From Billgrantia antri (GTDB taxonomy: Bacteria; Pseudomonadota; Gammaproteobacteria; Pseudomonadales; Halomonadaceae), in NCBI RefSeq assembly GCF_019430905.1, contig NZ_JAHYCA010000004.1, forward strand, positions 248,001-312,000: DNA of 64,000 nucleotides. Direction: 5' to 3'. A model generated the notes under the pieces. That model was given only the letters and a program-made list of their open reading frames with translations, did no database searches and was not told the origin of the DNA. How positions within the stretch are numbered: the first letter of the stretch is position 1; each line of letters opens with the position of its first letter. The position numbers and the translations under genes are program-made. Below, one piece after another: positions 1 through 64,000 of the stretch.

Positions 1-790
1 AACGCGGTACCGACACTATCAGCTCCGCCAGTTGAGCCGCCGACTGTACGCCGACCACCACGCGGTGAACACCAGTTTGCTGACAGGCAAAACCGAGACA
101 GGCTCTCACCGCAGATATGTTTTTCTCCGCAAGCCAGCTGTCATAGCATGCCAGCTGGTTTTCCCAGTCCCGAAAATAGGCGGGCCGATCTTCAGGCCGC
201 ATCAAGAGTAAGCCTTGCAAAAATACAGACCTAGCATGCACCTCGATACCACGCCGATTAAGTTCCCCCAGCCAACCGGAGGAAAGCAGGCGCCTGTCCA
301 TCAGGTTGAACGGAGCCTGCACCAGATCGAAGTGATAGTGGGATAATAGAGTGTCCAACTCCCCCGGCTGATAGATCGACACCCCGATCTTGTCGATTCG
401 GCCTTGAACCTTGAACGACTGAATCGCCTCATAGACCGCCTCGCCGCCTTCGTCGAACAGTTGCATGGGGCGATGCAGCAGCACTGCCGAAAGCGTATTG
501 ACTCTCAGCGCCTTGAGAGATGACTCGATAGACTGCTCGACCCAAGTAGAGATACAGCCGACATTTGCTGGGATTGGTGGCACCTTGGTGATCACCTCGA
601 AGTCGCCAACGCCAACCTTGCCGAGCACCTCTTCACTGCTGCCATAGGCGGCGGCGGTGTCTAAAGTGCGTATGTCATGCTTCAGAGCAAGCCGAAGGAT
701 TCGATGCACCTCTTCGGAAGCAACCTTGCCTCCGGTATTTGCTATCCCGTAGTCAAGGCCGAACTGGGCGGTTCCAAGGGCCAGCTTCAT
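1..790 (-). CDS. Aldo/keto reductase, C-terminus cut by window edge
   Basis: I translated this frame by hand: about 263 codons are open from the ATG at 790 down to base 1 with no stop, so the C-terminus lies outside the window. The protein begins MKLALGTAQFGLDYGIAN and shows the aldo/keto reductase pattern: Asp and Tyr in DTAAAYGSSEE, Lys in EVITKVP and His in VLLHRP, which match the usual D-Y-K-H active-site set. The ATG overlaps the pseC stop codon (ATGA, 787-790), so the two are translationally coupled. Aldo/keto reductases of this type recur in pseudaminic acid clusters. Its substrate is unknown; a role in sugar-nucleotide or nonulosonate chemistry is inferred from position only. Confidence 0.85.
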   Translation of the reverse strand, partial: MKLALGTAQFGLDYGIANTGGKVASEEVHRILRLALKHDIRTLDTAAAYGSSEEVLGKVGVGDFEVITKVPPIPANVGCISTWVEQSIESSLKALRVNTLSAVLLHRPMQLFDEGGEAVYEAIQSFKVQGRIDKIGVSIYQPGELDTLLSHYHFDLVQAPFNLMDRRLLSSGWLGELNRRGIEVHARSVFLQGLLLMRPEDRPAYFRDWENQLACYDSWLAEKNISAVRACLGFACQQTGVHRVVVGVQSAAQLAELIVSVPR

Positions 791-1944
791 GAAAGAGCTC
801 TTTCAAGTGCCGACACTACATCATCCTGCTGCATTTCTGTCATCGTCGGAAATAGGGGCAGGCTGACCGCATCGGCGTAGTAAGCTTCTGCGACAGGGAA
901 GTCACCTAGTTTGAAGCCAAGCTCCCGATAGTAGGGTTGGGTATGCACCGGGATGTAGTGCAGATTGACGCCGATACCCAGCTCTCGCAGGCGCTCGAAC
1001 ACCTGACGATGCGTCGGGGTGATAAAGTCGCGCTTGAGACGGATGACGTAGAGGTGACGGCCTGAGTAGCTATTTGGAAGCTGCCAAGGTGTGGTGACGG
1101 GCAGCCCGGCCAAGGCGGTATCATAACGAGCAGCCAGGACGTTGCGCTGAGCTACGTAGTCGTCCAGGCGATTTAGCTGAGAAAGCCCAAGTGCGGCCTG
1201 CAGCTCGGTCATGCGGTAGTTGTAGCCCAAGTCAATCTGTTGGTAGTACCAAGGACCATCGGCCTCGTGGGTCATCAGCGCCGGATCTCGCGTCACGCCG
1301 TGGCTGCGCAGCAGGTCCATGCGACGGGCCAGCGCATCGTTATTGGTTAGCGCCATGCCGCCTTCGGCGGTGGTGATGATCTTCACGGGATGGAAGCTAA
1401 ACACGGTGATATCGCTATAGCCGCCGTTACCGATGTAGTCGCCTTGATATTTTCCACCGATGGCGTGCGAAGCATCCTCAATAACACGAAAACCGTAGCG
1501 CTTACTCAGTTCGTGAATCGTCTGCATATCGCAGGGCTGACCGCAAAGGTGCACCGCCACTACGACCTTGGGCAGGCGCCCTGCTCGCTCGGCTTGCTCT
1601 AGTTTAGCTGCCAGAGCCTTGGAGCAGAGATTGTAGGTGCGTGGATCAATATCCACGAAATCGACCTTGGCACCACAGTAAAGACCACAGTTGGCGGAGG
1701 CAACAAAAGTAATAGGAGAGGTCCAGAGCCAGTCGCCCTTCCCTAGACCTAGTGCCAAGCAGGCAATGTGTAGCGCCGAGGTAGCGCTGTTTACCGCCAG
1801 CGCATGGTGAACGCCTACCTTATCGGCCACGGCGCGCTCGAAGCGTGGCACCACCGGGCCTTGGGTCAGAAAGTCCGACTGCAATACCTCAAGCACGGCA
1901 TCGATGTCGGCCTGCTGAATATCCTGACGTCCATAAGGGATCAT
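787..1944 (-). CDS. pseC: UDP-4-amino-4,6-dideoxy-N-acetyl-beta-L-altrosamine transaminase
   Basis: This is a DegT/DnrJ/EryC1-type PLP aminotransferase for the second step of CMP-pseudaminic acid synthesis; it acts on the 4-keto sugar made by PseB, with glutamate as usual amino donor. The start at 1944 (MIPYGRQDIQQADIDAV) gives 385 aa, the normal PseC length. A longer in-frame start at 2010 would run into pseB and is unlikely. The Lys in FSFHPVKIITTAEGG is the expected PLP Schiff-base residue. The ATG shares one base with the pseB stop (TGATG), and the next gene overlaps by 4 bp, so pseB, pseC and the reductase form a tightly coupled operon. Confidence 0.93.
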   Translation of the reverse strand: MIPYGRQDIQQADIDAVLEVLQSDFLTQGPVVPRFERAVADKVGVHHALAVNSATSALHIACLALGLGKGDWLWTSPITFVASANCGLYCGAKVDFVDIDPRTYNLCSKALAAKLEQAERAGRLPKVVVAVHLCGQPCDMQTIHELSKRYGFRVIEDASHAIGGKYQGDYIGNGGYSDITVFSFHPVKIITTAEGGMALTNNDALARRMDLLRSHGVTRDPALMTHEADGPWYYQQIDLGYNYRMTELQAALGLSQLNRLDDYVAQRNVLAARYDTALAGLPVTTPWQLPNSYSGRHLYVIRLKRDFITPTHRQVFERLRELGIGVNLHYIPVHTQPYYRELGFKLGDFPVAEAYYADAVSLPLFPTMTEMQQDDVVSALERALS

Positions 1945-2942
1945 CAGATGGCCCCGATCTTTTCCCAATTGGCATCGATCCATGCTCGAAGCTCGCTGTC
2001 GCTCATCCATTCGGCATTGTTATCGCTGGCATAGACGAAACCTTCCGGCACCCTTTTTCCTTCCTTGATGCGGTTAGCGTCCTTATCCCAGCTGTTGATC
2101 GCTGGTAGGATCTTGAAATGTTCGGGGTACTCGTAGGTGTAATAGGCATCTTCGGCGCCGATCATCTGCTCGTGCAGTTTCTCGCCAGGTCGAATACCGA
2201 TCACTTCCTGTTTAGCCTCCGGAGCAACGACCCGCGCCAGGTCGGTGACTTTCATGGAGGGAATCTTTTTTACGTAGATCTCGCCACCTTCCATATCCTC
2301 AAAGGCATGCCATACCAGCTCCACGCCTTGCTCAAGGCTGATCATAAAGCGAGTCATACGCTCATCGGTAATAGGCAACACGCCCTTATCACGGATCGAC
2401 ATGAAGAAAGGTATTACCGACCCCCGGGAGCCCATCACGTTGCCGTAGCGAACTACCGAAAAACGTGTTTCGTGGCCACCCGCATAGGAATTGCCGGCTA
2501 CGAACAACTTGTCTGAGGTCAGCTTGGTAGCGCCATAGAGATTAATTGGACTGCTTGCTTTGTCTGTGGACAGAGCCACTACTTTTTTGACGCCTTTGTC
2601 GATACAGGCATCAATCAAGTTCATCGCGCCGATAACGTTGGTCTTGACACACTCGAAGGGATTGTACTCGGCGGTAGGCACGATTTTGGTGGCTGCAGCA
2701 TGTACCACATAGTCGACCCCATCTAGTGCACGGTAAACCCGGTCCCGATCACGCACATCGCCGATAAAGAAGCGTACTCGAGAATCACCTTCAAATTTCT
2801 TGGCCATATCCCACTGCTTCATCTCATCCCTAGAAAAAATGATCACTCGCTTGGGATTATAGTGCCCAAGCAGCATTGGAATGAAGGTATGGCCGAAGGA
2901 GCCGGTACCACCTGTGACCAAGATAGATGAATTATTAAACAT
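1944..2942 (-). CDS. pseB: UDP-N-acetylglucosamine 4,6-dehydratase (inverting)
   Basis: This 332-aa short-chain dehydrogenase-type enzyme catalyses the first step of pseudaminic acid synthesis: UDP-GlcNAc is dehydrated and C5-inverted to UDP-2-acetamido-2,6-dideoxy-beta-L-arabino-hexos-4-ulose. The N-terminus holds the nucleotide-binding motif ILVTGGTGSFG, followed by IFSRDEMKQWDMAK, which is typical of PseB/FlaA1. The catalytic region reads STDKASSPINLYGATK with the Y-x3-K pair. An AAAGG ribosome-binding site lies about 10 bases before the ATG. It sits directly upstream of pseC and 24 bp below the ABC exporter gene. Confidence 0.94.
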   Translation of the reverse strand: MFNNSSILVTGGTGSFGHTFIPMLLGHYNPKRVIIFSRDEMKQWDMAKKFEGDSRVRFFIGDVRDRDRVYRALDGVDYVVHAAATKIVPTAEYNPFECVKTNVIGAMNLIDACIDKGVKKVVALSTDKASSPINLYGATKLTSDKLFVAGNSYAGGHETRFSVVRYGNVMGSRGSVIPFFMSIRDKGVLPITDERMTRFMISLEQGVELVWHAFEDMEGGEIYVKKIPSMKVTDLARVVAPEAKQEVIGIRPGEKLHEQMIGAEDAYYTYEYPEHFKILPAINSWDKDANRIKEGKRVPEGFVYASDNNAEWMSDSELRAWIDANWEKIGAI

Positions 2943-2966
2943 TCGCTATTTACCTTTCAAAAATCG

Positions 2967-4790
2967 TCAAGCATGTTCTGCCATGCGCTGGAATATGGTG
3001 TTACGTTCTGCCAGATCGCTATAGCAACCTTGATCAACAGACTGGCCGTTAGCAAGTAAAAAAATACTGTCACATTGCCTCACTGTCGCTAGGCGATGGG
3101 CAATCATGATTATGGTCTTCTTTCCCGAAAAATCGTGAATAGCATCCATGATGAGCTTCTCGGTGATACCATCAAGCGCACTGGTAGCCTCATCGAGCAC
3201 GAGAACGTCAGCATCGTCGTATAAGGCTCGTGCTATGCCGATTCTCTGGCGCTGACCACCCGAGAGCTGAACGCCTCGCTCACCGACATGCGTATCCAGT
3301 CCTTGAGGAAGTTCCTCGATTAGCTCATCGAGGTGCGCCATGCGGATGGCCTGATGTATTCTTGCTTCATCGATATTTTCAGGCGGAATGCCAAAAGCAA
3401 TATTCTCCCGAATGCTGGCATCCGCCAGGAAAATGCTTTGAGGTACGAAACCAATACTGTTCTGCCATTTTCGACGATTAGCATCGTTGATTGGTTGCCC
3501 ATCCACTAGCAGCTCCCCTTGCTGAGGCTGAATCAAACCCAGTAGCACATCGATCGCAGTCGACTTGCCCGAACCCGATGCTCCTACCAAGCCAATCACC
3601 TGTTTCGCTGGTATGGTCAAAGTCAGGTCCTTCAAGGCAGGCTCTTCCTTGCCTGGGTAAGTCAACGAAATATCGTGTAGCTGTATTTCTGTGTTGACAA
3701 TCAATTTTTCCGGTGCCGCTAACTCCGCGGCAGCCATTGTGGCTACTGCATCCTGATCGATAGCTTGATGGTAGCTATGCTGCATGGCTTCGCGAATCGA
3801 TTCGAAGGCGGCCATATTACCTTTTATCTTTGCCAGGCTCTGGTAGGCCTGCTGGAAGGCCGGTAGCATCTTGAAGCCTGCCAGAGCGTAAACGGAGAGT
3901 ACCGGCAGCATATGGCCCAAGCTGCCCTGGTGCACTCCCAGCAGGTAAAGCACCAGCAGCATGATGCTGCCAAAGGCGATCAATTGCATCGCGTAGCGAG
4001 GCACTTCACTCAACGCCTGGTTCACTCCTTGCGCCCTGGCCAATTTATCGCTCGATTGAATGAAACGCTGGGTGAACAAGGCTTGGCGGCCCAGCAGAAG
4101 AACGTCCTTGATGCCACCGAAGCCTTCATTCATCAGCTTGTAGCGTAGCGTATTCATATTGGAGATACGGCGGCCATTGTCAGCCAATCTTCTGCGAACC
4201 ACCTTGAACAGCAATACGTAGGCAAACAGGAACATTGCCAAGCCGAATAGCGTGACCATAGGGTCGTAAAACACCAGCCCCACCACCATGAAGCCCGCCA
4301 TGGCCAGCTTGGCATTAAGCTGCAGGACCGGGTTGAGGATACTGTTTGTGACTCGCTGTGTTTCCTGTGCCACCTGCTTGGTCAATTGGCTACTGCTGCC
4401 GCTAGCGTGGAATAACCAGGGCTGGTGCAGGTAGTGGGTATAGAGCCGCTGACTGATCTGTGCCCCCACGCTATTTGCAAACATGGCCATACGCCAAGTA
4501 GTCAGCATCGAGAATCCGGTGCCCACTATCATCACGAGCAGAACGGCAGAGCCGAGCCAGAACAGGAAGGTACGCGGCGAATCCGCCCCGATGGCTGCGT
4601 AGAGTTGCGCCAGCATGCCCTCACCTTCCAGGCGCGACATATCGCCAACCACCGACATGAAAGGGGCGATGGCAGCGACACTGGCAATCTCTGCGAAGGC
4701 CATGATCACGACCAGCAGCTGCAGTCGCAGAAAGCGCTTGCGTTGCCTGGGCGTCAGCAGAGAGTAGAGCTCTTTCAAGAGGTCAAACAT
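2967..4790 (-). CDS. ABC exporter, fused permease and ATPase (PglK/MsbA-like flippase candidate)
   Basis: This 607-aa half-transporter has an N-terminal membrane domain with about six hydrophobic segments (residues ~20-320) and a C-terminal ATPase. The ATPase shows Walker A GASGSGKST (~401-409), signature LSGGQRQR (~509) and Walker B DVLVLDEATSALD (~525), with a downstream switch His in MIAHRLATV. Half-transporters of this class act as homodimers in the inner membrane and flip lipid-linked oligosaccharides or lipids. The position between ugd and pseB suggests export or flipping of a glycan containing uronic and/or pseudaminic acid. The substrate is inference; MsbA-like lipid A export cannot be excluded by sequence alone. 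Confidence 0.88.
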   Translation of the reverse strand: MFDLLKELYSLLTPRQRKRFLRLQLLVVIMAFAEIASVAAIAPFMSVVGDMSRLEGEGMLAQLYAAIGADSPRTFLFWLGSAVLLVMIVGTGFSMLTTWRMAMFANSVGAQISQRLYTHYLHQPWLFHASGSSSQLTKQVAQETQRVTNSILNPVLQLNAKLAMAGFMVVGLVFYDPMVTLFGLAMFLFAYVLLFKVVRRRLADNGRRISNMNTLRYKLMNEGFGGIKDVLLLGRQALFTQRFIQSSDKLARAQGVNQALSEVPRYAMQLIAFGSIMLLVLYLLGVHQGSLGHMLPVLSVYALAGFKMLPAFQQAYQSLAKIKGNMAAFESIREAMQHSYHQAIDQDAVATMAAAELAAPEKLIVNTEIQLHDISLTYPGKEEPALKDLTLTIPAKQVIGLVGASGSGKSTAIDVLLGLIQPQQGELLVDGQPINDANRRKWQNSIGFVPQSIFLADASIRENIAFGIPPENIDEARIHQAIRMAHLDELIEELPQGLDTHVGERGVQLSGGQRQRIGIARALYDDADVLVLDEATSALDGITEKLIMDAIHDFSGKKTIIMIAHRLATVRQCDSIFLLANGQSVDQGCYSDLAERNTIFQRMAEHA

Positions 4791-4835
4791 AGAGAAGCTG
4801 AATACCGCTTTAAGGGTAAGCCGTGCTATGCAGCG

Positions 4836-6158
4836 TTACCGACCTACCGAGTAGTAAGTGAAGCCCTTCACTGCCATTCGCTTCGGCTCGAACATGTTGC
4901 GCCCGTCGAAGATCAGCGGCTCGGCGAGCTGTTGCTTCATCTGCTCGAAATCCGGGGCACGGAAACTCTGCCATTCGGTGACGATCACCAGGGCGTCGGC
5001 GCCGCGCAGGGTGGCTTCCTTGGTGCCGCACAGGGAGAGATCGTCGCGGTTGCCGTAGATTCGCTGGGCTTCTTCCATCGCTTCCGGATCGAAGGCCTGT
5101 ACCTTGGCGCCGGCTTCCCACAGCGCTTCCATCAGCACGCGGCTGGGGGCTTCGCGCATGTCATCGGTGTTGGGCTTGAAGGCCAGGCCCCAGATGGCGA
5201 AGGTCTTGCCTGCCAGGTTGCCCTGGTAGTGCTTGTCGATCTTCTGGAACAGGGTGGTTTTCTGCTCCTCGTTGCGCGCTTCCACCGCCTTGAGCACCTT
5301 GGCGTCGAAGTCGATATCGCCCGCGGTACGGATCAGCGCCTGTACGTCCTTGGGGAAGCAGGAGCCACCGTAGCCCACGCCTGGATAGATGAAGTGGTAG
5401 CCGATGCGCGGGTCGGAGCCGATGCCCTGGCGCACCTTCTCGATATCCGCGCCCAGGCGTTCGGCCAGGTTGGCCATTTCGTTCATGAAGCTGATTTTGG
5501 TGGCCAGCATGCAGTTGGCGGCGTACTTGGTCAGCTCGGCGCTGCGTACGTCCATCACGATCATCTTGTCCTGCTGGCGGCTGAAGGGCGCATAGAGCTC
5601 GCGCAGCATGTCTTCCGAAACACGGCTGGCGGTACCGATGATGATGCGGTCCGGCCGCTGGCAGTCGCCGACCGCGCTGCCCTCCTTGAGGAACTCAGGG
5701 TTGGAGACCACGTCGAAGCGCAGGTCCTTGCGACCGCGGGCTTCCAGTACGTGATCGACCTTGTCGCGCACCTTGTCGGCGGTGCCCACCGGCACGGTGG
5801 ACTTGTTGATGATGACCTGGTCGCGCTCCATATGCTGGGCGATGGTCTCGGCTACGGCCAGCACGTACTTGAGATCGGCACTGCCGTCTTCGTCCGGCGG
5901 GGTGCCCACGGCGATGAACTGCACCTGGCCGTGCTTGACGCCTTCGGCGGCATCGGTGGTGAACCTGAGCCGGCCGGCGGCATGGTTCTCCTTCACCAGC
6001 GGCTCCAGGCCCGGCTCGTAGATGGGAATCTCACCTTTGCTCAGGCGCTCCACCTTGGCGGCGTCCACGTCGACACACACCACCTGATGGCCCACATCGG
6101 CCAGCACGGCCCCTTGCACAAGGCCCACGTAGCCGGTTCCGAATACGGTAACGTTCAT
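4836..6158 (-). CDS. ugd: UDP-glucose 6-dehydrogenase
   Basis: The enzyme oxidises UDP-glucose twice with NAD+ to UDP-glucuronate, the precursor for uronic-acid polysaccharides. The 440-aa protein opens with the NAD-binding motif [19 protein letters not shown]. The catalytic Cys lies in the conserved [16 protein letters not shown] segment, and [13 protein letters not shown] is the usual C-terminal signature. Length and domain order (NAD domain, central helix, UDP-binding domain) are normal. It lies 45 bp upstream of the ABC exporter gene on the same strand. Together with the epimerase-like gene at 7699-8706 it would supply UDP-GlcA and UDP-GalA. Confidence 0.95.
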
Positions 6159-6217
6159 TGCCGTCCCTTTATGATGGCTCTTTCAAGTGAGTATTACTGA
6201 TAGTGTCAGGCTGAAGT

Positions 6218-7672
6218 TCAAGCCAGGGCCTGAGCGTCATTTACCGCTGCATCTTTCCCAGCGCTGGGGGCGAGGTAATCGCTGCCCAGCGTCACGCTGA
6301 TCTCATGCCCTGCCCCTTCGGCCCATTCCAGCAGCTTGGCCTTGAGTGCCGCCTGGGCGTGGGGGTCTCCGTGCACCAGGCGCACTTCCCTGGGTGGGTG
6401 GCGCATGCGGCGCACGAAGTTGAGCAGGTCGTGTTGGTCGGCGTGGGCCGAGTAGCCGCTGACGGTTTCCACCCGGGCGCGAATGTCGATGCGCTGGCCG
6501 TCGAGCATGACCCAGCCGCCCTTGGGCCCGAAGCGCTGAATGTCGCGACCCGGTGTGCCGTGGGCCTGATAGCCGGTGAAGAGCACGCAGTGGCGCTCGT
6601 CACCGAGCATACGCTTGAGGTAGTTGACTACCCTGCCGCCGCTGACCATGCCGCTGGCGGCGATGACTACGGCAGGCCGACCGGTCTCGGCCAGGTAGGC
6701 CACGGTTTGCTCGTGCTCCTGGTGGCTGTCCACGGTGTAGAGATTCTCGAAGCTGAGCGGATGGCGGCCGCTGCGCAGTGTCTTGTGCGCTTCGGCGTCC
6801 CACCACGGCTTGAGTTCGCGGTACACCTCGGTGAAGCGAGCGGCCAGGGGGGAATCGACGATGATCTCGAGTTCGCGCCAGCGCTCGCTGCGTGCGTTAT
6901 GGATCAGCCCTTCCAGCTCGTAGAGCAGTTCCTGGGTGCGGCCCACGCTGAAGGCGGGGATCACCACGGTGCCGCCGTTCTCCAATGCCCGGTCGATGGC
7001 GGCTTGCAGCCTGCCGCGGCGGTGGCGCCTGTCTTCATGCAGGCGGTCGCCGTAGGTGCTCTCCAGCAGCAGCACGTCGGCGCGATACGGCGCCTTGGGT
7101 GCCGGCAGCAGCGGTGCGTAGGGCGCGCCCAGGTCGCCGGAGAACACGGTGCGCTGTCGTTCGCCGCTGGCTTTATCGTACGTATCAACCTCCACGTAGG
7201 CGGAGCCGAGGATATGCCCGGCGCGCTGCAGCTTGACCCTCACGCGGTGGCGCTCGTCGTCGAGCACGGTGCGCCAGGCTTGGTAATCCAGCGCCACCAG
7301 CCGCCCCTGCACTTCGGCCAGGAAGCGCTCAATCAAGTGCCGGTCGCGGGTGAAACCGATCTTGAGAGCGTCTTCGATCACCAGCGGCAGCAGCCGGGCC
7401 GAGGGCACCGAGCAGAGGATCGGCCCCTGGTAGCCCGCCGCGAGAAGGTAGGGCAGCCGGCCGATGTGATCGATGTGCACGTGAGTGACCACCAGCGCCA
7501 GCACGTCGTCCACGGGGAAGCGCACCTTGTGCTGCTCGAGACCATCGAGGTGCTCGGCGTCCTGACCTTGGAAGATGCCGCAGTCGACGAGCAGGGCACG
7601 GTCCGGTGCGACCTGCAGCCGATGGCAGCTGCCGGTAACGCCGGCACCGCCTCCATGGTGGAGTAGGTTCAA
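6218..7672 (-). CDS. MBL-fold / beta-CASP metallohydrolase with RNA-specificity domain
   Basis: This two-domain metallo-beta-lactamase protein resembles the CPSF/RNase J-like group (YSH1 type). The zinc motif is THVHIDHIGRLPYL, followed by a late His in AGHILGS, Asp in FSGDLG, and the beta-CASP motifs ESTYGDR and PAFSVGRTQELLYEL. The C-terminal YSAHADQHDLLNF is the RNA-metabolising MBL signature. I chose the TTG at 7672 (484 aa): an AGGGA box lies about 8 bases before it, and it avoids a 28-bp overlap with the upstream epimerase that the start at 7726 would cause. Known relatives cleave or trim RNA; the target here is unknown. It is oddly placed between two UDP-sugar genes. Confidence 0.85.
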   Translation of the reverse strand: MNLLHHGGGAGVTGSCHRLQVAPDRALLVDCGIFQGQDAEHLDGLEQHKVRFPVDDVLALVVTHVHIDHIGRLPYLLAAGYQGPILCSVPSARLLPLVIEDALKIGFTRDRHLIERFLAEVQGRLVALDYQAWRTVLDDERHRVRVKLQRAGHILGSAYVEVDTYDKASGERQRTVFSGDLGAPYAPLLPAPKAPYRADVLLLESTYGDRLHEDRRHRRGRLQAAIDRALENGGTVVIPAFSVGRTQELLYELEGLIHNARSERWRELEIIVDSPLAARFTEVYRELKPWWDAEAHKTLRSGRHPLSFENLYTVDSHQEHEQTVAYLAETGRPAVVIAASGMVSGGRVVNYLKRMLGDERHCVLFTGYQAHGTPGRDIQRFGPKGGWVMLDGQRIDIRARVETVSGYSAHADQHDLLNFVRRMRHPPREVRLVHGDPHAQAALKAKLLEWAEGAGHEISVTLGSDYLAPSAGKDAAVNDAQALA

Positions 7673-7698
7673 GAAGTCATCCCTAACTAATTGTTTAG

Positions 7699-8706
7699 CT
7701 AAACGCCATAAAAGCCGCGATACCACTCGACGAAGCGCTTCACGCCCTCCCCCACGCCCACCTTGGGGCGATAGCCGGTGGCCTTGAGCAGCGCTTCGGT
7801 GTCGGCCCAGGTGCGCGGCACGTCGCCGGGCTGCATGGGCAGGTATTCGCAGATGGCCTCGCGCCCGGTGGCGGCTTCCAGCGCGCGTATGAAGCTCATC
7901 AGCGAGACGGGCGCGCCGTAGCCGATGTTGTAGAGCGCAAAGGGCGCTGTGCTCTGGTCCGGCCGGACACTGACAGCGGTGCGGTCGGGATTGGGCTGAG
8001 GAATCACGTCGAGTATGCGCACGATGCCTTCGACGATGTCGTCGACGTAGGTGAAGTCCCGCGACATGTCGCCGTGGTTGTAGACCTGGATCGGCTTGCC
8101 TTCCAACATCGCCTTGACGAACTTGAAGATCGCCATGTCGGGCCGTCCCCAGGGGCCGTACACGGTGAAGAAGCGCAGCCCGGTCATCGGCACACCGTAG
8201 AGGTGCGCGTAGGTGTGACTCATCAGCTCATTGGCCTTCTTGGTGGCCGCGTAGAGGCTGACGGGGTGGTCGACGCTGTCGCCGGTGTCGAACGGCGTTT
8301 TGGCGTTCATGCCGTAGACCGAGCTCGAGGAGGCGTAGACCAGATGCCCTACCTTGTGCTGCCGGCAACCTTCCAGCACGTTGAGGTGGCCGATCAGGTT
8401 GGAGTCGGCGTACACATGGGGGTTGTCCAGTGAATAGCGCACCCCGGCCTGGGCGGCGAGGTGGATCACGCGGTCGAACTCGTTCTCGCGAAACAGCGCC
8501 GCCATGGCCTCGCGGTCGCCGAGGTCCATGTGGATGAAGCGAATATCGTGGCAATCGGCGAGGTCGTGCAGGCGCGCCTGCTTGAGGGTGACATCGTAAT
8601 AGGTGTTGAGATTGTCGATACCGACGATCTCGTGGCCCTGCCCACTCAGGCGCTTGGCCACGGCATGACCGATGAAGCCGGCGATGCCGGTGATCAGCAA
8701 TTTCAC
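7699..8706 (-). CDS. NAD-dependent epimerase, UDP-glucuronate 4-epimerase type
   Basis: This 335-aa extended SDR protein starts MKLLITGIAGFIGHAVAKRL (GxxGFIG NAD motif), has the SSSVYG segment and the catalytic Tyr-Lys in YAATKKANELMSHTY. The stretch GIDNLNTYYDVTLKQARL is characteristic of the LspL/CapI/WbnF group that interconverts UDP-glucuronate and UDP-galacturonate. With ugd two genes downstream, the pair would turn UDP-glucose into UDP-GlcA and then UDP-GalA. It is the first gene of the minus-strand sugar cluster, so the main promoter probably lies in the 440-bp region above it. Exact epimerase specificity is inferred. Confidence 0.88.
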   Translation of the reverse strand: MKLLITGIAGFIGHAVAKRLSGQGHEIVGIDNLNTYYDVTLKQARLHDLADCHDIRFIHMDLGDREAMAALFRENEFDRVIHLAAQAGVRYSLDNPHVYADSNLIGHLNVLEGCRQHKVGHLVYASSSSVYGMNAKTPFDTGDSVDHPVSLYAATKKANELMSHTYAHLYGVPMTGLRFFTVYGPWGRPDMAIFKFVKAMLEGKPIQVYNHGDMSRDFTYVDDIVEGIVRILDVIPQPNPDRTAVSVRPDQSTAPFALYNIGYGAPVSLMSFIRALEAATGREAICEYLPMQPGDVPRTWADTEALLKATGYRPKVGVGEGVKRFVEWYRGFYGV

Positions 8707-9147
8707 GCGTTACCCTTACCTTGTGCTTGCGCTGGTCTTTTGGTTGCGCTGGCCTTGGGCTTCATGGCGCGGCCCTTCAGGCACGCTACCGCCCGGGGAT
8801 TGTTCCGGGCGGTTCCCTGGCCCTGCGATGAGCGATACCAGAACGGGAACGGAACGTTGCGAAAACGCGCACGGCAAGCCTCAGGCAAGGTTCAGCCCTT
8901 GGCGTCAGCGCTCACGGTCCGTTGCCGAGCTGAGGCTCGACACGTCTGAAACACAGCATGGAAGCTGCGCTTCCTGGTCCCTGCCGGGTATCGTTATTGG
9001 AATGACGCAATTCTACGGCACTCGGGGGCGATGCTCTACCGCGGAGTAGGCGCAGAATGCCTGAATCGTCAGATGCTTGTTCGCGTCTTACGAAAATAAG
9101 ACAGGGCGTCGCACGATTTACCGAGAAGCGCTCTCAGCAACGCTGGA
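8707..9147. other. Intergenic region with a hairpin
   Basis: This 441-bp stretch carries no convincing gene. It contains an inverted repeat with 9-bp arms at 8788-8796 and 8805-8813 (accgcccgg / ccgggcggt) around an 8-base loop, without a clear T-run. It should hold the promoter of the minus-strand sugar cluster and the 3' flank of the hypothetical gene at 9148. Confidence 0.4.
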
Positions 9148-9645
9148 TCAACGACAGCGCCACACCGCGAGGCGGTGCATCAGCGCGATCAGGATGAGGC
9201 CGGCGGAGAGCCAGCCGAGGCCCGCCACCAGGGCGTCGAAGCCGCTGGGCGCGGCATAGGGCGGACGAAAGCTCATGCCATGCTCGACAAGCCGTGCCGT
9301 GAGATAGGTAGGCGCCGCCACCAGCGCCAGCGCGGTACTGGAGCGCCATTTGGCCAGGCCCCGCGTGATACGCCAGGGCTCGCTGGGCGGTTTGACGTCA
9401 GTCTTGGCGCCGGCGCCGCGCGAGGCCTTGGCACTGGCGTTACGGGAGCGCTTGGCCGTGGCGGGTTGGCGCGTCGCACCGCTGCGCTTGGCGGGCTTGC
9501 GCTTGGCCTTGGCGCCACCCAGCGGCATCCCGTCTGCCAGCCATCGCAACAGGCGCGAAAGCGCCCAGCCGAACGTGAACAGCACGGACAACGCCACACT
9601 GCCCATCACCAGCAGATAGGTCATTGGGGCAGACAGGTCGATCAT
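9148..9645 (-). CDS. Hypothetical membrane protein with H1-like basic linker
   Basis: I do not recognise a family. The 165-aa product has a hydrophobic N-terminal segment (residues ~7-34, YLLVMGSVALSVLFTFGWAL), then about 50 residues very rich in Lys, Arg, Ala and Ser with KRKPAK, KRSGAT and AKASRG-type repeats, and then two hydrophobic stretches near the C-terminus. The basic segment resembles the tails of histone H1-like or AlgP-like bacterial proteins. It lies 5 bp after the small gene at 9651-9950 on the same strand and is probably co-transcribed. Codon use looks normal. The real start could be the Met at residue 8. Confidence 0.65.
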   Translation of the reverse strand: MIDLSAPMTYLLVMGSVALSVLFTFGWALSRLLRWLADGMPLGGAKAKRKPAKRSGATRQPATAKRSRNASAKASRGAGAKTDVKPPSEPWRITRGLAKWRSSTALALVAAPTYLTARLVEHGMSFRPPYAAPSGFDALVAGLGWLSAGLILIALMHRLAVWRCR

Positions 9646-9650
9646 CGGGA

Positions 9651-9950
9651 TCAGGCTATATGGCCCAACGTGCGCAGGGTACGCAGCAGGTCGGCCACGC
9701 TCTCCCTGGGCTGGGCGTATTCCTTCATCAGCGACTGGAGCCGCGTTTCGAAAGCCTGCTGACGCTGCTCCTGCTCTTCCGCCTCGAGCTCCGCCAGGCT
9801 GCGCACCGGCGGCCCAGTGGGTATGTCGAGACGAGAATCGGGCTTCTCCAGTTCGCGCAACGCCTGGGCAAAGGCGTCGTCGAGTTCACGAAACTTGCGC
9901 AGCTTCTCGCGCTCGTCCATCGATCGGTTGGGTTTTTGGTTTCTCATCAT
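9651..9950 (-). CDS. Small charged helical protein, hypothetical
   Basis: The 99-aa product has no family I can name. It is strongly charged and probably largely helical or coiled coil: MDEREKLRKFRELDDAFAQA near the N-terminus, then an acidic LAELEAEEQEQRQQAFETRL segment, then ESVADLLRTLRTLG. The acidic protein is followed 5 bp later by a highly basic membrane protein, so the two may interact. That is inference only. A GGAAA box sits directly before two tandem ATGs, so the start may be at 9950 or one codon later. Confidence 0.65.
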   Translation of the reverse strand: MMRNQKPNRSMDEREKLRKFRELDDAFAQALRELEKPDSRLDIPTGPPVRSLAELEAEEQEQRQQAFETRLQSLMKEYAQPRESVADLLRTLRTLGHIA

Positions 9951-10291
9951 TTTCCGTGATTGCTCAAGTACCTGGCGGCACCCGATGGTGAGTCGGCCGA
10001 GTATACCGCCAACGCGCCGAGTAGCGAAGGCCAGTCAGTACGCTACGCTGACAAGGATACCCATGGGCTCGCATGAGGAGCGCCGTATCGAACCCGGCAA
10101 CAATTATGCACAAACGGTCAAACACGTTAACCAAACTTGCCTTTGCCTCCCGCGAAAGCGCATAAAGAGATGCATAAAAACCATAAAAACTGATGCGCCT
10201 GCCTGGCTTACCCGGGCATCAGTACGGGCACCAGCGTTTGTTATGGATGCAGCAACCACGATGTTGCTGCAGCATCGAGCAAGGGACAGTT
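9951..10291. other. Divergent intergenic region
   Basis: This region of about 340 bp lies between the minus-strand hypothetical pair and the plus-strand AraC gene. It must carry promoters for both. The part from about 10080 to 10190 is more A/T-rich than its surroundings. I find no gene, RNA or strong repeat in it. Confidence 0.4.
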
Positions 10292-11113
10292 ATGTTTAAC
10301 GAGATGATGCGGGCGGAGATCTGGCTGCAGGATCACTTGGATAGCCAGCAGGGAATAGAAGACCTCGCCAGCCGACTCGGTTATTCGACCTCACAGGTCC
10401 GGCGCAGGTTCAAGCAGTGCTTCGGTCTGTCCCCTAGCGCTTACCGTGATACCTTGCGGCTGGAGAAGGCGGCACGCCTGCTGGCGTTTACCCCCTATTC
10501 CATCCAATCGATTGCGAGCCGGTGTGGCTATCAGAATCATTCCGCTTTCAGCCGCGCCTTCCAACGATACCACAATCAAACACCACGCCAATACCGCCAG
10601 GCGTTGAGATTGAAACTTCACCACAACCCATACTGCCAGGGGCATGGCGGCGATCCGCCTCAATACGTGATCCGCAGAGCGCCTTCTCGCCAGGCGCTGG
10701 TGACACGCCTGTATCGCAAGGAGCGTGGCCACCCCCTCACAGCGCTACGCAAATGGACGCAACATGCCAAAGGGGTGGAAAGCCTGCCCGACCGCTTGCG
10801 ACAAGGGCAAACCATTGCCCTGCTACACAACGTTCCACTGCCCAGCGATATGGAGCGCATCGACGTTGGCCCGCTCGTGGATGGAAGCGAAGCGCCGGGC
10901 ATTGCCATTCCCGCCTCCTTTCGCCTGCTGAAACTGCCAGCTCAGCAGCATGCTTGCGTGGCGCTGGAATGCATGGAAGAGATACCGGACGTGCTCCAGT
11001 ACCTGATATGCGAAGGCCTGCCACAAGAGAACCTCCACGCCAATGGAGACGCCCTTCAGGTGGAGTGGGACGAGAAAGGGATTCTGATCAGGCTTCCCGT
11101 TCAGCCAGCTTGA
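10292..11113 (+). CDS. AraC-family regulator with C-terminal effector-binding domain
   Basis: The 273-aa protein has an N-terminal AraC-type double helix-turn-helix (residues ~8-105: QGIEDLASRLGYSTSQVRRR and then SIQSIASRCGYQNHSAFSRA followed by FQRYHNQTPRQYRQA). The C-terminal half looks like a GyrI/Rob-type small-molecule-binding domain (VTRLYRKERGHPL through ALECMEEIPD). HTH-first order, as in Rob, differs from classical AraC. The ATG at 10292 follows AGGGA at 10282; an upstream in-frame start at 10193 gives a non-conserved leader and is unlikely. No target is obvious from the neighbours. Confidence 0.88.
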   Translation: MFNEMMRAEIWLQDHLDSQQGIEDLASRLGYSTSQVRRRFKQCFGLSPSAYRDTLRLEKAARLLAFTPYSIQSIASRCGYQNHSAFSRAFQRYHNQTPRQYRQALRLKLHHNPYCQGHGGDPPQYVIRRAPSRQALVTRLYRKERGHPLTALRKWTQHAKGVESLPDRLRQGQTIALLHNVPLPSDMERIDVGPLVDGSEAPGIAIPASFRLLKLPAQQHACVALECMEEIPDVLQYLICEGLPQENLHANGDALQVEWDEKGILIRLPVQPA

Positions 11114-11116
11114 CTG

Positions 11117-11152
11117 CCGGAGGGCACGCGCTATCGGCGCGCGCCCTCCTCT
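11117..11152 (+). terminator. Rho-independent terminator after the AraC gene
   Basis: A hairpin with 13-bp arms and one mismatch (11119-11131 and 11137-11149, ggagggc...gccctcc) and a 5-base loop lies just after the AraC stop and is followed by a short T-rich run. It may also serve the convergent mvaT gene. Confidence 0.7.
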
Positions 11153-11179
11153 ATTGCACGTGCTGCCAGAAGTCTGCGA

Positions 11180-11560
11180 TCAAGATTCGACGCGAACCAG
11201 CCAACCTTCTACGGTGTCGGAACCGAACTCGTCCTTCCACGCCTTGAGCGTCTTCTGGTTGCCACCGCGGGTTTCCACCACTTCGCCGGTTTTCGGGTTC
11301 TTGTAGATCTTCAGCTTGCGCTTGCGGCGCCCGGTACTGGAAGTTGCCGCGGCTTTGGCCGGGGCCGACTTGCCGCCTTTCGGCTCGAGCAGGTTAATGA
11401 CATCGGCGGAGCTCTTGTTGAACTCACGCATCAATGCTTCGAGCTTGTCCTTGAACTCCAGTTCGGCCTTCAGGCGCTCGTCGTTCTGCAGCCGCTCCAT
11501 TTCCGCCTGAAGCTGCTTGAGCTGCTGCTCTTTCTGCATGAATTCGCTGAGAAGAGACAT
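11180..11560 (-). CDS. mvaT: MvaT/MvaU-family H-NS-like nucleoid protein
   Basis: The 126-aa protein matches the MvaT family of xenogeneic silencers, the functional counterpart of H-NS in pseudomonads. It has an N-terminal coiled coil for oligomerisation (residues ~1-60, MSLLSEFMQKEQQLKQLQAE) and a C-terminal DNA-binding domain with KIYKNPKTGEVVETRGGNQK and TLKAWKDEFG. The RGGN loop is the AT-pincer element that reads A/T-rich minor grooves. Such proteins silence horizontally acquired, A/T-rich genes. It is monocistronic, with a long A/T-rich upstream region. Confidence 0.93.
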   Translation of the reverse strand: MSLLSEFMQKEQQLKQLQAEMERLQNDERLKAELEFKDKLEALMREFNKSSADVINLLEPKGGKSAPAKAAATSSTGRRKRKLKIYKNPKTGEVVETRGGNQKTLKAWKDEFGSDTVEGWLVRVES

Positions 11561-12020
11561 AATACACGGTCCTTGCTATGGGAGGATGTTTTGGGATGCC
11601 GCCTATAAATACAACAACTCGAACCAAATGACAACACGTTCAAATTGGTTTTAGCCAGCTCTCACCGTCTGCGTCAAAAAGAGAACCTTAATAGCAGGCT
11701 GCATGAAAGATTCCAGCTTACCGAAGCAGGGTCGGCAGAAACAATTCGACTTGTACGTGCAAATTTTCTACCAATGACTCTACTTGGAAAGAATCTGAAC
11801 TTGGCTTGTGATACTCGATTACACCGAAAACACTAGACGCTACGCAACGCTTCCACCGGATACGCACCTCCATCTGGCAAGCGCTGCGCCCTCACCCTGG
11901 CATGGACAGGCAGCACACCCGGCAGCGCTAAACATATTTAAATCAGTTTTTTCTAATTGAGAGATTTGTACATGACAGCCCCTTTGTTACACTCAAGGAG
12001 AACACGACGAAAGGGATGTC
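11561..12020. other. A/T-rich divergent promoter region (mvaT / Crp-Fnr gene)
   Basis: This 460-bp region separates mvaT (minus) from the Crp/Fnr gene (plus). It is more A/T-rich than most of the window, especially 11935-12000. It is a plausible site for MvaT autoregulation and for both promoters. A 63-codon open frame at 11645-11836 shows no protein-like features and I do not call it a gene. Confidence 0.45.
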
Positions 12021-12725
12021 ATGTACTTGTTTCATAACTTACGGTCACGAAACGATTTATGCTCGGAAGACAAGCGAATTTTCGATAGCTACCTCGGCCC
12101 TGTGCGGGAGCTACAGAAGGGAGGTCATCTGGCCCGCGAAGGGGACACGATGCGGTCCCTGCACCTGATCGAGAAGGGGTGGGCCTGCCGCTACAGGATG
12201 CTGCGCGATGGCAGCAAGCCCATCACCTCGTTGCTTTTACCCGGCGATATCAGCGACAACGGCCAAGGCCTGCACACCAGGCTGGAGTTCTCCATCAAGG
12301 CCATCACGCCGCTTCGCTTCAATACCATCGATTCGGCGAGCGCCGAGCGGTTGTTCGAACGTCCGAGAATACTGCGCCTGTTCAGAACGTCGGGGCATAT
12401 TAGCCATAGCATGGCACTGAACTGGATCATCAATGTCTCGGCACGTAGCGCCGAAGGGCGTATCGCCAACTTATTGTGCGAGTGCTACGCCCGCTCCCAC
12501 GCTGCCGGCCTGACCTTTCGAGGCCGATACTTCTTTCCGCTCACGCAAATCGAGATATCCGACGTACTGGGGCTCTCCAGCGTTCACGTCAGCCGTTCGA
12601 TCAACAAGATCAAGCGCAAGGGCTTGATCGAGAATTGCGATCACAAGCAGATTCGCATCAAGAATTGGCATGCTCTGGCACTACTGGGCGATTTCAATCA
12701 CGACGATCTAGAGCTCACCTCCTGA
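12021..12725 (+). CDS. Crp/Fnr-family transcription regulator
   Basis: The 234-aa protein has a cyclic-nucleotide-binding fold (residues ~25-120, GGHLAREGDTMRSLHLIEKG) and a C-terminal winged helix (PLTQIEISDVLGLSSVHVSR, then SINKIKRKGLIE). It lacks the Cys cluster of FNR, so it is not an Fe-S oxygen sensor, and the cAMP-binding residues are not clearly conserved. The ATG at 12021 is preceded by AAAGGG. Architecture resembles the large group of Crp/Fnr regulators in rhizobia and halomonads that respond to stress signals. Ligand and targets are unknown. Confidence 0.88.
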   Translation: MYLFHNLRSRNDLCSEDKRIFDSYLGPVRELQKGGHLAREGDTMRSLHLIEKGWACRYRMLRDGSKPITSLLLPGDISDNGQGLHTRLEFSIKAITPLRFNTIDSASAERLFERPRILRLFRTSGHISHSMALNWIINVSARSAEGRIANLLCECYARSHAAGLTFRGRYFFPLTQIEISDVLGLSSVHVSRSINKIKRKGLIENCDHKQIRIKNWHALALLGDFNHDDLELTS

Positions 12726-12799
12726 CCGCCAGCCTTCATACGGCAACACAAGCACAACAGCCGACTCCCCCCTAGCCTATTCCATACCTCATCAGCGAT

Positions 12800-12873
12800 T
12801 GAAAAAAACCGGCGCACACCACTAGGCTCCGGGGCGTGGGCCAGACTCTCCCGGCGGTGAGAGAGATACCCCA
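12800..12873 (-). pseudogene. Remnant of the DUF2235 toxin 3' end (third copy)
   Basis: On the minus strand this stretch encodes SHR followed by AHAPEPSGVRRFF, which matches the C-terminal SHRQYPF...AHAPEPSGVRR of the intact toxin at 14220-16004. It follows the stop of the second DUF2931 gene directly and then degenerates. It is best explained as the far end of a tandem duplication of an (immunity + toxin tail) unit. Confidence 0.7.
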
Positions 12874-13485
12874 TCACCAAGGCGAGGGCATTACGTCCTC
12901 ATCAACGTATTGCTGGGTACGATTGCGGTAGCGGTTCGGATCCCCTTCGGCCTCCTCGGCCCATGCAGACTCCACAATCGGCGCATGGAAATCCCGGCTG
13001 CGGTCGCGGCCACAGACAGTACAGCGAGCTCGCCACCAGAGGTAGACCTCACCCTCGCCTGAGAACCCGGCCATAAGATAATGGCGGTAACCGGGCGGCG
13101 GATATTCCCGGTACCACTGCTGCAGTTGGGTATCAGTATCTGGAAGTGCCAAATCGATCTCGTAATAGGTTTGGGTGCGGTAAGAGAACCAGCGCGCCTG
13201 CACTGAAGACGGGGCAGGCATGGGACGAGGCAAAACGGCAGTTGCGCCCCCTGTGGGAGGCCGCTTGTCGAACCCGCCGCCCAGATTCCCACCCGGCGAC
13301 CACCACGTATGATCGAAGGTCAATTCTTCTACCCACACCGGCCTACCCGTTGGGCCACCATTGAGCTGCACGGCAAAATCGTACCGCCTTAGCTCCGGTT
13401 GGGGCTCAGCCTCGCAAGCACTGGTCAGTAATAGCAGTGCCAACAGTAGCGCAGGCCGCAGGCGGCTCATCCATGAGCTAGGCAT
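12874..13485 (-). CDS. DUF2931 lipoprotein, second copy (putative immunity protein)
   Basis: The 203-aa product begins MPSSWMSRLRPALLLALLLL and has a lipobox LTSAC at residues ~20-24, so it should be lipid-anchored and face the periplasm. The body matches its neighbour at 13622-14227 closely (ARWFSYRTQT, YYEIDLALPDT, QQWYREYPPP, HYLMAGFSGEGEVY, CTVCGRD, HAPIVESAWAEE). DUF2931 genes often sit beside DUF2235 toxins and are presumed immunity proteins. The start at 13485 was preferred to 13518 because it places the signal peptide at the N-terminus and matches the paralogue. The ATG overlaps a remnant toxin stop codon (13478-13480), as in the first copy. Confidence 0.83.
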   Translation of the reverse strand: MPSSWMSRLRPALLLALLLLTSACEAEPQPELRRYDFAVQLNGGPTGRPVWVEELTFDHTWWSPGGNLGGGFDKRPPTGGATAVLPRPMPAPSSVQARWFSYRTQTYYEIDLALPDTDTQLQQWYREYPPPGYRHYLMAGFSGEGEVYLWWRARCTVCGRDRSRDFHAPIVESAWAEEAEGDPNRYRNRTQQYVDEDVMPSPW

Positions 13486-13575
13486 CCTGAGGCTCCTGCG
13501 GGGCCGCCACCGGCACATGGCGATTGGGAAATACCCGTCGCTTGCCGCCAGGCTCCGGGGCGTGGGTCAGGCTGT
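13478..13575 (-). pseudogene. Remnant of the DUF2235 toxin 3' end (second copy)
   Basis: The minus strand encodes THAPEPGGKRRVFPNRH, then VPVAAPQEPQDA and a TAG stop, nearly the same as the toxin's own C-terminus (AHAPEPSGVRRVFPNRH and onward). The last 50 bases (13478-13527) are identical by eye to 14220-14269. Upstream the match fades into the stop of the first DUF2931 gene. This is a duplicated toxin tail without the rest of the gene, left by tandem duplication. Confidence 0.8.
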
Positions 13576-13621
13576 CCGAATAGCAGCACGAAAGCACAGG
13601 CTGGCTTCGACTCACTCGTCA

Positions 13622-14227
13622 TCATTCCCAAGGCGAAGGAATGATCCCCTCTTCAATCCGTCGTTGAGTCTGACTGCGGAAAGTAGACGGGTCGCCCTCC
13701 ACTTCCTCGGCCCACGCCGACTCCACTATCGGTGCATGGAAATCTTGACTGCGATCACGACCGCAGACAGTACAGCGAGCTCGCCACCAGACGTAGACCT
13801 CGCCTTCGCCGGAGAAGCCGGCCATAAGATAATGGCGGTAATCCGGCGGCGGATATTCCCGGTACCACTGCTGAAGCAGAGCATTCGTTCCCGGCAGCGC
13901 CAGATCGATCTCATAGAAGGTCTGTGTGCGGTAGGAGAACCAGCGTGCTTGCATCGACTGTGGAACTGGCAGATAACTGCCAAGAATAGCAGTCCTGTTC
14001 CCTCTTGGAGGCTCGCGATCAAACCCTTCACTCAGCCCACCAACCGGAGCTCCCCAGGTACGGTCGAAAGTTAAATCCTCTACCCATACCGGCCAACCAC
14101 GAGGCCCACCCACGGTCTGAAGCACGAATTCGTAGCGTCGCGCCTCCTGTTCCGCCTCGCAGGCAGTGGTCAATAGCAGCAGTGCCAGTAGCAGACCCTG
14201 GCGGAAGCGGACTAACCATCTAGGCAT
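13622..14227 (-). CDS. DUF2931 lipoprotein, first copy (putative immunity protein)
   Basis: The 201-aa product starts MPRWLVRFRQGLLLALLLLT and carries a lipobox LTTAC at ~20-24. Its ATG overlaps the toxin stop by 8 bp (ATGCCTAG, 14220-14227), strong evidence of translational coupling to the toxin. Conserved features shared with the copy at 12874-13485 include ARWFSYRTQT, LLQQWYREYPPPDYR, HYLMAGFSGEGEVYVWW and the Cys pair CTVC. The most divergent part lies between residues 30 and 85, which could reflect selection for toxin variants. Immunity function is inferred from family context, not seen directly. Confidence 0.85.
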   Translation of the reverse strand: MPRWLVRFRQGLLLALLLLTTACEAEQEARRYEFVLQTVGGPRGWPVWVEDLTFDRTWGAPVGGLSEGFDREPPRGNRTAILGSYLPVPQSMQARWFSYRTQTFYEIDLALPGTNALLQQWYREYPPPDYRHYLMAGFSGEGEVYVWWRARCTVCGRDRSQDFHAPIVESAWAEEVEGDPSTFRSQTQRRIEEGIIPSPWE

Positions 14228-16004
14228 CCTGAGGCTCCTGCGGGGCCGCCACCGGCACATGGCGATTGGGGAATACCCGGCGCACGCCGCTAGGCTCTGG
14301 GGCGTGGGCGAAGCGATCTCGCAAGGTGAACGGGTACTGGCGGTGAGAGGTATGGATGTAACCGGCGAAATGCTCGTGCGACATCTCCAGCATCCACTGC
14401 CGTCCGTGTCGCCTGCCGCCTTGCCACCAGCTATCGATCAAGGCTTGCAGCTCGGCGGGGATGGTATGGTCTGGGTCATCCCGGAGTTCATCTAGGGGCA
14501 CCCAGGCTCGCTTCGCCTCTTCATACATCTGATGCAGGGCGTAGATCGCCAGTTCCTTGCGCGTGGCGCGCCGCTCGACTTCGAGCACGTCCATGCCCTC
14601 CACGCGAATGTCGAGCCCTCGAGCCTGCGCTTCCGCCTGAGCCCGGCGAATCGTCTCCCCATTGGCGCCTAGCCCGCCGCGATGGCGCACGATCAGTTCT
14701 TCAAGGTTGGCGAAGTCCGCTTCGTGCTGGGGGTTCTCGTAGCCTCCGCCCACGTCAGAATGCACCCCCGGCAGGGCAATCTCGGCGAAGTTGCCGGGAT
14801 GGTTGCCTTGCGCATCGGCAATGCTGCTAAGCGGAAAGTTGCGGCGGATCTCGTGATAGGCGGTAAGCTGCACCACGCGCGCCGCACTGCCCGAGGCGAT
14901 GTAAAGATCGAAATCGAGGTTCTCGGCGTTGCCGGGCCAGTAGAAGCTGCCCACGGTATCGAACAGACCGACGAAGCGCACCTGCGGGAAGGGAATTGGT
15001 GAAGGCGGAAAGGCTTCGATGAGGCGTAGCGGCGGCCGGTACTCGCCAATTCGAAAGTCCGGCACCGTCACGGCTGCCGCCTCACCGAGCCCGAAGTCCG
15101 GTACCATCAGGGTTTCCGGCCAGCGGTGGATGAGGTTGACGAAGTGCCGCGCCAAAGCCGCGCCGCGACTGAAGCCGAACACATCGAAGGTCACCAGCGA
15201 ATCGCGGGGGTTGGCCTCAAGGATCTCGCGGACCTCATTCAACGCCTGCTCGATACGCGCATGACCGCCCTCCGGGCCGATGCCGGTACCCATGCCGATG
15301 GCGTCTTCGGGGGCTACGAAGCCATCCTCGCCCTCACGGCCGGTGATAGTTCCCACACCCTGAATATATACGGGGTAGTGTTCTTCATCATCTCGATACA
15401 GGCCATGCAATTTGGCCACGTTAGTGATATCGCGGTCGGGTAGCTGGCGGTCGTTGTACATGTTGTTGCCGGTGCCGTCGAAGAATACGCCTATCTGCAG
15501 GGTGCGCGGTCGTTCGGGAGGAGGCTCCGGCACTGGCGGCGGGGTGGAGGTCCGCGGCGCTGGCGTGGGCACGGGACGAGTGACGCCCCAATCACCGTGG
15601 CGCTGCAGCATGGCCACGGCCTGCGGCCCCAGCCCCCGTGCATTGAGACGCGGCAGCAGGAAATTGACCAGGCTGCGGCCGCTGAACGCTCCCCGGGCAT
15701 TCGAGCGCCACTGCTCCCCGTTCCATTCGACCAGAGGAAGAAAGGGACGGTCGAAGCCGTCATTCAAGACCAGTAGCAAATTACCCTGCTCGACCGCCTT
15801 GACGATCGTTCGGATCGCCTCATCCTTGTCCGGCGCCCAGCCAATGCCCCCTGCCTTGGCATACAGCCGGGAGAGCCCTTCCCGGCCAGTCTCTCTCGAC
15901 AACTTGTCTTTTACCTTGCTCGAGGCAAAGGTGGGCGACTCGATGAAGGGAAGATCAATATCCCTGACGTCATGGCGACGTATGAGCTTAAAGAACACTG
16001 CCAC
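14220..16004 (-). CDS. DUF2235 (Tle1-like) putative phospholipase toxin
   Basis: The 594-aa protein has three parts: an unfamiliar N-terminal region (residues 1-~145), a Pro-rich linker (~150-165), and a DUF2235 alpha/beta-hydrolase domain. The hydrolase part has IGVFFDGTGNNMYND (~171), the nucleophile Ser279 in VFGFSRGAALARHFVN, an Asp in PGVHSDVGGGY (~414) and a C-terminal His in IHTSHRQYPF. This matches type VI secretion lipase effectors of the Tle1 group. The start is GTG, at 16004 or two codons later, behind GGGAGAG. No VgrG, PAAR or T6SS structural gene is in the window, so delivery is inferred. Two DUF2931 lipoproteins follow. Confidence 0.87.
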   Translation of the reverse strand: MAVFFKLIRRHDVRDIDLPFIESPTFASSKVKDKLSRETGREGLSRLYAKAGGIGWAPDKDEAIRTIVKAVEQGNLLLVLNDGFDRPFLPLVEWNGEQWRSNARGAFSGRSLVNFLLPRLNARGLGPQAVAMLQRHGDWGVTRPVPTPAPRTSTPPPVPEPPPERPRTLQIGVFFDGTGNNMYNDRQLPDRDITNVAKLHGLYRDDEEHYPVYIQGVGTITGREGEDGFVAPEDAIGMGTGIGPEGGHARIEQALNEVREILEANPRDSLVTFDVFGFSRGAALARHFVNLIHRWPETLMVPDFGLGEAAAVTVPDFRIGEYRPPLRLIEAFPPSPIPFPQVRFVGLFDTVGSFYWPGNAENLDFDLYIASGSAARVVQLTAYHEIRRNFPLSSIADAQGNHPGNFAEIALPGVHSDVGGGYENPQHEADFANLEELIVRHRGGLGANGETIRRAQAEAQARGLDIRVEGMDVLEVERRATRKELAIYALHQMYEEAKRAWVPLDELRDDPDHTIPAELQALIDSWWQGGRRHGRQWMLEMSHEHFAGYIHTSHRQYPFTLRDRFAHAPEPSGVRRVFPNRHVPVAAPQEPQDA

Positions 16005-16148
16005 CTCTCCCTGGTGTTCGGCTGGGCAATGTCTATTAGGGTATTCGGATGGGAAAGCGCTCGGCTATGGACGATTTCCTACACTACTGTAAGCCAACGT
16101 CTGGTATTGGTGTAAGGAAGCGCCCTATTTACCTGTCAGGCACAGGCG

Positions 16149-16676
16149 CTACCAGTAGCTTGGATAGCGCCGATGACGGGCCAGATTATTGACTAGAATC
16201 GCTACCACCAGCATGACAATACAGCCAATGCCGATCGGCATCAGCGGATACCACCAGCCCAAGGTGGCGATTGTCTCGCCGCCAATCACGGCGCCCAGAG
16301 CCGCGGCGGCGCCGGGAGGATGCACGGTGTGGGTGAGCTGCATGGCAAGCACCGAGAGCGACACGGCAAGCGTGACCGACAGCGCCGTACTACCCAACAG
16401 CTTGAAGCAAGCCACCCCCACCAGGGCGGAAAGCATACTGCCGACCAGCACGTTGCGCGGCTGCGCGAAGGGGCTGCCGGGTGCCGCATAGATCAGTACC
16501 GACGTGGCGCCGAAGGAGGCCACGATCAATAGATGATGAGAGAGCCAGTGCGCACTTAGCCAGCAGATGGCGCCCATGCCGCTGAACGCCCCGAACCACG
16601 ACCACAGGGCATCCTGCCAGTCGGGGCTGGGTGCTCGGGTTCGTTCGGCGCGCATCTTGCTGAGGTAAGTCTTCAT
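16149..16676 (-). CDS. HPP-family integral membrane protein
   Basis: The 175-aa protein has four to five hydrophobic segments and the family signature HTVHPPGAAAALGAVIGG, with a second conserved piece in FGATSVLIYAAPGSPFAQPR. HPP proteins are inner-membrane proteins; a role in nitrite transport has been reported for some plant and cyanobacterial members, but their function in most bacteria is unknown. The start at 16676 (MKTYLSKMRAERTRAPSP) follows an AAGG box; the longer frame to 16727 adds an unconserved leader. It is divergent from proV. Confidence 0.87.
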   Translation of the reverse strand: MKTYLSKMRAERTRAPSPDWQDALWSWFGAFSGMGAICWLSAHWLSHHLLIVASFGATSVLIYAAPGSPFAQPRNVLVGSMLSALVGVACFKLLGSTALSVTLAVSLSVLAMQLTHTVHPPGAAAALGAVIGGETIATLGWWYPLMPIGIGCIVMLVVAILVNNLARHRRYPSYW

Positions 16677-16808
16677 CTGCCTTCGGTCTGCACAAAATAG
16701 GTGCAGGAGTCTCGCAAAGCGCACCACAAAAGTGAAGGCAAGTTTTTTTATAAGAACATGCCACAGGTTTGACCAGGGTCATAATCCGACGGTCATTCAC
16801 ACGCTCAT

Positions 16809-16837
16809 TTGAAACTTTGTGTTACAGCCGTTAGGGT
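16809..16837 (+). promoter_or_regulatory. Possible sigma70 promoter for proVWX
   Basis: A TTGAAA box (16809-16814) is separated by 17 bases from TAGGGT (16832-16837), about 120 bases before the proV ATG. The -35 box is good and the -10 box is poor. Osmotically induced proU promoters often have weak -10 boxes, so this is a candidate only. Confidence 0.3.
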
Positions 16838-16959
16838 TAGCGGTTTTGTCGGGCAGGGAAGCCGGCACGGTTGGCTTGGCGTCAAGCACAGCGTAAACCG
16901 AGGCTGCCACTGGGGTACTCGGGCTTGCCGGCCATGCTTTTCTGACAGAAGGCATCGCT

Positions 16960-18171
16960 ATGAACGAGAACCGAAACGTCAAGATACGCGTGCGTCACTT
17001 GAGCAAGGTCTTCGGCAATCAGCCGAAGAAGGCTCTCGAACTGCGCGACAAGGGGCTCAAGCGCCCCGAGATACTCGAGAAGACGGGACAGACGCTGGGG
17101 CTCTCCGATATCAGCTTCGATGTCTATGAGGGCGAGCTTCTGGTCATCATGGGATTGTCCGGCTCGGGCAAGTCCACGCTCATCCGCTGCTTGAACCGAT
17201 TGATCGAGCCCACCGAGGGCGAGATCGTCATCGACGGCGAGAACATTCCCGAACTTGGCGACAAGGCACTGCTGGAGTGCCGCCGCCGGCACTTCTCGAT
17301 GGTGTTCCAGAATTTCGCGCTCTTCCCCCACCGCACGGTACAGCAGAACGCCGAGTTCGGCCTCGAGATACGCGGCGTGGACAAGGCCGAGCGCAACGAG
17401 ATTGCCCGCAATGCTCTCAAGCAGGTGGGGCTCGACGGTTGGGAGGACGCCTACCCCAACCAGCTTTCCGGCGGTATGCAGCAGCGCGTCGGCCTGGCAC
17501 GGGCGCTGGCGAACGACTCCACCGTATTGCTGATGGATGAGGCCTTCTCGGCACTCGATCCGCTGATTCGCGGCGACATGCAGCAGGAGCTGCTGGAACT
17601 GCAGCATCGCATGCAGAAGACCACGGTGTTCATCACCCACGATCTCGACGAGGCGTTGACCATCGGCGACCGCATCGTGCTGCTCAAGGATGGCGAGATC
17701 GTGCAGATCGGCACGCCGGAGGAGATTCTCACCCGCCCCGCCGACGACTACGTGCGCCGCTTCATCGAGGGAGTCGACCGCTCGCGCATCCTGACCGCCG
17801 AGAGTGCCATGCGCAAGGTGCGTGCCACCGTGCGCGACACCGACGGGCCGCGTACCGCCCTGCGCAAGATGCATGAGCATGCCATCGACTCCATCTACGT
17901 GACCCGCCGCGACCGCAGCCTGGTCGGGCTGCTCGAGGCCGAGGCGGCGGAGAACCTGGTCAAGGAGGGCAAGGAAACCATTGCCGGCGCCCTGACCCAG
18001 GACTACCGCACCGTGGGCCCGGACGAGCCGATGCACAACCTCTTCGCCATGTTCAGCGAGAAGAGCTTCCCCATCGCGGTGGTGGACGAGCAACAGCGCC
18101 TGTTGGGCGTCGTGGTCAAGGGGGCGGTGCTCGATGAGCTAGCCCAGGCGGCAGAGGAAGGAGGCAACTGA
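16960..18171 (+). CDS. proV: Glycine betaine/proline betaine ABC transporter, ATPase subunit
   Basis: The 403-aa subunit hydrolyses ATP to drive uptake of betaine-type osmoprotectants. It shows Walker A GLSGSGKST (~65), signature LSGGMQQRVGLARAL, Walker B LLMDEAFSALD and the switch His in FITHDLDEAL. The C-terminal ~120 residues (RKVRATVRDTDGPRTALRKM onward) form a pair of CBS domains, which in OpuA/ProU transporters sense ionic strength. The N-terminal NQPKKALELRDKGLKRPEIL is typical of ProV. It is first in a proV-proW-proX operon, and its stop overlaps the proW start by one base (TGATG). Confidence 0.95.
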   Translation: MNENRNVKIRVRHLSKVFGNQPKKALELRDKGLKRPEILEKTGQTLGLSDISFDVYEGELLVIMGLSGSGKSTLIRCLNRLIEPTEGEIVIDGENIPELGDKALLECRRRHFSMVFQNFALFPHRTVQQNAEFGLEIRGVDKAERNEIARNALKQVGLDGWEDAYPNQLSGGMQQRVGLARALANDSTVLLMDEAFSALDPLIRGDMQQELLELQHRMQKTTVFITHDLDEALTIGDRIVLLKDGEIVQIGTPEEILTRPADDYVRRFIEGVDRSRILTAESAMRKVRATVRDTDGPRTALRKMHEHAIDSIYVTRRDRSLVGLLEAEAAENLVKEGKETIAGALTQDYRTVGPDEPMHNLFAMFSEKSFPIAVVDEQQRLLGVVVKGAVLDELAQAAEEGGN

Positions 18172-19010
18172 TGGCGATCGAGATTCCCCGTATTCCACTG
18201 GGCAAGTGGATCGAAGACGGCCTGAACTGGCTCACCAGCGAATACTCGATGGTGACTCGCGGCATCTCACGGGTGACCCAGACCGGCATCGAGTGGCTCA
18301 ACGAGAGCCTGATGTGGCTGCCCGTATGGGCGCTGCTGGCGATCATCGCCGGGCTGTGCTGGAAACTGGCCAACCTGCGCCTGGCCATCGGCGCCGTAGC
18401 CGGCCTGGCGCTGATCTGGAACCTCGGCCTGTGGGAGCCGATGATCGAGACCCTCACCCTGGTGGTCATCGCCACCCTGGTGGCAGTGGTCATCGCCTTG
18501 CCGGTAGGTATCGCCGCGGCGCTCTCCGAGCGGCTCTACCGCGCCATAATGCCGGTGCTGGACTTCATGCAGACCATGCCGGCCTTCGTCTACCTGATTC
18601 CGGCGATCCCCTTCTTCGGCATCGGTTCGGTGTCGGCGATCTTCGCCACGGTGATCTTCTCGATGCCTCCGGCCATACGCTTCACCACCCTGGGCATACG
18701 CCAGGTACCGGTAGAGCTGATCGAGGCGGCGGACGCCTATGGCGCCACCCGTGGCCAGAAGTTGTTCAAGGTGCAGCTGCCGCTGTCGCTGCCCACGGTA
18801 ATGGCAGGCATCAACCAGACCATCATGCTGGCGCTCTCGATGGTGGTGATTGCCGCCATGATCGGCGCCGACGGCCTGGGCAGCGAAGTATGGCGCGCCA
18901 TCCAGCGCCTGCGCCCCGGCGACGGCTTCGAGGCGGGTATCGCCGTGGTCATACTGGCCATGCTGCTCGACAGGCTGACACAGTCGCTGCGGAAATCTCG
19001 CAAGAGCTGA
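18171..19010 (+). CDS. proW: Glycine betaine/proline betaine ABC transporter, permease subunit
   Basis: This 279-aa inner-membrane permease has about six to seven hydrophobic helices. The cytoplasmic coupling (EAA-type) loop reads EAADAYGATRGQKLFKVQLP, and the conserved QTMPAFVYLIPAIPFFGIG segment is characteristic of ProW. It works with two ProV ATPases and periplasmic ProX. Length is shorter than E. coli ProW because the long N-terminal extension is reduced. Its start codon overlaps the proV stop, and proX follows after 84 bp with its own strong ribosome-binding site, which may allow more binding protein to be made. Confidence 0.95.
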   Translation: MAIEIPRIPLGKWIEDGLNWLTSEYSMVTRGISRVTQTGIEWLNESLMWLPVWALLAIIAGLCWKLANLRLAIGAVAGLALIWNLGLWEPMIETLTLVVIATLVAVVIALPVGIAAALSERLYRAIMPVLDFMQTMPAFVYLIPAIPFFGIGSVSAIFATVIFSMPPAIRFTTLGIRQVPVELIEAADAYGATRGQKLFKVQLPLSLPTVMAGINQTIMLALSMVVIAAMIGADGLGSEVWRAIQRLRPGDGFEAGIAVVILAMLLDRLTQSLRKSRKS

Positions 19011-19094
19011 GCGCAGCCCCCTTCCTTGCAACCCGGACGTGGAAGGGGCAGGCTGGTAAAGCAATGCAAAGCAAAGTTAAACGGAGGAAAGCAT

Positions 19095-19958
19095 ATGGTT
19101 ACCAAACCACGTACTAGTGGCCTTACCGCACTGGCACTGGCCGTCGGAGCCGGCCTTGCCGCCGGTGCCGCCCAGGCCCAGGACAAGGGCACCGTGCACC
19201 TGGCCTACGTGGAGTGGTCATCCGAGGTGGCCTCCACCAATGTGATGCGCGCCGTCCTCGAGCAGGCGGGCTACGAGGTCGACATGACCGCCCTCTCCGC
19301 CGCTGCCATGTGGCAGTCAGTGGCGACCGGCGATGCCGATGCCATCGTGGCGGCCTGGCTGCCGACCACGCACGAAGAGTACATGAACCGTGTCGGTGAA
19401 GATGTCGAGGATCTCGGCCCCAACCTGGACGGCACCAAGCTGGGCCTGGTGGTACCGGAATACACCGAGGTCGACAGCATCGCCGAGCTCAACGAGCATA
19501 CCGATACCTTCAACGGCGAGATCATCGGTATCGACCCCGGCGCCGGCCTGATGGGCCTGACCGAGGATGTCATCGACACCTACGACCTGGAGCTGGATCT
19601 GCGTAGCGGCAGCGGCGCCACCATGACCGCCGCCCTGGCCAACGCCATTGCCAACGAGGAAGACGTCGTCGTCACCGGCTGGACACCGCACTGGAAGTTC
19701 GCCCGATGGGATCTCGAGTACCTCGAGGATCCGGAGAACGTCTACGGCGGTGCCGAGCAGATCCACACCGTAGTGCGCCAGGGCCTGGAAGACGACATGC
19801 CCGAGGCCTACGCCATCCTGGACGCTTTCGAGTGGACGCCCGAACAGATGGGTGAAGTCATGCTCATGAACCAGGAGGAAGACGCCGACCCGTACGAGAA
19901 CGCCAAGCAATGGGTCGAAGAGAACCAGGACGTAGTGGAAGAGTGGCTTAACGGCTGA
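19095..19958 (+). CDS. proX: Glycine betaine/proline betaine ABC transporter, periplasmic binding protein
   Basis: The 287-aa protein begins with a signal peptide (MVTKPRTSGLTALALAVGAG...AAQAQDKG, cleavage after AQA probable) and an OpuAC-type ligand-binding domain, for example VHLAYVEWSSEVASTNVMRA and VVTGWTPHWKFARWDLEYL. It is strongly acidic towards the C-terminus (NQEEDADPYENAKQWVEENQ), as expected of periplasmic proteins from halophiles. The ATG at 19095 follows CGGAGGAAA. An earlier in-frame ATG at 19026 lacks a ribosome-binding site and would bury the signal peptide. The last 210 bp are duplicated downstream at 20702-20911. A strong terminator follows the stop. Confidence 0.95.
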   Translation: MVTKPRTSGLTALALAVGAGLAAGAAQAQDKGTVHLAYVEWSSEVASTNVMRAVLEQAGYEVDMTALSAAAMWQSVATGDADAIVAAWLPTTHEEYMNRVGEDVEDLGPNLDGTKLGLVVPEYTEVDSIAELNEHTDTFNGEIIGIDPGAGLMGLTEDVIDTYDLELDLRSGSGATMTAALANAIANEEDVVVTGWTPHWKFARWDLEYLEDPENVYGGAEQIHTVVRQGLEDDMPEAYAILDAFEWTPEQMGEVMLMNQEEDADPYENAKQWVEENQDVVEEWLNG

Positions 19959-19982
19959 TACGTCACCCGTACGTCCCATTAA

Positions 19983-20018
19983 AAAACGCCTTGGCACGAC
20001 ATGTGCCAAGGCGTTTTG
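19983..20018 (+). terminator. Rho-independent terminator after proX
   Basis: A perfect 11-bp stem (19987-19997 with 20003-20013, cgccttggcac / gtgccaaggcg) with a 5-base loop is flanked by A6 on the left and TTTTGCTTT on the right. It can stop transcription from both directions, ending proVWX and the antitoxin gene. Confidence 0.92.
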
Positions 20019-20037
20019 CTTTATTGGAGCCGCTCGG

Positions 20038-20319
20038 TCAGGATGCTTCGGCGTGGAGCTTGAATCCCAGCGCGTTCATGACTTTCATGATCGTGGCAAA
20101 GCTGGGGTTACCATCGGCGGAGAGTGCTTTGTAGAGCCCCTCACGAGTCAGCCCGGTGTCACGCGCCAGTTGTGCCATGCCGCGAGCGCGAGCAATGTCA
20201 CCCAGGGCCGCGGCCACCAGTGCAGGATCGTTCTCCTCAAAGCAGGCCTCGAGATAGAGAGCCATTTCCTCTTCGGACTCCAGATGGTCGACAACATCCC
20301 ACTTTTTCAGAGCGTTCAT
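20038..20319 (-). CDS. Antitoxin, HigA/addiction-module antidote type HTH protein
   Basis: The 93-aa protein has a lambda-repressor-like helix-turn-helix (LARDTGLTREGLYKALSADG) followed by NPSFATIMKVMNALGFKLHA, typical of the probable addiction module antidote family. It is the second gene of the pair: its ATG overlaps the toxin stop codon (ATGA, 20316-20319), the toxin-first order seen in higBA-like systems. It should neutralise the toxin and repress the operon by binding upstream. The proX terminator lies just beyond its 3' end. Confidence 0.88.
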   Translation of the reverse strand: MNALKKWDVVDHLESEEEMALYLEACFEENDPALVAAALGDIARARGMAQLARDTGLTREGLYKALSADGNPSFATIMKVMNALGFKLHAEAS

Positions 20320-20618
20320 GGAACCTCCTTCAACTCGCGTGCCAGCTGCTTCGCGATCTCGATATCTTTGGCCTGGCTGCCTTTGTCGCCGCCAGCCAGG
20401 AGAATCACCAGCTCGAATCCTCGCTGCACGAAATACACCCGATAGCCGGGACCATAGTGAATGCGCAGCTCCGATACGCCCTCGCCCACCGGCTCACAAT
20501 CACCAAAATTGCCTAGCTCAATGCGGCGTATCCTGGCCAGTATCCTAGCCTTCGCCCGGTGGTCTCGCAGTTTAGCGAACCAGGTGGCGTAGGTATCCGT
20601 TTGGCTGATGCTCTTCAT
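20316..20618 (-). CDS. RelE/ParE-superfamily toxin (HigB/Gp49-like)
   Basis: Starting at the ATG at 20618 the product is 100 aa (MKSISQTDTYATWFAKLRDH). A TTG five codons earlier is possible but has no better ribosome-binding site. The pattern KARILARIRRIELGNFGD, then VGEGVSELRIHYGPGYRVYF and VILLAGGDKGSQAKDIEIAK matches the putative addiction module killer proteins (PF05973-like). Relatives cleave mRNA on the ribosome. The Arg in GPGYRVYF and the GGDKGSQ segment are the usual conserved residues. The pair lies between proX and a partial proX copy, which suggests it arrived by recombination. Confidence 0.88.
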   Translation of the reverse strand: MKSISQTDTYATWFAKLRDHRAKARILARIRRIELGNFGDCEPVGEGVSELRIHYGPGYRVYFVQRGFELVILLAGGDKGSQAKDIEIAKQLARELKEVP

Positions 20619-20628
20619 GATCGAAAGT

Positions 20629-20667
20629 GTCAACTATAGTTCACGACAAAGCAACCGCTAGTTGACA
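20629..20667. promoter_or_regulatory. Candidate operator of the toxin-antitoxin operon
   Basis: Inverted repeat gtcaacta (20629-20636) and tagttgac (20660-20667) flank a 23-bp spacer, and the left arm merges into a perfect 10-bp palindrome aactatagtt (20632-20641). This lies directly upstream of the toxin start, where antitoxins of this class usually bind. Confidence 0.45.
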
Positions 20668-20701
20668 AGGCCATTGAAAATATCTCCGCAGGGAGCTCAG
20701 T

Positions 20702-20911
20702 GGTACCGAGCAGATCCACACCGTGGTGCGCCAGGGCCTGGAAGACGACATGCCCGATGCCTACGCCATCCTGGACGCTTTCGAATGGACGCCCGAGCAG
20801 ATGGGCGAAGTCATGCTCATGAACCAGGAGGAAGACGCCGACCCGTACGAGAGCGCCAAGCAGTGGGTCGAAAACAATCAGGACGTGGTGGAAGAGTGGC
20901 TTAACGACTGA
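20702..20911 (+). pseudogene. Duplicated 3' fragment of proX
   Basis: This stretch reproduces the last 210 bp of proX (19749-19958) with about 13 differences by eye, most of them silent, and ends with the same stop position. It encodes the last ~70 residues (EQIHTVVRQGLEDDMPDAYA onward) and has no N-terminus, signal peptide or domain 1. It cannot form a binding protein. The reading frame is intact, so the copy is either recent or has been kept similar by gene conversion with proX. Confidence 0.9.
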
Positions 20912-20968
20912 ACTACACCAACCAGCCCTGTCTGAGCGAAGCACTATCTCGCTAGAGACGTAAAAAGA

Positions 20969-21005
20969 AGCCCGGGCCCTACTGGAGACAGGCCCGGGCT
21001 TTTTA
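20969..21005 (+). terminator. Rho-independent terminator after the proX fragment
   Basis: A perfect 10-bp stem agcccgggcc (20969-20978) and ggcccgggct (20991-21000) with a 12-base loop is followed by TTTT. It differs in sequence from the terminator after intact proX. Confidence 0.88.
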
Positions 21006-21027
21006 GCGCTTTATGGAAATAGAGGGT

Positions 21028-22206
21028 CTATAGCTCACGCCACCCAGTCGGCTGGCTTCCGCCGCCTATCAATTGATCGAGAAGGGAGACAGCAGCGGAA
21101 CTGTATCGGAGGTCAGAGTTGCCCTTGGCATCAAGATCCGTACCGCCCTTGTTGCCGTTGCCGTTGCCCTTTCCCTTACCTTTCCCCTTACCGTTACCAC
21201 TTTCGCTTTCGCTTTCGCTATCAGTTCCGCCAGAAGCCTCTTCGGACTTGAGCATGACAATTCCACCATAAAGGTTGAATGTACCCGTTGCCATCTCGAT
21301 CCTGCCCCCTTCCTCTACGAGGATGAGCCCTTCGTGATGTGCCGTGCCATTTGCCTTTTCAAGCGTGCCCCCATCGCGGACGATTATGATTCCAGCGGTA
21401 GCCTGGTTACCGTTCATTTTTACGTTGCCAGTGATCTCAATAACTGAGGGCGAGTTGCGAGCCCCATCGAAGCTGATGCTACCACTTGAAAAGCTTGCGT
21501 CGGGGGTCGGCAGGCCAGCAATGAACGCCTCCCAAAACTCTCTTTTATCAGCATAGTCATCATGATCGGGCGAGAAATGTGCAAAATCGGGAACGTCCAG
21601 GTCAGTATCTCTATCTGGCTCTGGTGTGGTTCGGCAATGAGAGCCCGTGCAATTGAAGCTATCCGGAAGTGGATGATCTTCTCCATGAAGATGGCCATCT
21701 GCGCTATGAGAGCACTCAAGCCCAATGCAGGTGAAAACGGCATCCAAGTCTGGAGCACCACCTCCACCATAGCTGACCAAGATGTATCGTTCCGCATCGT
21801 CGGGCCTACTGCCTACTCGACCATGTCCTATAAGATAGCGGCTGGCACTGGGAGGGCTGAAATTGGGAATTAACCCTTCATCGATAGCTGCCTGCAGTCC
21901 TGCGGCATTCAGCATGGTATAGCGATGGCGAAACCTGCCATCATCGCCGCTTATCCAAGAGGACCAGATATTATCGCCATTCGTGATCGGCCCAGGCCCC
22001 AGAAAAGCTTTATCTGGATCTGCCACACCCGCAGCAGCCCCCATCTCAGCGGCCATCTGGGCTTGCGAGGCAGTTCGGTAGTTGCCCGCCAACCTCTCGT
22101 TCACCAGACTGCCACTCACACCGGAGAGACCAAGCATCAGCGCCATGCTCAGTATGGACAGCACCACGACGAGGGCTGCGCCTTGTTGTTGCTTCGGACC
22201 CACCAT
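21028..22206 (-). CDS. PilX-like pilus protein with a beta-rich C-terminal domain
   Basis: The 392-aa protein begins MVGPKQQQGAALVVVLSILS, followed by MALMLGLSGVSGSLVNERLAGNYRTASQAQMAAE, which is the PilX N-terminal pattern of type IV pilus-associated proteins (class III-like prepilin segment). It is about twice the usual PilX length. Residues ~240-330 contain short strand-turn repeats (SVIEITGNVKMNGN, AGIIIVRDGG, EGLILVEEGGRIEM) suggesting a beta-helical or stacked-strand fold, and then a Ser/Glu and Gly/Lys/Asn repeat. Four Cys residues (FTCIGLEC, FNCTGSHC) could pair. It lies alone, without pilV, pilW or pilY1 in the window. Confidence 0.78.
   Translation of the reverse strand: MVGPKQQQGAALVVVLSILSMALMLGLSGVSGSLVNERLAGNYRTASQAQMAAEMGAAAGVADPDKAFLGPGPITNGDNIWSSWISGDDGRFRHRYTMLNAAGLQAAIDEGLIPNFSPPSASRYLIGHGRVGSRPDDAERYILVSYGGGGAPDLDAVFTCIGLECSHSADGHLHGEDHPLPDSFNCTGSHCRTTPEPDRDTDLDVPDFAHFSPDHDDYADKREFWEAFIAGLPTPDASFSSGSISFDGARNSPSVIEITGNVKMNGNQATAGIIIVRDGGTLEKANGTAHHEGLILVEEGGRIEMATGTFNLYGGIVMLKSEEASGGTDSESESESGNGKGKGKGKGNGNGNKGGTDLDAKGNSDLRYSSAAVSLLDQLIGGGSQPTGWREL
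21150..21230 (-). repeat. In-frame hexanucleotide repeats within the PilX-like gene
   Basis: Degenerate 6-bp units encode (SE)n followed by GNGKGKGKGKGNGNGNKGG. Because the unit is two codons, slippage would change length without breaking the frame. This would act as a flexible linker whose length can vary between strains. Confidence 0.75.
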
Positions 22207-22300
22207 ATGAGTCTCCTGTCAGATAAAAGCTACATAACTTTACATTGCAGGAGGGGGCGAAGTCACGCTCACGCCAAGATCTACGCTATGCCTACTGAAA

Positions 22301-22333
22301 TAGAAAAGAAGCGGCTCATTAGCCGCTTCTTTC
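22301..22333 (-). terminator. Rho-independent terminator of pilA
   Basis: The hairpin gaagcggct / agccgcttc around a short loop, with a T-rich run in the minus-strand direction, lies 15-45 bp after the pilA stop codon. Confidence 0.85.
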
Positions 22334-22347
22334 AAACGTTGCAGAAA

Positions 22348-22743
22348 TTAGCAGTTGGCAAGAGTTACGCCAGTAAAGCCATTAGCACAAGACCATGCAC
22401 CGCCTGTGGTTCGGGTCAAAGTAACAGAACTACCATTCCTTGTTGATACGATTGTCCCAGCGCCTGTACCGTCAACAGATATCGTAACTGTCGCAGGTGT
22501 AGTAACGGTCGAAGACGGATCATTGCCATCGAAAAGCTCAGCTTCCACAGGAGTCTTGAAGGAGGAAGCCTCGCTATAGGCTGCACTCGCGTTAGATCTT
22601 GCAATGTAATTCTGATACTGCGGAATCGCTATCGCCGCCAGAATGCCGATGATCGCCACGACGATCAGCAGCTCGATCAAGGTGAAACCGCCCTGGCCCT
22701 GCTTGGCGGCTGCTCGTTTCTTCATCAATTCTTTCATGCTCAT
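22348..22743 (-). CDS. pilA: Type IV major pilin
   Basis: The 131-aa prepilin has a short basic leader ([19 protein letters not shown]) and the processing site [20 protein letters not shown] with Glu at +5 of the mature N-terminus. PilD should cleave and N-methylate there. The C-terminal pair Cys...Cys ([15 protein letters not shown]) forms the usual D-loop. The leader is longer than the classical six residues. It is divergent from pilB and has its own terminator, the common arrangement in pseudomonads. Confidence 0.95.
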
Positions 22744-23148
22744 CGCAGTCGTCCCCTGCTCTGTGGTGCCCGGTGGCTTCGTTCGCCCTGGGCGGTTGCA
22801 CCTGCGGCTCGATCACCGCCATGTCGTGGCTCGGCCCGTGGGCCTTGCCTGTCCCCTTGCTGGGCCTTCTCAAGCTTTTTCGGTTCTTCCTGTAGTAACT
22901 GCCTGAGTTGGCTCCCTTCTAGCGGCTACCTAGCGTGTGCCTTGCCGCTAACATTAGATGACTCAGCCTTCGCCTCGCAAGCGCTACCTACGTAGGTAGG
23001 TCGTTGACTTCAGCATAAGCCATGATGTTGTTAATACCAGTTGGCGTGGCGTTTGTCAGCCTGCTGTGAGGAATGATATCAACGGTCTAGAATGCGGGTA
23101 ACCTTTCTCTCACGCTTACCGCCCTTGCGGGCCCATGCTCGAGGCGCC
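22744..23148. other. pilA-pilB divergent intergenic region
   Basis: This 405-bp region must hold the pilA and pilB promoters. The notable element is a perfect 16-bp palindrome at 22984-22999, listed separately. I did not find a convincing -24/-12 sigma54 site correctly spaced for pilA. An alternative pilB start at 23092 lies inside the region. Confidence 0.5.
22984..22999. promoter_or_regulatory. Perfect 16-bp palindrome between pilA and pilB
   Basis: The sequence ctacctacgtaggtag is its own reverse complement. It lies 165 bp upstream of the pilB ATG and about 240 bp upstream of pilA, and has no spacer or T-run, so it looks like a dimeric regulator's binding site rather than a terminator. 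Confidence 0.45.
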
Positions 23149-24942
23149 ATGAACGACTATCGAACGGCACCGGCCGGTGCCCAGGAGACAGCCAGCCACA
23201 GCGCCAACCCACCGCGAGCGGCCGACACCGAGGGGCTGCGCGGTTTCGCTCGTCGGCTGGTGGAGTACGGGCTGCTTTCCCGCCCGGCCGCCGAGCGGGC
23301 GGAACATGAGGCCCGGGAGGCCGAGACGAGCCTGCTCCAGCATGTGATCGATGCCGGCCTGGTCACGGCGCGCCAGGGCACGCTGTGTGCGGCATGGGAG
23401 TACGGCCTGCCGCTGGTGGATCTCGACGCGCTGCGCCTGGCGAGCCTGCCACCGGCCAACGAATATCCCGAAAAGCTGCTGCGCAAGCTGTGTGTGGTGC
23501 CGCTCAGTCGCCGCGGCCATCGGCTGACCGTTGCGGTGCCCTACCCCTCCACGCTGGCCCTGCTTGACGAGCTGCAATTCGCTACCGGCCTGAGCATCGA
23601 GGCCGTGCTCTGCCCGGTTGACCAGTTGATGCCGGTGCTCGAGGCCTACCTGGCGCAGCATGAGTCGAGCATGATGGACGAGCTGGCGGGCGTGGATGAT
23701 GCCATCAGCGAACTGGAATTCGACGATGGCGTCGACATCAGCGAGGAACGCGCCAGCGATGCCGCCCAGAGCGGGGCCGATGACGCACCGATCGTCAAGT
23801 TCGTCAACAAGATCCTGCTCGATGCCATTCGCCGCGGGGCGTCGGATATCCACTTCGAACCCTACGAGACCAGCTATCGGGTGCGCATGCGCGTGGACGG
23901 CATGCTGATGGAGTCGGCGCGGCCACCCTTTGCCATGCGCTCGCGCATCGCCGCGCGCCTGAAGGTGATGGCGCGGCTGGACATCTCCGAACGCCGCCTG
24001 CCGCAGGATGGTGCCATCAAGCTGAAGGTATCCAAGACCCGCTCGATCGATTTCCGCGTGAACTCGCTGCCGACCGTGTACGGCGAGAAGATCGTGCTGC
24101 GTATTCTCGATCCGACCTCGGCGCAGATCGGCATCGATGCACTGGGCTTCACGCCGGAACAGCGCGAGCTCTACGAAGGCGTGCTGGATCAACCCCAGGG
24201 CATGATCCTGGTGACCGGCCCCACCGGTAGCGGCAAGACGGTGACGCTCTATACCGGCCTGAATATTCTCAACGAGGTACAGCGCAACATCTGTACCGCC
24301 GAGGATCCGGTGGAGATCAAGGTGCCCGGGGTCAATCAGGTCAACGTGCTGCCCAAGATCGGCCTGGACTTCGCCAGCGCGCTGCGCGCTTTCCTGCGCC
24401 AGGATCCGGACGTGGTGATGGTGGGCGAGATACGCGACCTAGAGACTGCCGAGATCGCAGTGAAGGCTTCTCAGACCGGCCATCTGGTGCTCTCCACGGT
24501 ACACACCAACTCCGCCGCGGAGACGCTGACCCGTCTGGCCAACATGGGCGTGCCGGCGTTCAACATTGCCAGCTCGGTGAGCCTGATCATTGCCCAGCGC
24601 CTGGCACGGCGGCTATGCAAGCACTGTCGCCAGGAGGCGGAGCTACCCCGCGAGGTGCTGCTCCAGGAGGGCTTCACCGAACAGGAGGTAGACAGCGCCA
24701 CGGTGTATGAAGCCGTCGGCTGCAAGCACTGCACGCATGGCTACAAGGGGCGGGTGGGCATCTACGAAGTGGTGCCGATCAGCAATGCCATGAGCCAACT
24801 GATCATGCGCAACGGCAACTCGATGGACTTCGATAGCCTGGCCCGCCAGGAAGGCCACCCGGACCTGCGTCGCAGCGGGCTGTTGAAGGTAATGCAGGGG
24901 ATCACTAGCCTGACCGAGATCAACCGCGTAACGAAGGATTAA
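23149..24942 (+). CDS. pilB: Type IV pilus extension ATPase
   Basis: This secretion-type hexameric ATPase powers pilus assembly. The start at 23149 (MNDYRTAPAG, 597 aa) has GAGG just upstream; an earlier in-frame ATG at 23092 is possible. The N-terminal MshEN-like part (~30-200) includes LVDLDALRLASLPPA. Next come Walker A VTGPTGSGKT (~356-363), the Asp box, Walker B DPDVVMVGEIRD (~419) and the His box TGHLVLSTVHTNSAAE. A zinc tetracysteine site (CKHC ... CKHC) follows after ~489. Near residues ~210-230 there is an acidic insert (DDGVDISEE). It leads the pilB-pilC-pilD-coaE-yacG run. Confidence 0.95.
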   Translation: MNDYRTAPAGAQETASHSANPPRAADTEGLRGFARRLVEYGLLSRPAAERAEHEAREAETSLLQHVIDAGLVTARQGTLCAAWEYGLPLVDLDALRLASLPPANEYPEKLLRKLCVVPLSRRGHRLTVAVPYPSTLALLDELQFATGLSIEAVLCPVDQLMPVLEAYLAQHESSMMDELAGVDDAISELEFDDGVDISEERASDAAQSGADDAPIVKFVNKILLDAIRRGASDIHFEPYETSYRVRMRVDGMLMESARPPFAMRSRIAARLKVMARLDISERRLPQDGAIKLKVSKTRSIDFRVNSLPTVYGEKIVLRILDPTSAQIGIDALGFTPEQRELYEGVLDQPQGMILVTGPTGSGKTVTLYTGLNILNEVQRNICTAEDPVEIKVPGVNQVNVLPKIGLDFASALRAFLRQDPDVVMVGEIRDLETAEIAVKASQTGHLVLSTVHTNSAAETLTRLANMGVPAFNIASSVSLIIAQRLARRLCKHCRQEAELPREVLLQEGFTEQEVDSATVYEAVGCKHCTHGYKGRVGIYEVVPISNAMSQLIMRNGNSMDFDSLARQEGHPDLRRSGLLKVMQGITSLTEINRVTKD

Positions 24943-25055
24943 CAAAACACTGCAATTTATTGCCGTGTCGGGCCAGGAATAACACTTAAGTCAGGCACAC
25001 TTGGGTCGATAATTACAGGAAAGAAAAACCACATTGAAACTGCTGCAGGGAATCT

Positions 25056-26288
25056 ATGGCAACCAGAACGGCGAAAGCGCCCCGGAAGCTCAAACTTTAC
25101 CGTTGGCGCTGGACGGGCAAGGGCCCTGGCGGTCGCCTGGTCAGCGGCGAGGTGGTGGCCGCCGAGAAGTTCGAGGTGGAGCGCGAGCTGGCCAACCAGA
25201 GCATCATCGTCAAGAACGTGCGTCGCAAGGGCGGGCTGACCGGCGGCATGGGCACCATCAAGCCCCGTGACACCATGCTCTTCGCCCGCCAGATGGCCAC
25301 CATGATTCGTGCCGGGGTACCGGTACTGCAGGCCTTTCAGGTGGTCGCCGAAAGCATTCGCAAGCCGGCCATGAGCGCAGTGGTACAGCAGATGATGAAC
25401 GAGGTGGCCGCCGGCTCGAGCTTCTCCCAGGCGCTGCGCAACCATCCGGAACATTTCGATAGCCTGTTCTGCAATCTGGTGGAAGCCGGCGAGAGTTCCG
25501 GCTCGCTTGACCGCATGCTCGACCGTATCGCTACTTACAAGGAGAAGGTGGAGTCGCTGAAGGGTCGGGTGAAGAAGGCACTGTGGTATCCGATCGCTGT
25601 GATCCTGGTGGGGATCGGCGTCACGGCGCTGCTGTTGATCAAGGTCGTGCCCCAGTTCGAGAGCCTGTTCCATGGCTTCGGCGCCGAACTGCCGGCCATG
25701 ACCCGCATGACCATCGCCCTTTCCGAATTCGCCCAGCAGTACTGGCTGTGGGGGCTTGGCGGCCTGATCGCCTTCGTCTACCTGATGCGCCAGGGCATCA
25801 AGCGCTCGCCGGCCTTCGCCTACCGCGTGCATGCATTCCTGCTCAAGGTGCCGGTGCTGGGCGACATCTTCGACAAGTCCGCCGTGGCGCGCTATTCGCG
25901 CACGCTGGCCACCACCTACGGCGCCGGCGTGCCCATGGTGGAAGCGCTGGACATCGCTTCCGGGGCCACCGGCAACCTGGTCTACGAGCGCGCCACGCGA
26001 CAGATCCGTGAGGACGTTTCCACCGGCCAGCAGCTCCACTTCGCGATGCGCCTGACCGAGCGCTTCCCTGCGCTGGCGGTGCAGATGGTCGGTATCGGCG
26101 AGGAGTCCGGCGCGCTGGACGCCATGCTCAACCGGGTGGCCGACTACTACGAGGAGGAGGTCGACAACAAGGTCGACGCCCTCACCTCGCTGCTCGAGCC
26201 GCTGATCATCGTGGTGCTGGGGATCCTGGTCGGCGGCCTGGTGGTCTCCATGTACCTGCCGATCTTCGAGCTGGGCACGGTGCTGTGA
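25056..26288 (+). CDS. pilC: Type IV pilus inner-membrane platform protein
   Basis: The 410-aa protein has two GspF domains (residues ~70-195 and ~275-400) and three hydrophobic segments near ~180, ~225 and ~385. Family motifs include FARQMATMIRAGVPVLQAFQ, LVEAGESSGSLDRMLDRIA and MVGIGEESGALDAMLNRVAD. It connects the PilB motor to the growing pilus base. The N-terminal start MATRTAKAPRKLKLYRWRW is basic. It starts 113 bp after pilB, long enough to hold a secondary promoter, and ends with a 4-bp overlap with pilD. Confidence 0.95.
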   Translation: MATRTAKAPRKLKLYRWRWTGKGPGGRLVSGEVVAAEKFEVERELANQSIIVKNVRRKGGLTGGMGTIKPRDTMLFARQMATMIRAGVPVLQAFQVVAESIRKPAMSAVVQQMMNEVAAGSSFSQALRNHPEHFDSLFCNLVEAGESSGSLDRMLDRIATYKEKVESLKGRVKKALWYPIAVILVGIGVTALLLIKVVPQFESLFHGFGAELPAMTRMTIALSEFAQQYWLWGLGGLIAFVYLMRQGIKRSPAFAYRVHAFLLKVPVLGDIFDKSAVARYSRTLATTYGAGVPMVEALDIASGATGNLVYERATRQIREDVSTGQQLHFAMRLTERFPALAVQMVGIGEESGALDAMLNRVADYYEEEVDNKVDALTSLLEPLIIVVLGILVGGLVVSMYLPIFELGTVL

Positions 26289-27115
26289 GTGTGTTATGGC
26301 TGCTGGCGGTCGTGCTGGGTCTTTGCCTGGGCAGCTTCCTCAACGTGGTGATCGTACGCCTGCCGGTCATGCTGATGCTGGGCTGGCGGGCCGAGGCCCG
26401 CGAGGCGCTGGAGCTGCCCGAGGAGGAAGCCCCTCACTTCAACCTGCTGGTGCCGCGCTCGCTCTGCCCCCAGTGCGAAACGCCCATTGCCTGGCACGAC
26501 AACCTGCCGCTGATCGGCTGGTTCAAGCGCCGTGGTCGCTGCGCTTCCTGCCATGCCCGGATCAGCCCGCAATATCCGCTGGTGGAGCTGGCCGGTGCCG
26601 GCCTGGCGTTGGCCGTGTTGGCGCTCTACGGGGCCACCTGGCAGGGTCTGTTCGTGTTCGGCGCCTGCCTGGCGCTGCTGGCCCTGGCCGTGATCGACCT
26701 GCGCACCCAGCTGCTGCCGGACATGATGACGCTGCCGCTGTTGTGGGCCGGGCTGCTCTACCAGTTGCTGTTCCAGCCCCTGATGCTTTCCAGTGCCGTC
26801 ATCGGTGCGATAGCGGGCTACCTTGCCCTGTGGAGCGTCTACTGGCTGTTCAAGCTGGTGACCGGCAAGGAGGGCATGGGTTACGGCGACTTCAAGCTGC
26901 TGGCGGCCCTGGGCGCCTGGCTCGGCTGGCAGTACCTGCCCATGGTGCTGATCCTTTCTGCGGGCGTGGGCGCCATCGTCGGCATCCTGGTACAGCTCGC
27001 CCTGCCCCGCCTGCGCGGCGCGCCGATGCCGTTCGGCCCCTACCTGGCCGCTGCGGGCTGGATCGCGCTGCTGGTGGGAGAACCGCTGATGGCCGCCTAT
27101 ATCGGCTTCATTTGA
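26285..27115 (+). CDS. pilD: Prepilin peptidase / N-methyltransferase
   Basis: This membrane-embedded aspartyl protease cleaves prepilin leaders and methylates the new N-terminus. The 276-aa protein has the four-Cys zinc motif (CPQCETPIAWHDN ... RGRCASCHARISP), the N-terminal GSFLNVVIVRLP segment, and the two catalytic Asp motifs AVIDLRTQLLPD and GYGDFKLLAALG. The start is GTG, overlapping the pilC stop as GTGA. Its substrates here should be PilA and probably the PilX-like protein. Confidence 0.95.
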   Translation: MSVLWLLAVVLGLCLGSFLNVVIVRLPVMLMLGWRAEAREALELPEEEAPHFNLLVPRSLCPQCETPIAWHDNLPLIGWFKRRGRCASCHARISPQYPLVELAGAGLALAVLALYGATWQGLFVFGACLALLALAVIDLRTQLLPDMMTLPLLWAGLLYQLLFQPLMLSSAVIGAIAGYLALWSVYWLFKLVTGKEGMGYGDFKLLAALGAWLGWQYLPMVLILSAGVGAIVGILVQLALPRLRGAPMPFGPYLAAAGWIALLVGEPLMAAYIGFI

Positions 27116-27134
27116 TAAGCGTGGGAGAGTGACT

Positions 27135-27740
27135 TTGATCGTTGGCGTAACCGGCGGTATCGCTTCCGGCAAGAGCACCGTGGCGCGGGCCTTCGCGACG
27201 CTGGGTGTGCCTTGGGTGGACGCCGACGACGTTGCCCGCGAAGTGGTCGAGCCCGGCGAGCCGGCGCTGGCCGAGATTGCCGCGCGCCATGGCTCGAAGG
27301 TCATTCAGGAGGATGGCTACCTGAACCGCCGCACGCTTCGCGAGATCGTGTTTGCCGAACCCAGCGAACGGCTGTGGCTCGAATCAGTGACCCATCCGCG
27401 TATCCGCCAGAGGATCCTCACCCATCTGGAACGGCTCCAGAGCGAAGGAGCGCCCTACGTGCTGCTGGTCTCACCGCTGCTGTTCGAATCGGGCCAGAGC
27501 GAGATGGTCGATCGCTGCCTGGTGATCGACGTGCCGGAGAGCCTGCAGCTCGCCCGCACCGCCGCCCGTGACGACGTCGACGAAAAGCAGGCCCGCGCCA
27601 TCCTGGCCGCGCAGATGCCGCGCAGCGAACGCCTGGCCCGCGCCGATGACGTGATCGACAACAGCGGCAGCGAGGAAGATCTTGCAGCCCAGGTTGCCGT
27701 ACTCGATCGACGCTATCGAGAGATGACCGGGAGCCGCTAG
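27135..27740 (+). CDS. coaE: Dephospho-CoA kinase
   Basis: The enzyme phosphorylates the 3'-OH of dephospho-CoA, the last step of coenzyme A synthesis. The P-loop GVTGGIASGKST is at the very N-terminus, followed by VDADDVAREVVEPGEPAL and VTHPRIRQRI, both family hallmarks; the product is about 201 aa. I prefer the TTG at 27135 because GGGAG lies seven bases before it; the GTG at 27129 is too close to that box. It lies 20 bp after pilD, the usual place in gammaproteobacteria. Confidence 0.94.
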   Translation: MIVGVTGGIASGKSTVARAFATLGVPWVDADDVAREVVEPGEPALAEIAARHGSKVIQEDGYLNRRTLREIVFAEPSERLWLESVTHPRIRQRILTHLERLQSEGAPYVLLVSPLLFESGQSEMVDRCLVIDVPESLQLARTAARDDVDEKQARAILAAQMPRSERLARADDVIDNSGSEEDLAAQVAVLDRRYREMTGSR

Positions 27741-27773
27741 AATGTTAGCAAAGCCACCAACCGTTTGGGTTTC

Positions 27774-28001
27774 ATGAGCCAACACGACCAACGCCCCCTG
27801 ACCGTCGCCTGTCCGCAATGCCAGAAAAAAGTGGTATGGAGCGAGAAGAACCCTTACCGCCCCTTCTGCAGCGAGCGCTGCAAGCTGATCGACCTGGGCG
27901 CCTGGGCCGACGAATCGCACCGCATCGCCGGTGAGCCGGCACTCGACGAGACCAACATCGACGAGTGGCTGGCCCGCGCCGACCGAGGCGACGATCGGTG
28001 A
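27774..28001 (+). CDS. yacG: DNA gyrase inhibitor / zinc-binding protein YacG
   Basis: The 75-aa protein has a zinc ribbon with two Cys pairs ([10 protein letters not shown] and [11 protein letters not shown]), then the conserved [17 protein letters not shown]. coli YacG binds GyrB and inhibits gyrase. The ATG at 27774 was preferred to an upstream TTG at 27765. The stop overlaps the next gene's GTG start (GTGA, 27998-28001), so yacG and the Tus-like gene are coupled. Confidence 0.93.
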
Positions 28002-28867
28002 GCCTGGCCCCGGCGCCGACCTATCGGCTGCTCGCCGAGCTGGAGGTCGCCTTCGACAGGCTGATCGAGTGTACCGAGTCGCTGCTCGAGGTCTACGCCG
28101 CGTCTCCTGCCGAGGCCTGGGCCTTCCAGGCCGAGGCCAGTACCGATTGGCTGCGCCGCGCGCTGCTCGACTTCTGGTACACCGATGGCCAGGACGGCCG
28201 CGCCACCCGCAGCCATGTCGGCTTGGTGGCCGCCGACGAGCCGCTGCTGACCAAGGTGGCGGAGGTGAACGCGGCGAAGGCAGAGTTCGCCGCCCAGCTC
28301 GCCCACATACGCGACAATCATCCGCCGCTGCTGGCCGAGGCCAAGGCGGTACTGCCGTTCCGCCACCCGCACCTGCACGACCACCTGCGCGGCAGCGGCC
28401 TGGCCCGGCTGCACCTCAAGCAGTGTTGGCGTGCCATTCCGGTGGCCGAGGCGCCGGTCGCCCGGGTACGCCTGGCGTGGTACTCGAGCGGTCGCTCGAT
28501 CAAGCGTCTCACGGTACGCGAGGTGGAGCAGAAGCTGCTGGCGCTGGACAGCGACGCCCCACACGTGCGGATCCAGCTGCGCAAGCTGGCCGCCCTGCCC
28601 TCGAGCGAGCCGCTGGCCCAGGTGCAGAGCCAGGCGCCGTTGATGCGCGCCAACCTGTTCTATTGCGAGCCGCTGGAAGATGGCCGCAGTCGCCGCGCCA
28701 TGAACGTGGCCCTGCCGCTGTTCCTGCCGGCGCCACGCGGCCACCTGCCCGACCACAACCTGCCACCAGCCGCCCCGCCTCAGAGCCGTACTCGGGCACG
28801 TCGCAGCGACGAAAAGCTGGAGGAACATCCCTACCTGCCATCGCTGCGGATCTACCGCTATCGCTGA
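27998..28867 (+). CDS. Tus-like replication terminus site-binding protein
   Basis: The 289-aa product, starting at a GTG coupled to yacG, resembles E. coli Tus (309 aa) by my own recalled alignment. [20 protein letters not shown] aligns with Tus [36 protein letters not shown] aligns with [29 protein letters not shown] aligns with QPIARVWY; and the C-terminal PSLRIYRYR aligns with PRLHLYVAD. Tus binds Ter sites and blocks the replicative helicase from one side. It is not ZapD, which often lies near coaE/yacG, as no ZapD segment is seen. Similarity is moderate, so binding-site specificity may differ from enterobacterial Ter. Confidence 0.7.
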
Positions 28868-28896
28868 GTCGCGGTGAATGAGAAAGGCGAGAAAAC

Positions 28897-29640
28897 CTAG
28901 CCTGCCTGTTGGGCCTGGTACTCCAGCTCGCCGGCGACGTCGGAGGGGAGTTTCAGCGCCTTGGCCAGTTGGTCGAGCCAGGCGCGCTCCATGGGATTCT
29001 GTTCGTCGATCACCGCGACGCTGATCAGGTACATCTCGCGCGCCGCCTGGGGCGAATCGGCCTGGCGTGCCAGCGCGTCGGCATCCAGCGGGGCGCTGAG
29101 CTGCTGCTCGACCCAGCGATGCAGTTCATCGTCGGCGCCCAGGGCGTCGATCTGCCCGGCGATCAGTTCACGCTCCTGCGCGTCGATATGGCCATCGGCA
29201 CGGGCGGCCATGATCATGGCCTGAAGGAGCTCCAGGCTGCGGCGCTCCTGCAGTTCGCCTTCCAGCACCTCGACCCGCTCGCCCTCGGCACCGCTTGCCG
29301 CTGCCTGACCGCCTGCGGCCTTGGCCCCCTGAGAGTTCTGCCAGGCTTTCCAGGCCAGCACACCGACCGCCGCGACCGCCCCATACTTGAGCGCCTTGCC
29401 GCCGAGCTTGCGCCCGCGCTTCGACCCGACCAGCAGCCCCATGGCGCCGCCGCCCAGCAGGCTCTTCACGTCCAGGCCACTGCCGCCACTCGATGACTGG
29501 CCCGCTGCACTGCCGCCTCCCAGCTGGCGAGTCAGGCCCTCGAGCATGCCTTTGACGTCCACACCGCCGTGCTTTTGACCGCCATGCTGCTGACCACCGG
29601 CCTGCTGCATGAGCTGCTGCAAGATCTTGCTGGCATTCAT
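28897..29640 (-). CDS. YebE-like DUF533 / TerB-fold protein
   Basis: The 247-aa protein has a Gln/Gly/His-rich N-terminus (QQLMQQAGGQQHGGQKHGG), a membrane segment (~88-100, GAVAAVGVLAWKAW) preceded by LLGGGAMGLLVGSKRGRKLG, and a C-terminal TerB-like helical domain (ELLQAMIMAARADGHIDAQE). This is the DUF533/YebE arrangement of an inner-membrane stress protein; its molecular role is unknown. It is convergent with the Tus-like gene, with only 29 bp between the stop codons, and is followed on the minus strand by nothing on the same transcript. Confidence 0.88.
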   Translation of the reverse strand: MNASKILQQLMQQAGGQQHGGQKHGGVDVKGMLEGLTRQLGGGSAAGQSSSGGSGLDVKSLLGGGAMGLLVGSKRGRKLGGKALKYGAVAAVGVLAWKAWQNSQGAKAAGGQAAASGAEGERVEVLEGELQERRSLELLQAMIMAARADGHIDAQERELIAGQIDALGADDELHRWVEQQLSAPLDADALARQADSPQAAREMYLISVAVIDEQNPMERAWLDQLAKALKLPSDVAGELEYQAQQAG

Positions 29641-29670
29641 CGACGTTGCTCCATGAAAGAGGAATCGGTA

Positions 29671-30270
29671 TCAGACAGGGCCTGAGGAAGCATACCACTC
29701 CAGCGCCTGCTCCATGCGGTCGTAGCCCCAGAAGGGTTCATCGCCAGCCATGAAGAAGGGGGCGCCGAAGATGCCCAGCGCCTGGGCGCGGGCCGTGGCG
29801 TCACGCAGCGCCTGCTTGGCCTCGGGACATTGCCCCTCCTCCAGCAGCGCCGCGGCGTCGAGCTTGAGTTCGGCCAGGCAGTTGGCAATGACGCCGGTGT
29901 CGGCAATGTCCTCGTCGTGCTCGAAGTTGGCGCGGTAGACGCTGCGCACGAACGCCGGCACCCACGGCTCGTCGGCGTGCCAGTTGGCGATGCGCGCCGC
30001 CAGCAGACCACTGCGCGGAAACTGCGAGGGGCGCCGGAAGCGGATACCGTCGCGGTCGCACACGCGCTCGATGTCTCGCCACATGTAGCGCCCCTTGGCC
30101 GGGAACAGCTTGAAAGGCGTGTCGTTCCAGCCCTGGGCCTGGAAGATCGGCCCGAGCAGGAACGGCTGCCAGCGCACCTTGATGCCCCGCTCGGCAGCCT
30201 TGTGCTCGATCTGCATGGCAGCGGGATAGGAGTAAGTACTGGCGAATTCGAACCAGAAGGTAAAAGACAT
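29671..30270 (-). CDS. 2-hydroxychromene-2-carboxylate isomerase family (DsbA-like) protein
   Basis: The 199-aa thioredoxin-fold protein starts MSFTFWFEFASTYSYPAAMQ; the Ser of FASTYSYP matches the catalytic glutathione-activating Ser of kappa-class GSTs. Other family features are VRWQPFLLGPIFQAQGWN and GIFGAPFFMAGDEPFWGYDR. Members isomerise 2-hydroxychromene-2-carboxylate during naphthalene breakdown, but many family members have no known substrate and there are no aromatic catabolic genes nearby. It probably shares a minus-strand transcript with the DUF533 gene 30 bp downstream. Confidence 0.88.
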   Translation of the reverse strand: MSFTFWFEFASTYSYPAAMQIEHKAAERGIKVRWQPFLLGPIFQAQGWNDTPFKLFPAKGRYMWRDIERVCDRDGIRFRRPSQFPRSGLLAARIANWHADEPWVPAFVRSVYRANFEHDEDIADTGVIANCLAELKLDAAALLEEGQCPEAKQALRDATARAQALGIFGAPFFMAGDEPFWGYDRMEQALEWYASSGPV

Positions 30271-30406
30271 GGCGGCTCCTCGTGTCTGGCTAAAGAGTCG
30301 TTCGCTTTAGCTACCGGTGCAAGCCCGCAGTCTCCTTGATCGGCATCATGCACGCCTTCCACGACTCCTCCATACTGAGCTGTATTAGCGCTGAGGAGAA
30401 TGCTTG

Positions 30407-32848
30407 GTGAAAGCCCTGGACGTAACGCAGGTTTACCGCGCCTGCCCCGAGGAAGCCTTCGATTTCGACGTGACCAGCGAGCTCGAGTCGCTGGACATGC
30501 TGAGCGGCCATGCCCGCGCCCGCGATGCACTGGACTTCGGCACCTCCATGCGCAGCGACGGCTTCAATCTCTACGTGCTGGGCCACCCCGGCCACGGCAA
30601 GCATCAGCTGGTGGGCCGCTTTCTCGCCGAGCGCTCGCGCGAAGAGCCCACCCCGCCGGATATCGCTTATCGCTACAACTTCGATGATCACACGCAGCCA
30701 CTGCACTTGCTGCTACCCACCGGCATGGGTCGGGTGTTGCGGGCCGATCTCGAGCAGCTGACCGAGGAGCTACGCTCGGCCATACCCGCCGTGTTCGAAG
30801 GCGACGAATACCAGAATCGCCTGCAGGAGCTGAAGCAGGCCATGGGAGAACGCCAGCGTGACGCCATCGAGGCGGTACGCCGCGAGGCACGCGAGCATGA
30901 CATCCTGCTTCTTTCCACGCCCAACGGCTTCACCTTCGCTCCGGCGGGCGAGGATGACAGGATGATGCCGCCGGAGGAATACGAGAAGCTCGACAAGGAC
31001 GACCGCGAACGGATCGAAGGCACGGTGCAGGTATTGCAGAAGAAACTCGCCAAGGCCATTCGCCACATGCCGCGCCTGGCGAAGCAGCTGCGCGAGCAGA
31101 TCAGCACGTTGAACGGCGAGATGCTGCAAGCCGTCATCGACGCACCGCTGGCCGAGCTGGAGGAGCGCTACGCCGATCATGGCGGCGTGCTGGATCACCT
31201 CAGGGCGCTGCGCGAGGCCATGCTACTGCATGTCGACTCGTTCATCGCCGACGAGCCCGAGATGCCACCGGAGGCGATCTTCAACCGCTTCCAGATCAAC
31301 CTGCTGGTCGACCATACCGGTTGCGAAGGCGCTCCAGTGGTCTACCTCGACCTGCCGACTCATCAGCACCTGGTCGGGCGCATCGAGCACCACGTTCACA
31401 ACGGCACCTTGCTGACCGACTACTCGCTGATTCGTGCCGGCGGACTGCACCGTGCCAATGGGGGGTACCTGGTCGTGGATGTGCGCGCCATGCTGATGCA
31501 CGCTGGCGCCTGGGAGACTCTCAAGCGAGTGCTTCGCGCCGGCGAGATCCGCACCGAGTCGCTGGAGCAGGCCTATGGCCTGATAAGCACCACCACGCTG
31601 GAGCCCGAACCGATACCGCTCGATCTCAAGGTGGTACTGCTCGGCGAGCGGCTGTTCTACTACCTGCTGTGCGAGCACGATCCCGACTTCCTCGAGCTGT
31701 TTAAGGTGCAGGCAGACCTGGAAGACGAACTCGACCGCAATCACGGCAACCAGCCGCTCTACGCCCGCATGGTGGCTACCCTGGCGCGGGAGTCGGCGCT
31801 GCGCCCGCTGGACCGCAGCGGCGTGGCGGCAGTGATCGAGCGCGCCAGCCGCCTGGCCGACGATCAGGGCAAGCTTACCGCCCGCCACCGGGCCCTGAGC
31901 GACCTGTTGGAGGAGGCCGACCACTGGGCCGAGCGCGCTGACGCCAAGGTGATCTCGCGAACCCACGTCGAAAAGGCAGTCGCGCAGCAGCTGTGGCGCG
32001 CCAGCCGCATTCACGAGCGCAGTCACGAAGCGATTGCCCGCGGCACCGTGGCGATCCAGCTCGAGGGCGTGGTGGTCGGCCAGGTCAATGGCCTCTCGGT
32101 GATGAGCCTGGGTGATTATGCCTTCGGCCAGCCGACACGCATCACGGCCACCGCCCGGCCAGGGCCTGGCCAGGTGGTCGATATCGAGCGCGAAGCACGC
32201 CTGGGCGGGCGCATCCACTCCAAGGCGGTGATGATCCTGTCGCGCTGCCTGGCCAGCCGCTTTGCCCCGGATACGCCGCTCTCGCTCTCCGCCAGCCTGG
32301 CCTTCGAGCAGTCCTACGGCGGTATCGAAGGTGACAGCGCCTCGGTGGCCGAAGCCTGCGTGCTGATCTCGGCCATCGCCGGAGTCGGCATCGACCAGCG
32401 CCTGGCAGTGACCGGCTCCATCGATCAGCACGGCCGCGTTCAGGCCGTGGGCGGGGTCAACGAGAAGATCGAGGGTTTCTTCGACATCTGCCAGGCACGC
32501 GGCGGGGTGCAGGGTCACGGGGTGCTGCTGCCCGCCACCAACGTGGAACACCTGATGCTCAAGCGTGAGGTGCGCGATGCCATCGCCGCCGGCGATTTCC
32601 GCGTCTATGCCATCGAGCAGTTGGACCAGGCGCTGGAGTTGCTGACCGGATTGCCCCCCGGCGAGCGGGATGAAGAAGGCCGCTACCCGGCCGGGAGCCT
32701 GAACGGCCGGGTCGTCGAGCGCCTGGAAGCCTTCCAACAGGCCGTGAAGAAGAGCAAGGGCAAGGAGAGCGGCAAAGAGAACGACCCGCAGGACGGCCAG
32801 GCAAGCGATGACGACGGGACCGACGAGGAGCGCAACGATGACCAGTGA
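30407..32848 (+). CDS. Lon-like (LonB/AsrA-type) ATP-dependent protease
   Basis: The ~813-aa protein combines an N-terminal AAA-like region with a degenerate P-loop (VLGHPGHGKHQLVGRF, ~58-66, His in place of Ser/Thr), a coiled coil (~130-230) and a C-terminal Lon protease domain. The catalytic Ser is in GGIEGDSASVAEAC (~644) and the Lys in GGVNEKIEGFFD (~687), the Lon Ser-Lys dyad. The acidic tail (GKENDPQDGQASDDDGTDEE) is unusual. The start is GTG at 30407 with GAGGAG eight bases before; TTG at 30404 is possible. It resembles the pseudomonad AsrA group. It overlaps the universal stress gene by 11 bp. Confidence 0.88.
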   Translation: MKALDVTQVYRACPEEAFDFDVTSELESLDMLSGHARARDALDFGTSMRSDGFNLYVLGHPGHGKHQLVGRFLAERSREEPTPPDIAYRYNFDDHTQPLHLLLPTGMGRVLRADLEQLTEELRSAIPAVFEGDEYQNRLQELKQAMGERQRDAIEAVRREAREHDILLLSTPNGFTFAPAGEDDRMMPPEEYEKLDKDDRERIEGTVQVLQKKLAKAIRHMPRLAKQLREQISTLNGEMLQAVIDAPLAELEERYADHGGVLDHLRALREAMLLHVDSFIADEPEMPPEAIFNRFQINLLVDHTGCEGAPVVYLDLPTHQHLVGRIEHHVHNGTLLTDYSLIRAGGLHRANGGYLVVDVRAMLMHAGAWETLKRVLRAGEIRTESLEQAYGLISTTTLEPEPIPLDLKVVLLGERLFYYLLCEHDPDFLELFKVQADLEDELDRNHGNQPLYARMVATLARESALRPLDRSGVAAVIERASRLADDQGKLTARHRALSDLLEEADHWAERADAKVISRTHVEKAVAQQLWRASRIHERSHEAIARGTVAIQLEGVVVGQVNGLSVMSLGDYAFGQPTRITATARPGPGQVVDIEREARLGGRIHSKAVMILSRCLASRFAPDTPLSLSASLAFEQSYGGIEGDSASVAEACVLISAIAGVGIDQRLAVTGSIDQHGRVQAVGGVNEKIEGFFDICQARGGVQGHGVLLPATNVEHLMLKREVRDAIAAGDFRVYAIEQLDQALELLTGLPPGERDEEGRYPAGSLNGRVVERLEAFQQAVKKSKGKESGKENDPQDGQASDDDGTDEERNDDQ

Positions 32849-33626
32849 CGACGCGCCGCAGGGCGGCGCTGCACCACCAGCGAGCCTGGACGTGGTACGA
32901 GTGCTCGCGCTGCTCGACGCCTCCCGCCACAGCCTGGCGGCCCTCGCGGCGGCGGTGGAGCTGGCCAGCCAGCGTCACGCCGAGCTGGTGGCGCTCTACG
33001 TCGAGGATCTGGACCTGCTGCACTGCGCCGCCTTCCCCTTCTCTTGCGAGATCGGCGCTCAGTCGGGGCTGACGCGCCCGCTCACGCCTGCCGCATTGGA
33101 AGCCAGCATCGCCCACCAGCTACAGCGCGTGCAGCAGGCCCTTGCCGCCGCAGTGGCCGGGCGCGACCTGCGCCATCGGCTCGAGATCAGCCGAGGACGG
33201 GTTGCCGCCGAGGCGCTGACCAAATCGGGGCCGGATGACGTGCTGGTACTCGGCAAGAGCGGCACCACGGAGCGCTGGGGAAAGCGGCTCGGCTCCACCA
33301 GTCGCCGCCTTATTCTCGAAGCCCCGTGCAGTGTGCTGCTGTGGGACGAGTCGCACCCCTACAGACGCGGCCCGCTGCGCTGGCTGGCAGCAGGCGAGTC
33401 GAGCCCAGCGCAGGCCGGAGGCGCGCCATCGTTACCAGCATGGCTGGCATCGCTGTTCGACGGCGCCTCGCCCCTGCCGCTGCAACATGCCGGAGAGCTG
33501 GAACGAACTCTCGACCGCGCCAACGCCGGTGGGTTGCTACTGCACCGAGGTGAGCTGGAAGGCCTGCTAGCGGAGGATGAGCAGCTGATTGCGCGGGTGC
33601 CGCTGCCGATCCTGATCATTCCGTAG
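32838..33626 (+). CDS. Universal stress protein family
   Basis: The 262-aa product starts MTSDDAPQGGAAPP and has a UspA-like domain (VVRVLALLDASRHSLAALAA through VLVLGKSGTTERW and ILEAPCSVLLWDE), followed by a second, weaker segment. The ATG lies 11 bp inside the Lon-like gene, with GAGGAG just before it, so expression is coupled. Pairing with an ATP-dependent protease suggests a role in stress handling or nucleotide sensing. The exact function is unknown. Confidence 0.85.
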   Translation: MTSDDAPQGGAAPPASLDVVRVLALLDASRHSLAALAAAVELASQRHAELVALYVEDLDLLHCAAFPFSCEIGAQSGLTRPLTPAALEASIAHQLQRVQQALAAAVAGRDLRHRLEISRGRVAAEALTKSGPDDVLVLGKSGTTERWGKRLGSTSRRLILEAPCSVLLWDESHPYRRGPLRWLAAGESSPAQAGGAPSLPAWLASLFDGASPLPLQHAGELERTLDRANAGGLLLHRGELEGLLAEDEQLIARVPLPILIIP

Positions 33627-33645
33627 GCAGCCTGCCTGATGCCAC

Positions 33646-33897
33646 TCAGGCGTCAAGCTGCCCTTCCTGGCGGGATGTCGCCAAGGGCTGGGGTGGGGCC
33701 GGGCCATCCGGTGTTTCCAGAGGCGGCTGTTTCAGCCGCGGCATGGCGGCGACGCGCCGATCGATATAATGGAGGAGGACCAGCTGAGCCACTAGCACCG
33801 CAAGGCACCACATCAGCCCTATCAACACGACGGCATTCCTCAATGAGACCGACGCGGCCTCGTTGAACCGAGTGTATTCCTTGCCGTGACGGACCAA
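33646..33897 (-). CDS. Small single-pass membrane protein (uncertain)
   Basis: This 83-aa open frame has one strong hydrophobic helix (AVVLIGLMWCLAVLVAQLVL) followed by a charged, Pro-rich tail ending SRQEGQLDA. The first codon would be TTG without a clear ribosome-binding site, so a shorter start is possible. No family is recognised. The protein-like layout is the only support. Confidence 0.4.
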   Translation of the reverse strand: MVRHGKEYTRFNEAASVSLRNAVVLIGLMWCLAVLVAQLVLLHYIDRRVAAMPRLKQPPLETPDGPAPPQPLATSRQEGQLDA

Positions 33898-33922
33898 CAG
33901 AGAGGGCGGCGATCAAATTTTG

Positions 33923-34333
33923 CTATAGCCTGGCTTCGACGCGCTCGAGAATCTGCCGACTTACCTTGTTGACCAGCGGCTTGGCGGCCTTGGTAACGGC
34001 CTTTTCGACCAGCCGGTTGCGTATGGCATAGGTCAGGGTGAAGAAGACCTCGGTGCCCGCCTCGACCGGGCTGAGCCGGTAACAGCCCTGGTTATGTACG
34101 CCATCCACCGACTCCCAGGCCAGCACTTCGGGCGGTCGGTTCTCGGTAATGGCAACATCGAAGGTCCAATCCATGCCCACGGCGTGTACGTGCCAGCGGT
34201 AGCGTTCGCCGCCAAGCGGCTCGATCGCCTTGATCAGGTCGGAATAGTCGGCGAAGTCCTCGACCCGCTCCAAGAGGGCAAAGACCCGCTCCGGTGGGGC
34301 CTTGAGAATTGCGCTATGTTCGATAGTGGCCAT
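33923..34333 (-). CDS. SRPBCC/Coq10-type lipid-binding protein
   Basis: The 136-aa product ([20 protein letters not shown]) has a START-like fold pattern: [41 protein letters not shown] and [20 protein letters not shown]. Relatives include Coq10-like quinone-binding proteins and polyketide cyclase/dehydrase-like proteins; the specific ligand is not evident. The ATG at 34333 follows AGGGA; a much longer open frame to 34474 would overlap rimO's promoter and is unlikely. It is divergent from rimO, separated by 131 bp. Confidence 0.83.
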
Positions 34334-34464
34334 GCGGTTCCCTATGCTGCAGTACGACGCTAAAATGCTCCACCTTCTGCAGGGTACCCATCCTGCCCGA
34401 CACCGGCTATCGCAAATATGAAATATTCGTTGCGTCAGCCCAGTTTTTTCCAAGAGGTTCAGCA

Positions 34465-35826
34465 ATGCCCACACCCAAGGTCGGCTTCGTCTCCCTGGGC
34501 TGCCCCAAGGCGCTGGTGGATTCCGAGCGTATCCTGACCCAACTGCGCACGGACGGCTACGAGATAGTACCCAGCTATGATGATGCCGACGTGGTGGTGG
34601 TCAACACCTGCGGTTTTATCGACAGCGCCAAGGCAGAGTCTCTCGACGCCATCGGCGAGGCCATCGCCGAGAACGGCAAGGTAATCGTCACCGGCTGCAT
34701 GGGCGTGGATGAGGGCGCAATTCGCGACGTACACCCCAGCGTACTGGCGGTGACCGGCCCACAGCAATACGAGCGCGTGGTCGGCGCCGTGCACGAGGCG
34801 GCACCGCACCGTCATCAGCACGACCCGCACATCGACCTGGTGCCAGCCCAGGGCGTGAAGCTCACCCCGCGCCACTATGCCTACCTGAAGATCTCCGAAG
34901 GCTGCAACCACAGCTGCAGCTTCTGCATCATTCCCTCGATGCGCGGCAAGCTGGTCAGCCGCCCGGTGGGCGACGTACTGCGCGAGGCCGAGGGCCTGGC
35001 CAAGGCCGGCGTCAAGGAGCTGCTGGTGATCTCCCAGGATACCAGCGCCTACGGCGTCGATCAGCGTTATGCGCTGAGTGAGTGGCGCGGTCGCGAGGTC
35101 AAGACGCGCCTCACCGAGCTGTGCGAGGCGCTCTCGGAGCTGGGCATCCGTGTGCGGCTGCACTACGTCTACCCCTACCCCCACGTGGACGAACTGATCC
35201 CGCTGATGGCCGAGGGCAAGATCCTGCCCTACCTGGACATTCCGTTCCAGCACGCCAGCCCCAAGGTGCTCAAGGCGATGAAGCGCCCCGCCTTCGAGGA
35301 CAAGACGCTGGCCCGCATCAAGCGCTGGCGCGAGCAGTGCCCCGAGCTGACCATTCGCTCCACCTTCATCGTCGGCTTTCCCGGCGAGACCGAGGAGGAC
35401 TTCCAGTACCTGCTCGACTGGCTGAGCGAAGCCCAGCTCGACCGCGTGGGCTGCTTCCAGTACTCCCCCGTGGAGGGTGCACCGGCCAACGAGCTGGGGC
35501 TGGAGCCGGTGCCGGACGACGTCAAGCAGGAGCGCTGGGAGCGCTTCATGGCGCATCAGCAGCAGATCTCCGCCGCTCGCCTGGAGGGCAAGATCGGCCG
35601 CGAGATCGAGGTGCTGGTGGACGAAGTCGATGAGGAAGGCCCTATCGGCCGCAGCGAAGCCGACGCCCCAGAGATCGACGGCATGGTGTTCCTGGAGTCC
35701 AAGCGCACCCTGCGCCCTGGCGACGTGGTACGCGCCCGGGTCACCAATGCCGACGAATATGACCTGTGGGCAGAGGTGATCGAGGAAGCGCAGCCGGTCA
35801 AGTTTCTAGACTTCTACTCCGCATAG
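34465..35826 (+). CDS. rimO: Ribosomal protein S12 methylthiotransferase
   Basis: RimO adds a beta-methylthio group to Asp of S12 using two Fe-S clusters. The 453-aa protein has an N-terminal MTTase domain (Cys in [23 protein letters not shown] and VTGCMG), a radical-SAM core with the CxxxCxxC motif (C147, C151, C154 in [17 protein letters not shown]) and a C-terminal TRAM domain. The ribosome-binding site AGAGG precedes the ATG. A YcaO protein, known in E. coli to support this modification, is encoded about 23 kb away at 58924-61116. Confidence 0.96.
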
Positions 35827-35838
35827 AAAGCCCAGACG

Positions 35839-35873
35839 CAAGAACGCCGCCCTTCGAGGCGGCGTTCTTGTTT
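35839..35873. terminator. Bidirectional terminator between rimO and rpsA
   Basis: A perfect 13-bp stem (35839-35851 with 35858-35870, caagaacgccgcc / ggcggcgttcttg) with a 6-base loop lies between the convergent stops of rimO and rpsA. Confidence 0.9.
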
Positions 35874-35916
35874 GAGCCTGGGCTCACGGGCTCCGCGAAC
35901 GGAGCCCGAGGGTCGA

Positions 35917-37593
35917 TCAGTCCTGACCCATCTGCTGCTTGATCAGGTCGCCGATGGTGGTCGGGCCACCGGTCTCGACTTCCTGCTCGCGCAGCTTCTT
36001 CAGGTTCTGACGAGTGTCGTCCTGGTCCTTGGCCTTGATCGACAGGTTGATCGCGCGGTTCTTGCGATCGACGCTGACGATGCGGGCTTCGACGGTGTCG
36101 CCTTCGCTCAGCACGTTGCGCGCGTCTTCGACGCGGTCGGCGCTGATCTCGGATGCCTTGAGCACGGCGACGACGTCAGTGGCCAGCTCGACGTGAGCTT
36201 CCTTGGCGTCGACTTCGACCACACGGCCGGAGACGATGGAGCCCTTGTCGTTGACGGCCAGGTACTCGGCCACCGGGTCGGAGTCGAGCTGCTTGATACC
36301 AAGCGAGATGCGCTCGCGCTCCGGATCGATGGAGAGAATGACGGCTTCGGCTTCGTCGCCCTTCTTGAAGCGGCGTACGGCTTCTTCGCCAGTCTCGGAC
36401 CAGGAGAGGTCGGAGAGGTGAACCAGGCCGTCGATGCCGCCTTCCAGACCGATGAAGATACCGAAGTCGGTGATCGACTTGATGGTACCGGACACACGGT
36501 CGCCCTTGTTGTACTGGGCGCTGAAGGTTTCCCACGGGTTCGGCGTGCACTGCTTGATACCCAGGGAGATACGACGACGCTCCTCGTCGATGTCGAGGAT
36601 CATGACATCCACTTCGTCGCCGATGTTGACGACCTTGGACGGGTGGATGTTCTTGTTGGTCCAATCCATCTCGGAGACGTGAACCAGGCCTTCGACACCC
36701 TCTTCCAGCTCGGCGAAGCAGCCGTAGTCGGTGAGGTTGGTGACGCGAGCCGGCACCACGGTACCCTCGGGGTAGCGGTCCTTGATGTTGACCCACGGAT
36801 CTTCGCCCAGCTGCTTCAGGCCCAGCGATACGCGGTTGCGCTCGCGGTCGAACTTGAGCACCTTGACGTTGATCTCGTCGCCCACGGCCACGATCTCGCT
36901 CGGATGCTTGATGCGCTTCCAGGCCATGTCGGTGATGTGCAGCAGGCCATCGACGCCGCCCAGGTCGACGAAAGCGCCGTAGTCGGTCAGGTTCTTGACG
37001 ATACCGATGATCTGCTGGCCTTCCTGCAGCGTGGCGAGCAGGGCTTCACGCTCGGCGCTGTTCTCGGCTTCGAGCACGGCACGGCGTGAAACGACCACGT
37101 TGTTGCGCTTGGGATCGAGCTTGATGACCTTGAAGTCGAGTTCCTTGTGCTCGAGGTGCGTGGTGTCGCGCACCGGACGCACGTCGACCAGGGAACCCGG
37201 GAGGAATGCACGGATGGAGTCGATGTCGACGGTGAAGCCGCCCTTGACCTTGCCGTTGATCACGCCCTTGACGATTTCTTCCTTCTCGAAGGCCGCTTCC
37301 AGCACCTTCCAGGCTTCGGCGCGCTTGGCCTTCTCGCGAGACAGACGGGTCTCGCCGAAACCGTCTTCGACGGCTTCCAGGGCGACACTGACTTCGTCGC
37401 CGACGGCGATGGTGAGCTCGCCGTTATCGTCGCGGAACTGCGCCGCGGGAATCTGTCCTTCAGACTTCAGGCCGGCATTGACGGTGACCCAGTCACCTTC
37501 GATGTCGACGACGGTAGCCGTGACGATGGCGCCCGGCTCCATGTTGATGTCCTGCAGTGACTGTTCAAACAGTTCAGCAAAGCTTTCGCTCAT
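35917..37593 (-). CDS. rpsA: 30S ribosomal protein S1
   Basis: S1 binds mRNA on the 30S subunit and is essential for translation of many leaders. The 558-aa protein has six S1/OB domains in sequence; examples are [40 protein letters not shown] and [20 protein letters not shown]. Length is standard. It lies 178 bp after cmk on the same strand, long enough to carry its own promoter and the leader used for autoregulation. No ihfB follows, unlike the enterobacterial and pseudomonad order. Confidence 0.97.
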
Positions 37594-37771
37594 GATTTTC
37601 CTACGTGATCAACGGTGTTGAGGCGTTGCCGCCTTCTCCGCACCACCAGCGAGTGCGGGCCTTATTTACCAAACCCCCGGGGATGTTAGCGCTGGTTGGA
37701 CCTGGCCGGGCTTGCAAGAGTGAGTTGCCCGACCATGCCATGACATCCGCTCGAGAGCGCCGCAAGGGAGA

Positions 37772-38458
37772 TCAAGTCTCGGGGACGAGGCCGCGCTCGG
37801 CCAGCCACTCCGTCAACCGTTCCACCACTTCCGGTATCTTCAGGCTCGTGGTGTCAAGCGTGATGGCATCATCGGCCGGCTTGAGCGGTGCCACGCTGCG
37901 TTGCATGTCGCGTGCATCGCGTGCCTGAATTTCCTTCAAAAGACTCGATAGACTAGCATCCACCCCCGCCTCCTGCAACTGGAGACGGCGCCTGCGCGCG
38001 CGTTCCTCGGCGCTTGCGGTGAGGAACACCTTGAGCTCGGCGTCGGGGAAAACCACGGTGCCCATGTCGCGCCCGTCGGCGACCAGCCCGGGGGGCTTCT
38101 TGAAGTCGCGCTGGCGCTGCAGCAGCGCCTGGCGCACGCCATTCAGGGCGGCAACCCGAGAGGCGGCATCCCCCACCTGCTCGGTGCGAATGTCATTGCC
38201 GACCTCGCTCCCCTCGAGCATCACGCGAGTCCTGTCCTCTTCGGCGAGAAAGGCCACATCGAGCTCTACGGCCAACCGCTCCAGCGACAGCTCGTCGTCC
38301 AGCGCCACGCCGTGACGCAGGGCCGCCAGCGCCGTAAGGCGGTAGAGCGCGCCGCTGTCGAGCAGGTGCCAGCCCAGGCGCTCGGCGACCAGGCGGCTGA
38401 TGGTACCCTTGCCGGCACCACCGGGTCCGTCCAGTGTCAGCACCTTGGCGTCGTTCAT
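37772..38458 (-). CDS. cmk: Cytidylate kinase
   Basis: The 228-aa enzyme phosphorylates CMP and dCMP to the diphosphates. The P-loop is [20 protein letters not shown], followed by [13 protein letters not shown] and [20 protein letters not shown], all characteristic of bacterial Cmk. The start ATG overlaps the stop of the TyrA-AroA gene by 4 bp (ATGA, 38455-38458), so it is coupled to aromatic biosynthesis, as in Pseudomonas. Confidence 0.96.
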
Positions 38459-40785
38459 GCCCTCACCTCTTGCGTCTCTTCGCTGACTCTGAGGCCGACC
38501 GCACGGGCAAGTTCCGTGAAGCCGGGGAACGACGTGGCGACGTTGGCACAGTCGTCGATGACGATTTCCGCGCCGGCGCGCAGCGCGGCCACGGTGAAGG
38601 CCATGGCGATGCGGTGATCGCCCAGGCTGTCGATGCGACCTCCGCCATAGCTCGCCCCCTTGGCCTTGCCGCTATTTTTTCCACTGCCGACGATATCGAT
38701 GCCGTCCTCGCGTACGGTGTGCTCGACGCCCAGCGTCGCCAGGCCGTCGGCCATGGCCTGGATACGATCGGACTCCTTGACCCTCAGCTCTTCGGCACCA
38801 CGCAGTCGGGTGGTGCCGTTGGCGCAGGCAGCCGCGATGAACAGCGCCGGGAATTCGTCGATGGCCAGGGGCACCTGGTCGACGGGGATGTCGATACCCT
38901 TGAGCGGGGCATAGCGGATATGCAGGTCGGCCACCGGCTCGCCGCCCACCTCACGCTCGTTGGTCAGGCGCAGATCGGCGCCCATCAGCTTGAGGATATT
39001 GATCACGCCGATGCGCGTGGGATTGATGCCGACATGCTCAAGCACCAGATTGGAGCCCGGAGTGATCGCCGCGGCCACCAGGAAGAAGGTCGCCGAGGAG
39101 ATGTCCGAGGGTACGTCGATGGGTGCAGCGGTGAGCTTGCCGCCCCCTCGCAGCCAGCAGGTATCGCCTTCGCGCTGAACTTCATAACCGAAGCCGGCCA
39201 GCATGCGTTCGGTGTGGTCACGGGTGGGGGCCGGCTCGCGCACGCGCGTTTCGCCTTCGGCATAGAGCCCGGCGAGCAGCAGGCAGGATTTCACTTGGGC
39301 GCTGGCCATGGGCATGTCGTAGGTGATGCCCTTGAGCGCCTGGCCGCCGTGGATCTTGAGCGGTGGGCGACCGCCCTCGGCGGTATCTATCTTCGCCCCC
39401 ATCAACCGCAGCGGGTCGGCCACGCGCCCCATGGGGCGTTTGGTCAACGAGGCGTCGCCGATCAGTTCGGTATCGAAGGCCTGCCCCGCCAGCAAGCCGG
39501 CGAACAGGCGCATGGCGGTACCGGCGTTGCCCACATAGAGCGGTCCGGAGGGCGCCTTGAGCCCGTGCATGCCGACGCCGTGCACGATGACCCGCCCCTG
39601 GTGCGGACCTTCGATCGCCACGCCCATTTCGCGGAACGCCTGGAGGGTAGCCAGGCTGTCCTCGCCCTCCAGAAAACCCTTCACTTCGGTGATGCCCTCG
39701 GCCAGCGCACCGAGCATGATCGAACGATGAGAGATCGACTTGTCGCCCGGCACGCGAATGCGGCCGGCCACGCGGCCACCGGGCGCCGCCCGGAAGGTGA
39801 GTCTGCCTTGTTCTTGCATCTGGTATTCCGCCTGATAACTGGTCTGGTTCAGCAGAGTGTCGAAATAGTGTCGTGCATGGCTGGCACGGTCGAAAATGGA
39901 GAGCATAGCATCGCCGTCGCCCGCTTCCACTGCCCGACGCAGCCGACCGAGCCCGGCCTCGAAATCGTCGAGGGAGGCCAGCACCGCGTCGCGGTTGGCG
40001 GTGAAGATGTCGCGCCACATCACCGGGTCGCTGCCGGCGATACGGGTGAAGTCGCGAAAGCCGCCGGCGGCATAGCGAAAGATCTCCAGCCGCTCGTCCT
40101 GACGCGCCAGCGTATCCACCAGCGAGAACGCCAGCAGATGCGGCAGATGGCTGGTACGCGCCAGCACCTGATCGTGGCGGTCGACATCCATCTGCAGCAC
40201 GTCGGCGCCACAGGCACACCACATGGCTTTTACCCGAGCCACGGCAGCGGGCGCCGTCTCGCCAGCGGGCGTGAGGATGACCTTGTGGTTGACATAGAGC
40301 CGCGGGTCGGCAGCCGCCACGCCGCTCTTCTCGGAGCCGGCGATGGGATGCCCCAGCACCAGCCCGGCCGGCAGGCGACCGAACGCTGCCAGGGCGCAGT
40401 CACGTACCGCGGCCTTGGTACTGCCGACATCGGTGATCGCCACCCGCGGGGAGTCACCCTCCAGCGCCTCCGGCGGCAGCGCCGCGGCGAGTTCAGCCAT
40501 CACGCCGCGCATGGCCAGCACCGGCACCGCCAGCACGATCAGCGTAGCTCCTTCCACCAGCGGCGTGAGCCGGGTGTCGCCCGAATCGATCAGGCCCATC
40601 TCGATGCCGCGCTCGATCTCACTGCGATCCGGGTCGCAAGCGATGATTTCTACCGGCCCGGAGCCCTCGGCGGGCGTGCCAGGAAAGCCGGCGGCACGCA
40701 GCGCAGCGGCCAGCGAGCCGCCGATCAGCCCCAGGCCGACGATGAGGATGCGAGCTTCATTGGGTGGGGTCGTACCGCCCACCAC
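38455..40785 (-). CDS. Fused prephenate dehydrogenase / EPSP synthase
   Basis: This 776-aa protein fuses two shikimate/tyrosine pathway enzymes. Residues ~10-300 are a TyrA-type NAD-dependent dehydrogenase ([48 protein letters not shown]). Residues ~330-776 are AroA, which joins shikimate-3-phosphate and PEP ([52 protein letters not shown]-type segment). Such fusions are common in Pseudomonas and Halomonas. The start is GTG at 40785, two bases after the pheA stop. The chorismate mutase activity comes from PheA next door. Confidence 0.95.
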
Positions 40786-40787
40786 GC

Positions 40788-41879
40788 TTACAGCACACCC
40801 ACGGGGTAGGAGCCGAGCACCTTCACCTCGGAGGCGCGCAGGCGCACCTCCTCGAGTACCGCGGCGACCCGAGGCTCATCCACGTGGCCCTTGAAGTCGA
40901 TGAAGAAGACGTAGTTCCACACCCCGGTGCGCGAGGGCCGCGTCTCCAGGCGGGTAAGATCGATGCTGTGGCGATGGAACGGCTCGAGCAGATCGTGCAG
41001 CGCACCGGGCTGGTTGCGCATGGCGACGACGATGGAGGTCTTGTCCTCGCCGGACATGGGCACGTGCTGGCTGCCGATGATCAGGAAGCGCGTGGAGTTG
41101 TCGGGGCGATCCTCGATCTTCTCGGCCACTTTCTCCAGGCCGTAGAGCTTGGCCGCCATGTCGCCGGCGATGGCGGCGCTGTGCCACTCACTCTTGATCA
41201 TGCGTGCCGCCTCGGCATTGGACGACACCGGCACGCGCTCGGCGCGCGGGTAGTGGGCGTCGAGCCACTTGCGGCACTGCGCCAAGGACTGCGGGTGCGA
41301 ATAGACCCGCGAGACCTTGTCGCGCAGCGTGGTATCGGCCACCAGCAGATGGTGGTGGATGCGCAGAACCACCTCGCCGCAGATGCGGATCGAGGAGTCC
41401 ATGAAAGAGTCCAGCGTGTGGCTGACCACGCCCTCGGTGGAGTTCTCCACCGGTACCACGCCGTAGTTGACTGCCCCCGCCTCCACTTCGCGGAACACCT
41501 CGTCGATGGCAGCCATGGGCATGCTCACCGCGCTTTCGCCGAAGTGCTTGAGTGCGGCCTGCTGGGTGAAGGTACCCTCGGGGCCCAGGTAGGCCACCTT
41601 GGTGGGCTGCTCCAGCGCCAGGCAGGCGGACATGATCTCGCGAAACAGCCGCGCCATCTCCTCGCTGTTGAGCGGCCCCGGGTTGAGTTCCATGATCCGG
41701 CGCAGCACCTGGGCCTCGCGCTCGGGGCGATAGAACACGGCACCCGGGTCGCTCTTGGTCTTGACCTCGGCGACTTGCTTGGCGCACTCGGCACGCGCAC
41801 TGATCAGGCGCAGGATCTCGTTGTCGAGCGAATCGATACGTTCGCGCAGCGAATCGAGGTTGGTGGGGCTATCGGTCAT
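40788..41879 (-). CDS. pheA: Chorismate mutase / prephenate dehydratase (P-protein)
   Basis: The 363-aa bifunctional enzyme converts chorismate through prephenate to phenylpyruvate. Residues ~1-90 form the AroQ mutase (SLRERIDSLDNEILRLISAR), ~95-275 the dehydratase (AYLGPEGTFTQQAALKHFG, VVPVENSTEGVVSHTLDSF), and the C-terminal ACT domain (KTSIVVAMRNQPGALHDLLE, with the ESRP-equivalent LETRPSRTGVWNYVFFID) gives phenylalanine feedback. It lies three bases after serC. The hisC2 gene that often follows pheA in pseudomonads is absent. Confidence 0.96.
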   Translation of the reverse strand: MTDSPTNLDSLRERIDSLDNEILRLISARAECAKQVAEVKTKSDPGAVFYRPEREAQVLRRIMELNPGPLNSEEMARLFREIMSACLALEQPTKVAYLGPEGTFTQQAALKHFGESAVSMPMAAIDEVFREVEAGAVNYGVVPVENSTEGVVSHTLDSFMDSSIRICGEVVLRIHHHLLVADTTLRDKVSRVYSHPQSLAQCRKWLDAHYPRAERVPVSSNAEAARMIKSEWHSAAIAGDMAAKLYGLEKVAEKIEDRPDNSTRFLIIGSQHVPMSGEDKTSIVVAMRNQPGALHDLLEPFHRHSIDLTRLETRPSRTGVWNYVFFIDFKGHVDEPRVAAVLEEVRLRASEVKVLGSYPVGVL

Positions 41880-41882
41880 GGC

Positions 41883-42968
41883 TTATCCCCTGCGTTGCTC
41901 GAAGTCGGCCATGAAGTCGATCAGCGTATCGACGGCCGCTTCCGGTACGGCGTTGTAGAGGCTCGCCCGCATGCCGCCGACGCTGCGGTGGCCCTTGAGG
42001 TTGAGCAGCCCGGCTTCCTCGGCCTCGGCCAGGAACGGCTTGTCGAGGCGTTCGTCGGCGAGGACGAAGGGAATGTTCGTGCGCGAGCGGTTGCGAATCG
42101 CGATGGGGTTGGAATAGAGCCCGCTGGCGTCGATGGCCGCGTACAGCTTGGCCGCTTTGCGCGCGTTGATCGTCGCCATGGCCTCGAGCCCGCCGATGTC
42201 GTGCTTGAGCCACTGGAACACCAGCCCCGCCAGGTACCAGGCATAGGTGGGCGGGGTGTTGACCATGGAGCCCGCCTCGGCCACGGCCTGGTAATCGAAC
42301 AGGCTCGGGATGCGCTCGCAGCGCCGGTCGAGCAGATCATCGCGCACCAGCACCAGGGTCAGGCCCGCCGGGCCGATGTTCTTCTGCGCCCCGGCATAGA
42401 TCACGCCGAAGCGCGAGACGTCCAGCGGCTCGGCCAGGATGCTGGACGAGTAGTCGCACACCAGTGGCACGTTCACATCGGGGATGTAGTCGAACTCGAG
42501 CCCGCCGATGGTCTCGTTGGCGGTGTAGTGCAGGTAGGCGGCATCCGCGGAGAGCGACAATTCGGCCTGGGTCGGCACCTCGGTGTGACCGCTGGGCTCG
42601 CTGGAGCCCGCCGTATGCACGGCGAAGCCGAGCTGCCGGGCTTCTGCCAGTGCTTTCTTGCCCCAGATACCGGTATACAGGAAGTTGGCCGCCCCGCCCT
42701 GCCCCAGCAGGTTCATCGGCACCATGGAGAACTGCAGGCTGGCACCGCCCTGCAGGAACAGCACCTTGTAGTTCTCGGGCACGGCGAGCAGTTCGCGAAG
42801 GTCGGCTTCGGCCTGCTCGGCAATGGCGACGAACTCCGGCGAGCGGTGGCTCATCTCCATTACCGAGAGCCCGCGACCCTGGTAGTCGAGCAGCTCTTCC
42901 CTTGCGCGTTCCAGCACTGGGGTGGGCAGCGCCGCGGGACCGGCGCAGAAATTATAGTGGCGTGTCAT
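41883..42968 (-). CDS. serC: Phosphoserine aminotransferase
   Basis: The 361-aa PLP enzyme makes 3-phosphoserine for serine synthesis and also acts in pyridoxal phosphate synthesis. It starts MTRHYNFCAGPAALPTPVLE, and the PLP Lys lies in VIYAGAQKNIGPAGLTLVLV. Other hallmarks are FLQGGASLQFSMVPMNLL and GGMRASLYNAVPEAAVDTLI at the C-terminus. It lies between gyrA (175 bp upstream) and pheA (3 bp downstream), as in other gammaproteobacteria. Confidence 0.96.
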   Translation of the reverse strand: MTRHYNFCAGPAALPTPVLERAREELLDYQGRGLSVMEMSHRSPEFVAIAEQAEADLRELLAVPENYKVLFLQGGASLQFSMVPMNLLGQGGAANFLYTGIWGKKALAEARQLGFAVHTAGSSEPSGHTEVPTQAELSLSADAAYLHYTANETIGGLEFDYIPDVNVPLVCDYSSSILAEPLDVSRFGVIYAGAQKNIGPAGLTLVLVRDDLLDRRCERIPSLFDYQAVAEAGSMVNTPPTYAWYLAGLVFQWLKHDIGGLEAMATINARKAAKLYAAIDASGLYSNPIAIRNRSRTNIPFVLADERLDKPFLAEAEEAGLLNLKGHRSVGGMRASLYNAVPEAAVDTLIDFMADFEQRRG

Positions 42969-43143
42969 CAGCGTGGTGTTCCGTTCTACTCATGTCGTGG
43001 CCAGGCGAGATGAGCGCCGGGGGCAAGCCATAGCGAGGGTCTTTTGCCATGGATGGCAAAAGTAGCGCCCAGGGATGGGTTCACAGCGCCCTCGCGAGGC
43101 TTGTCGCCGGAACAGCTCATCGCTTTCCGGTATTGCAAACGCT

Positions 43144-45888
43144 TTATTCGTCGTTGTGGTTTTCGTCTGCACCGCCGTTTGCGTCCGCGTCCGGACCGTC
43201 CTGCCGCTCGGCTTGCGGCGCATCCTCCGGGGCGTGCTCGGCATCGTTCTCGGGCTCGACCTCCAACTCGGCCTCCGCTTCGGGCTCGTCGATGCGCACG
43301 GTCTTGACCAGCTTCTCGTCGTTGCCCAGGCGAATCAGCATCACGCCCTGGGTGTTGCGCGAAGTGATCGAGACCTCATCGACACGGGTCCGGACCAGGG
43401 TGCCACGGTCGGTGATCAGCATCATCTCGTCGGCGGAGTAGACCTGCATGGCTGCCACCAGGGAGCCGTTGCGCTCGCTGGTCTGCATGGCGATGACACC
43501 CTGACCGCCACGCCCGCGCAGCGGGAACTCCTCAAGACGGGTGCGCTTGCCGTAGCCGTTCTCGGAGGCGGTGAGGATGTAGATTTGCCCACCGTTGCCG
43601 TTCTCGAGCGTCGCAGCCTCTTCGCCTTCCGTCTCGCTGTCGGCGTCGGCGTCGATCTGCTGGCTCTTGGGAATGATCAGGCTGATCACCTCGGCATCGC
43701 CCAGCAGTTTCATGCCGCGTACTCCGCGTGCGGTACGCCCCATGGCGCGCACGTTGCTCTCTTCGAAGCGGATCGCCTTGCCATTGGACGACAGCATCAT
43801 GACATGGTCGTTGCCCGAAGTGATGGCGGCCCCCACCAGGCGGTCACCCTCCTCGATGTCGATGGCGATCAGGCCCACGCTGCGCGGCCGAGAGAACTGG
43901 TCAAGGCTGGTCCGCTTGACCGTGCCCTTGGCTGTGGCGAAGAAAATGTAGCAGTCGGGGCTGTAATCCTTCACCGGCATGATGGCGTTGATAGACTCGC
44001 CCTCGTCCAGCGGCAGCAGGTTGACCAGCGGTTTGCCACGCGAGCCGCGGCTGGCCGCCGGCATCTCGTAGACCTTGAGCCAGTAGACCTTGCCCTTGTT
44101 GGAGAACAGCAGCACGGTGTCATGAGTGGATGCCACGAGCAAGTGCTCGATGACGTCCTCGTCCTTCATGCTGGTCGCCGACTTGCCGCGTCCGCCGCGG
44201 CGCTGGGCCTGATAATCGGAGAGCGGCTGGGTCTTGGCGTAACCGGTACGCGAGACCGTGACCACCATGTCCTCCTCGGCGATCAGGTCTTCGATGGAGA
44301 GGTCGAGGTGGCTGGCCTGGATCTCGGTGCGCCGCGGGTCGCCGAACTGGTCGCGCACCGCGGTGAGCTCCTCGCGAATTACTTCGAGCAGGCGCTCGCT
44401 GGAGGCCAGGATGGCCATCAGCTCGGCGATCTTCTCGAGAATGCCCAGGTACTCGTCGAGCAGCTTCTCGGTCTCGAGGCCGGTGAGGCGGTGCAGGCGC
44501 AGCTCGAGGATGGCCTGGGCCTGGGCCGGCGACAGGCGGTATTCGGTGCCGGTGGTGTTGAGGCCGAACCCCTCCTCCAGCTCCTCGGGCTTGCACGAGG
44601 TGGCGCCGGCGCGCTCGAGCATGGCGGTGACCTGGCCGGGCTGCCAGACCTTGTCGAGCAGCTTCTCCTTGGCCTCGGCGGCGCTCGGCGAGGCCTTGAT
44701 CAGCTCGATCACCTCGTCGATGTTGGAGATGGCTACGGCCAGGCCTTCGAGGATGTGGCCGCGCTCGCGAGCCTTCTTCAGCTCGTACAGGGTGCGCCGT
44801 GTGACGACTTCGCGACGATGGCGAATGAAGGCCTCGAGCACCTCCTTGAGGTTGAGGATCTTCGGTTGACCATCCTCGATGGCGACCATGTTGATGCCGA
44901 AGACGTTCTGCAGCTGGGTCTGGGCGAAGAGATTGTTGACCACCACTTCGCCGGACTCGCCGCGCTTGACCTCGATCACCACGCGCAACCCATCCTTGTC
45001 GGATTCGTCGCGCAGTTCGGCGATGCCTTCGATCTTCTTGTCCTTGACCAGCTCGGCGATCTTCTCGATCAGCCGCGCCTTGTTCACCTGGTACGGCAGC
45101 TCGGTGACGATGATGTGGTCGCGGCCGGTCTTGTCGTCGTGCTCGATGGTGTGGCGGGCGCGCACGTAGATGCGCCCGCGACCGGTGCGATATGCCTCGA
45201 GGATGCCGGCGCGGCCATTGATGATGCCTGCCGTGGGGAAGTCGGGACCGGAGATGTACTCCATCAGGTCGTCGACGGTCAGGGTGTAGTCGTCGATCAA
45301 CGCCAGGCAGCCGTTGATCACCTCGCCCATGTTGTGCGGCGGGATGTTGGTCGCCATGCCCACGGCAATGCCCGAGGAGCCATTGATCAGCAGGTTGGGC
45401 ACCTTGGTCGGCAGCACATCGGGAATACGCTCGGTGCCGTCGTAGTTGTCGACCCAGTCGACGGTGTCCTTGTCGAGGTCGGCCAGCAGCTCGTGTGCCA
45501 ACCGGGCCATGCGCACTTCGGTGTAACGCATGGCCGCGGCACTGTCGCCGTCGATGGAGCCGAAGTTACCCTGACCGTCGACCAGGACATGGCGCATGGA
45601 GAAGTCCTGGGCCATGCGCACGATGGTGTCGTAGACCGCGCTGTCACCGTGCGGGTGGTACTTACCGATGACATCGCCCACCACGCGGGCCGACTTCTTG
45701 TAGGGCTTGTTCCAGTCGTTGCCAAGTTCGTGCATGGCGAACAGCACGCGCCGATGCACCGGCTTGAGGCCGTCGCGCACGTCCGGCAGCGCACGGCCGA
45801 TGATCACGCTCATCGCGTAGTCGAGGTACGACTGTTTCAGCTCGTCCTCGATATTGACTGGCAGAATCTCTCTGGCGATGTCACCCAT
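43144..45888 (-). CDS. gyrA: DNA gyrase subunit A
   Basis: GyrA cuts and rejoins DNA during negative supercoiling. The 914-aa protein has the breakage-reunion domain with the active-site Tyr in [18 protein letters not shown], and a six-bladed C-terminal beta-pinwheel with the GyrA box [11 protein letters not shown]. The quinolone-resistance region reads [20 protein letters not shown], with the Ser and Asp equivalent to E. coli S83 and D87 unchanged. Acidic inserts ([18 protein letters not shown]) and a very acidic tail fit a halophile. It heads the minus-strand serC-pheA-tyrA/aroA-cmk-rpsA cluster. Confidence 0.97.
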
Positions 45889-46047
45889 GGGTTGTCGAGT
45901 CCTTTACGCTACAGCGATTTGGCACTAGGTAAACGCTCATTACGTAGCGCCATTAACAGCCTGCCATCATACCACTCCGGACGGCACAAAGGCAGCGTGA
46001 GGCGCATGCAAAGGATTCGCCGCACGGGAACGGGAGACAGGCGCGCG

Positions 46048-46476
46048 TCACGCCTCTTTCGGCAGTATCAACGGCACCAGCGCTTGGCGAATCTCGCCTT
46101 CGATGGGCATCGACTGCTGGGCACGCACGTCGAGCAGGACGAAGGTAAGGTCGGCATCGACGATCTGCCGACCGTCGCCGATGCGGCGGATCTCCTGATA
46201 CATGCGTGCGCTCCGGCTGCCCAGTTCGGCAATGCGCGTGAGTATTTCGAGGTCGTCGCCGGCCACCGCAGCCAGGCGATAATTGATGTTGAGATTGACC
46301 GCCACCAGCGCCGGGTTCCCGGTGGCGAAATGCCGGGCGAGATCGGGGCGATCGTCGAAGTAACCCCAGCGCCCCTCTTCCAGGAACTCCAGGTAACGCG
46401 CGTTGTTGACGTGGCCATAGCCATCCAGGTGGTAGCCGCGTACACGCAGAGTGACGCGGGAGATACGATTGTCCAT
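46048..46476 (-). CDS. Acyl-CoA thioesterase, hotdog fold (4HBT family)
   Basis: The 142-aa protein is a single hotdog domain. The N-terminal VRGYHLDGYGHVNNARYLEF has the Asp and His-Val-Asn-Asn pattern of 4-hydroxybenzoyl-CoA thioesterase/YbgC-like enzymes that hydrolyse acyl-CoA. The substrate chain length cannot be read from sequence. A PsrA-like palindrome lies about 60 bp upstream (46536-46559), hinting at control by acyl-CoA levels. It is divergent from rdgC. Confidence 0.9.
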   Translation of the reverse strand: MDNRISRVTLRVRGYHLDGYGHVNNARYLEFLEEGRWGYFDDRPDLARHFATGNPALVAVNLNINYRLAAVAGDDLEILTRIAELGSRSARMYQEIRRIGDGRQIVDADLTFVLLDVRAQQSMPIEGEIRQALVPLILPKEA

Positions 46477-46535
46477 GGCAAGCCCCTTGGTTATCAGAAA
46501 ATGATGCGGCTCGATTCTAGGCCTGCCGCCCCAGC

Positions 46536-46559
46536 GAATTCAAACAAGAGTTTGAATTC
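46536..46559. promoter_or_regulatory. Perfect inverted repeat resembling a PsrA operator
   Basis: Arms gaattcaaac (46536-46545) and gtttgaattc (46550-46559) are perfect complements around the 4-base spacer aaga. The core CAAAC-N4-GTTTG fits the reported Pseudomonas PsrA consensus (G/C)AAAC-N2-4-GTTT(G/C). It lies between the divergent thioesterase and rdgC genes, with the thioesterase start 60 bp away. Confidence 0.6.
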
Positions 46560-46644
46560 AGACAGACCACGGCCACCGTTTGCCACTGGAACCCTGATGC
46601 CCCCTTCGCCATAATATGCGTCCTTTCGCTCAGGGATTTGCTCC

Positions 46645-47574
46645 ATGTGGTTCAAGCACTTGCACCTATACCGCCTGCACGGGTCGGCGGAGATTCCGGC
46701 AGCCGACCTGGAAGCCGCCCTGGCCGAGCAGGTAGCGCGCACACCCGGTAGCCAGGAAGCCCGGCGAGTGGGCTGGTGCCCTCCCGCCGGACGCGCCGGT
46801 ACCGCGCTGCTGCACGAGCTGCAGGGACAGCGCCTGATGACCCTGCTGCGCCATGAGCGCCTGCTCCCCGCGGGTGTGGTGCGCGAAGAGCTGGAAGAAC
46901 GTAGCGCCGACATCGAGGCTCGCGAGGGTCGCAAGCTGCGCCGCCAGGAGAAGCAAGAACTCAAGGAGCAGATTTACGAGGAGCTGCTGCCGCGCGCTTT
47001 CATTCGCAGCCAGAAAGTCGACCTGTGGTGGGACACCCGGCGCCACCTGATCGCAGTGAACACCAGCTCACGCAAGCGCGCCGAAGAAGCCCTGGACCTG
47101 CTGCGCGAGACACTGGGCAGCCTCAAGGTGACGCCGCTGGCGACCCAGACCCTGCCGATGCGGGCGATGACGGAGTGGCTTGCCGAGGAAGGCTCACGCC
47201 CCGCTACGCTGCAGCTCGGCGATCAGGTCGAACTCAAGGCCAAGGGTGACGACGGCGTCTTGCGCGCCCGCCAGGTGGATCTGGACAGCGACGAGATCCA
47301 GCAGTTGCTCGCCGCCGGTCGGCAGGCCAGCCGCCTGGGCCTCGAGATAGAGGGCCGTCTAGCCTATGTGCTGCACGACGACCTGACCCTCAAGTCCCTG
47401 CGCTTCAGCGATGCCTTGATCGACGAGGCGGGAGAGATCGAGGACGATGGTGATGCCATCGTGCGCCTAGAAGCCGACTTCATGCTGATGACCCAGGCCC
47501 TGGCCGAAGAGATAGAACAATTGATCGCTTGGCTGGGCGGCGAGGCCAATGCCGCTCCACAGGCGAGTGAATGA
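46645..47574 (+). CDS. rdgC: Recombination-associated protein RdgC
   Basis: RdgC is a dimeric ring that binds double-stranded DNA without strong sequence preference and modulates RecA. The 309-aa protein starts MWFKHLHLYRLHGSAEIPAA and contains the conserved ELEERSADIEAREGRKLRRQ, EQIYEELLPRAFIRSQKVDL and YVLHDDLTLKSLRFSDALID segments. The stop overlaps the next gene's ATG (ATGA, 47571-47574). Confidence 0.95.
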   Translation: MWFKHLHLYRLHGSAEIPAADLEAALAEQVARTPGSQEARRVGWCPPAGRAGTALLHELQGQRLMTLLRHERLLPAGVVREELEERSADIEAREGRKLRRQEKQELKEQIYEELLPRAFIRSQKVDLWWDTRRHLIAVNTSSRKRAEEALDLLRETLGSLKVTPLATQTLPMRAMTEWLAEEGSRPATLQLGDQVELKAKGDDGVLRARQVDLDSDEIQQLLAAGRQASRLGLEIEGRLAYVLHDDLTLKSLRFSDALIDEAGEIEDDGDAIVRLEADFMLMTQALAEEIEQLIAWLGGEANAAPQASE

Positions 47575-48794
47575 CCCAACCCGGCAACCAAGACACACCG
47601 ATGACCGACACCGCAACAGGCACGACTCCAACGGATCCCTGGGCCGACATCCGCCCCTACCGGGACGACGAGGTAGCAGCGGTTTTGGCGAACCTGGCCA
47701 GCAACCGCGAACTGCTGGACGCCCTGACCCGCTATCGCCTGCCACGCCTGAGCCGAACGCTGCCCTGGCTGGCCCGCACTCTGGCGTCTTATGTCATTCG
47801 CCGCGAAACGCGCGACGTGGCCAGCGTGCACGATTTCCAGATGCGCGTGGCCCACTACATGGCGCGCATGATCCGTACCTCCACTGACGACTTCAGTGTC
47901 GAAGGGCTGGAGCGGCTGAATCCCGACACCGCTTACCTGTTCATCGGCAACCATCGCGATATCTCGCTGGACCCGGCGTTCGTCAACTACGCCCTGCACC
48001 AGGCCGGACGCGATACCGTGCGCATCGCCATCGGCGACAATCTGCTCAAGAAGCCCTACGTGACCGATCTGATGAGGCTCAACAAGAGCTTCATCGTGCC
48101 ACGCGCTTTGCGCGGCAAGCGTGCCATGCTGGCGGCCTACCAGAATCTCTCGAGCTACATTCGCCACTCGATCACCGCGGATAACCATTCGATCTGGATG
48201 GCTCAGCGTGAAGGGCGCGCCAAGGATGGCATCGACCGTACCGATACGGCCATCATCAAGATGCTGACCATGGCCAGGCGTCAGGAAGATCGCACCGCTC
48301 CCATCGGCGATGCCATCGCCGAACTGCGCATGGTGCCGGTCTCGATCAGCTACGAGTACGACCCCTGCGACCTGCAGAAAGCGCGTGAACTACATGCCAT
48401 TCATACCCACGGGCGCTATGAGAAGAGCGAGTACGAGGATATCCAGTCCATCGTGGCCGGCATCACCGGCCACAAGGGACGCGTGGAGCTGCGCTTCGGA
48501 GAGCCGCTGGGCACCGGTTTCGATACACCGGAAGCCGTGGCCGCCGAGATCGACCGTCAGGTAATTGGGGGCTATCATCTGTTTCCTAGCCACTACCTGG
48601 CACTGGAAGCCTTGGGCGATGCGTCCGAGCTCCTGGACATGAGCGAGGTCAGCGATGTCGACCGGGCACGTTTCCAGGCGCGGCTGAACGAGGTACCCGC
48701 CGAGCTTCGCAACTGGTGGTTGGCACAGTATGCCAACCCGGTGCGCAACAAGGCCGCACTGCTCGAGAACAGCGACAAGCCCTCAGCGCGATGA
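47571..48794 (+). CDS. PlsC-like acyltransferase
   Basis: The ~407-aa protein has the glycerolipid acyltransferase signature: the catalytic HxxxxD in YLFIGNHRDISLDPAF (~130), FIVPRALRGKRAMLAA and MAQREGRAKDGIDRTD (EGxx block III-like). The start ATG overlaps the rdgC stop; a second in-frame ATG ten codons in is also plausible. Length exceeds small PlsC (1-acyl-G3P acyltransferases of ~250 aa), so it could be a PlsB-like or haloalkaliphile-specific enzyme. It is coupled to rdgC and to the downstream CDF gene by ATGA overlaps, an unusual mixed operon. Confidence 0.85.
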   Translation: MTQPGNQDTPMTDTATGTTPTDPWADIRPYRDDEVAAVLANLASNRELLDALTRYRLPRLSRTLPWLARTLASYVIRRETRDVASVHDFQMRVAHYMARMIRTSTDDFSVEGLERLNPDTAYLFIGNHRDISLDPAFVNYALHQAGRDTVRIAIGDNLLKKPYVTDLMRLNKSFIVPRALRGKRAMLAAYQNLSSYIRHSITADNHSIWMAQREGRAKDGIDRTDTAIIKMLTMARRQEDRTAPIGDAIAELRMVPVSISYEYDPCDLQKARELHAIHTHGRYEKSEYEDIQSIVAGITGHKGRVELRFGEPLGTGFDTPEAVAAEIDRQVIGGYHLFPSHYLALEALGDASELLDMSEVSDVDRARFQARLNEVPAELRNWWLAQYANPVRNKAALLENSDKPSAR

Positions 48795-49981
48795 ACGCCA
48801 CGTCACCATCACCTGCCCAAGGCAGCACCCTCAGTCGTCAGACCCAGGCTCGCGAGGCACATCGGGTCACCCTGATCGGCGCGGGGATCGATTGCCTCGT
48901 GGGGCTGCTCAAGCTCATCGCCGGCCTGCTGGTGGGCTCTGCCGCCTTGATCGCTGATGGCATTCACTCCTTTTCGGACCTGGTCACCGACGGCTTCGTG
49001 ATGGCCGCCACCCACTTCGGGCGCCAGGCACCGGACAGCGACCATCCTTATGGCCATGGCCGCATCGAGACGCTGGCGACGCTATGGCTGGGCAGCGTGC
49101 TGATTTTCGTTGCTGGCGGCATCGCCTGGGCCAGCCTCTCACGCCTGCTGGCCGGAGAGCCCATCCCTGCCCCTGGGCTCTGGGCCATCGGCGTGGCCGT
49201 GGTATCCCTGGCAGCCAAGGAGTGGATCTTCCGCTATACGATGATAGTGGCCAGGCGGGTGCGTTCACGGCTGCTCGAGGCCAATGCCTGGCATTCCCGC
49301 TCGGATGCGCTCTCCACCGGCGTGGTTTTGGTCGGCTTGGTGGCCGCGCAGTTCGGTATCGGCTGGGTCGATGCGGTGGCCGCGATCATCGTCGGCGTCA
49401 TGGTGGGCCAGGTGGGCTGGCGACTGCTGTGGGAATCCGGCCGGGAGCTGATCGACACCGCCCTGCCTGAAAGGGACCAGGAGCAGATGAAGGCTATTGC
49501 CGAGGCGGTCCCCGGCGTAGATAGCGTGCACGACCTGCGCACCCGCTCCGTGGGCAGCCACGTCGTCCTTGATCTGCATATCGTGGTTCCGCCACGGCTG
49601 ACCGTTTCCGAGGCCCACGAGATCGGCAATGCGGTGAGTCGCCAACTGCGCAACGCCTACCCCGAACTGGCCGATGTGACCTTCCATATCGACCCCGAAG
49701 ATGATTCGGACCAGATCGAACATAGCCTGCGTCCAGGCCTGCCACTGCGCCAGGATGTGGAAAGCATGCTCGACGAGGCGTGGCGAGAGTGTCCCGTGTG
49801 GCAGGATCGTGTTGCCCTGGACCTGCACTACCTGGCCGAACAGATCGATGTCTCGGTCTATGTGCATGAGCTGCCGCCCCGGCGCAGCCTGGAAGATGTC
49901 GCTCTCGAACTTCGCGAATCTTCCCGTGAGCTGACCTGGCTGGGCAGGCTGCGAGTGTGGCAAGGTCCGGGCAAGGGGTAA
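48791..49981 (+). CDS. Cation diffusion facilitator family efflux protein
   Basis: The 396-aa protein has about six hydrophobic helices and the CDF metal-binding residues in IADGIHSFSDLVTDGFVMA and PYGHGRIETLATLW, then EANAWHSRSDALSTG in helix V. A cytoplasmic C-terminal domain (DTALPERDQEQMKAIAEAVP, VLDLHIVVPPRLTVSEAHEI) follows, and a second copy of this kind of domain makes it longer than FieF (300 aa). These proteins usually export Zn2+, Fe2+ or Mn2+ using the proton gradient; the metal is unknown here. The ATG at 48791 overlaps the acyltransferase stop. Confidence 0.9.
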   Translation: MNATSPSPAQGSTLSRQTQAREAHRVTLIGAGIDCLVGLLKLIAGLLVGSAALIADGIHSFSDLVTDGFVMAATHFGRQAPDSDHPYGHGRIETLATLWLGSVLIFVAGGIAWASLSRLLAGEPIPAPGLWAIGVAVVSLAAKEWIFRYTMIVARRVRSRLLEANAWHSRSDALSTGVVLVGLVAAQFGIGWVDAVAAIIVGVMVGQVGWRLLWESGRELIDTALPERDQEQMKAIAEAVPGVDSVHDLRTRSVGSHVVLDLHIVVPPRLTVSEAHEIGNAVSRQLRNAYPELADVTFHIDPEDDSDQIEHSLRPGLPLRQDVESMLDEAWRECPVWQDRVALDLHYLAEQIDVSVYVHELPPRRSLEDVALELRESSRELTWLGRLRVWQGPGKG

Positions 49982-50063
49982 AGCAACAACAACCACTATA
50001 CAGCTGACACAAGTCTCCTAACACAAATTGAGTTTTCCCAGGCTCTCTCATCTCTATATTTCT

Positions 50064-50089
50064 AAACCGGCTGGAAACAGAGCCGGTTT
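50064..50089. terminator. Bidirectional terminator between CDF and TetR genes
   Basis: Arms aaaccggct (50064-50072) and agccggttt (50081-50089) form a 9-bp stem between the convergent ends of the CDF gene and the TetR gene. Confidence 0.8.
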
Positions 50090-50145
50090 CAGATTGCGCG
50101 CTCGTTTACTCTTGATCGGGGCCTGCTATTGCCTGGAGAGCTAAG

Positions 50146-50808
50146 CTACGCAGGCCTCTGCTCGCGCCCTGTGGCATCCAGCATGCCCTCCATCTCGCTC
50201 TCTTCAACGCCGAGCATCTGCAGAATGTTGCGCTGGGCGGCGTTGAGGATGTGCTGGCGCTCCTGCTCGCTGGGCAAGCTCTTGGCGATGGCCACGGCGC
50301 CAACCAAGGAAGCGAGAATCACCCGGGACTTGTCGGCGATGATCTCGCGGTCGGGCTCGAACGGCAGCTTCTTCAGGCGGCTCAGGGCGATGAGGCGGGT
50401 TTCCAGCATCTTCTTCATGCGCAGGTAGGAGGCCTCGAAGAGCGTGCGGATCTCGGCGTTCTCGTTGCCGATCTCATTGAACAGCACCGTCTCGGGCCCT
50501 GGCTTGTGCTTGCGTTCCAACTCCTGGAGGTTCCAGCAGTTGGCGACCAGCTCCGTGAGGTGCTTCACTGAGAGGGGCCCCTTGACCAACCGTGCCGCGC
50601 GGCTGCTCTCCAGGGTTTCGCGCACCGAGGCGTGGTAGAGCGCTTCCTTTGAGGCGAAGTGGGCATAGAAGGCGCCATGGGTCATCTTGGCCAGCTTCAT
50701 GATCTGGCCGATGGAAACCTTCTCGAAACCCTTACGGCTGAATAGCTCGGTGGCCGACTTGAGGATGCGTTCCCGCGATTTGGCCTTGTGGTTCGTCGAG
50801 TAGGGCAT
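50146..50808 (-). CDS. TetR-family transcription regulator
   Basis: The 220-aa protein has an N-terminal TetR helix-turn-helix (KVSIGQIMKLAKMTHGAFYAHFASKEALY, residues ~25-55) preceded by AKSRERILKSATELFSRKGF. The C-terminal ligand domain is divergent. It is transcribed away from the FabF-like gene across a 91-bp region that holds a candidate operator. A TetR beside a ketoacyl synthase suggests control by acyl-CoA or by fatty-acid availability; that is inference. Confidence 0.9.
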   Translation of the reverse strand: MPYSTNHKAKSRERILKSATELFSRKGFEKVSIGQIMKLAKMTHGAFYAHFASKEALYHASVRETLESSRAARLVKGPLSVKHLTELVANCWNLQELERKHKPGPETVLFNEIGNENAEIRTLFEASYLRMKKMLETRLIALSRLKKLPFEPDREIIADKSRVILASLVGAVAIAKSLPSEQERQHILNAAQRNILQMLGVEESEMEGMLDATGREQRPA

Positions 50809-50840
50809 GGCGACCTCACACTCCCACGCTGAATATTATC

Positions 50841-50853
50841 TTGATCATATCAA
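50841..50853. promoter_or_regulatory. Inverted repeat in the tetR-fabF divergent promoter
   Basis: Perfect 5-bp arms ttgat (50841-50845) and atcaa (50849-50853) flank a 3-base spacer, within an A/T-rich stretch (tattatcttgatcatatcaa) that is the likely promoter. It is a candidate autoregulatory site for the TetR protein. Confidence 0.4.
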
Positions 50854-50899
50854 CCTGACTGCTAGCGTGGCACAACCCCAAGCTGTTCAGGAAAATACC

Positions 50900-52165
50900 A
50901 TGCAATCACCGCTAGTTATTACCGGCATGGGCATGATCAGCCCGCTTGGCTGCGGCGTCAAGGCAGGCTGGGAGCGCCTGCTTGAGGGCCGTTCCGGCCT
51001 CTCTGCGATCACCCGCTTCGATTCAGGCGAGCTACCGGTCAAGGTGGCGGGCTCGGTGCCCGGTATCGGTGACGATCCGGAAGCCGGCCTCGATCCGGAT
51101 CGCGTGCTCGACGCCAAGGAGCGTCGCAAGCTGGAGCTGTTCAGCCTTTACGCCATGGCGGCCGCCGAAGAGGCGCTGACCCAAGCCAACTGGTTCCCCG
51201 AAAGCGATGAGCAGCGCCTTGCCACGGCCACCATCGTGGGCTCCGGCATCGGCGGCTTCCCCACCATCACCCAGGCGCAGAATACCCTCTCGACGCGCGG
51301 GCACCGCCGACTCTCCCCGTTCACCGTGCCGGCCTTCCTGGCCAACCTGGCGGCGGGCAACGTCTCGATCCGCTATGGTTTGCGCGGGCCGATCGGCTGC
51401 CCCGTCACGGCCTGTGCGGCCGGCGTGCAGGCCATCGGCGACGGCATGCGCATGATCCGCAGCGGCGAGGCCGAGGTCGCCCTGGTAGGCGGCGCCGAGG
51501 CCTGTATCGACCCGCTGTCGCTGGCCAGCTTTCACGCCATGAAGGCGCTCTCCACCGAGCAGGACGCCCCTGCCAGGGCATCGCGCCCCTTCGACCAGGG
51601 CCGCGACGGCTTCGTCATGGGAGAAGGCGCGGGGCTGCTGGTGATCGAAACCCTGGCCCACGCCGAGGCACGCGGGGCAACCCCGCTGGCCATTCTCAGC
51701 GGCTACGGCACCAGCGCCGATGCCCACCACATCACCGCCGGCCCGGAAGATGGTGGCGGTGCCGCGGCGGCAATTCGCGCAGCGCTGCGCATGGCAGGCA
51801 TGACGCCCACCGATATCGACCATATCAATGCCCACGCTACCTCGACGCCGGTCGGCGACCGGGCCGAGATCGCCGCCCTGCGCAACGCCTTCGGCGACGC
51901 CCTCGCGGGCATTCCGATCTCCGCCACCAAATCCTCGACTGGCCACCTGCTGGGTGCCGCCGGCGGCGTGGAGAGCATCTTCTCCGTTCTCTCCGCCATG
52001 CACGACCGCCTGCCCCCTACCCTGAACCTGGAGAACCGAGACGAGGATCTGCACGACCTGGACATCGTCTCGGGTGAGGCGCGCCAGCACGCGACCAAGC
52101 ACGTACTGTGTAACGGCTTCGGCTTCGGCGGGGTGAATGCCGCGCTGATCGTGAGCAAGATTTAA
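50900..52165 (+). CDS. fabF: Beta-ketoacyl-ACP synthase II-type enzyme
   Basis: The 421-aa condensing enzyme shows the KAS triad: Cys172 in GCPVTACAAGVQAIGDGMRM, His in INAHATSTPVGD and His in ATKSSTGHLLGAAGG. It starts MQSPLVITGMGMISPLGCGV with AGGA ten bases before. Family members elongate acyl-ACP with malonyl-ACP in fatty-acid synthesis. Because it stands alone rather than in the fab cluster (fabD-fabG-acpP-fabF), this may be a second, regulated KAS whose level is set by the divergent TetR. Specificity is not determined. Confidence 0.9.
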   Translation: MQSPLVITGMGMISPLGCGVKAGWERLLEGRSGLSAITRFDSGELPVKVAGSVPGIGDDPEAGLDPDRVLDAKERRKLELFSLYAMAAAEEALTQANWFPESDEQRLATATIVGSGIGGFPTITQAQNTLSTRGHRRLSPFTVPAFLANLAAGNVSIRYGLRGPIGCPVTACAAGVQAIGDGMRMIRSGEAEVALVGGAEACIDPLSLASFHAMKALSTEQDAPARASRPFDQGRDGFVMGEGAGLLVIETLAHAEARGATPLAILSGYGTSADAHHITAGPEDGGGAAAAIRAALRMAGMTPTDIDHINAHATSTPVGDRAEIAALRNAFGDALAGIPISATKSSTGHLLGAAGGVESIFSVLSAMHDRLPPTLNLENRDEDLHDLDIVSGEARQHATKHVLCNGFGFGGVNAALIVSKI

Positions 52166-52194
52166 GGTTCAGACCCTTACAAGCATCAGAAACG

Positions 52195-52238
52195 ACAACA
52201 CCCGAGCCATTTGCTGGCTCGGGGTGTTGGCTTGTTTT
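52195..52238. terminator. Rho-independent terminator after fabF
   Basis: Arms caacacccgagcca (~52196-52209) and tggctcggggtgttg with one bulged base form a strong hairpin followed by a T-rich run. It lies between fabF and the small minus-strand frame at 52250. Confidence 0.85.
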
Positions 52239-52249
52239 AATGATTTAAA

Positions 52250-52456
52250 TTAGATTTTACCCAAGTACTGCATCTCGCCCAGCATGTGAGACGGCACGTC
52301 CTCAATCAGTACCAGAGTAATTTCTGACGCCCCTTCGTTCGTGGTGGCAACACTTTCGCCAAGCGATGCTCGCTTCCAAATTTTGCTGCTAATCTGGAAT
52401 AAGGAAAGACGAGGAGTTAAGGACAACTTCCACCACGATAATGACAATTCCGGCAT
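52250..52456 (-). CDS. Possible small protein or gene remnant
   Basis: A 68-codon frame starting at the ATG at 52456 ends exactly beside the bidirectional-looking terminator at 52195-52238. Its second half (SLGESVATTNEGASEITLVL and IEDVPSHMLGEMQYLGKI) reads like real protein. There is no known family. It could be a small gene or the 3' end of a decayed one. Confidence 0.3.
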   Translation of the reverse strand: MPELSLSWWKLSLTPRLSLFQISSKIWKRASLGESVATTNEGASEITLVLIEDVPSHMLGEMQYLGKI

Positions 52457-52501
52457 GGCGCCCAAGGGAGCCTGGCGCCAAGGCCTGCGTGGAGCAGCGC
52501 C

Positions 52502-53836
52502 ATGACAAAACGTCCTCCTTATACAACACGAACCCGTGGCATCCATGAGCTATACGCCGAGGATCCCGAAACGGCAGACCGCCTGCTGTGGGGCCGAGAA
52601 GTCGATCCACTGACCCGACGCGGTTTTCTGATGCGCTCTAGCCTGCTGGCCATGGCCGCCGCTGTGGGCGGCTCCATTCCCTTTGCCGACCGCATGCCCG
52701 GCGGGCTCATCCCAGCCGCGTTAGCACAGAGTGACGAGCCCTTCACTCTCGAGGGAAAGGAAGGGTTGACCGTCCTCAACGACCGGCCGATCAACGCCGA
52801 GACACCCGCGCACCTGCTAGATGACGACATCACCCCGGCTGAGCACATGTTCGTGCGCAACAACGGTATACCGCCAGAGCTGGAAGACATCGACGCCGAC
52901 AGCTGGGAACTGGAGATTGCCGGAGAGTCATGCGAGAACCCGCAGACATTCACTATTTCGGACCTCAAGGAACGCTTCGAGCAGCACACCCTGCAGCTGC
53001 AGGTTGAATGCGGTGGCAACGGGCGCAGCGAGTACGTACCCTCGGCTAGCGGCAACCAGTGGACGACCGGCGCAGTGGCCTGCCCGACCTTCACCGGCGT
53101 ACGCCTGCGCGACGTACTGGAGGCCTGCGGAATCAAGGACGACGCCGTCTACATCGGATACTACGGCGCTGACCGTCATGCCAGTGGCGATCCCAACAAG
53201 GAGGCGATTTCACGCGGCGTGCCCATGGAGAAGGCGCTCGAAGACGAGTCGCTGATCGCCTGGGCCATGAATGACGAAGACATTCCCTATCTGAACGGCT
53301 ATCCCCTACGGCTCGTCTGCTCCGGTTGGCCGGGCTCCGTTTCCGGAAAATGGTTAAAGCGGATCGTGGTGCGCAACCAGAAGCACGATGGCGCCAAGAT
53401 GGCGCCCCCCTCCTACAGCATACCCGAGCATCCGGTGGCGCCGGGCAGCGTGGTTCCCGACGAGGATTTCGTCACCATCGAGTCGATGCCGGTGAAGTCA
53501 TTGGTGACCTATCCGCGCTCGGGTATCGAGCATGCTCTTGGCGAATCGTTGACGGTACGTGGCCATGCCTGGGCAGGCGATTTGTCGGTTGAGGAAGTCC
53601 ATGTCTCCCTCGATTTCGGCGCCACTTGGCAGCAGGCCGACCTGCAGCCGCCACCCAATCGCCTGGCCTGGCAGCGCTGGTCAACCACGGTGGGGTTCCC
53701 GGAGCCCGGTTACTATGAAATCTGGGCCAAGGCCACCGATTCGGACGGGAGATCCCAACCCATGGTGGTACCGGGCTGGAATCCCAAGGGCTACCTCAAC
53801 AATGCCTGCCACCGTATCGCGGTGCAGGTGACCTGA
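52502..53836 (+). CDS. Periplasmic molybdenum sulfite dehydrogenase (SorA/SoxC-like)
   Basis: The 444-aa protein has a Tat signal (DPLTRRGFLMRSSLLAMAAA) and a sulfite-oxidase-type Mo-cofactor domain; the Mo-ligand Cys is in LQVECGGNGRSEYVPSAS. The C-terminal Ig-like dimerisation domain follows (WAGDLSVEEVHVSLDFGATW). The enzyme should oxidise sulfite to sulfate in the periplasm and pass electrons to the cytochrome c encoded 10 bp downstream. SoxC-type sulfane dehydrogenases look similar; the lack of other sox genes nearby favours the sulfite role. Confidence 0.88.
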   Translation: MTKRPPYTTRTRGIHELYAEDPETADRLLWGREVDPLTRRGFLMRSSLLAMAAAVGGSIPFADRMPGGLIPAALAQSDEPFTLEGKEGLTVLNDRPINAETPAHLLDDDITPAEHMFVRNNGIPPELEDIDADSWELEIAGESCENPQTFTISDLKERFEQHTLQLQVECGGNGRSEYVPSASGNQWTTGAVACPTFTGVRLRDVLEACGIKDDAVYIGYYGADRHASGDPNKEAISRGVPMEKALEDESLIAWAMNDEDIPYLNGYPLRLVCSGWPGSVSGKWLKRIVVRNQKHDGAKMAPPSYSIPEHPVAPGSVVPDEDFVTIESMPVKSLVTYPRSGIEHALGESLTVRGHAWAGDLSVEEVHVSLDFGATWQQADLQPPPNRLAWQRWSTTVGFPEPGYYEIWAKATDSDGRSQPMVVPGWNPKGYLNNACHRIAVQVT

Positions 53837-53846
53837 GGAGATAGCC

Positions 53847-54233
53847 ATGAAGCGTTCACACGCACTCGCCATGCCAGCGTTGGGGATGGCCCTGCTGTGC
53901 CTTCCCCTAGGGGCAGGAGCGCAGGAAACGGAAACGGATCCGGACACCGGCCTGATCAAGGCAAGTGGCTGGGAGACGGTGCGCAACAACTGCACCGCCT
54001 GTCATTCGGCCAACTTGGTGACCCAGAACAGCGGCACACGCAACCACTGGGAAAATCTCATTCGCTGGATGCAGGAGACACAGGGGCTCTGGAAGTTCGA
54101 AGCCGAAACGGAGGAGACCATTCTCGACTATCTGGCCGAGTACTACGGCCCCAAGGAAGACACACGGCGTCCTGCTCTACCGCGCACGCTAATGCCGGAC
54201 AATCCGTATCCCACGGTCGCCGATGCCGACTGA
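53847..54233 (+). CDS. Monohaem cytochrome c subunit of sulfite dehydrogenase
   Basis: The 128-aa protein has a signal peptide (MKRSHALAMPALGMALLCLP...GAGAQ) and one haem-binding motif CTACH in VRNNCTACHSANLVTQNSGT. The segment WENLIRWMQETQGLWKFEAE followed by ILDYLAEYYGPKED resembles SorB-type cytochromes. It is separated by 10 bp from the molybdenum subunit, so the two form an electron-transfer pair. The acidic composition suits a periplasmic halophile protein. Confidence 0.88.
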   Translation: MKRSHALAMPALGMALLCLPLGAGAQETETDPDTGLIKASGWETVRNNCTACHSANLVTQNSGTRNHWENLIRWMQETQGLWKFEAETEETILDYLAEYYGPKEDTRRPALPRTLMPDNPYPTVADAD

Positions 54234-54297
54234 CCCGGAAGGCCCCTTGCGAGGGGTCTTCCGCTATAGGATTGTGCCGAACGGCAGTTGCGCCTCT

Positions 54298-55233
54298 TCA
54301 CTCCGTCACGATACGGTCCCGTCCAGCCTGCTTGGCCCGATAAAGGCGTCGATCCGCCTGCTCGATCAGGCTCGCCGGCGTGCCGCTGACCGGAGTGGCG
54401 GTTGCCACCCCCATGCTGACGGTTACGAGGTGAGAAATATCGGAAGCCCGATGTGGGATGGCCGCGTCACTGATGGCCGCCCGGCAGCGCTCCGCCACTC
54501 CCCGGGCGGCCTCCCGGTCCGTTTCCGGCAAGACGAGGGCGAACTCCTCGCCGCCGAAGCGGGCCAGAAGATCGCGAGGGCGCAGGATAGACGAACCGAG
54601 AATGTGCGCGATACGACGCAGGCAGTCATCGCCGGCGAGATGGCCGTAGTGGTCGTTGTACTGCTTGAAGCAGTCGATATCCAACATAATGAACGACAGC
54701 GGGTGGCCGTTGCGCCGGGCACTCGCCCATTCGGCCTCCAGCGAGGAGTCGAGCAGACGGCGATTCGCCACGCCGGTGAGACCGTCCTGATAGGAGAGTT
54801 CTTCGAGCTCCCGCTGGAGCCGCAGCAGCTTCTCTTCGCTTTTCTTGCGCTCGCTGATGTCGAACATGAAGCCGATTAGCGCTTCCACTTCGCCCGCATC
54901 ATTGCGCACTACATGCACCACATCGCGAATCCACACGTAGCTGCCGTCGGCCTTCAGTGCTCGGTAGTCCGCCTCGTGATCGACCCCCGCCTTGGACTGT
55001 GCGACGCAGAAGTTGACGACCCGGTCGCGGTCCTCCGGATGCATGCGCTCTATCCAGTCATCGATGCTGGCCCAGCTATGCTGAGACCAGCCCAGTAGGC
55101 TCTCGATCTGAGGCCCGATATAGGAGAATCGCAGTGTTTCCCAATCGATTTTCCAGGGGATGGCCTTGGTAGACTCCAACAGCGCTTTGTATACGGTGGT
55201 GTCTACATTCAGCTCCGCAGCAATGTCATTCAT
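54298..55233 (-). CDS. PAS-GGDEF diguanylate cyclase
   Basis: The 311-aa protein has a PAS domain with PAC motif (LRFSYIGPQIESLLGWSQHS, DYRALKADGSYVWIRDVV) and a C-terminal GGDEF domain. The active motif reads LARFGGEEFALVLP, and the product-inhibition I-site RxxD (RPRD) lies five residues before it, so the enzyme should make c-di-GMP under feedback. The start at 55233 (MNDIAAEL) follows GTGGAG; an upstream ATG at 55269 is possible. No EAL domain is present. The PAS ligand is unknown. Confidence 0.88.
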   Translation of the reverse strand: MNDIAAELNVDTTVYKALLESTKAIPWKIDWETLRFSYIGPQIESLLGWSQHSWASIDDWIERMHPEDRDRVVNFCVAQSKAGVDHEADYRALKADGSYVWIRDVVHVVRNDAGEVEALIGFMFDISERKKSEEKLLRLQRELEELSYQDGLTGVANRRLLDSSLEAEWASARRNGHPLSFIMLDIDCFKQYNDHYGHLAGDDCLRRIAHILGSSILRPRDLLARFGGEEFALVLPETDREAARGVAERCRAAISDAAIPHRASDISHLVTVSMGVATATPVSGTPASLIEQADRRLYRAKQAGRDRIVTE

Positions 55234-55329
55234 AGGGCATGGCTCCACTGGGCTGCTAGGCGCGTCCATGCGGTTATGAATCTTGGTTCTCCGACTCTGC
55301 CATAGCGAGCCTAGAATCAAAGCAAAAAT

Positions 55330-55929
55330 TCAACTATTGGACTCATAGGGGGTAGGCGACTGCCTGATGCGAGCCTTGATTCGACTGAGAGCCACGGGCG
55401 TTACTCGAACATAGCCGGCGATGTCGCGGTCGGTCACTCGTTCGGCAATATGGGGATACTCCTCGATGAAACGCCGGTAACGCTCCTCCGCGGAGAGAGT
55501 CAGCAGGTCGCGCTCACGGGCTTCTTTGCGAAAGCCGTAGAGTTCAAAGGCTCGCCTGAGGGCGCGCTGCCACTGGGGGTACCTGTCACCGAGCTGGTCC
55601 AGCAGACTATAGGGCAACGATTCGACCGAAGCCGGACAGGCGGCGATGGCGCTGAAACTGGTGAGGCCACCAGGAGAAAATGCAGCAAGACTGGCAAAGA
55701 ACCTGCCTTCCGCAGCAAATGCCTTGACCCAAGCATCGCCATCGCAGGTCTCGTAGATCATCTTGATGATCCCGGCTTCCACGAAATAAACGAAGGGATG
55801 CTTCACGCCGGCATGGAAGAGGATATCCCCGGGCAACAGCGTCTTGCGCCGCAGAGAAGGCTCAACGAGATGCCATTCGGGAAGCGAGCTGTCGGCCAGT
55901 CGCTCAAAAATGCGCTTCGCTGTGCTCAA
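55330..55929 (-). CDS. Crp/Fnr-family regulator with short N-terminus
   Basis: The 199-aa protein has a cyclic-nucleotide-binding-like domain (LLPGDILFHAGVKHPFVYFV) and a C-terminal helix-turn-helix (RVTDRDIAGYVRVTPVALSR, then IKARIRQ). It is smaller than CRP (210 aa) and shows no cAMP-contact signature or Fe-S cysteines. It lies about 100 bp upstream of the diguanylate cyclase gene and both run on the minus strand, so they might form one regulatory unit. Targets are unknown. Confidence 0.83.
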   Translation of the reverse strand: MSTAKRIFERLADSSLPEWHLVEPSLRRKTLLPGDILFHAGVKHPFVYFVEAGIIKMIYETCDGDAWVKAFAAEGRFFASLAAFSPGGLTSFSAIAACPASVESLPYSLLDQLGDRYPQWQRALRRAFELYGFRKEARERDLLTLSAEERYRRFIEEYPHIAERVTDRDIAGYVRVTPVALSRIKARIRQSPTPYESNS

Positions 55930-56000
55930 AGAGGCTCCTGGTAAATTGAACTGAGGGTTTCGTCTTCAATATGCCACCAGAGCAACGTGTCGACTTATTA

Positions 56001-56471
56001 CTATCCCTGATCGTCCCTTCCCAAGGTTCGCTCCATGACCAAATAGCCGAAAGAGGCCGACCACGTGATCATCATGAAGCCCACCAACGCCTCCGTGCCG
56101 GCGAGAAAGCGGATATGCCCGGTGGCAGCCAGGTCCCCCCAGCCCACTGTCGTATACGTGGCAGCGGAAAAGTAAACGCTATCCAGCAGGCCCACCGATG
56201 GATAACCTGCGATCTCCCCAAAGCCGTCATGGTTCAAGAGCCACCAGAAGGCCGCCCCAAACGCCCATATCTCAATGACATGTGCGAATATCAGCACGAA
56301 CATGACACAAAGCAGGATCGGCCTGCTACGTACCTCGCCGGGAAAATTGCGCTGCCGCCTGCCACACCAGCGGCTCAGCAGCTGGATGACCTCGTAATGA
56401 TAGACCACCACGATACCAACCACCGCCGCCGTTACCAGTACCATCACCCACTCAGGATCGACAAACAACAA
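56001..56471 (-). CDS. Two-helix potassium-channel-like protein
   Basis: The 156-aa protein has several hydrophobic helices and a pore loop with the filter TYTTVGWGDLAATG, a variant of the K+ channel TVGYGD signature (Trp replaces Tyr). The first two thirds (MLFVDPEWVMVLVTAAVVGI and ILLCVMFVLIFAHVIEIWAF) form additional membrane segments. A channel role is reasonable; the selectivity is not certain because of the Tyr-to-Trp change. Confidence 0.8.
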   Translation of the reverse strand: MLFVDPEWVMVLVTAAVVGIVVVYHYEVIQLLSRWCGRRQRNFPGEVRSRPILLCVMFVLIFAHVIEIWAFGAAFWWLLNHDGFGEIAGYPSVGLLDSVYFSAATYTTVGWGDLAATGHIRFLAGTEALVGFMMITWSASFGYLVMERTLGRDDQG

Positions 56472-56635
56472 CGGCAGTCACCTTGTATCCAGTCTTGAAA
56501 AGCGTTCGCGTCTTGGTGCCAAGGCAGCAGCGGTCGGAGGTTTTAGGGGTCCATTCGCGACAGGCTCGGCCTATGGTTAGCCTGCCGCGTTCAAGGGCTG
56601 ATGGGAAGCCCTGAGCACGGCGAACCGAAGGATGG

Positions 56636-57229
56636 TCATGAGCTGGGCTTTATTTCTTTCGTCATTAGGATCCAGTCTCCCGTGTGAGGGCAGCCAGGAA
56701 ACTGAACGATCGGCCGACGAGCGTGGTCCTGGTAATCGAGCTTTTCGTACAGCCGTCGGGCGGCAGCGTTCTGTTCCGCCACGATCAAGCTAAGTGTCTT
56801 CGAATGCGTTTCGTCGGCAAGTTGCTCCGCCCTCACCATGAGCATGTGGCCCACCCCCTGGCCGTGATACGCCGAATCTACCGCCACGGCGTTGACGTAC
56901 CAGGAGCCAGGAACCAAAGCCTCCATCTCGACGAGCGGGCGGACGATGTCCGGGATCTCATCCAACGGCCCTGTGTCGTAGGGGTCGGGAAGCCGATAGC
57001 CGAGCAGTATGCCAGCAATGGCTCCGTCGCAAACTGCCACATGGGCGTTCGTGTAGCTGAAACCACTTTCTGATCCGGCAACGCGACGAGCGCCAAACGC
57101 CATGACGTCCTCGCCCGGCTCAGCCATTTGCTCCCAGAGATAGGCTGGGATCCCCTCGCCTGCCATGTTCATTAACCCGGCCAGCTTCGGGGCATCTTCG
57201 ATCTTGGCTTTGCGTATCGTCGCTTTCAT
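56636..57229 (-). CDS. GNAT N-acetyltransferase
   Basis: The 197-aa protein has a GNAT fold: VDSAYHGQGVGHMLMVRAEQ is the acetyl-CoA-binding motif (Q/RxxGxG/A). The start at 57229 (MKATIRKAKIEDAPKLAGLM) follows GGGAG; an earlier start at 57247 adds six residues and is less likely. Substrate is unknown. It lies alone. Confidence 0.87.
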   Translation of the reverse strand: MKATIRKAKIEDAPKLAGLMNMAGEGIPAYLWEQMAEPGEDVMAFGARRVAGSESGFSYTNAHVAVCDGAIAGILLGYRLPDPYDTGPLDEIPDIVRPLVEMEALVPGSWYVNAVAVDSAYHGQGVGHMLMVRAEQLADETHSKTLSLIVAEQNAAARRLYEKLDYQDHARRPIVQFPGCPHTGDWILMTKEIKPSS

Positions 57230-57397
57230 GGCCAGCTCCCAACCCAATCGTGGCGGATTGCCTGGACCGCATTCGTGGCAACAACACTAGTATGGTTCAA
57301 TCTACCACAGAGAGACGCACCATCTGGACGGCGTACCGCAGCTCGGGTGCATCGTCGAAGGTAGTGAGAGTCAGGTCGACCAAGCAGAGTTGTGTCA

Positions 57398-57832
57398 TCA
57401 ATCATCGGGTATCAAACGTTTGCCGAGGCTGACCGCCTCATCCACCGGATAGCCGAGCTTACGATAGAAAGCCAGCACGGTTTCGTTGGTGGTACGCACG
57501 AGGATGTTCAGCTTGGGGCATCCCATGGCATGCAGCTTCTGCTCGATGGTTGCCATCAGGAGGCGGCCCAGGCCCTGGTGTTGGCAGGCAGGATCGACGG
57601 CGAGGTAGTAAACGGAGCCACGATGCCCGTCGTAGCCCGCCATTGCCGTCGCCATGACACGGCCTTCCCGCTCGCCCACGAAGAACAACTCGGGCTGCAT
57701 CGACACCTTTCTTTCGATGTCTTTCGCAGGGTCGTTCCAGGGCCGTACCAGACCGCAGGCCTGCCAGAGTGCAATGACCGCCGACTGGTCTTCCTCCTGG
57801 TAGGTTCTGATCTTGACCGTCACTCCGCGCAT
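57398..57832 (-). CDS. YpeA-like GNAT N-acetyltransferase
   Basis: The 144-aa protein (MRGVTVKIRTYQEEDQSAVI) matches the small YpeA-type GNATs: SVYYLAVDPACQHQGLGRLL has the acetyl-CoA motif, then LNILVRTTNETVLAFYRKLG and a C-terminal YPVDEAVSLGKRLIPDD. The ATG at 57832 is preceded by GAGG. It follows the NYN gene by 10 bp and is probably in the same transcript. Substrate unknown. Confidence 0.88.
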   Translation of the reverse strand: MRGVTVKIRTYQEEDQSAVIALWQACGLVRPWNDPAKDIERKVSMQPELFFVGEREGRVMATAMAGYDGHRGSVYYLAVDPACQHQGLGRLLMATIEQKLHAMGCPKLNILVRTTNETVLAFYRKLGYPVDEAVSLGKRLIPDD

Positions 57833-57842
57833 GCACTTGGCC

Positions 57843-58319
57843 TCAGACCAGTAGAAGTGCTTTATCGATGGGCTTGAACTCACTGGCGGCGTTCATCAGT
57901 GAGTGAGCCGTCAACTGAGGCACACCATAGACCTCGACTTTTTTCCCGTGGACTTCACGAATCTTATTCACCAACAGGTCAAAATCTCCATCGCCCGACA
58001 CCAGCACGATGACGTCTGCCTTCTCGGCGTATTCTATGGCATCAAGGGTGATGCCGACATCCCAATCGCCCTTTGCGGTGCCGTCCGCTCTCTGGATGAA
58101 TGGCTTCAACTTCACCTCGAACCCAATGGCACGAAGAATACGCTGAAATTCTTGCTGCTTCCGGTCGCCCTTGTCGATGGCATAGGCGATGGCTTTCACG
58201 ACCTCTCTGCCCGAAGTGGTCTCCGACCAGAACTTGTTGTAGTCGAAATTCCGCTTATAGGCTTCCCGCACCGTGTAGTAGACATTCTGGACGTCAACGA
58301 ATATTGCGACCTTTTCCAT
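57843..58319 (-). CDS. NYN-domain (LabA/DUF88-type) protein
   Basis: The 158-aa protein has the PIN-like NYN fold: acidic residues in MEKVAIFVDVQNVYYTVREA, GDWDVGITLDAIEYAEKADV and VLVSGDGDFDLLVNKIREVHG, arranged as in metal-dependent nucleases. The ATG at 58319 is preceded by a strong AGGGAGGGGGG. Family members degrade RNA or are thought to do so, and some are linked to RNA turnover control. It lies between DUF1622 and a GNAT gene on the same strand. Confidence 0.88.
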   Translation of the reverse strand: MEKVAIFVDVQNVYYTVREAYKRNFDYNKFWSETTSGREVVKAIAYAIDKGDRKQQEFQRILRAIGFEVKLKPFIQRADGTAKGDWDVGITLDAIEYAEKADVIVLVSGDGDFDLLVNKIREVHGKKVEVYGVPQLTAHSLMNAASEFKPIDKALLLV

Positions 58320-58399
58320 CCCCCCTCCCTGCCTCAAACAAGCCCATACAACCGCTAGAATTCCCGGCTCAAGCGACTGGTTGCAGCCGAGCGTAGTGC

Positions 58400-58762
58400 T
58401 TACTCCTTCTTCTGCCAAGGCCAATGGCCACTCAGTTCCACCTCGAGGGTAAAGCTGAGGAAGGTACGAATTATCACTACGATCGCCAGGATGCCTACCG
58501 TTTCGAAGGTCAACTCTACTGCAACGGTATGAATGATATCAGCCGCTACGAGGAGCTCCAGACCAAGCAGGATCCCTTTGCCGAGTCGCTGACGTACCTG
58601 CCCGAATATCGCTTCTGTATACCCTTGCCGCCTCAGTGATATCGGCTCGACGATCAGCGCATACAGGGTGAACCCCGCAATGATGAGGATACCGATTATC
58701 TCCATCGAAGCGACTCCGATCTCTGCAATGGGTGCTACGATCTCCACGCGTGCCTCCTCCAT
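58400..58762 (-). CDS. DUF1622 membrane protein
   Basis: The 120-aa protein has three hydrophobic segments (MEIIGILIIAGFTLYALIVE, GKGILLGLELLVAADIIHTV, FETVGILAIVVIIRTFLSFT). The sequence around LGLELLVAADIIHTV and RTFLSFTLEVELSGHWPWQ is the family signature. Function is unknown. It is likely first in a transcript with the NYN and GNAT genes. Confidence 0.88.
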   Translation of the reverse strand: MEEARVEIVAPIAEIGVASMEIIGILIIAGFTLYALIVEPISLRRQGYTEAIFGQVRQRLGKGILLGLELLVAADIIHTVAVELTFETVGILAIVVIIRTFLSFTLEVELSGHWPWQKKE

Positions 58763-58859
58763 GATGTCTGCTACAGGTCGGCTCTAGCTTGCGCCGCCAG
58801 TTAGCCGCCGTGCCTGAATTAACGTAGCAGGATCGTGCAGATATGCGGACCAGAACGAA

Positions 58860-58891
58860 GCGCCCCGAGCCAGCGAACTGGCCCGGGGCGC
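58860..58891 (-). terminator. Terminator after the OsmC-YcaO gene
   Basis: Arms gcgccccgagccag (58860-58873) and ctggcccggggcgc (58878-58891) form a 14-bp stem with one wobble pair and a 4-base loop, 33 bp past the stop of the OsmC-YcaO gene. Confidence 0.85.
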
Positions 58892-58923
58892 TCTCGTGTT
58901 GCCGGGAGTGACAGCGGTACGGC

Positions 58924-61116
58924 TTACACCCCTACCCCTGCTCTGGCGGCACGGTGGGCGTGCAGCTTCTTGTAGCTCTCGATCAGGCGCTGGTGCTTCT
59001 CCAAGCCTTCGAGCTGCATGTTGGTGGGTGTCAGGCCGTGGAAGCGCACCTCGCCGTTCACCGAGCCGACCACCGCGGCCATGGTCTGCTCACCGAACAT
59101 GCGGGTAAGGTTGTGGCGGTAGTCGTCGAGCTCCAGATCGTTGTCGAGTTCGATCTCCAGCACCGCGGCCATGGCCTGGTAGAACAGCCCGCGCTCCACG
59201 GTATTGTCGTTGTACTGTTGGAACATCCCGACCCGCTCCAAGGCTTCTTCGTGCTGCCCCAAGGCTAGATTGATCAGCAGCTTCAGTTCGAGAATGGTGA
59301 GCTGCCCCCACACGGTATTCTCGTCGAACTCGATGCCGATTAGGGTGATGATATCCATGTGCTCGTCGAGCTGGCTCTCCTCCAGGCGCTCCAGCAGGTC
59401 GGCGAGCCGCTCGTCGCTCAGCTCATGCAGATGCAGGATGTCCTCGCGGTAATCCAGCGCCATGTTGGTGTTGTCCCAGATCAGGTCCTCCACCGGGTAC
59501 ACCTCGGAGTAGCCAGGCACCAGGATGCGGCACACCGGCGCGCCCAGGTCCTCGTGAACAGCCATGTAGGCCTCGAGGCCCAGCTCTTCCAGGATGCCGA
59601 ACAGCGTGGCGGCTTCCTCGGCATTGGTGCCGGAAAAGTCCCAGTCAGCGAACTCGACGTCGCTCTTGGCGCTGAAGAAACGCCACGAGACCAGCCCCGA
59701 GGAGTCAATGAAGTGCTCGACGAAGTTGTTCGGCTCGGAGACGGCCTGAGAATTGAAGGTCGGCGGCAGAAAGTCGTTCAGGCCTTCGAAGCTTCGACCC
59801 TGAAGCAGCTCGGTGAGGCTGCGCTCCAGCGCCACCTCGAAGCTGGGGTGAGCCCCGAAGGAGGCGAACACGCCGCCGGTGCGCGGGTTCATCAGGGTCA
59901 CGCACATCACCGGGAACTGACCGCCCAGCGAGGCATCCTTGACCAGCACCGGGAAGCCCTGGGCCTCCAGCGCCTGGATGCCCTCGAGAATCGCCGGGTA
60001 GCGCTCGAGCACTGTCATGGGCACGTCGGGCAGCGCGAGTTCCTGCTCGAGAATCTCGCGCTTCACCGCACGCTCGAAGATCTCCGAGAGGCACTGCACC
60101 TGCGCCTCCTCCAGCGTGTTGCCGGCGCTCATGCCGTTGCTGAGGTAGAGGTTCTCGATCAGGTTGGAGGGGAAGTAGACCGTCTCCCCGTCCGACTGGC
60201 GCACGAAGGGCAGCGAGACGATACCGCGCTCGACCTTGCCGGAGTTGGTATCGATCAGGTGCGAGCCGCGCAGCTCGCCCTCGGGGTCGTAGATTTCGCG
60301 GGTGTACTCGTCGAGGATGCCTTCGGGCAACTCATCGTCGGGCCCCGGCTTGAACCACTCCTCGTTGGGGTAGTGCACGAAGGCGCTGCCCGCGATCTCT
60401 TCGCCGAAGAACTGGTCGTTGTAGAAGAAGTTGCAGCTCAGGCGCTCGATGAACTCGCCCAGCGCCGAGCACAGCGCGCTCTCCTTGGTGGCGCCCTTGC
60501 CGTTGGTGAAGCACATCGGCGAGGCGGCGTCGCGAATGTGCAGCGACCACACGTGGGGCACGATGTTGCGCCAGGAGGCGATCTCGATCTTCATGCCCAG
60601 CTCCGCCAGCATGCCGGACATGTTGGCGATCGTCTGCTCCAGCGGCAGGTCCTTGCCCTCGATCCAGGTGTAGGCCTCTTCGTCAGGCTGCACCATCAGC
60701 AGGGCCTGGGCGTCCTCGTCGAGGTTCTCCACCGTCTCGATCTGGAACTCGGGGCCGGTCTGCACCACTTTCTTGACCGTGCAGCGGTCGATGGAGCGCA
60801 GGATGCCCTCGCGGTCCTTCTCGGAGATGTCTTCCGGCAGCTCGACCTGGATTTTGAAGATCTGGTTGTAGCGGTTCTCGGGGTCGACGATGTTGTTCTG
60901 CGAGAGCCGGATGTTCTCGGTGGGAATGTCACGCGCCTTGCAGTACACCCGCACGAAGTAGGCCGCGCAGAGCGCGGAGGACGCCAGGAAGTAGTCGAAG
61001 GGGCTTGGCGCCGAACCGTCGCCCTTGTAGCGAATGGGCTGGTCGGTGATGACGGTGAAATCGTCAAACTTGGCTTCAAGCCTGAGATTTTCAAGGAAGT
61101 TGACTTTGATTTCCAT
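58924..61116 (-). CDS. ycaO: OsmC-YcaO fusion protein (S12 methylthiolation accessory candidate)
   Basis: The 730-aa protein has an N-terminal OsmC-like domain (residues 1-~145) with the Cys pair C50 (ASSALCAAYFV) and C112 (IDRCTVKKV), and a YcaO domain (~150-560) with ATP-binding SPMCFTNGKGATKESALCSA, EFIERLSCNFFYN and VQCLSEIFERAVKREI. A C-terminal TPR-like region follows (~580-720). E. coli YcaO (586 aa) lacks the OsmC domain and is needed for full RimO-dependent S12 methylthiolation; RimO is encoded at 34465-35826. The OsmC part could handle peroxide or sulfur chemistry. The start is ATG at 61116. Confidence 0.92.
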   Translation of the reverse strand: MEIKVNFLENLRLEAKFDDFTVITDQPIRYKGDGSAPSPFDYFLASSALCAAYFVRVYCKARDIPTENIRLSQNNIVDPENRYNQIFKIQVELPEDISEKDREGILRSIDRCTVKKVVQTGPEFQIETVENLDEDAQALLMVQPDEEAYTWIEGKDLPLEQTIANMSGMLAELGMKIEIASWRNIVPHVWSLHIRDAASPMCFTNGKGATKESALCSALGEFIERLSCNFFYNDQFFGEEIAGSAFVHYPNEEWFKPGPDDELPEGILDEYTREIYDPEGELRGSHLIDTNSGKVERGIVSLPFVRQSDGETVYFPSNLIENLYLSNGMSAGNTLEEAQVQCLSEIFERAVKREILEQELALPDVPMTVLERYPAILEGIQALEAQGFPVLVKDASLGGQFPVMCVTLMNPRTGGVFASFGAHPSFEVALERSLTELLQGRSFEGLNDFLPPTFNSQAVSEPNNFVEHFIDSSGLVSWRFFSAKSDVEFADWDFSGTNAEEAATLFGILEELGLEAYMAVHEDLGAPVCRILVPGYSEVYPVEDLIWDNTNMALDYREDILHLHELSDERLADLLERLEESQLDEHMDIITLIGIEFDENTVWGQLTILELKLLINLALGQHEEALERVGMFQQYNDNTVERGLFYQAMAAVLEIELDNDLELDDYRHNLTRMFGEQTMAAVVGSVNGEVRFHGLTPTNMQLEGLEKHQRLIESYKKLHAHRAARAGVGV

Positions 61117-61497
61117 GACGGGCTACCGATGGGGAAGTGTTGCTGGCGCAGGCCGAGGCGCGCAGTCTACCACACCACCACAGCCCTTTCGGCAATAGCT
61201 CGCGAGGCGGAAGGGTTTTTGGAATCCGGCACGTGTCGGATGGAGCGAGTGAACGAGAGGCTAACCGTAGGCCAAACAAGAAGCTACCCGGTAAACGGGT
61301 TACCGGGTAGTTCCCTGCGTACTGGTGTCTTTTTCGTCAGAGCTGTCTCAGCAGCTTTCGTTACTCAACTTAACGCTTGGTAACGATGAAAGCAACATAG
61401 ACAAAGGACTAAGATGAAATACTGCACTCGTATCCCACGTCAGGCGGTAATGACGTTAAACAATTGAACGAGCAGTGGTTAGTGGCCTTTCATGAGC
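61117..61497. other. Intergenic region with palindromes
   Basis: This 381-bp region upstream of the OsmC-YcaO gene carries a near-perfect 18-bp palindrome (61224-61241, atccggcacgtgtcggat) and a strong hairpin (61284-61310, 11-bp arms ctacccggtaa / ttaccgggtag around 5 bases). The hairpin has T-rich sequence on its minus-strand 3' side and could be a terminator of an upstream transcript. I see no gene. Confidence 0.55.
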
Positions 61498-61860
61498 TCA
61501 TATCATAGCGCCCTGCCCGATTTGTCGCAGCAAAAAGTCTAATACTGCCTTCATGAATTCCGCTGGGTATTCGATGTGAGTCATATGGGCAGCTGGCATG
61601 ACCGCCAGCCTGGCACCAGGGATGGTGGCAGCCATGGCTTCGCTGTGGCTGACGGTGGTCACCGGGTCATGCTCGCCTGCGATGATGAGAGTCGGGGTCG
61701 TGATGAGCGCAATGGTACGCCGCATGTCGGTGTCGCGCACGGCTGCGTAGGAGCCAGCGAGGCCCTGCGGATCCGTCTCCAGAAGCGTAGTACGAAACGG
61801 CTCCACGACTGGATTCCCTGAATGAGGCGTCTCTTGCCAACAGACATTGAGACCATCCAC
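61498..61860 (-). pseudogene. C-terminal fragment of an alpha/beta hydrolase (PcaD-like)
   Basis: The open frame (MDGLNVCWQETPHSGNPVVE) encodes only the C-terminal third of an alpha/beta hydrolase of the 3-oxoadipate enol-lactonase type: ALITTPTLIIAGEHDPVTTV holds the catalytic-Asp segment and VMPAAHMTHIEYPAEFMKAV the His. The nucleophile GxSxG and the N-terminus are absent, and the upstream sequence to 61989 is not long enough to supply them. In frame, residues SEEELSKTTNVYV extend the homology slightly upstream. It is a decayed gene. Confidence 0.75.
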
Positions 61861-61989
61861 GTAAACGTTAGTGGTCTTCGACAGCTCCTCTTCGCTGACA
61901 CCGTTCAGGCAGCCGAGCGTGGGATTTGACTTCGTCCCACACTGACATGTCGTCTGGAGTCGAAGAAATCGACATGAGCCATGCTTCGT

Positions 61990-62520
61990 TCAGGGTTGCG
62001 TATCCTTCAACCATGCCAGCGCACGCTGTTCATGTAGCTTCACGAAATCCGCCTTGCCCTCGGAATAGAGAGTAATATCGTGGCGACAGGCTTTAGCGAC
62101 TCGCTGCTTCAACTCGCCGTACTCCTGGGCCACGACGGGATGGGCGCGCAGGTAGTCACGAAATGCAAGGTGTCGCTGCACGTCGGCAGATCCCAACTCG
62201 AAAGCATGGATCTGATGGGTTCTACTATTCCCTCCCTTGCGGTAGTAACGACGTCCTGGCATGCCAAACTCTCCCAGACACTCATAGCCGATCGCCTCGA
62301 AGCTACACGAACGTCCATCCAGTTCCTTTAAGTCAGCCACTTCGAGGAGAATGTCGATAATGGGTTTGGCCTGCAACCCTTCGACGGAAGTGCTGCCGAT
62401 GTGATGCACACGATATTGAAGACCGTCCACCGCCTCTTCGATAAGCCACCTCTCCTCATCGAATCGGCGCGCCCAGCCCTCCTCGTAAGGGACCACCACG
62501 ATATCATTCATATTCATCAT
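61990..62520 (-). CDS. GrpB family (UPF0157) protein
   Basis: The 176-aa protein has the GrpB/nucleotidyltransferase-like pattern VVVPYEEGWARRFDEERWLI, VHHIGSTSVEGLQAKPIIDI and GRRYYRKGGNSRTHQIHAFE. Members are predicted nucleotidyltransferases (GrpB is related to CoaE fusions in some bacteria), and the role here is unknown. It starts at two tandem Met codons. The broken hydrolase follows on the same strand. Confidence 0.87.
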   Translation of the reverse strand: MMNMNDIVVVPYEEGWARRFDEERWLIEEAVDGLQYRVHHIGSTSVEGLQAKPIIDILLEVADLKELDGRSCSFEAIGYECLGEFGMPGRRYYRKGGNSRTHQIHAFELGSADVQRHLAFRDYLRAHPVVAQEYGELKQRVAKACRHDITLYSEGKADFVKLHEQRALAWLKDTQP

Positions 62521-62615
62521 CAGGCTTATGCTCCGCTTGCATTAGATGCTCGAACGTCGCAGGCATCACGCAGTCCAAGGCTCCCAAGGGCATATACCGA
62601 AGACTAGCCGCAAGC

Positions 62616-63362
62616 TTATCGCCCGCCCGTCACGTCCAGCAATGCACCCGTCGAGTAGGAAGCTTCGTCGGAAAGCAGCCAGAGAATGGCTCGGGCAACT
62701 TCATCGGCCTGTCCGCCGCGCTGCATGGGCACGGAGGCTTTCACCCGCTCGACGCGACCGGGCTCACCTCCACTGGCATGGATCTCGGTGTAGATCACGC
62801 CCGGACGCACGGCATTGACGCGAATGCCTTCGCTGGCGACCTCCTTCGCCAAGCCGACAGTGAAGCTGTCGATGGCGCCCTTGGCAGCGGCATAGTCGAC
62901 GTACTCGTTGGGCGCGCCAAGCCGCGAGGCAATGGAAGAGACGTTGACGATCGCCCCACCCCGGCCTCCGTGCCTGGTCGACATGCGCCGAATGGCCTCG
63001 CGGGCACAGAGGAAGCTGCCGACCACATTGGCCGTCAGCACCCGGCTCAGGCGCGCGGCATCCATGTGTTCGACGCGCATCTGCGTCTCCAGAATGCCGG
63101 CGTTGTTGACCAGCGCCGTGACCGGACCGAGCATCTCATCGACCTGTTCGAAGAGGCGCACCACGTCGGCCTCGGAGCCGACGTCGGCCGCCACGGCAAT
63201 CGCCTCGCCACCGCCACGGGTGATCTCTTCGGTCACGGCAAGCGCCGCGGCTTCATTGTGCCGATAATTGACGCACACCGCGTAACCATTCGCGGCACCC
63301 AGGCGGGCGGTAGCCGCACCGATGCCCCGGCTGCCACCGGTTATCACCAGGACTCTCTTCAA
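62616..63362 (-). CDS. Short-chain dehydrogenase/reductase
   Basis: The 248-aa protein has the classical SDR motifs: NAD(P)-binding TGGSRGIGAATARLG, NNAG in ALVNNAGILETQM, catalytic Ser in IVNVSSIASRLG and YxxxK in YVDYAAAKGAIDSF. The C-terminal GALLDVTGGR is typical. NVSSIASRLGAPNEYVDYAA resembles YgfF-type SDRs and 3-oxoacyl-ACP reductase-like enzymes, but the substrate is unknown. It lies alone. Confidence 0.9.
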   Translation of the reverse strand: MKRVLVITGGSRGIGAATARLGAANGYAVCVNYRHNEAAALAVTEEITRGGGEAIAVAADVGSEADVVRLFEQVDEMLGPVTALVNNAGILETQMRVEHMDAARLSRVLTANVVGSFLCAREAIRRMSTRHGGRGGAIVNVSSIASRLGAPNEYVDYAAAKGAIDSFTVGLAKEVASEGIRVNAVRPGVIYTEIHASGGEPGRVERVKASVPMQRGGQADEVARAILWLLSDEASYSTGALLDVTGGR

Positions 63363-63501
63363 TGCGATTCCTCCTGTTGCCGTCCGCGCCCTGCTGCTGC
63401 CTGGCGATGAGCGACCATCCTCGAGAAAGGCTTGATGGAAGCTGACGCTACCCTAGTCTCCGAGGCTACTGCCCAAGCTGACCGGGCAAGGCAAGCATCG
63501 C

Positions 63502-63843
63502 TCAGACCTTGGTGACCTTCACCGCAGTACCGGTCGCCACCAGGAACAGCATCGACTTACCGCCGCCGGAAATCTCACTGTAATCGAGGTCGATGCCGAT
63601 CACCGCGTTGGCGCCGATTTCCTCCGCTTCACGGCGCAGCTCGTCAAGACAGGTTATGCGGGCATCGCGCAGTGCCGCCTGTGACGACTTGTTGCGCCCG
63701 CCGAAGAAATCGCGGAAGCCTGCAAACATGTCCTTGAGGATGTTCATGCCGAACACGCATTCGGATGACACAACGTCGATGTGCTCGGTAACGCGATAGC
63801 CCTCGAGGTGCGATGAAGTGGTCAGGATCACTCGCTCGGACAT
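63502..63843 (-). CDS. YbjQ family (UPF0145) protein
   Basis: The 113-aa protein ([20 protein letters not shown]) is a YbjQ-type pentameric heavy-metal-binding-like fold: [40 protein letters not shown] and [20 protein letters not shown] are signature stretches. The start at 63843 follows a GGAAGGAA box, with a longer open frame upstream to 63909 being unlikely. Function is unknown. The rest of the window, 63844-64000, holds no feature I can support. Confidence 0.9.
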
Positions 63844-64000
63844 GGGGTTTCTTCCTTCCGTGATGACTGTTGATTTGGCGAGACCGCGAGCAACGCGGCT
63901 TGGCGGCACTGCCTGATCGACATCATGCCCTGTCCGTCCGGCGGTGTGAACGGCTCCTGCATGGCCCCGCTGCCGGATTGAAGCCTGACCTGGCCAGCCC

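Follow-up and report, generated by a model that had tools for sequence, protein, structure and literature searches.

In Billgrantia antri, a complete toxin-antitoxin (TA) module lies between an intact proX gene and a second copy of the last 210 bp of that gene, and this layout is best explained, at a probability that we place near 0.55, by displacement of the proX 3' end through homology-anchored illegitimate recombination. Under this reading, a fragment carrying a proX tail and the TA module behind it would have entered an ancestor and completed the resident gene with the incoming tail, leaving the old tail downstream of the module. The TA proteins themselves are ordinary, and the architecture follows a logic that is already known, applied here to a core gene that carries a TA as passenger. 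The locus was analysed in a window, by which is meant the whole stretch of 64,000 nucleotides, from a genome of 4.39 Mb (Table 1).

Table 1. Features at and around the proX locus, in window coordinates.
Feature	Position	Strand	Basis
proV-like ATP-binding subunit, glycine betaine-type ABC transporter	16960..18171	+	Pfam ABC_tran, CBS
proW-like permease subunit	18171..19010	+	Pfam BPD_transp_1
proX-like substrate-binding protein, intact, 287 aa	19095..19958	+	PF04069 OpuAC 2.1e-72
Repeat copy 1, the intact proX 3' end, read as the incoming tail	19749..19958	+	Repeat; flank after it matches those of G082 (TA-bearing) and G095 (TA remnant)
Hairpin and T-run, TA-side terminator, between proX stop and antitoxin stop	19981..20018		Sequence reading; similar hairpin next to the TA or TA remnant in L131, L132, L134
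Antitoxin, HI1420-type, 93 aa	20038..20319	-	TIGR02684 134.2 bits (curated cut-off 53.7), PF21716
Toxin, HI1419-type, RelE/ParE family, 105-aa ORF	20316..20633	-	TIGR02683 136.5 bits (curated cut-off 62.85), PF05973
Palindrome AACTATAGTT upstream of toxin, putative operator	20632..20641		Recurrence upstream of toxins
Linker, 44 bp, from conserved TA DNA to copy 2, holding the presumed illegitimate joint	20658..20701		Alignments end before it
Repeat copy 2, presumably what is left of the resident proX 3' end after displacement	20702..20911	+	Repeat; flank resembles G088 proX flank
Hairpin and T-run 3' of copy 2, taken as the native proX terminator	20968..21004		Flank 20912-21028 aligns to G088 flank
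Minor pilin gene, PilX-like, at the border of the variable region	21028..22206	-	PilX_N 24.7 bits, just below cut-off 25.5
Type IV pilin gene	22348..22743	-	N_methyl, Pilin

A repeat search of the window recovered the two proX ends as a 210-nt direct repeat of 94% identity, and the figure of about 13 differences given in the first-pass annotation was borne out when exactly 13 were counted base by base; a chance origin is ruled out (E 5.6e-80). The repeat starts in phase with proX codon 219, and copy 2 comprises codons 219-287, that is, 69 codons and a stop, in the proX frame and without the proX start. Both copies terminate on the stop codon and their flanks are unlike each other beyond it, a limit that is expected when alleles with unrelated flanks have met. 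As the annotation had held, the reading frame of proX was left intact by the insertion at its end, which would be because the incoming tail completes the gene, and the downstream tail is apparently of other origin than that of the intact gene. A full second proX as the source of this tail was looked for and is absent: the homologue search of the genome found a single other ProX homologue, only 33% identical, and copy 2 is therefore not the tail of another proX held elsewhere. The further claim that each copy has its own terminator stood in part, in that a hairpin with a T-run, as read from the sequence, lies 3' of each copy, but the one after copy 1 belongs to the TA side and is common to the relatives G082 and G095.

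The module between the copies had been called HigBA-like. It is indeed complete and lies on the minus strand between the repeats, with toxin and antitoxin ORFs overlapping by 4 bp, and it has the HigBA-like traits of a toxin gene preceding the antitoxin gene and an antitoxin HTH_3 match (21.8 bits, slightly below the cut-off of 23). However, the family is of the HI1419/HI1420 type (TIGR02683/TIGR02684), both proteins scoring far above the curated cut-offs, with the toxin gene first and no protein difference noticed; the HigB domain PF05015 was not reported for the toxin, whose sole Pfam match at a threshold of E 0.001 is PF05973 Gp49, so that the earlier name is only loosely right. The toxin probably starts at the ATG at 20618. 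Between species, dN/dS against the G082 and G088 copies is 0.02 and 0.04 for the antitoxin and 0.06 and 0.11 for the toxin, and from this range of 0.02-0.11 the module is likely to be functional. Within one mismatch, AACTATAGTT occurs in 19 of 247 toxin upstream regions as against 1 of 230 background windows, a recurrence consistent with autoregulation in a subset of loci. Neither protein matched a solved structure at E 0.01, PADLOC gave no match at E 0.01, and no phage record matched the region. Plasmid records that matched numbered 71; the best 20 of these were mostly TA homologues, one of them, from Halomonas sp. PA16-9, matched the proX ends, and none of the 20 reached 80% query coverage.

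The relatives of the locus were sought in a genus set of 90 genomes (one genome per species), in which gene names were assigned by resemblance. At E 0.001 the TA DNA matched 13 of the 90, the genome under study among them. In G082, an intact TA of about 85% identity follows proX in the same place and orientation, and about 3.5 kb further on a degraded second TA and then a degraded proX tail adjoin a pilin-like gene; this tail is closest to G082's own proX, which, together with the degraded TA, points to repeated events or to gene conversion. In G095, proX is followed by the TA-side hairpin, a deleted TA remnant and then a PilX-like gene, and in G088, proX has a different terminator and is followed by about 8.5 kb of other genes, a TA remnant and then a PilX-like gene, with a complete TA on another contig. 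The proX-to-pilin stretch is variable in the clade, about 3.5 kb and about 8.5 kb of other genes standing there in two species (L131 and L133), and G093 (L123) carries two proX-like genes in tandem.

The origin of each tail was read from its flank. The downstream flank of copy 1 aligned to the proX flanks of G082 and G095 with scores of 83 and 54.5, and the TA-side DNA alignments to G082 and L134 end at 20654 and 20657. The flank of copy 2 (20912-21028) aligned to the proX flank of G088 with a score of 23, where the maximum of 300 shuffles was 15.5; G088 was the best of 37 relative flanks, the next best scoring 14, in what is a short alignment to one relative. Because its flank resembles that of G088, and the copy-1 flank those of G082 and G095, copy 2 with its terminator is most simply read as the native proX end, and the tail of copy 1 with the TA as the incoming material. 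Since G095, which has the closest proX, stems from a TA-bearing state, these comparisons would fit more than one order of events. Relatives with both proX ends but no module, which had been raised in the first-pass annotation, were not seen in the fetched loci among the matches listed from the 90 genus genomes.

In the proposed displacement, the donor would be a relative in which the TA module already stood behind proX. The proX part of the incoming fragment would pair with the resident proX and serve as the homologous anchor, and the far end, past the TA promoter, would be joined, at a site of little or no homology, some 210 bp short of the resident gene's stop codon. This would yield a resident 5' part, an incoming 3' part, the TA-side terminator, the TA, and the last 210 bp of the resident gene with its original terminator, the old tail persisting as a remnant without a start. 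A complete gene, cargo and a second 3' end in the same direction, the trait of such a displacement, are what is seen. Linear incoming DNA would suffice, with no circle, recombinase or duplication required, and this one-sided model would account for the stop-codon limit, the variable 5' limit and the unrelated flanks. Campbell-like integration, which the annotation had put forward, is retained as to the insertion at the proX end; its circle is possible but not needed, since a linear fragment with one homologous and one illegitimate end gives the same product. The TA, if active, would keep itself in place by addiction. The repeat, the TA family, the constraint acting on the TA and the resemblance of each flank to particular relatives are observed; we infer in this scheme the direction of transfer, the illegitimate joint, the activity of the TA and the addiction.

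The divergence between the two tails bears on whether they met or arose in place. The 13 differences correspond to a dS of 0.205 and a dN of 0.037, and their ratio of 0.18 falls in the range of 0.12-0.20 found for proX between species. Copy 1 and copy 2 are 93.8% identical, the copies are 92.9 and 90.5% identical to G095, and the two tails thus resemble each other a little more than they do any of the relatives compared, a result also expected from duplication in place or from gene conversion. An in-place event, in which the proX tail, perhaps with the TA, was tandemly duplicated, a TA copy was inserted or lost later and gene conversion kept the tails alike, is unlikely, even though this mutual closeness agrees with it, proX beside a TA or its remnant is common to the window, G082 and G095, and the degraded tail of G082 resembles its own proX and, by eye, seems to bear the start of the TA-side flank. 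Such an event sits poorly with a copy-2 flank that resembles the proX flank of G088 and not the TA-side flank, and the tail differences look allele-like, though not decisively. Compared with a model in which one copy is free to change, the shortage of amino-acid changes has P 0.05 in the window alone, and P 0.002-0.003 when tails are pooled, or 0.08-0.11 with transition bias, the tails outside the window being measured on segments recognised by eye only. Three changes are private to copy 2 (positions 4, 57 and 172) and each of them alters an amino acid, so that some of the divergence appears to reflect subsequent decay; dating the tails by their divergence, as had been suggested, is ambiguous because copy 2 mixes these changes with allele-like synonymous differences. 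No donor or recipient blocks are visible among the 13 differing sites. As judged from these substitutions, the comparison leans toward alleles of different lineages.

Duplicated gene ends were also sought around TA loci in other bacteria. The final rule took 600-bp flanks and called for a repeat of at least 30 bp and at least 75% identity, of which one copy had to lie at the 3' end of either a tRNA or a facing ORF no shorter than 100 aa. Set 1 comprised 182 loci of the HI1419/HI1420 family, 176 of them usable (80 from at least 542 matches, 100 from among the matches listed in another search, L134 and the window), and set 2 held 67 loci, 66 usable, drawn from part of the further matches; part of set 1 had already served to shape the rule, so that set 2 is the fairer test. 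Under this rule 10 of 176 set-1 loci were positive, the window included, whereas 459 shifted intervals taken from these loci gave 1. Three were dropped by eye (L216, L269 and, at 75.6%, L263) and the tenth is the window, which leaves 6 of 175 non-index loci. In set 2, a single locus of 66 (L374, 42-bp repeat) was positive, against none of 75 control intervals, and pooling gives 7 positives in 241 TA loci and 1 in 534 control intervals (Fisher p 0.0016, only approximate because several control intervals come from each locus and are not independent). For the RelE family, of which the fetched loci were part of the matches listed and 44 of 50 had a located toxin, a duplicated neighbour 3' end was found at 0 of 44 loci and in 0 of 26 control intervals. 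A first scan, for any flanking repeat, had picked out 20 of the 176 TA loci, and 8 of the 459 control intervals. Gene-end duplication around HI1419/HI1420 TA modules is real but infrequent, with thin replication.

The neighbours at the accepted set-1 loci, named from a reading of translations, are a tRNA-His end (L034), an 878-aa ORF resembling nitrate reductase (L074), a permease-like gene (L099), a penicillin-binding-protein-like gene (L223), a lipase-like gene (L258) and a 129-aa ORF (L267), and the set-2 locus, the weakest accepted case, has a glutathione-transferase-like gene with 88% identity over its repeat. At L099, L074, L223, L258, L267, L374 and L259, the remnant keeps the reading frame as far as a stop that coincides with the homologous position or lies no more than 4 codons from it; L223 and L258 have indels further upstream. 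Empty sites were sought for L223 in 27 genomes and for L267 in 25; besides the queried ones, 1 and 6 genomes matched, respectively, and by the listings the best matches lay in the TA itself or were short. When flanks were extended to 2.6 kb, an automated gene-end match was found at 15 of 176 loci, among which L189, L198, L216, L269 and L284 were not accepted. With the edge rule removed, further repeats overlap ORFs far from stops (for example L284, L392, L396 and L401), and L085 (tRNA-Pro), which had met an earlier rule and failed the final one, was left uncounted.

In L259, the lone control match, two copies of an sdhA-like tail enclose a HigB-like (PF05015) and HTH pair together with a DUF1889 gene, just upstream of an HI1419/HI1420 pair. 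In this locus (1-3812, toxin on +), the HigBA pair, the DUF1889 gene, the repeated sdhA tail and the HI1419/HI1420 pair stand between sdhA-like and sdhB-like ORFs, which gives the impression that a single gene end has gathered two TA modules. That all the flanking repeats might be attC sites was considered and rejected, since by eye only L248 is attC-like, L216 and L237 are transposon-associated, and L036, L203 and L269 are dispersed repeats; an integron cassette was likewise rejected for the window TA, whose flanking repeats are proX coding sequence and not attC. At L248 itself, the attC-like repeats (729-814 and 1504-1589, toxin on +) flank a TA of the same family, perhaps an integron cassette. 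At L085, L087 and L071, a same-family TA is flanked, at larger spacing, by a tRNA gene on one side and an incomplete duplicate of that gene's 3' end on the other, as in integrated islands.

Gene and tRNA 3' ends are classical targets of integrases, and the proX locus could be the remnant of an integrase-borne element, in which a tyrosine recombinase used the proX 3' end, the two tails are attL and attR, and the rest of the element was lost or the unit was moved in trans. The tRNA end at L034 and, with their larger spacing, those of the three loci just named accord with such an origin; for the window it is nonetheless quite improbable, given that the 743 bp between the copies hold no listed ORF of at least 70 aa that is recombinase-like by eye, that the proX remnant begins at different points in the window and in G082, that repeat lengths range from 40 to 212 bp among accepted loci, and that gaps are below 200 bp on both sides in 6 of the 7 accepted set-1 cases, window included, when 2.6-kb flanks are read.

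Displacement of a gene's 3' end has precedents in other settings. For T6SS arrays in Vibrio, homology-facilitated illegitimate recombination has been proposed by authors who call the process quite rare in passages of their paper (PMC5361080). Those passages describe T6SS immunity arrays and Rhs loci of Vibrio cholerae in which, as at proX, a new 3' end and new downstream cargo are followed by older 3' material and older cargo. There, the effector is altered by the segment exchanged, and its immunity gene makes up the cargo (PMC5361080), whereas the window has a transporter subunit gene with an almost unaltered tail and, as cargo, a TA unrelated to it. The window also holds a T6SS Tle1-like effector gene (PF09994, 14220-16004), the last 89 bp of which (14220-14308) recur with 93% identity at 13478-13566; a DUF2931 gene separates the two copies, and a second DUF2931-like gene (12874-13518) follows the repeat. 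The region 12874-16004 is possibly an immunity array or a tandem duplication, and plain tandem duplication fits equally well because the ORF of the second gene overlaps the repeated tail.

Restriction-modification systems that insert with long target duplication share with the window, in the parts of the reports that bear on it (PMC3874152, PMC3031569), an addiction-type gene pair, long direct repeats and no recombinase. In the window, by contrast, the cargo is a type II TA, the repeats end at the stop codon and the flanks match different relatives. That the TA was itself inserted in this manner, the insertion duplicating the gene end, is very unlikely: repeats in the order of 100 bp around addiction-type cargo would be as described for restriction-modification systems in portions of PMC3874152, but a pure duplication has no reason to end near a stop codon, and the accepted repeats end within 25 bp of the gene end (which was also a search rule), while the L074 tails differ in several residues like alleles. 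In mobile endonuclease ORFs of fungal mitochondria, sections of PMC3630166 describe a 5' body with an acquired C-terminus, a mobile ORF and the native C-terminus left downstream, an arrangement like that at proX, and report that hybrid transcripts were detected. The endonuclease is held in those sections to drive mobility, whereas no such gene lies between the proX copies. Among the papers listed by literature searches, as judged from titles, abstract openings and some passages, with few subscription papers covered, gene-end duplication around TA modules was not found reported.

To our knowledge, the spread of chromosomal TA modules outside known mobile elements is poorly explained. A tentative extension of the displacement reading, more doubtful than probable, is that modules of the HI1419/HI1420 type, as well as some of the HigBA type, spread without a recombinase as 'tail-carrying' cassettes, in which the TA and the adjoining gene 3' end, acting as homology arm, restore the host gene and leave its old end behind. 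If this were true, many gene ends could be landing sites and gene-end remnants would mark past arrivals. Where such remnants do mark TA entries, the remnant would be the recipient's allele and the end of the intact gene the donor's, and the route could be read from sequence. Transformation with a one-sided homology arm would then become a direct test of that route, and 3'-end displacement, proposed for T6SS and Rhs loci, would extend to ordinary core genes with a TA passenger.
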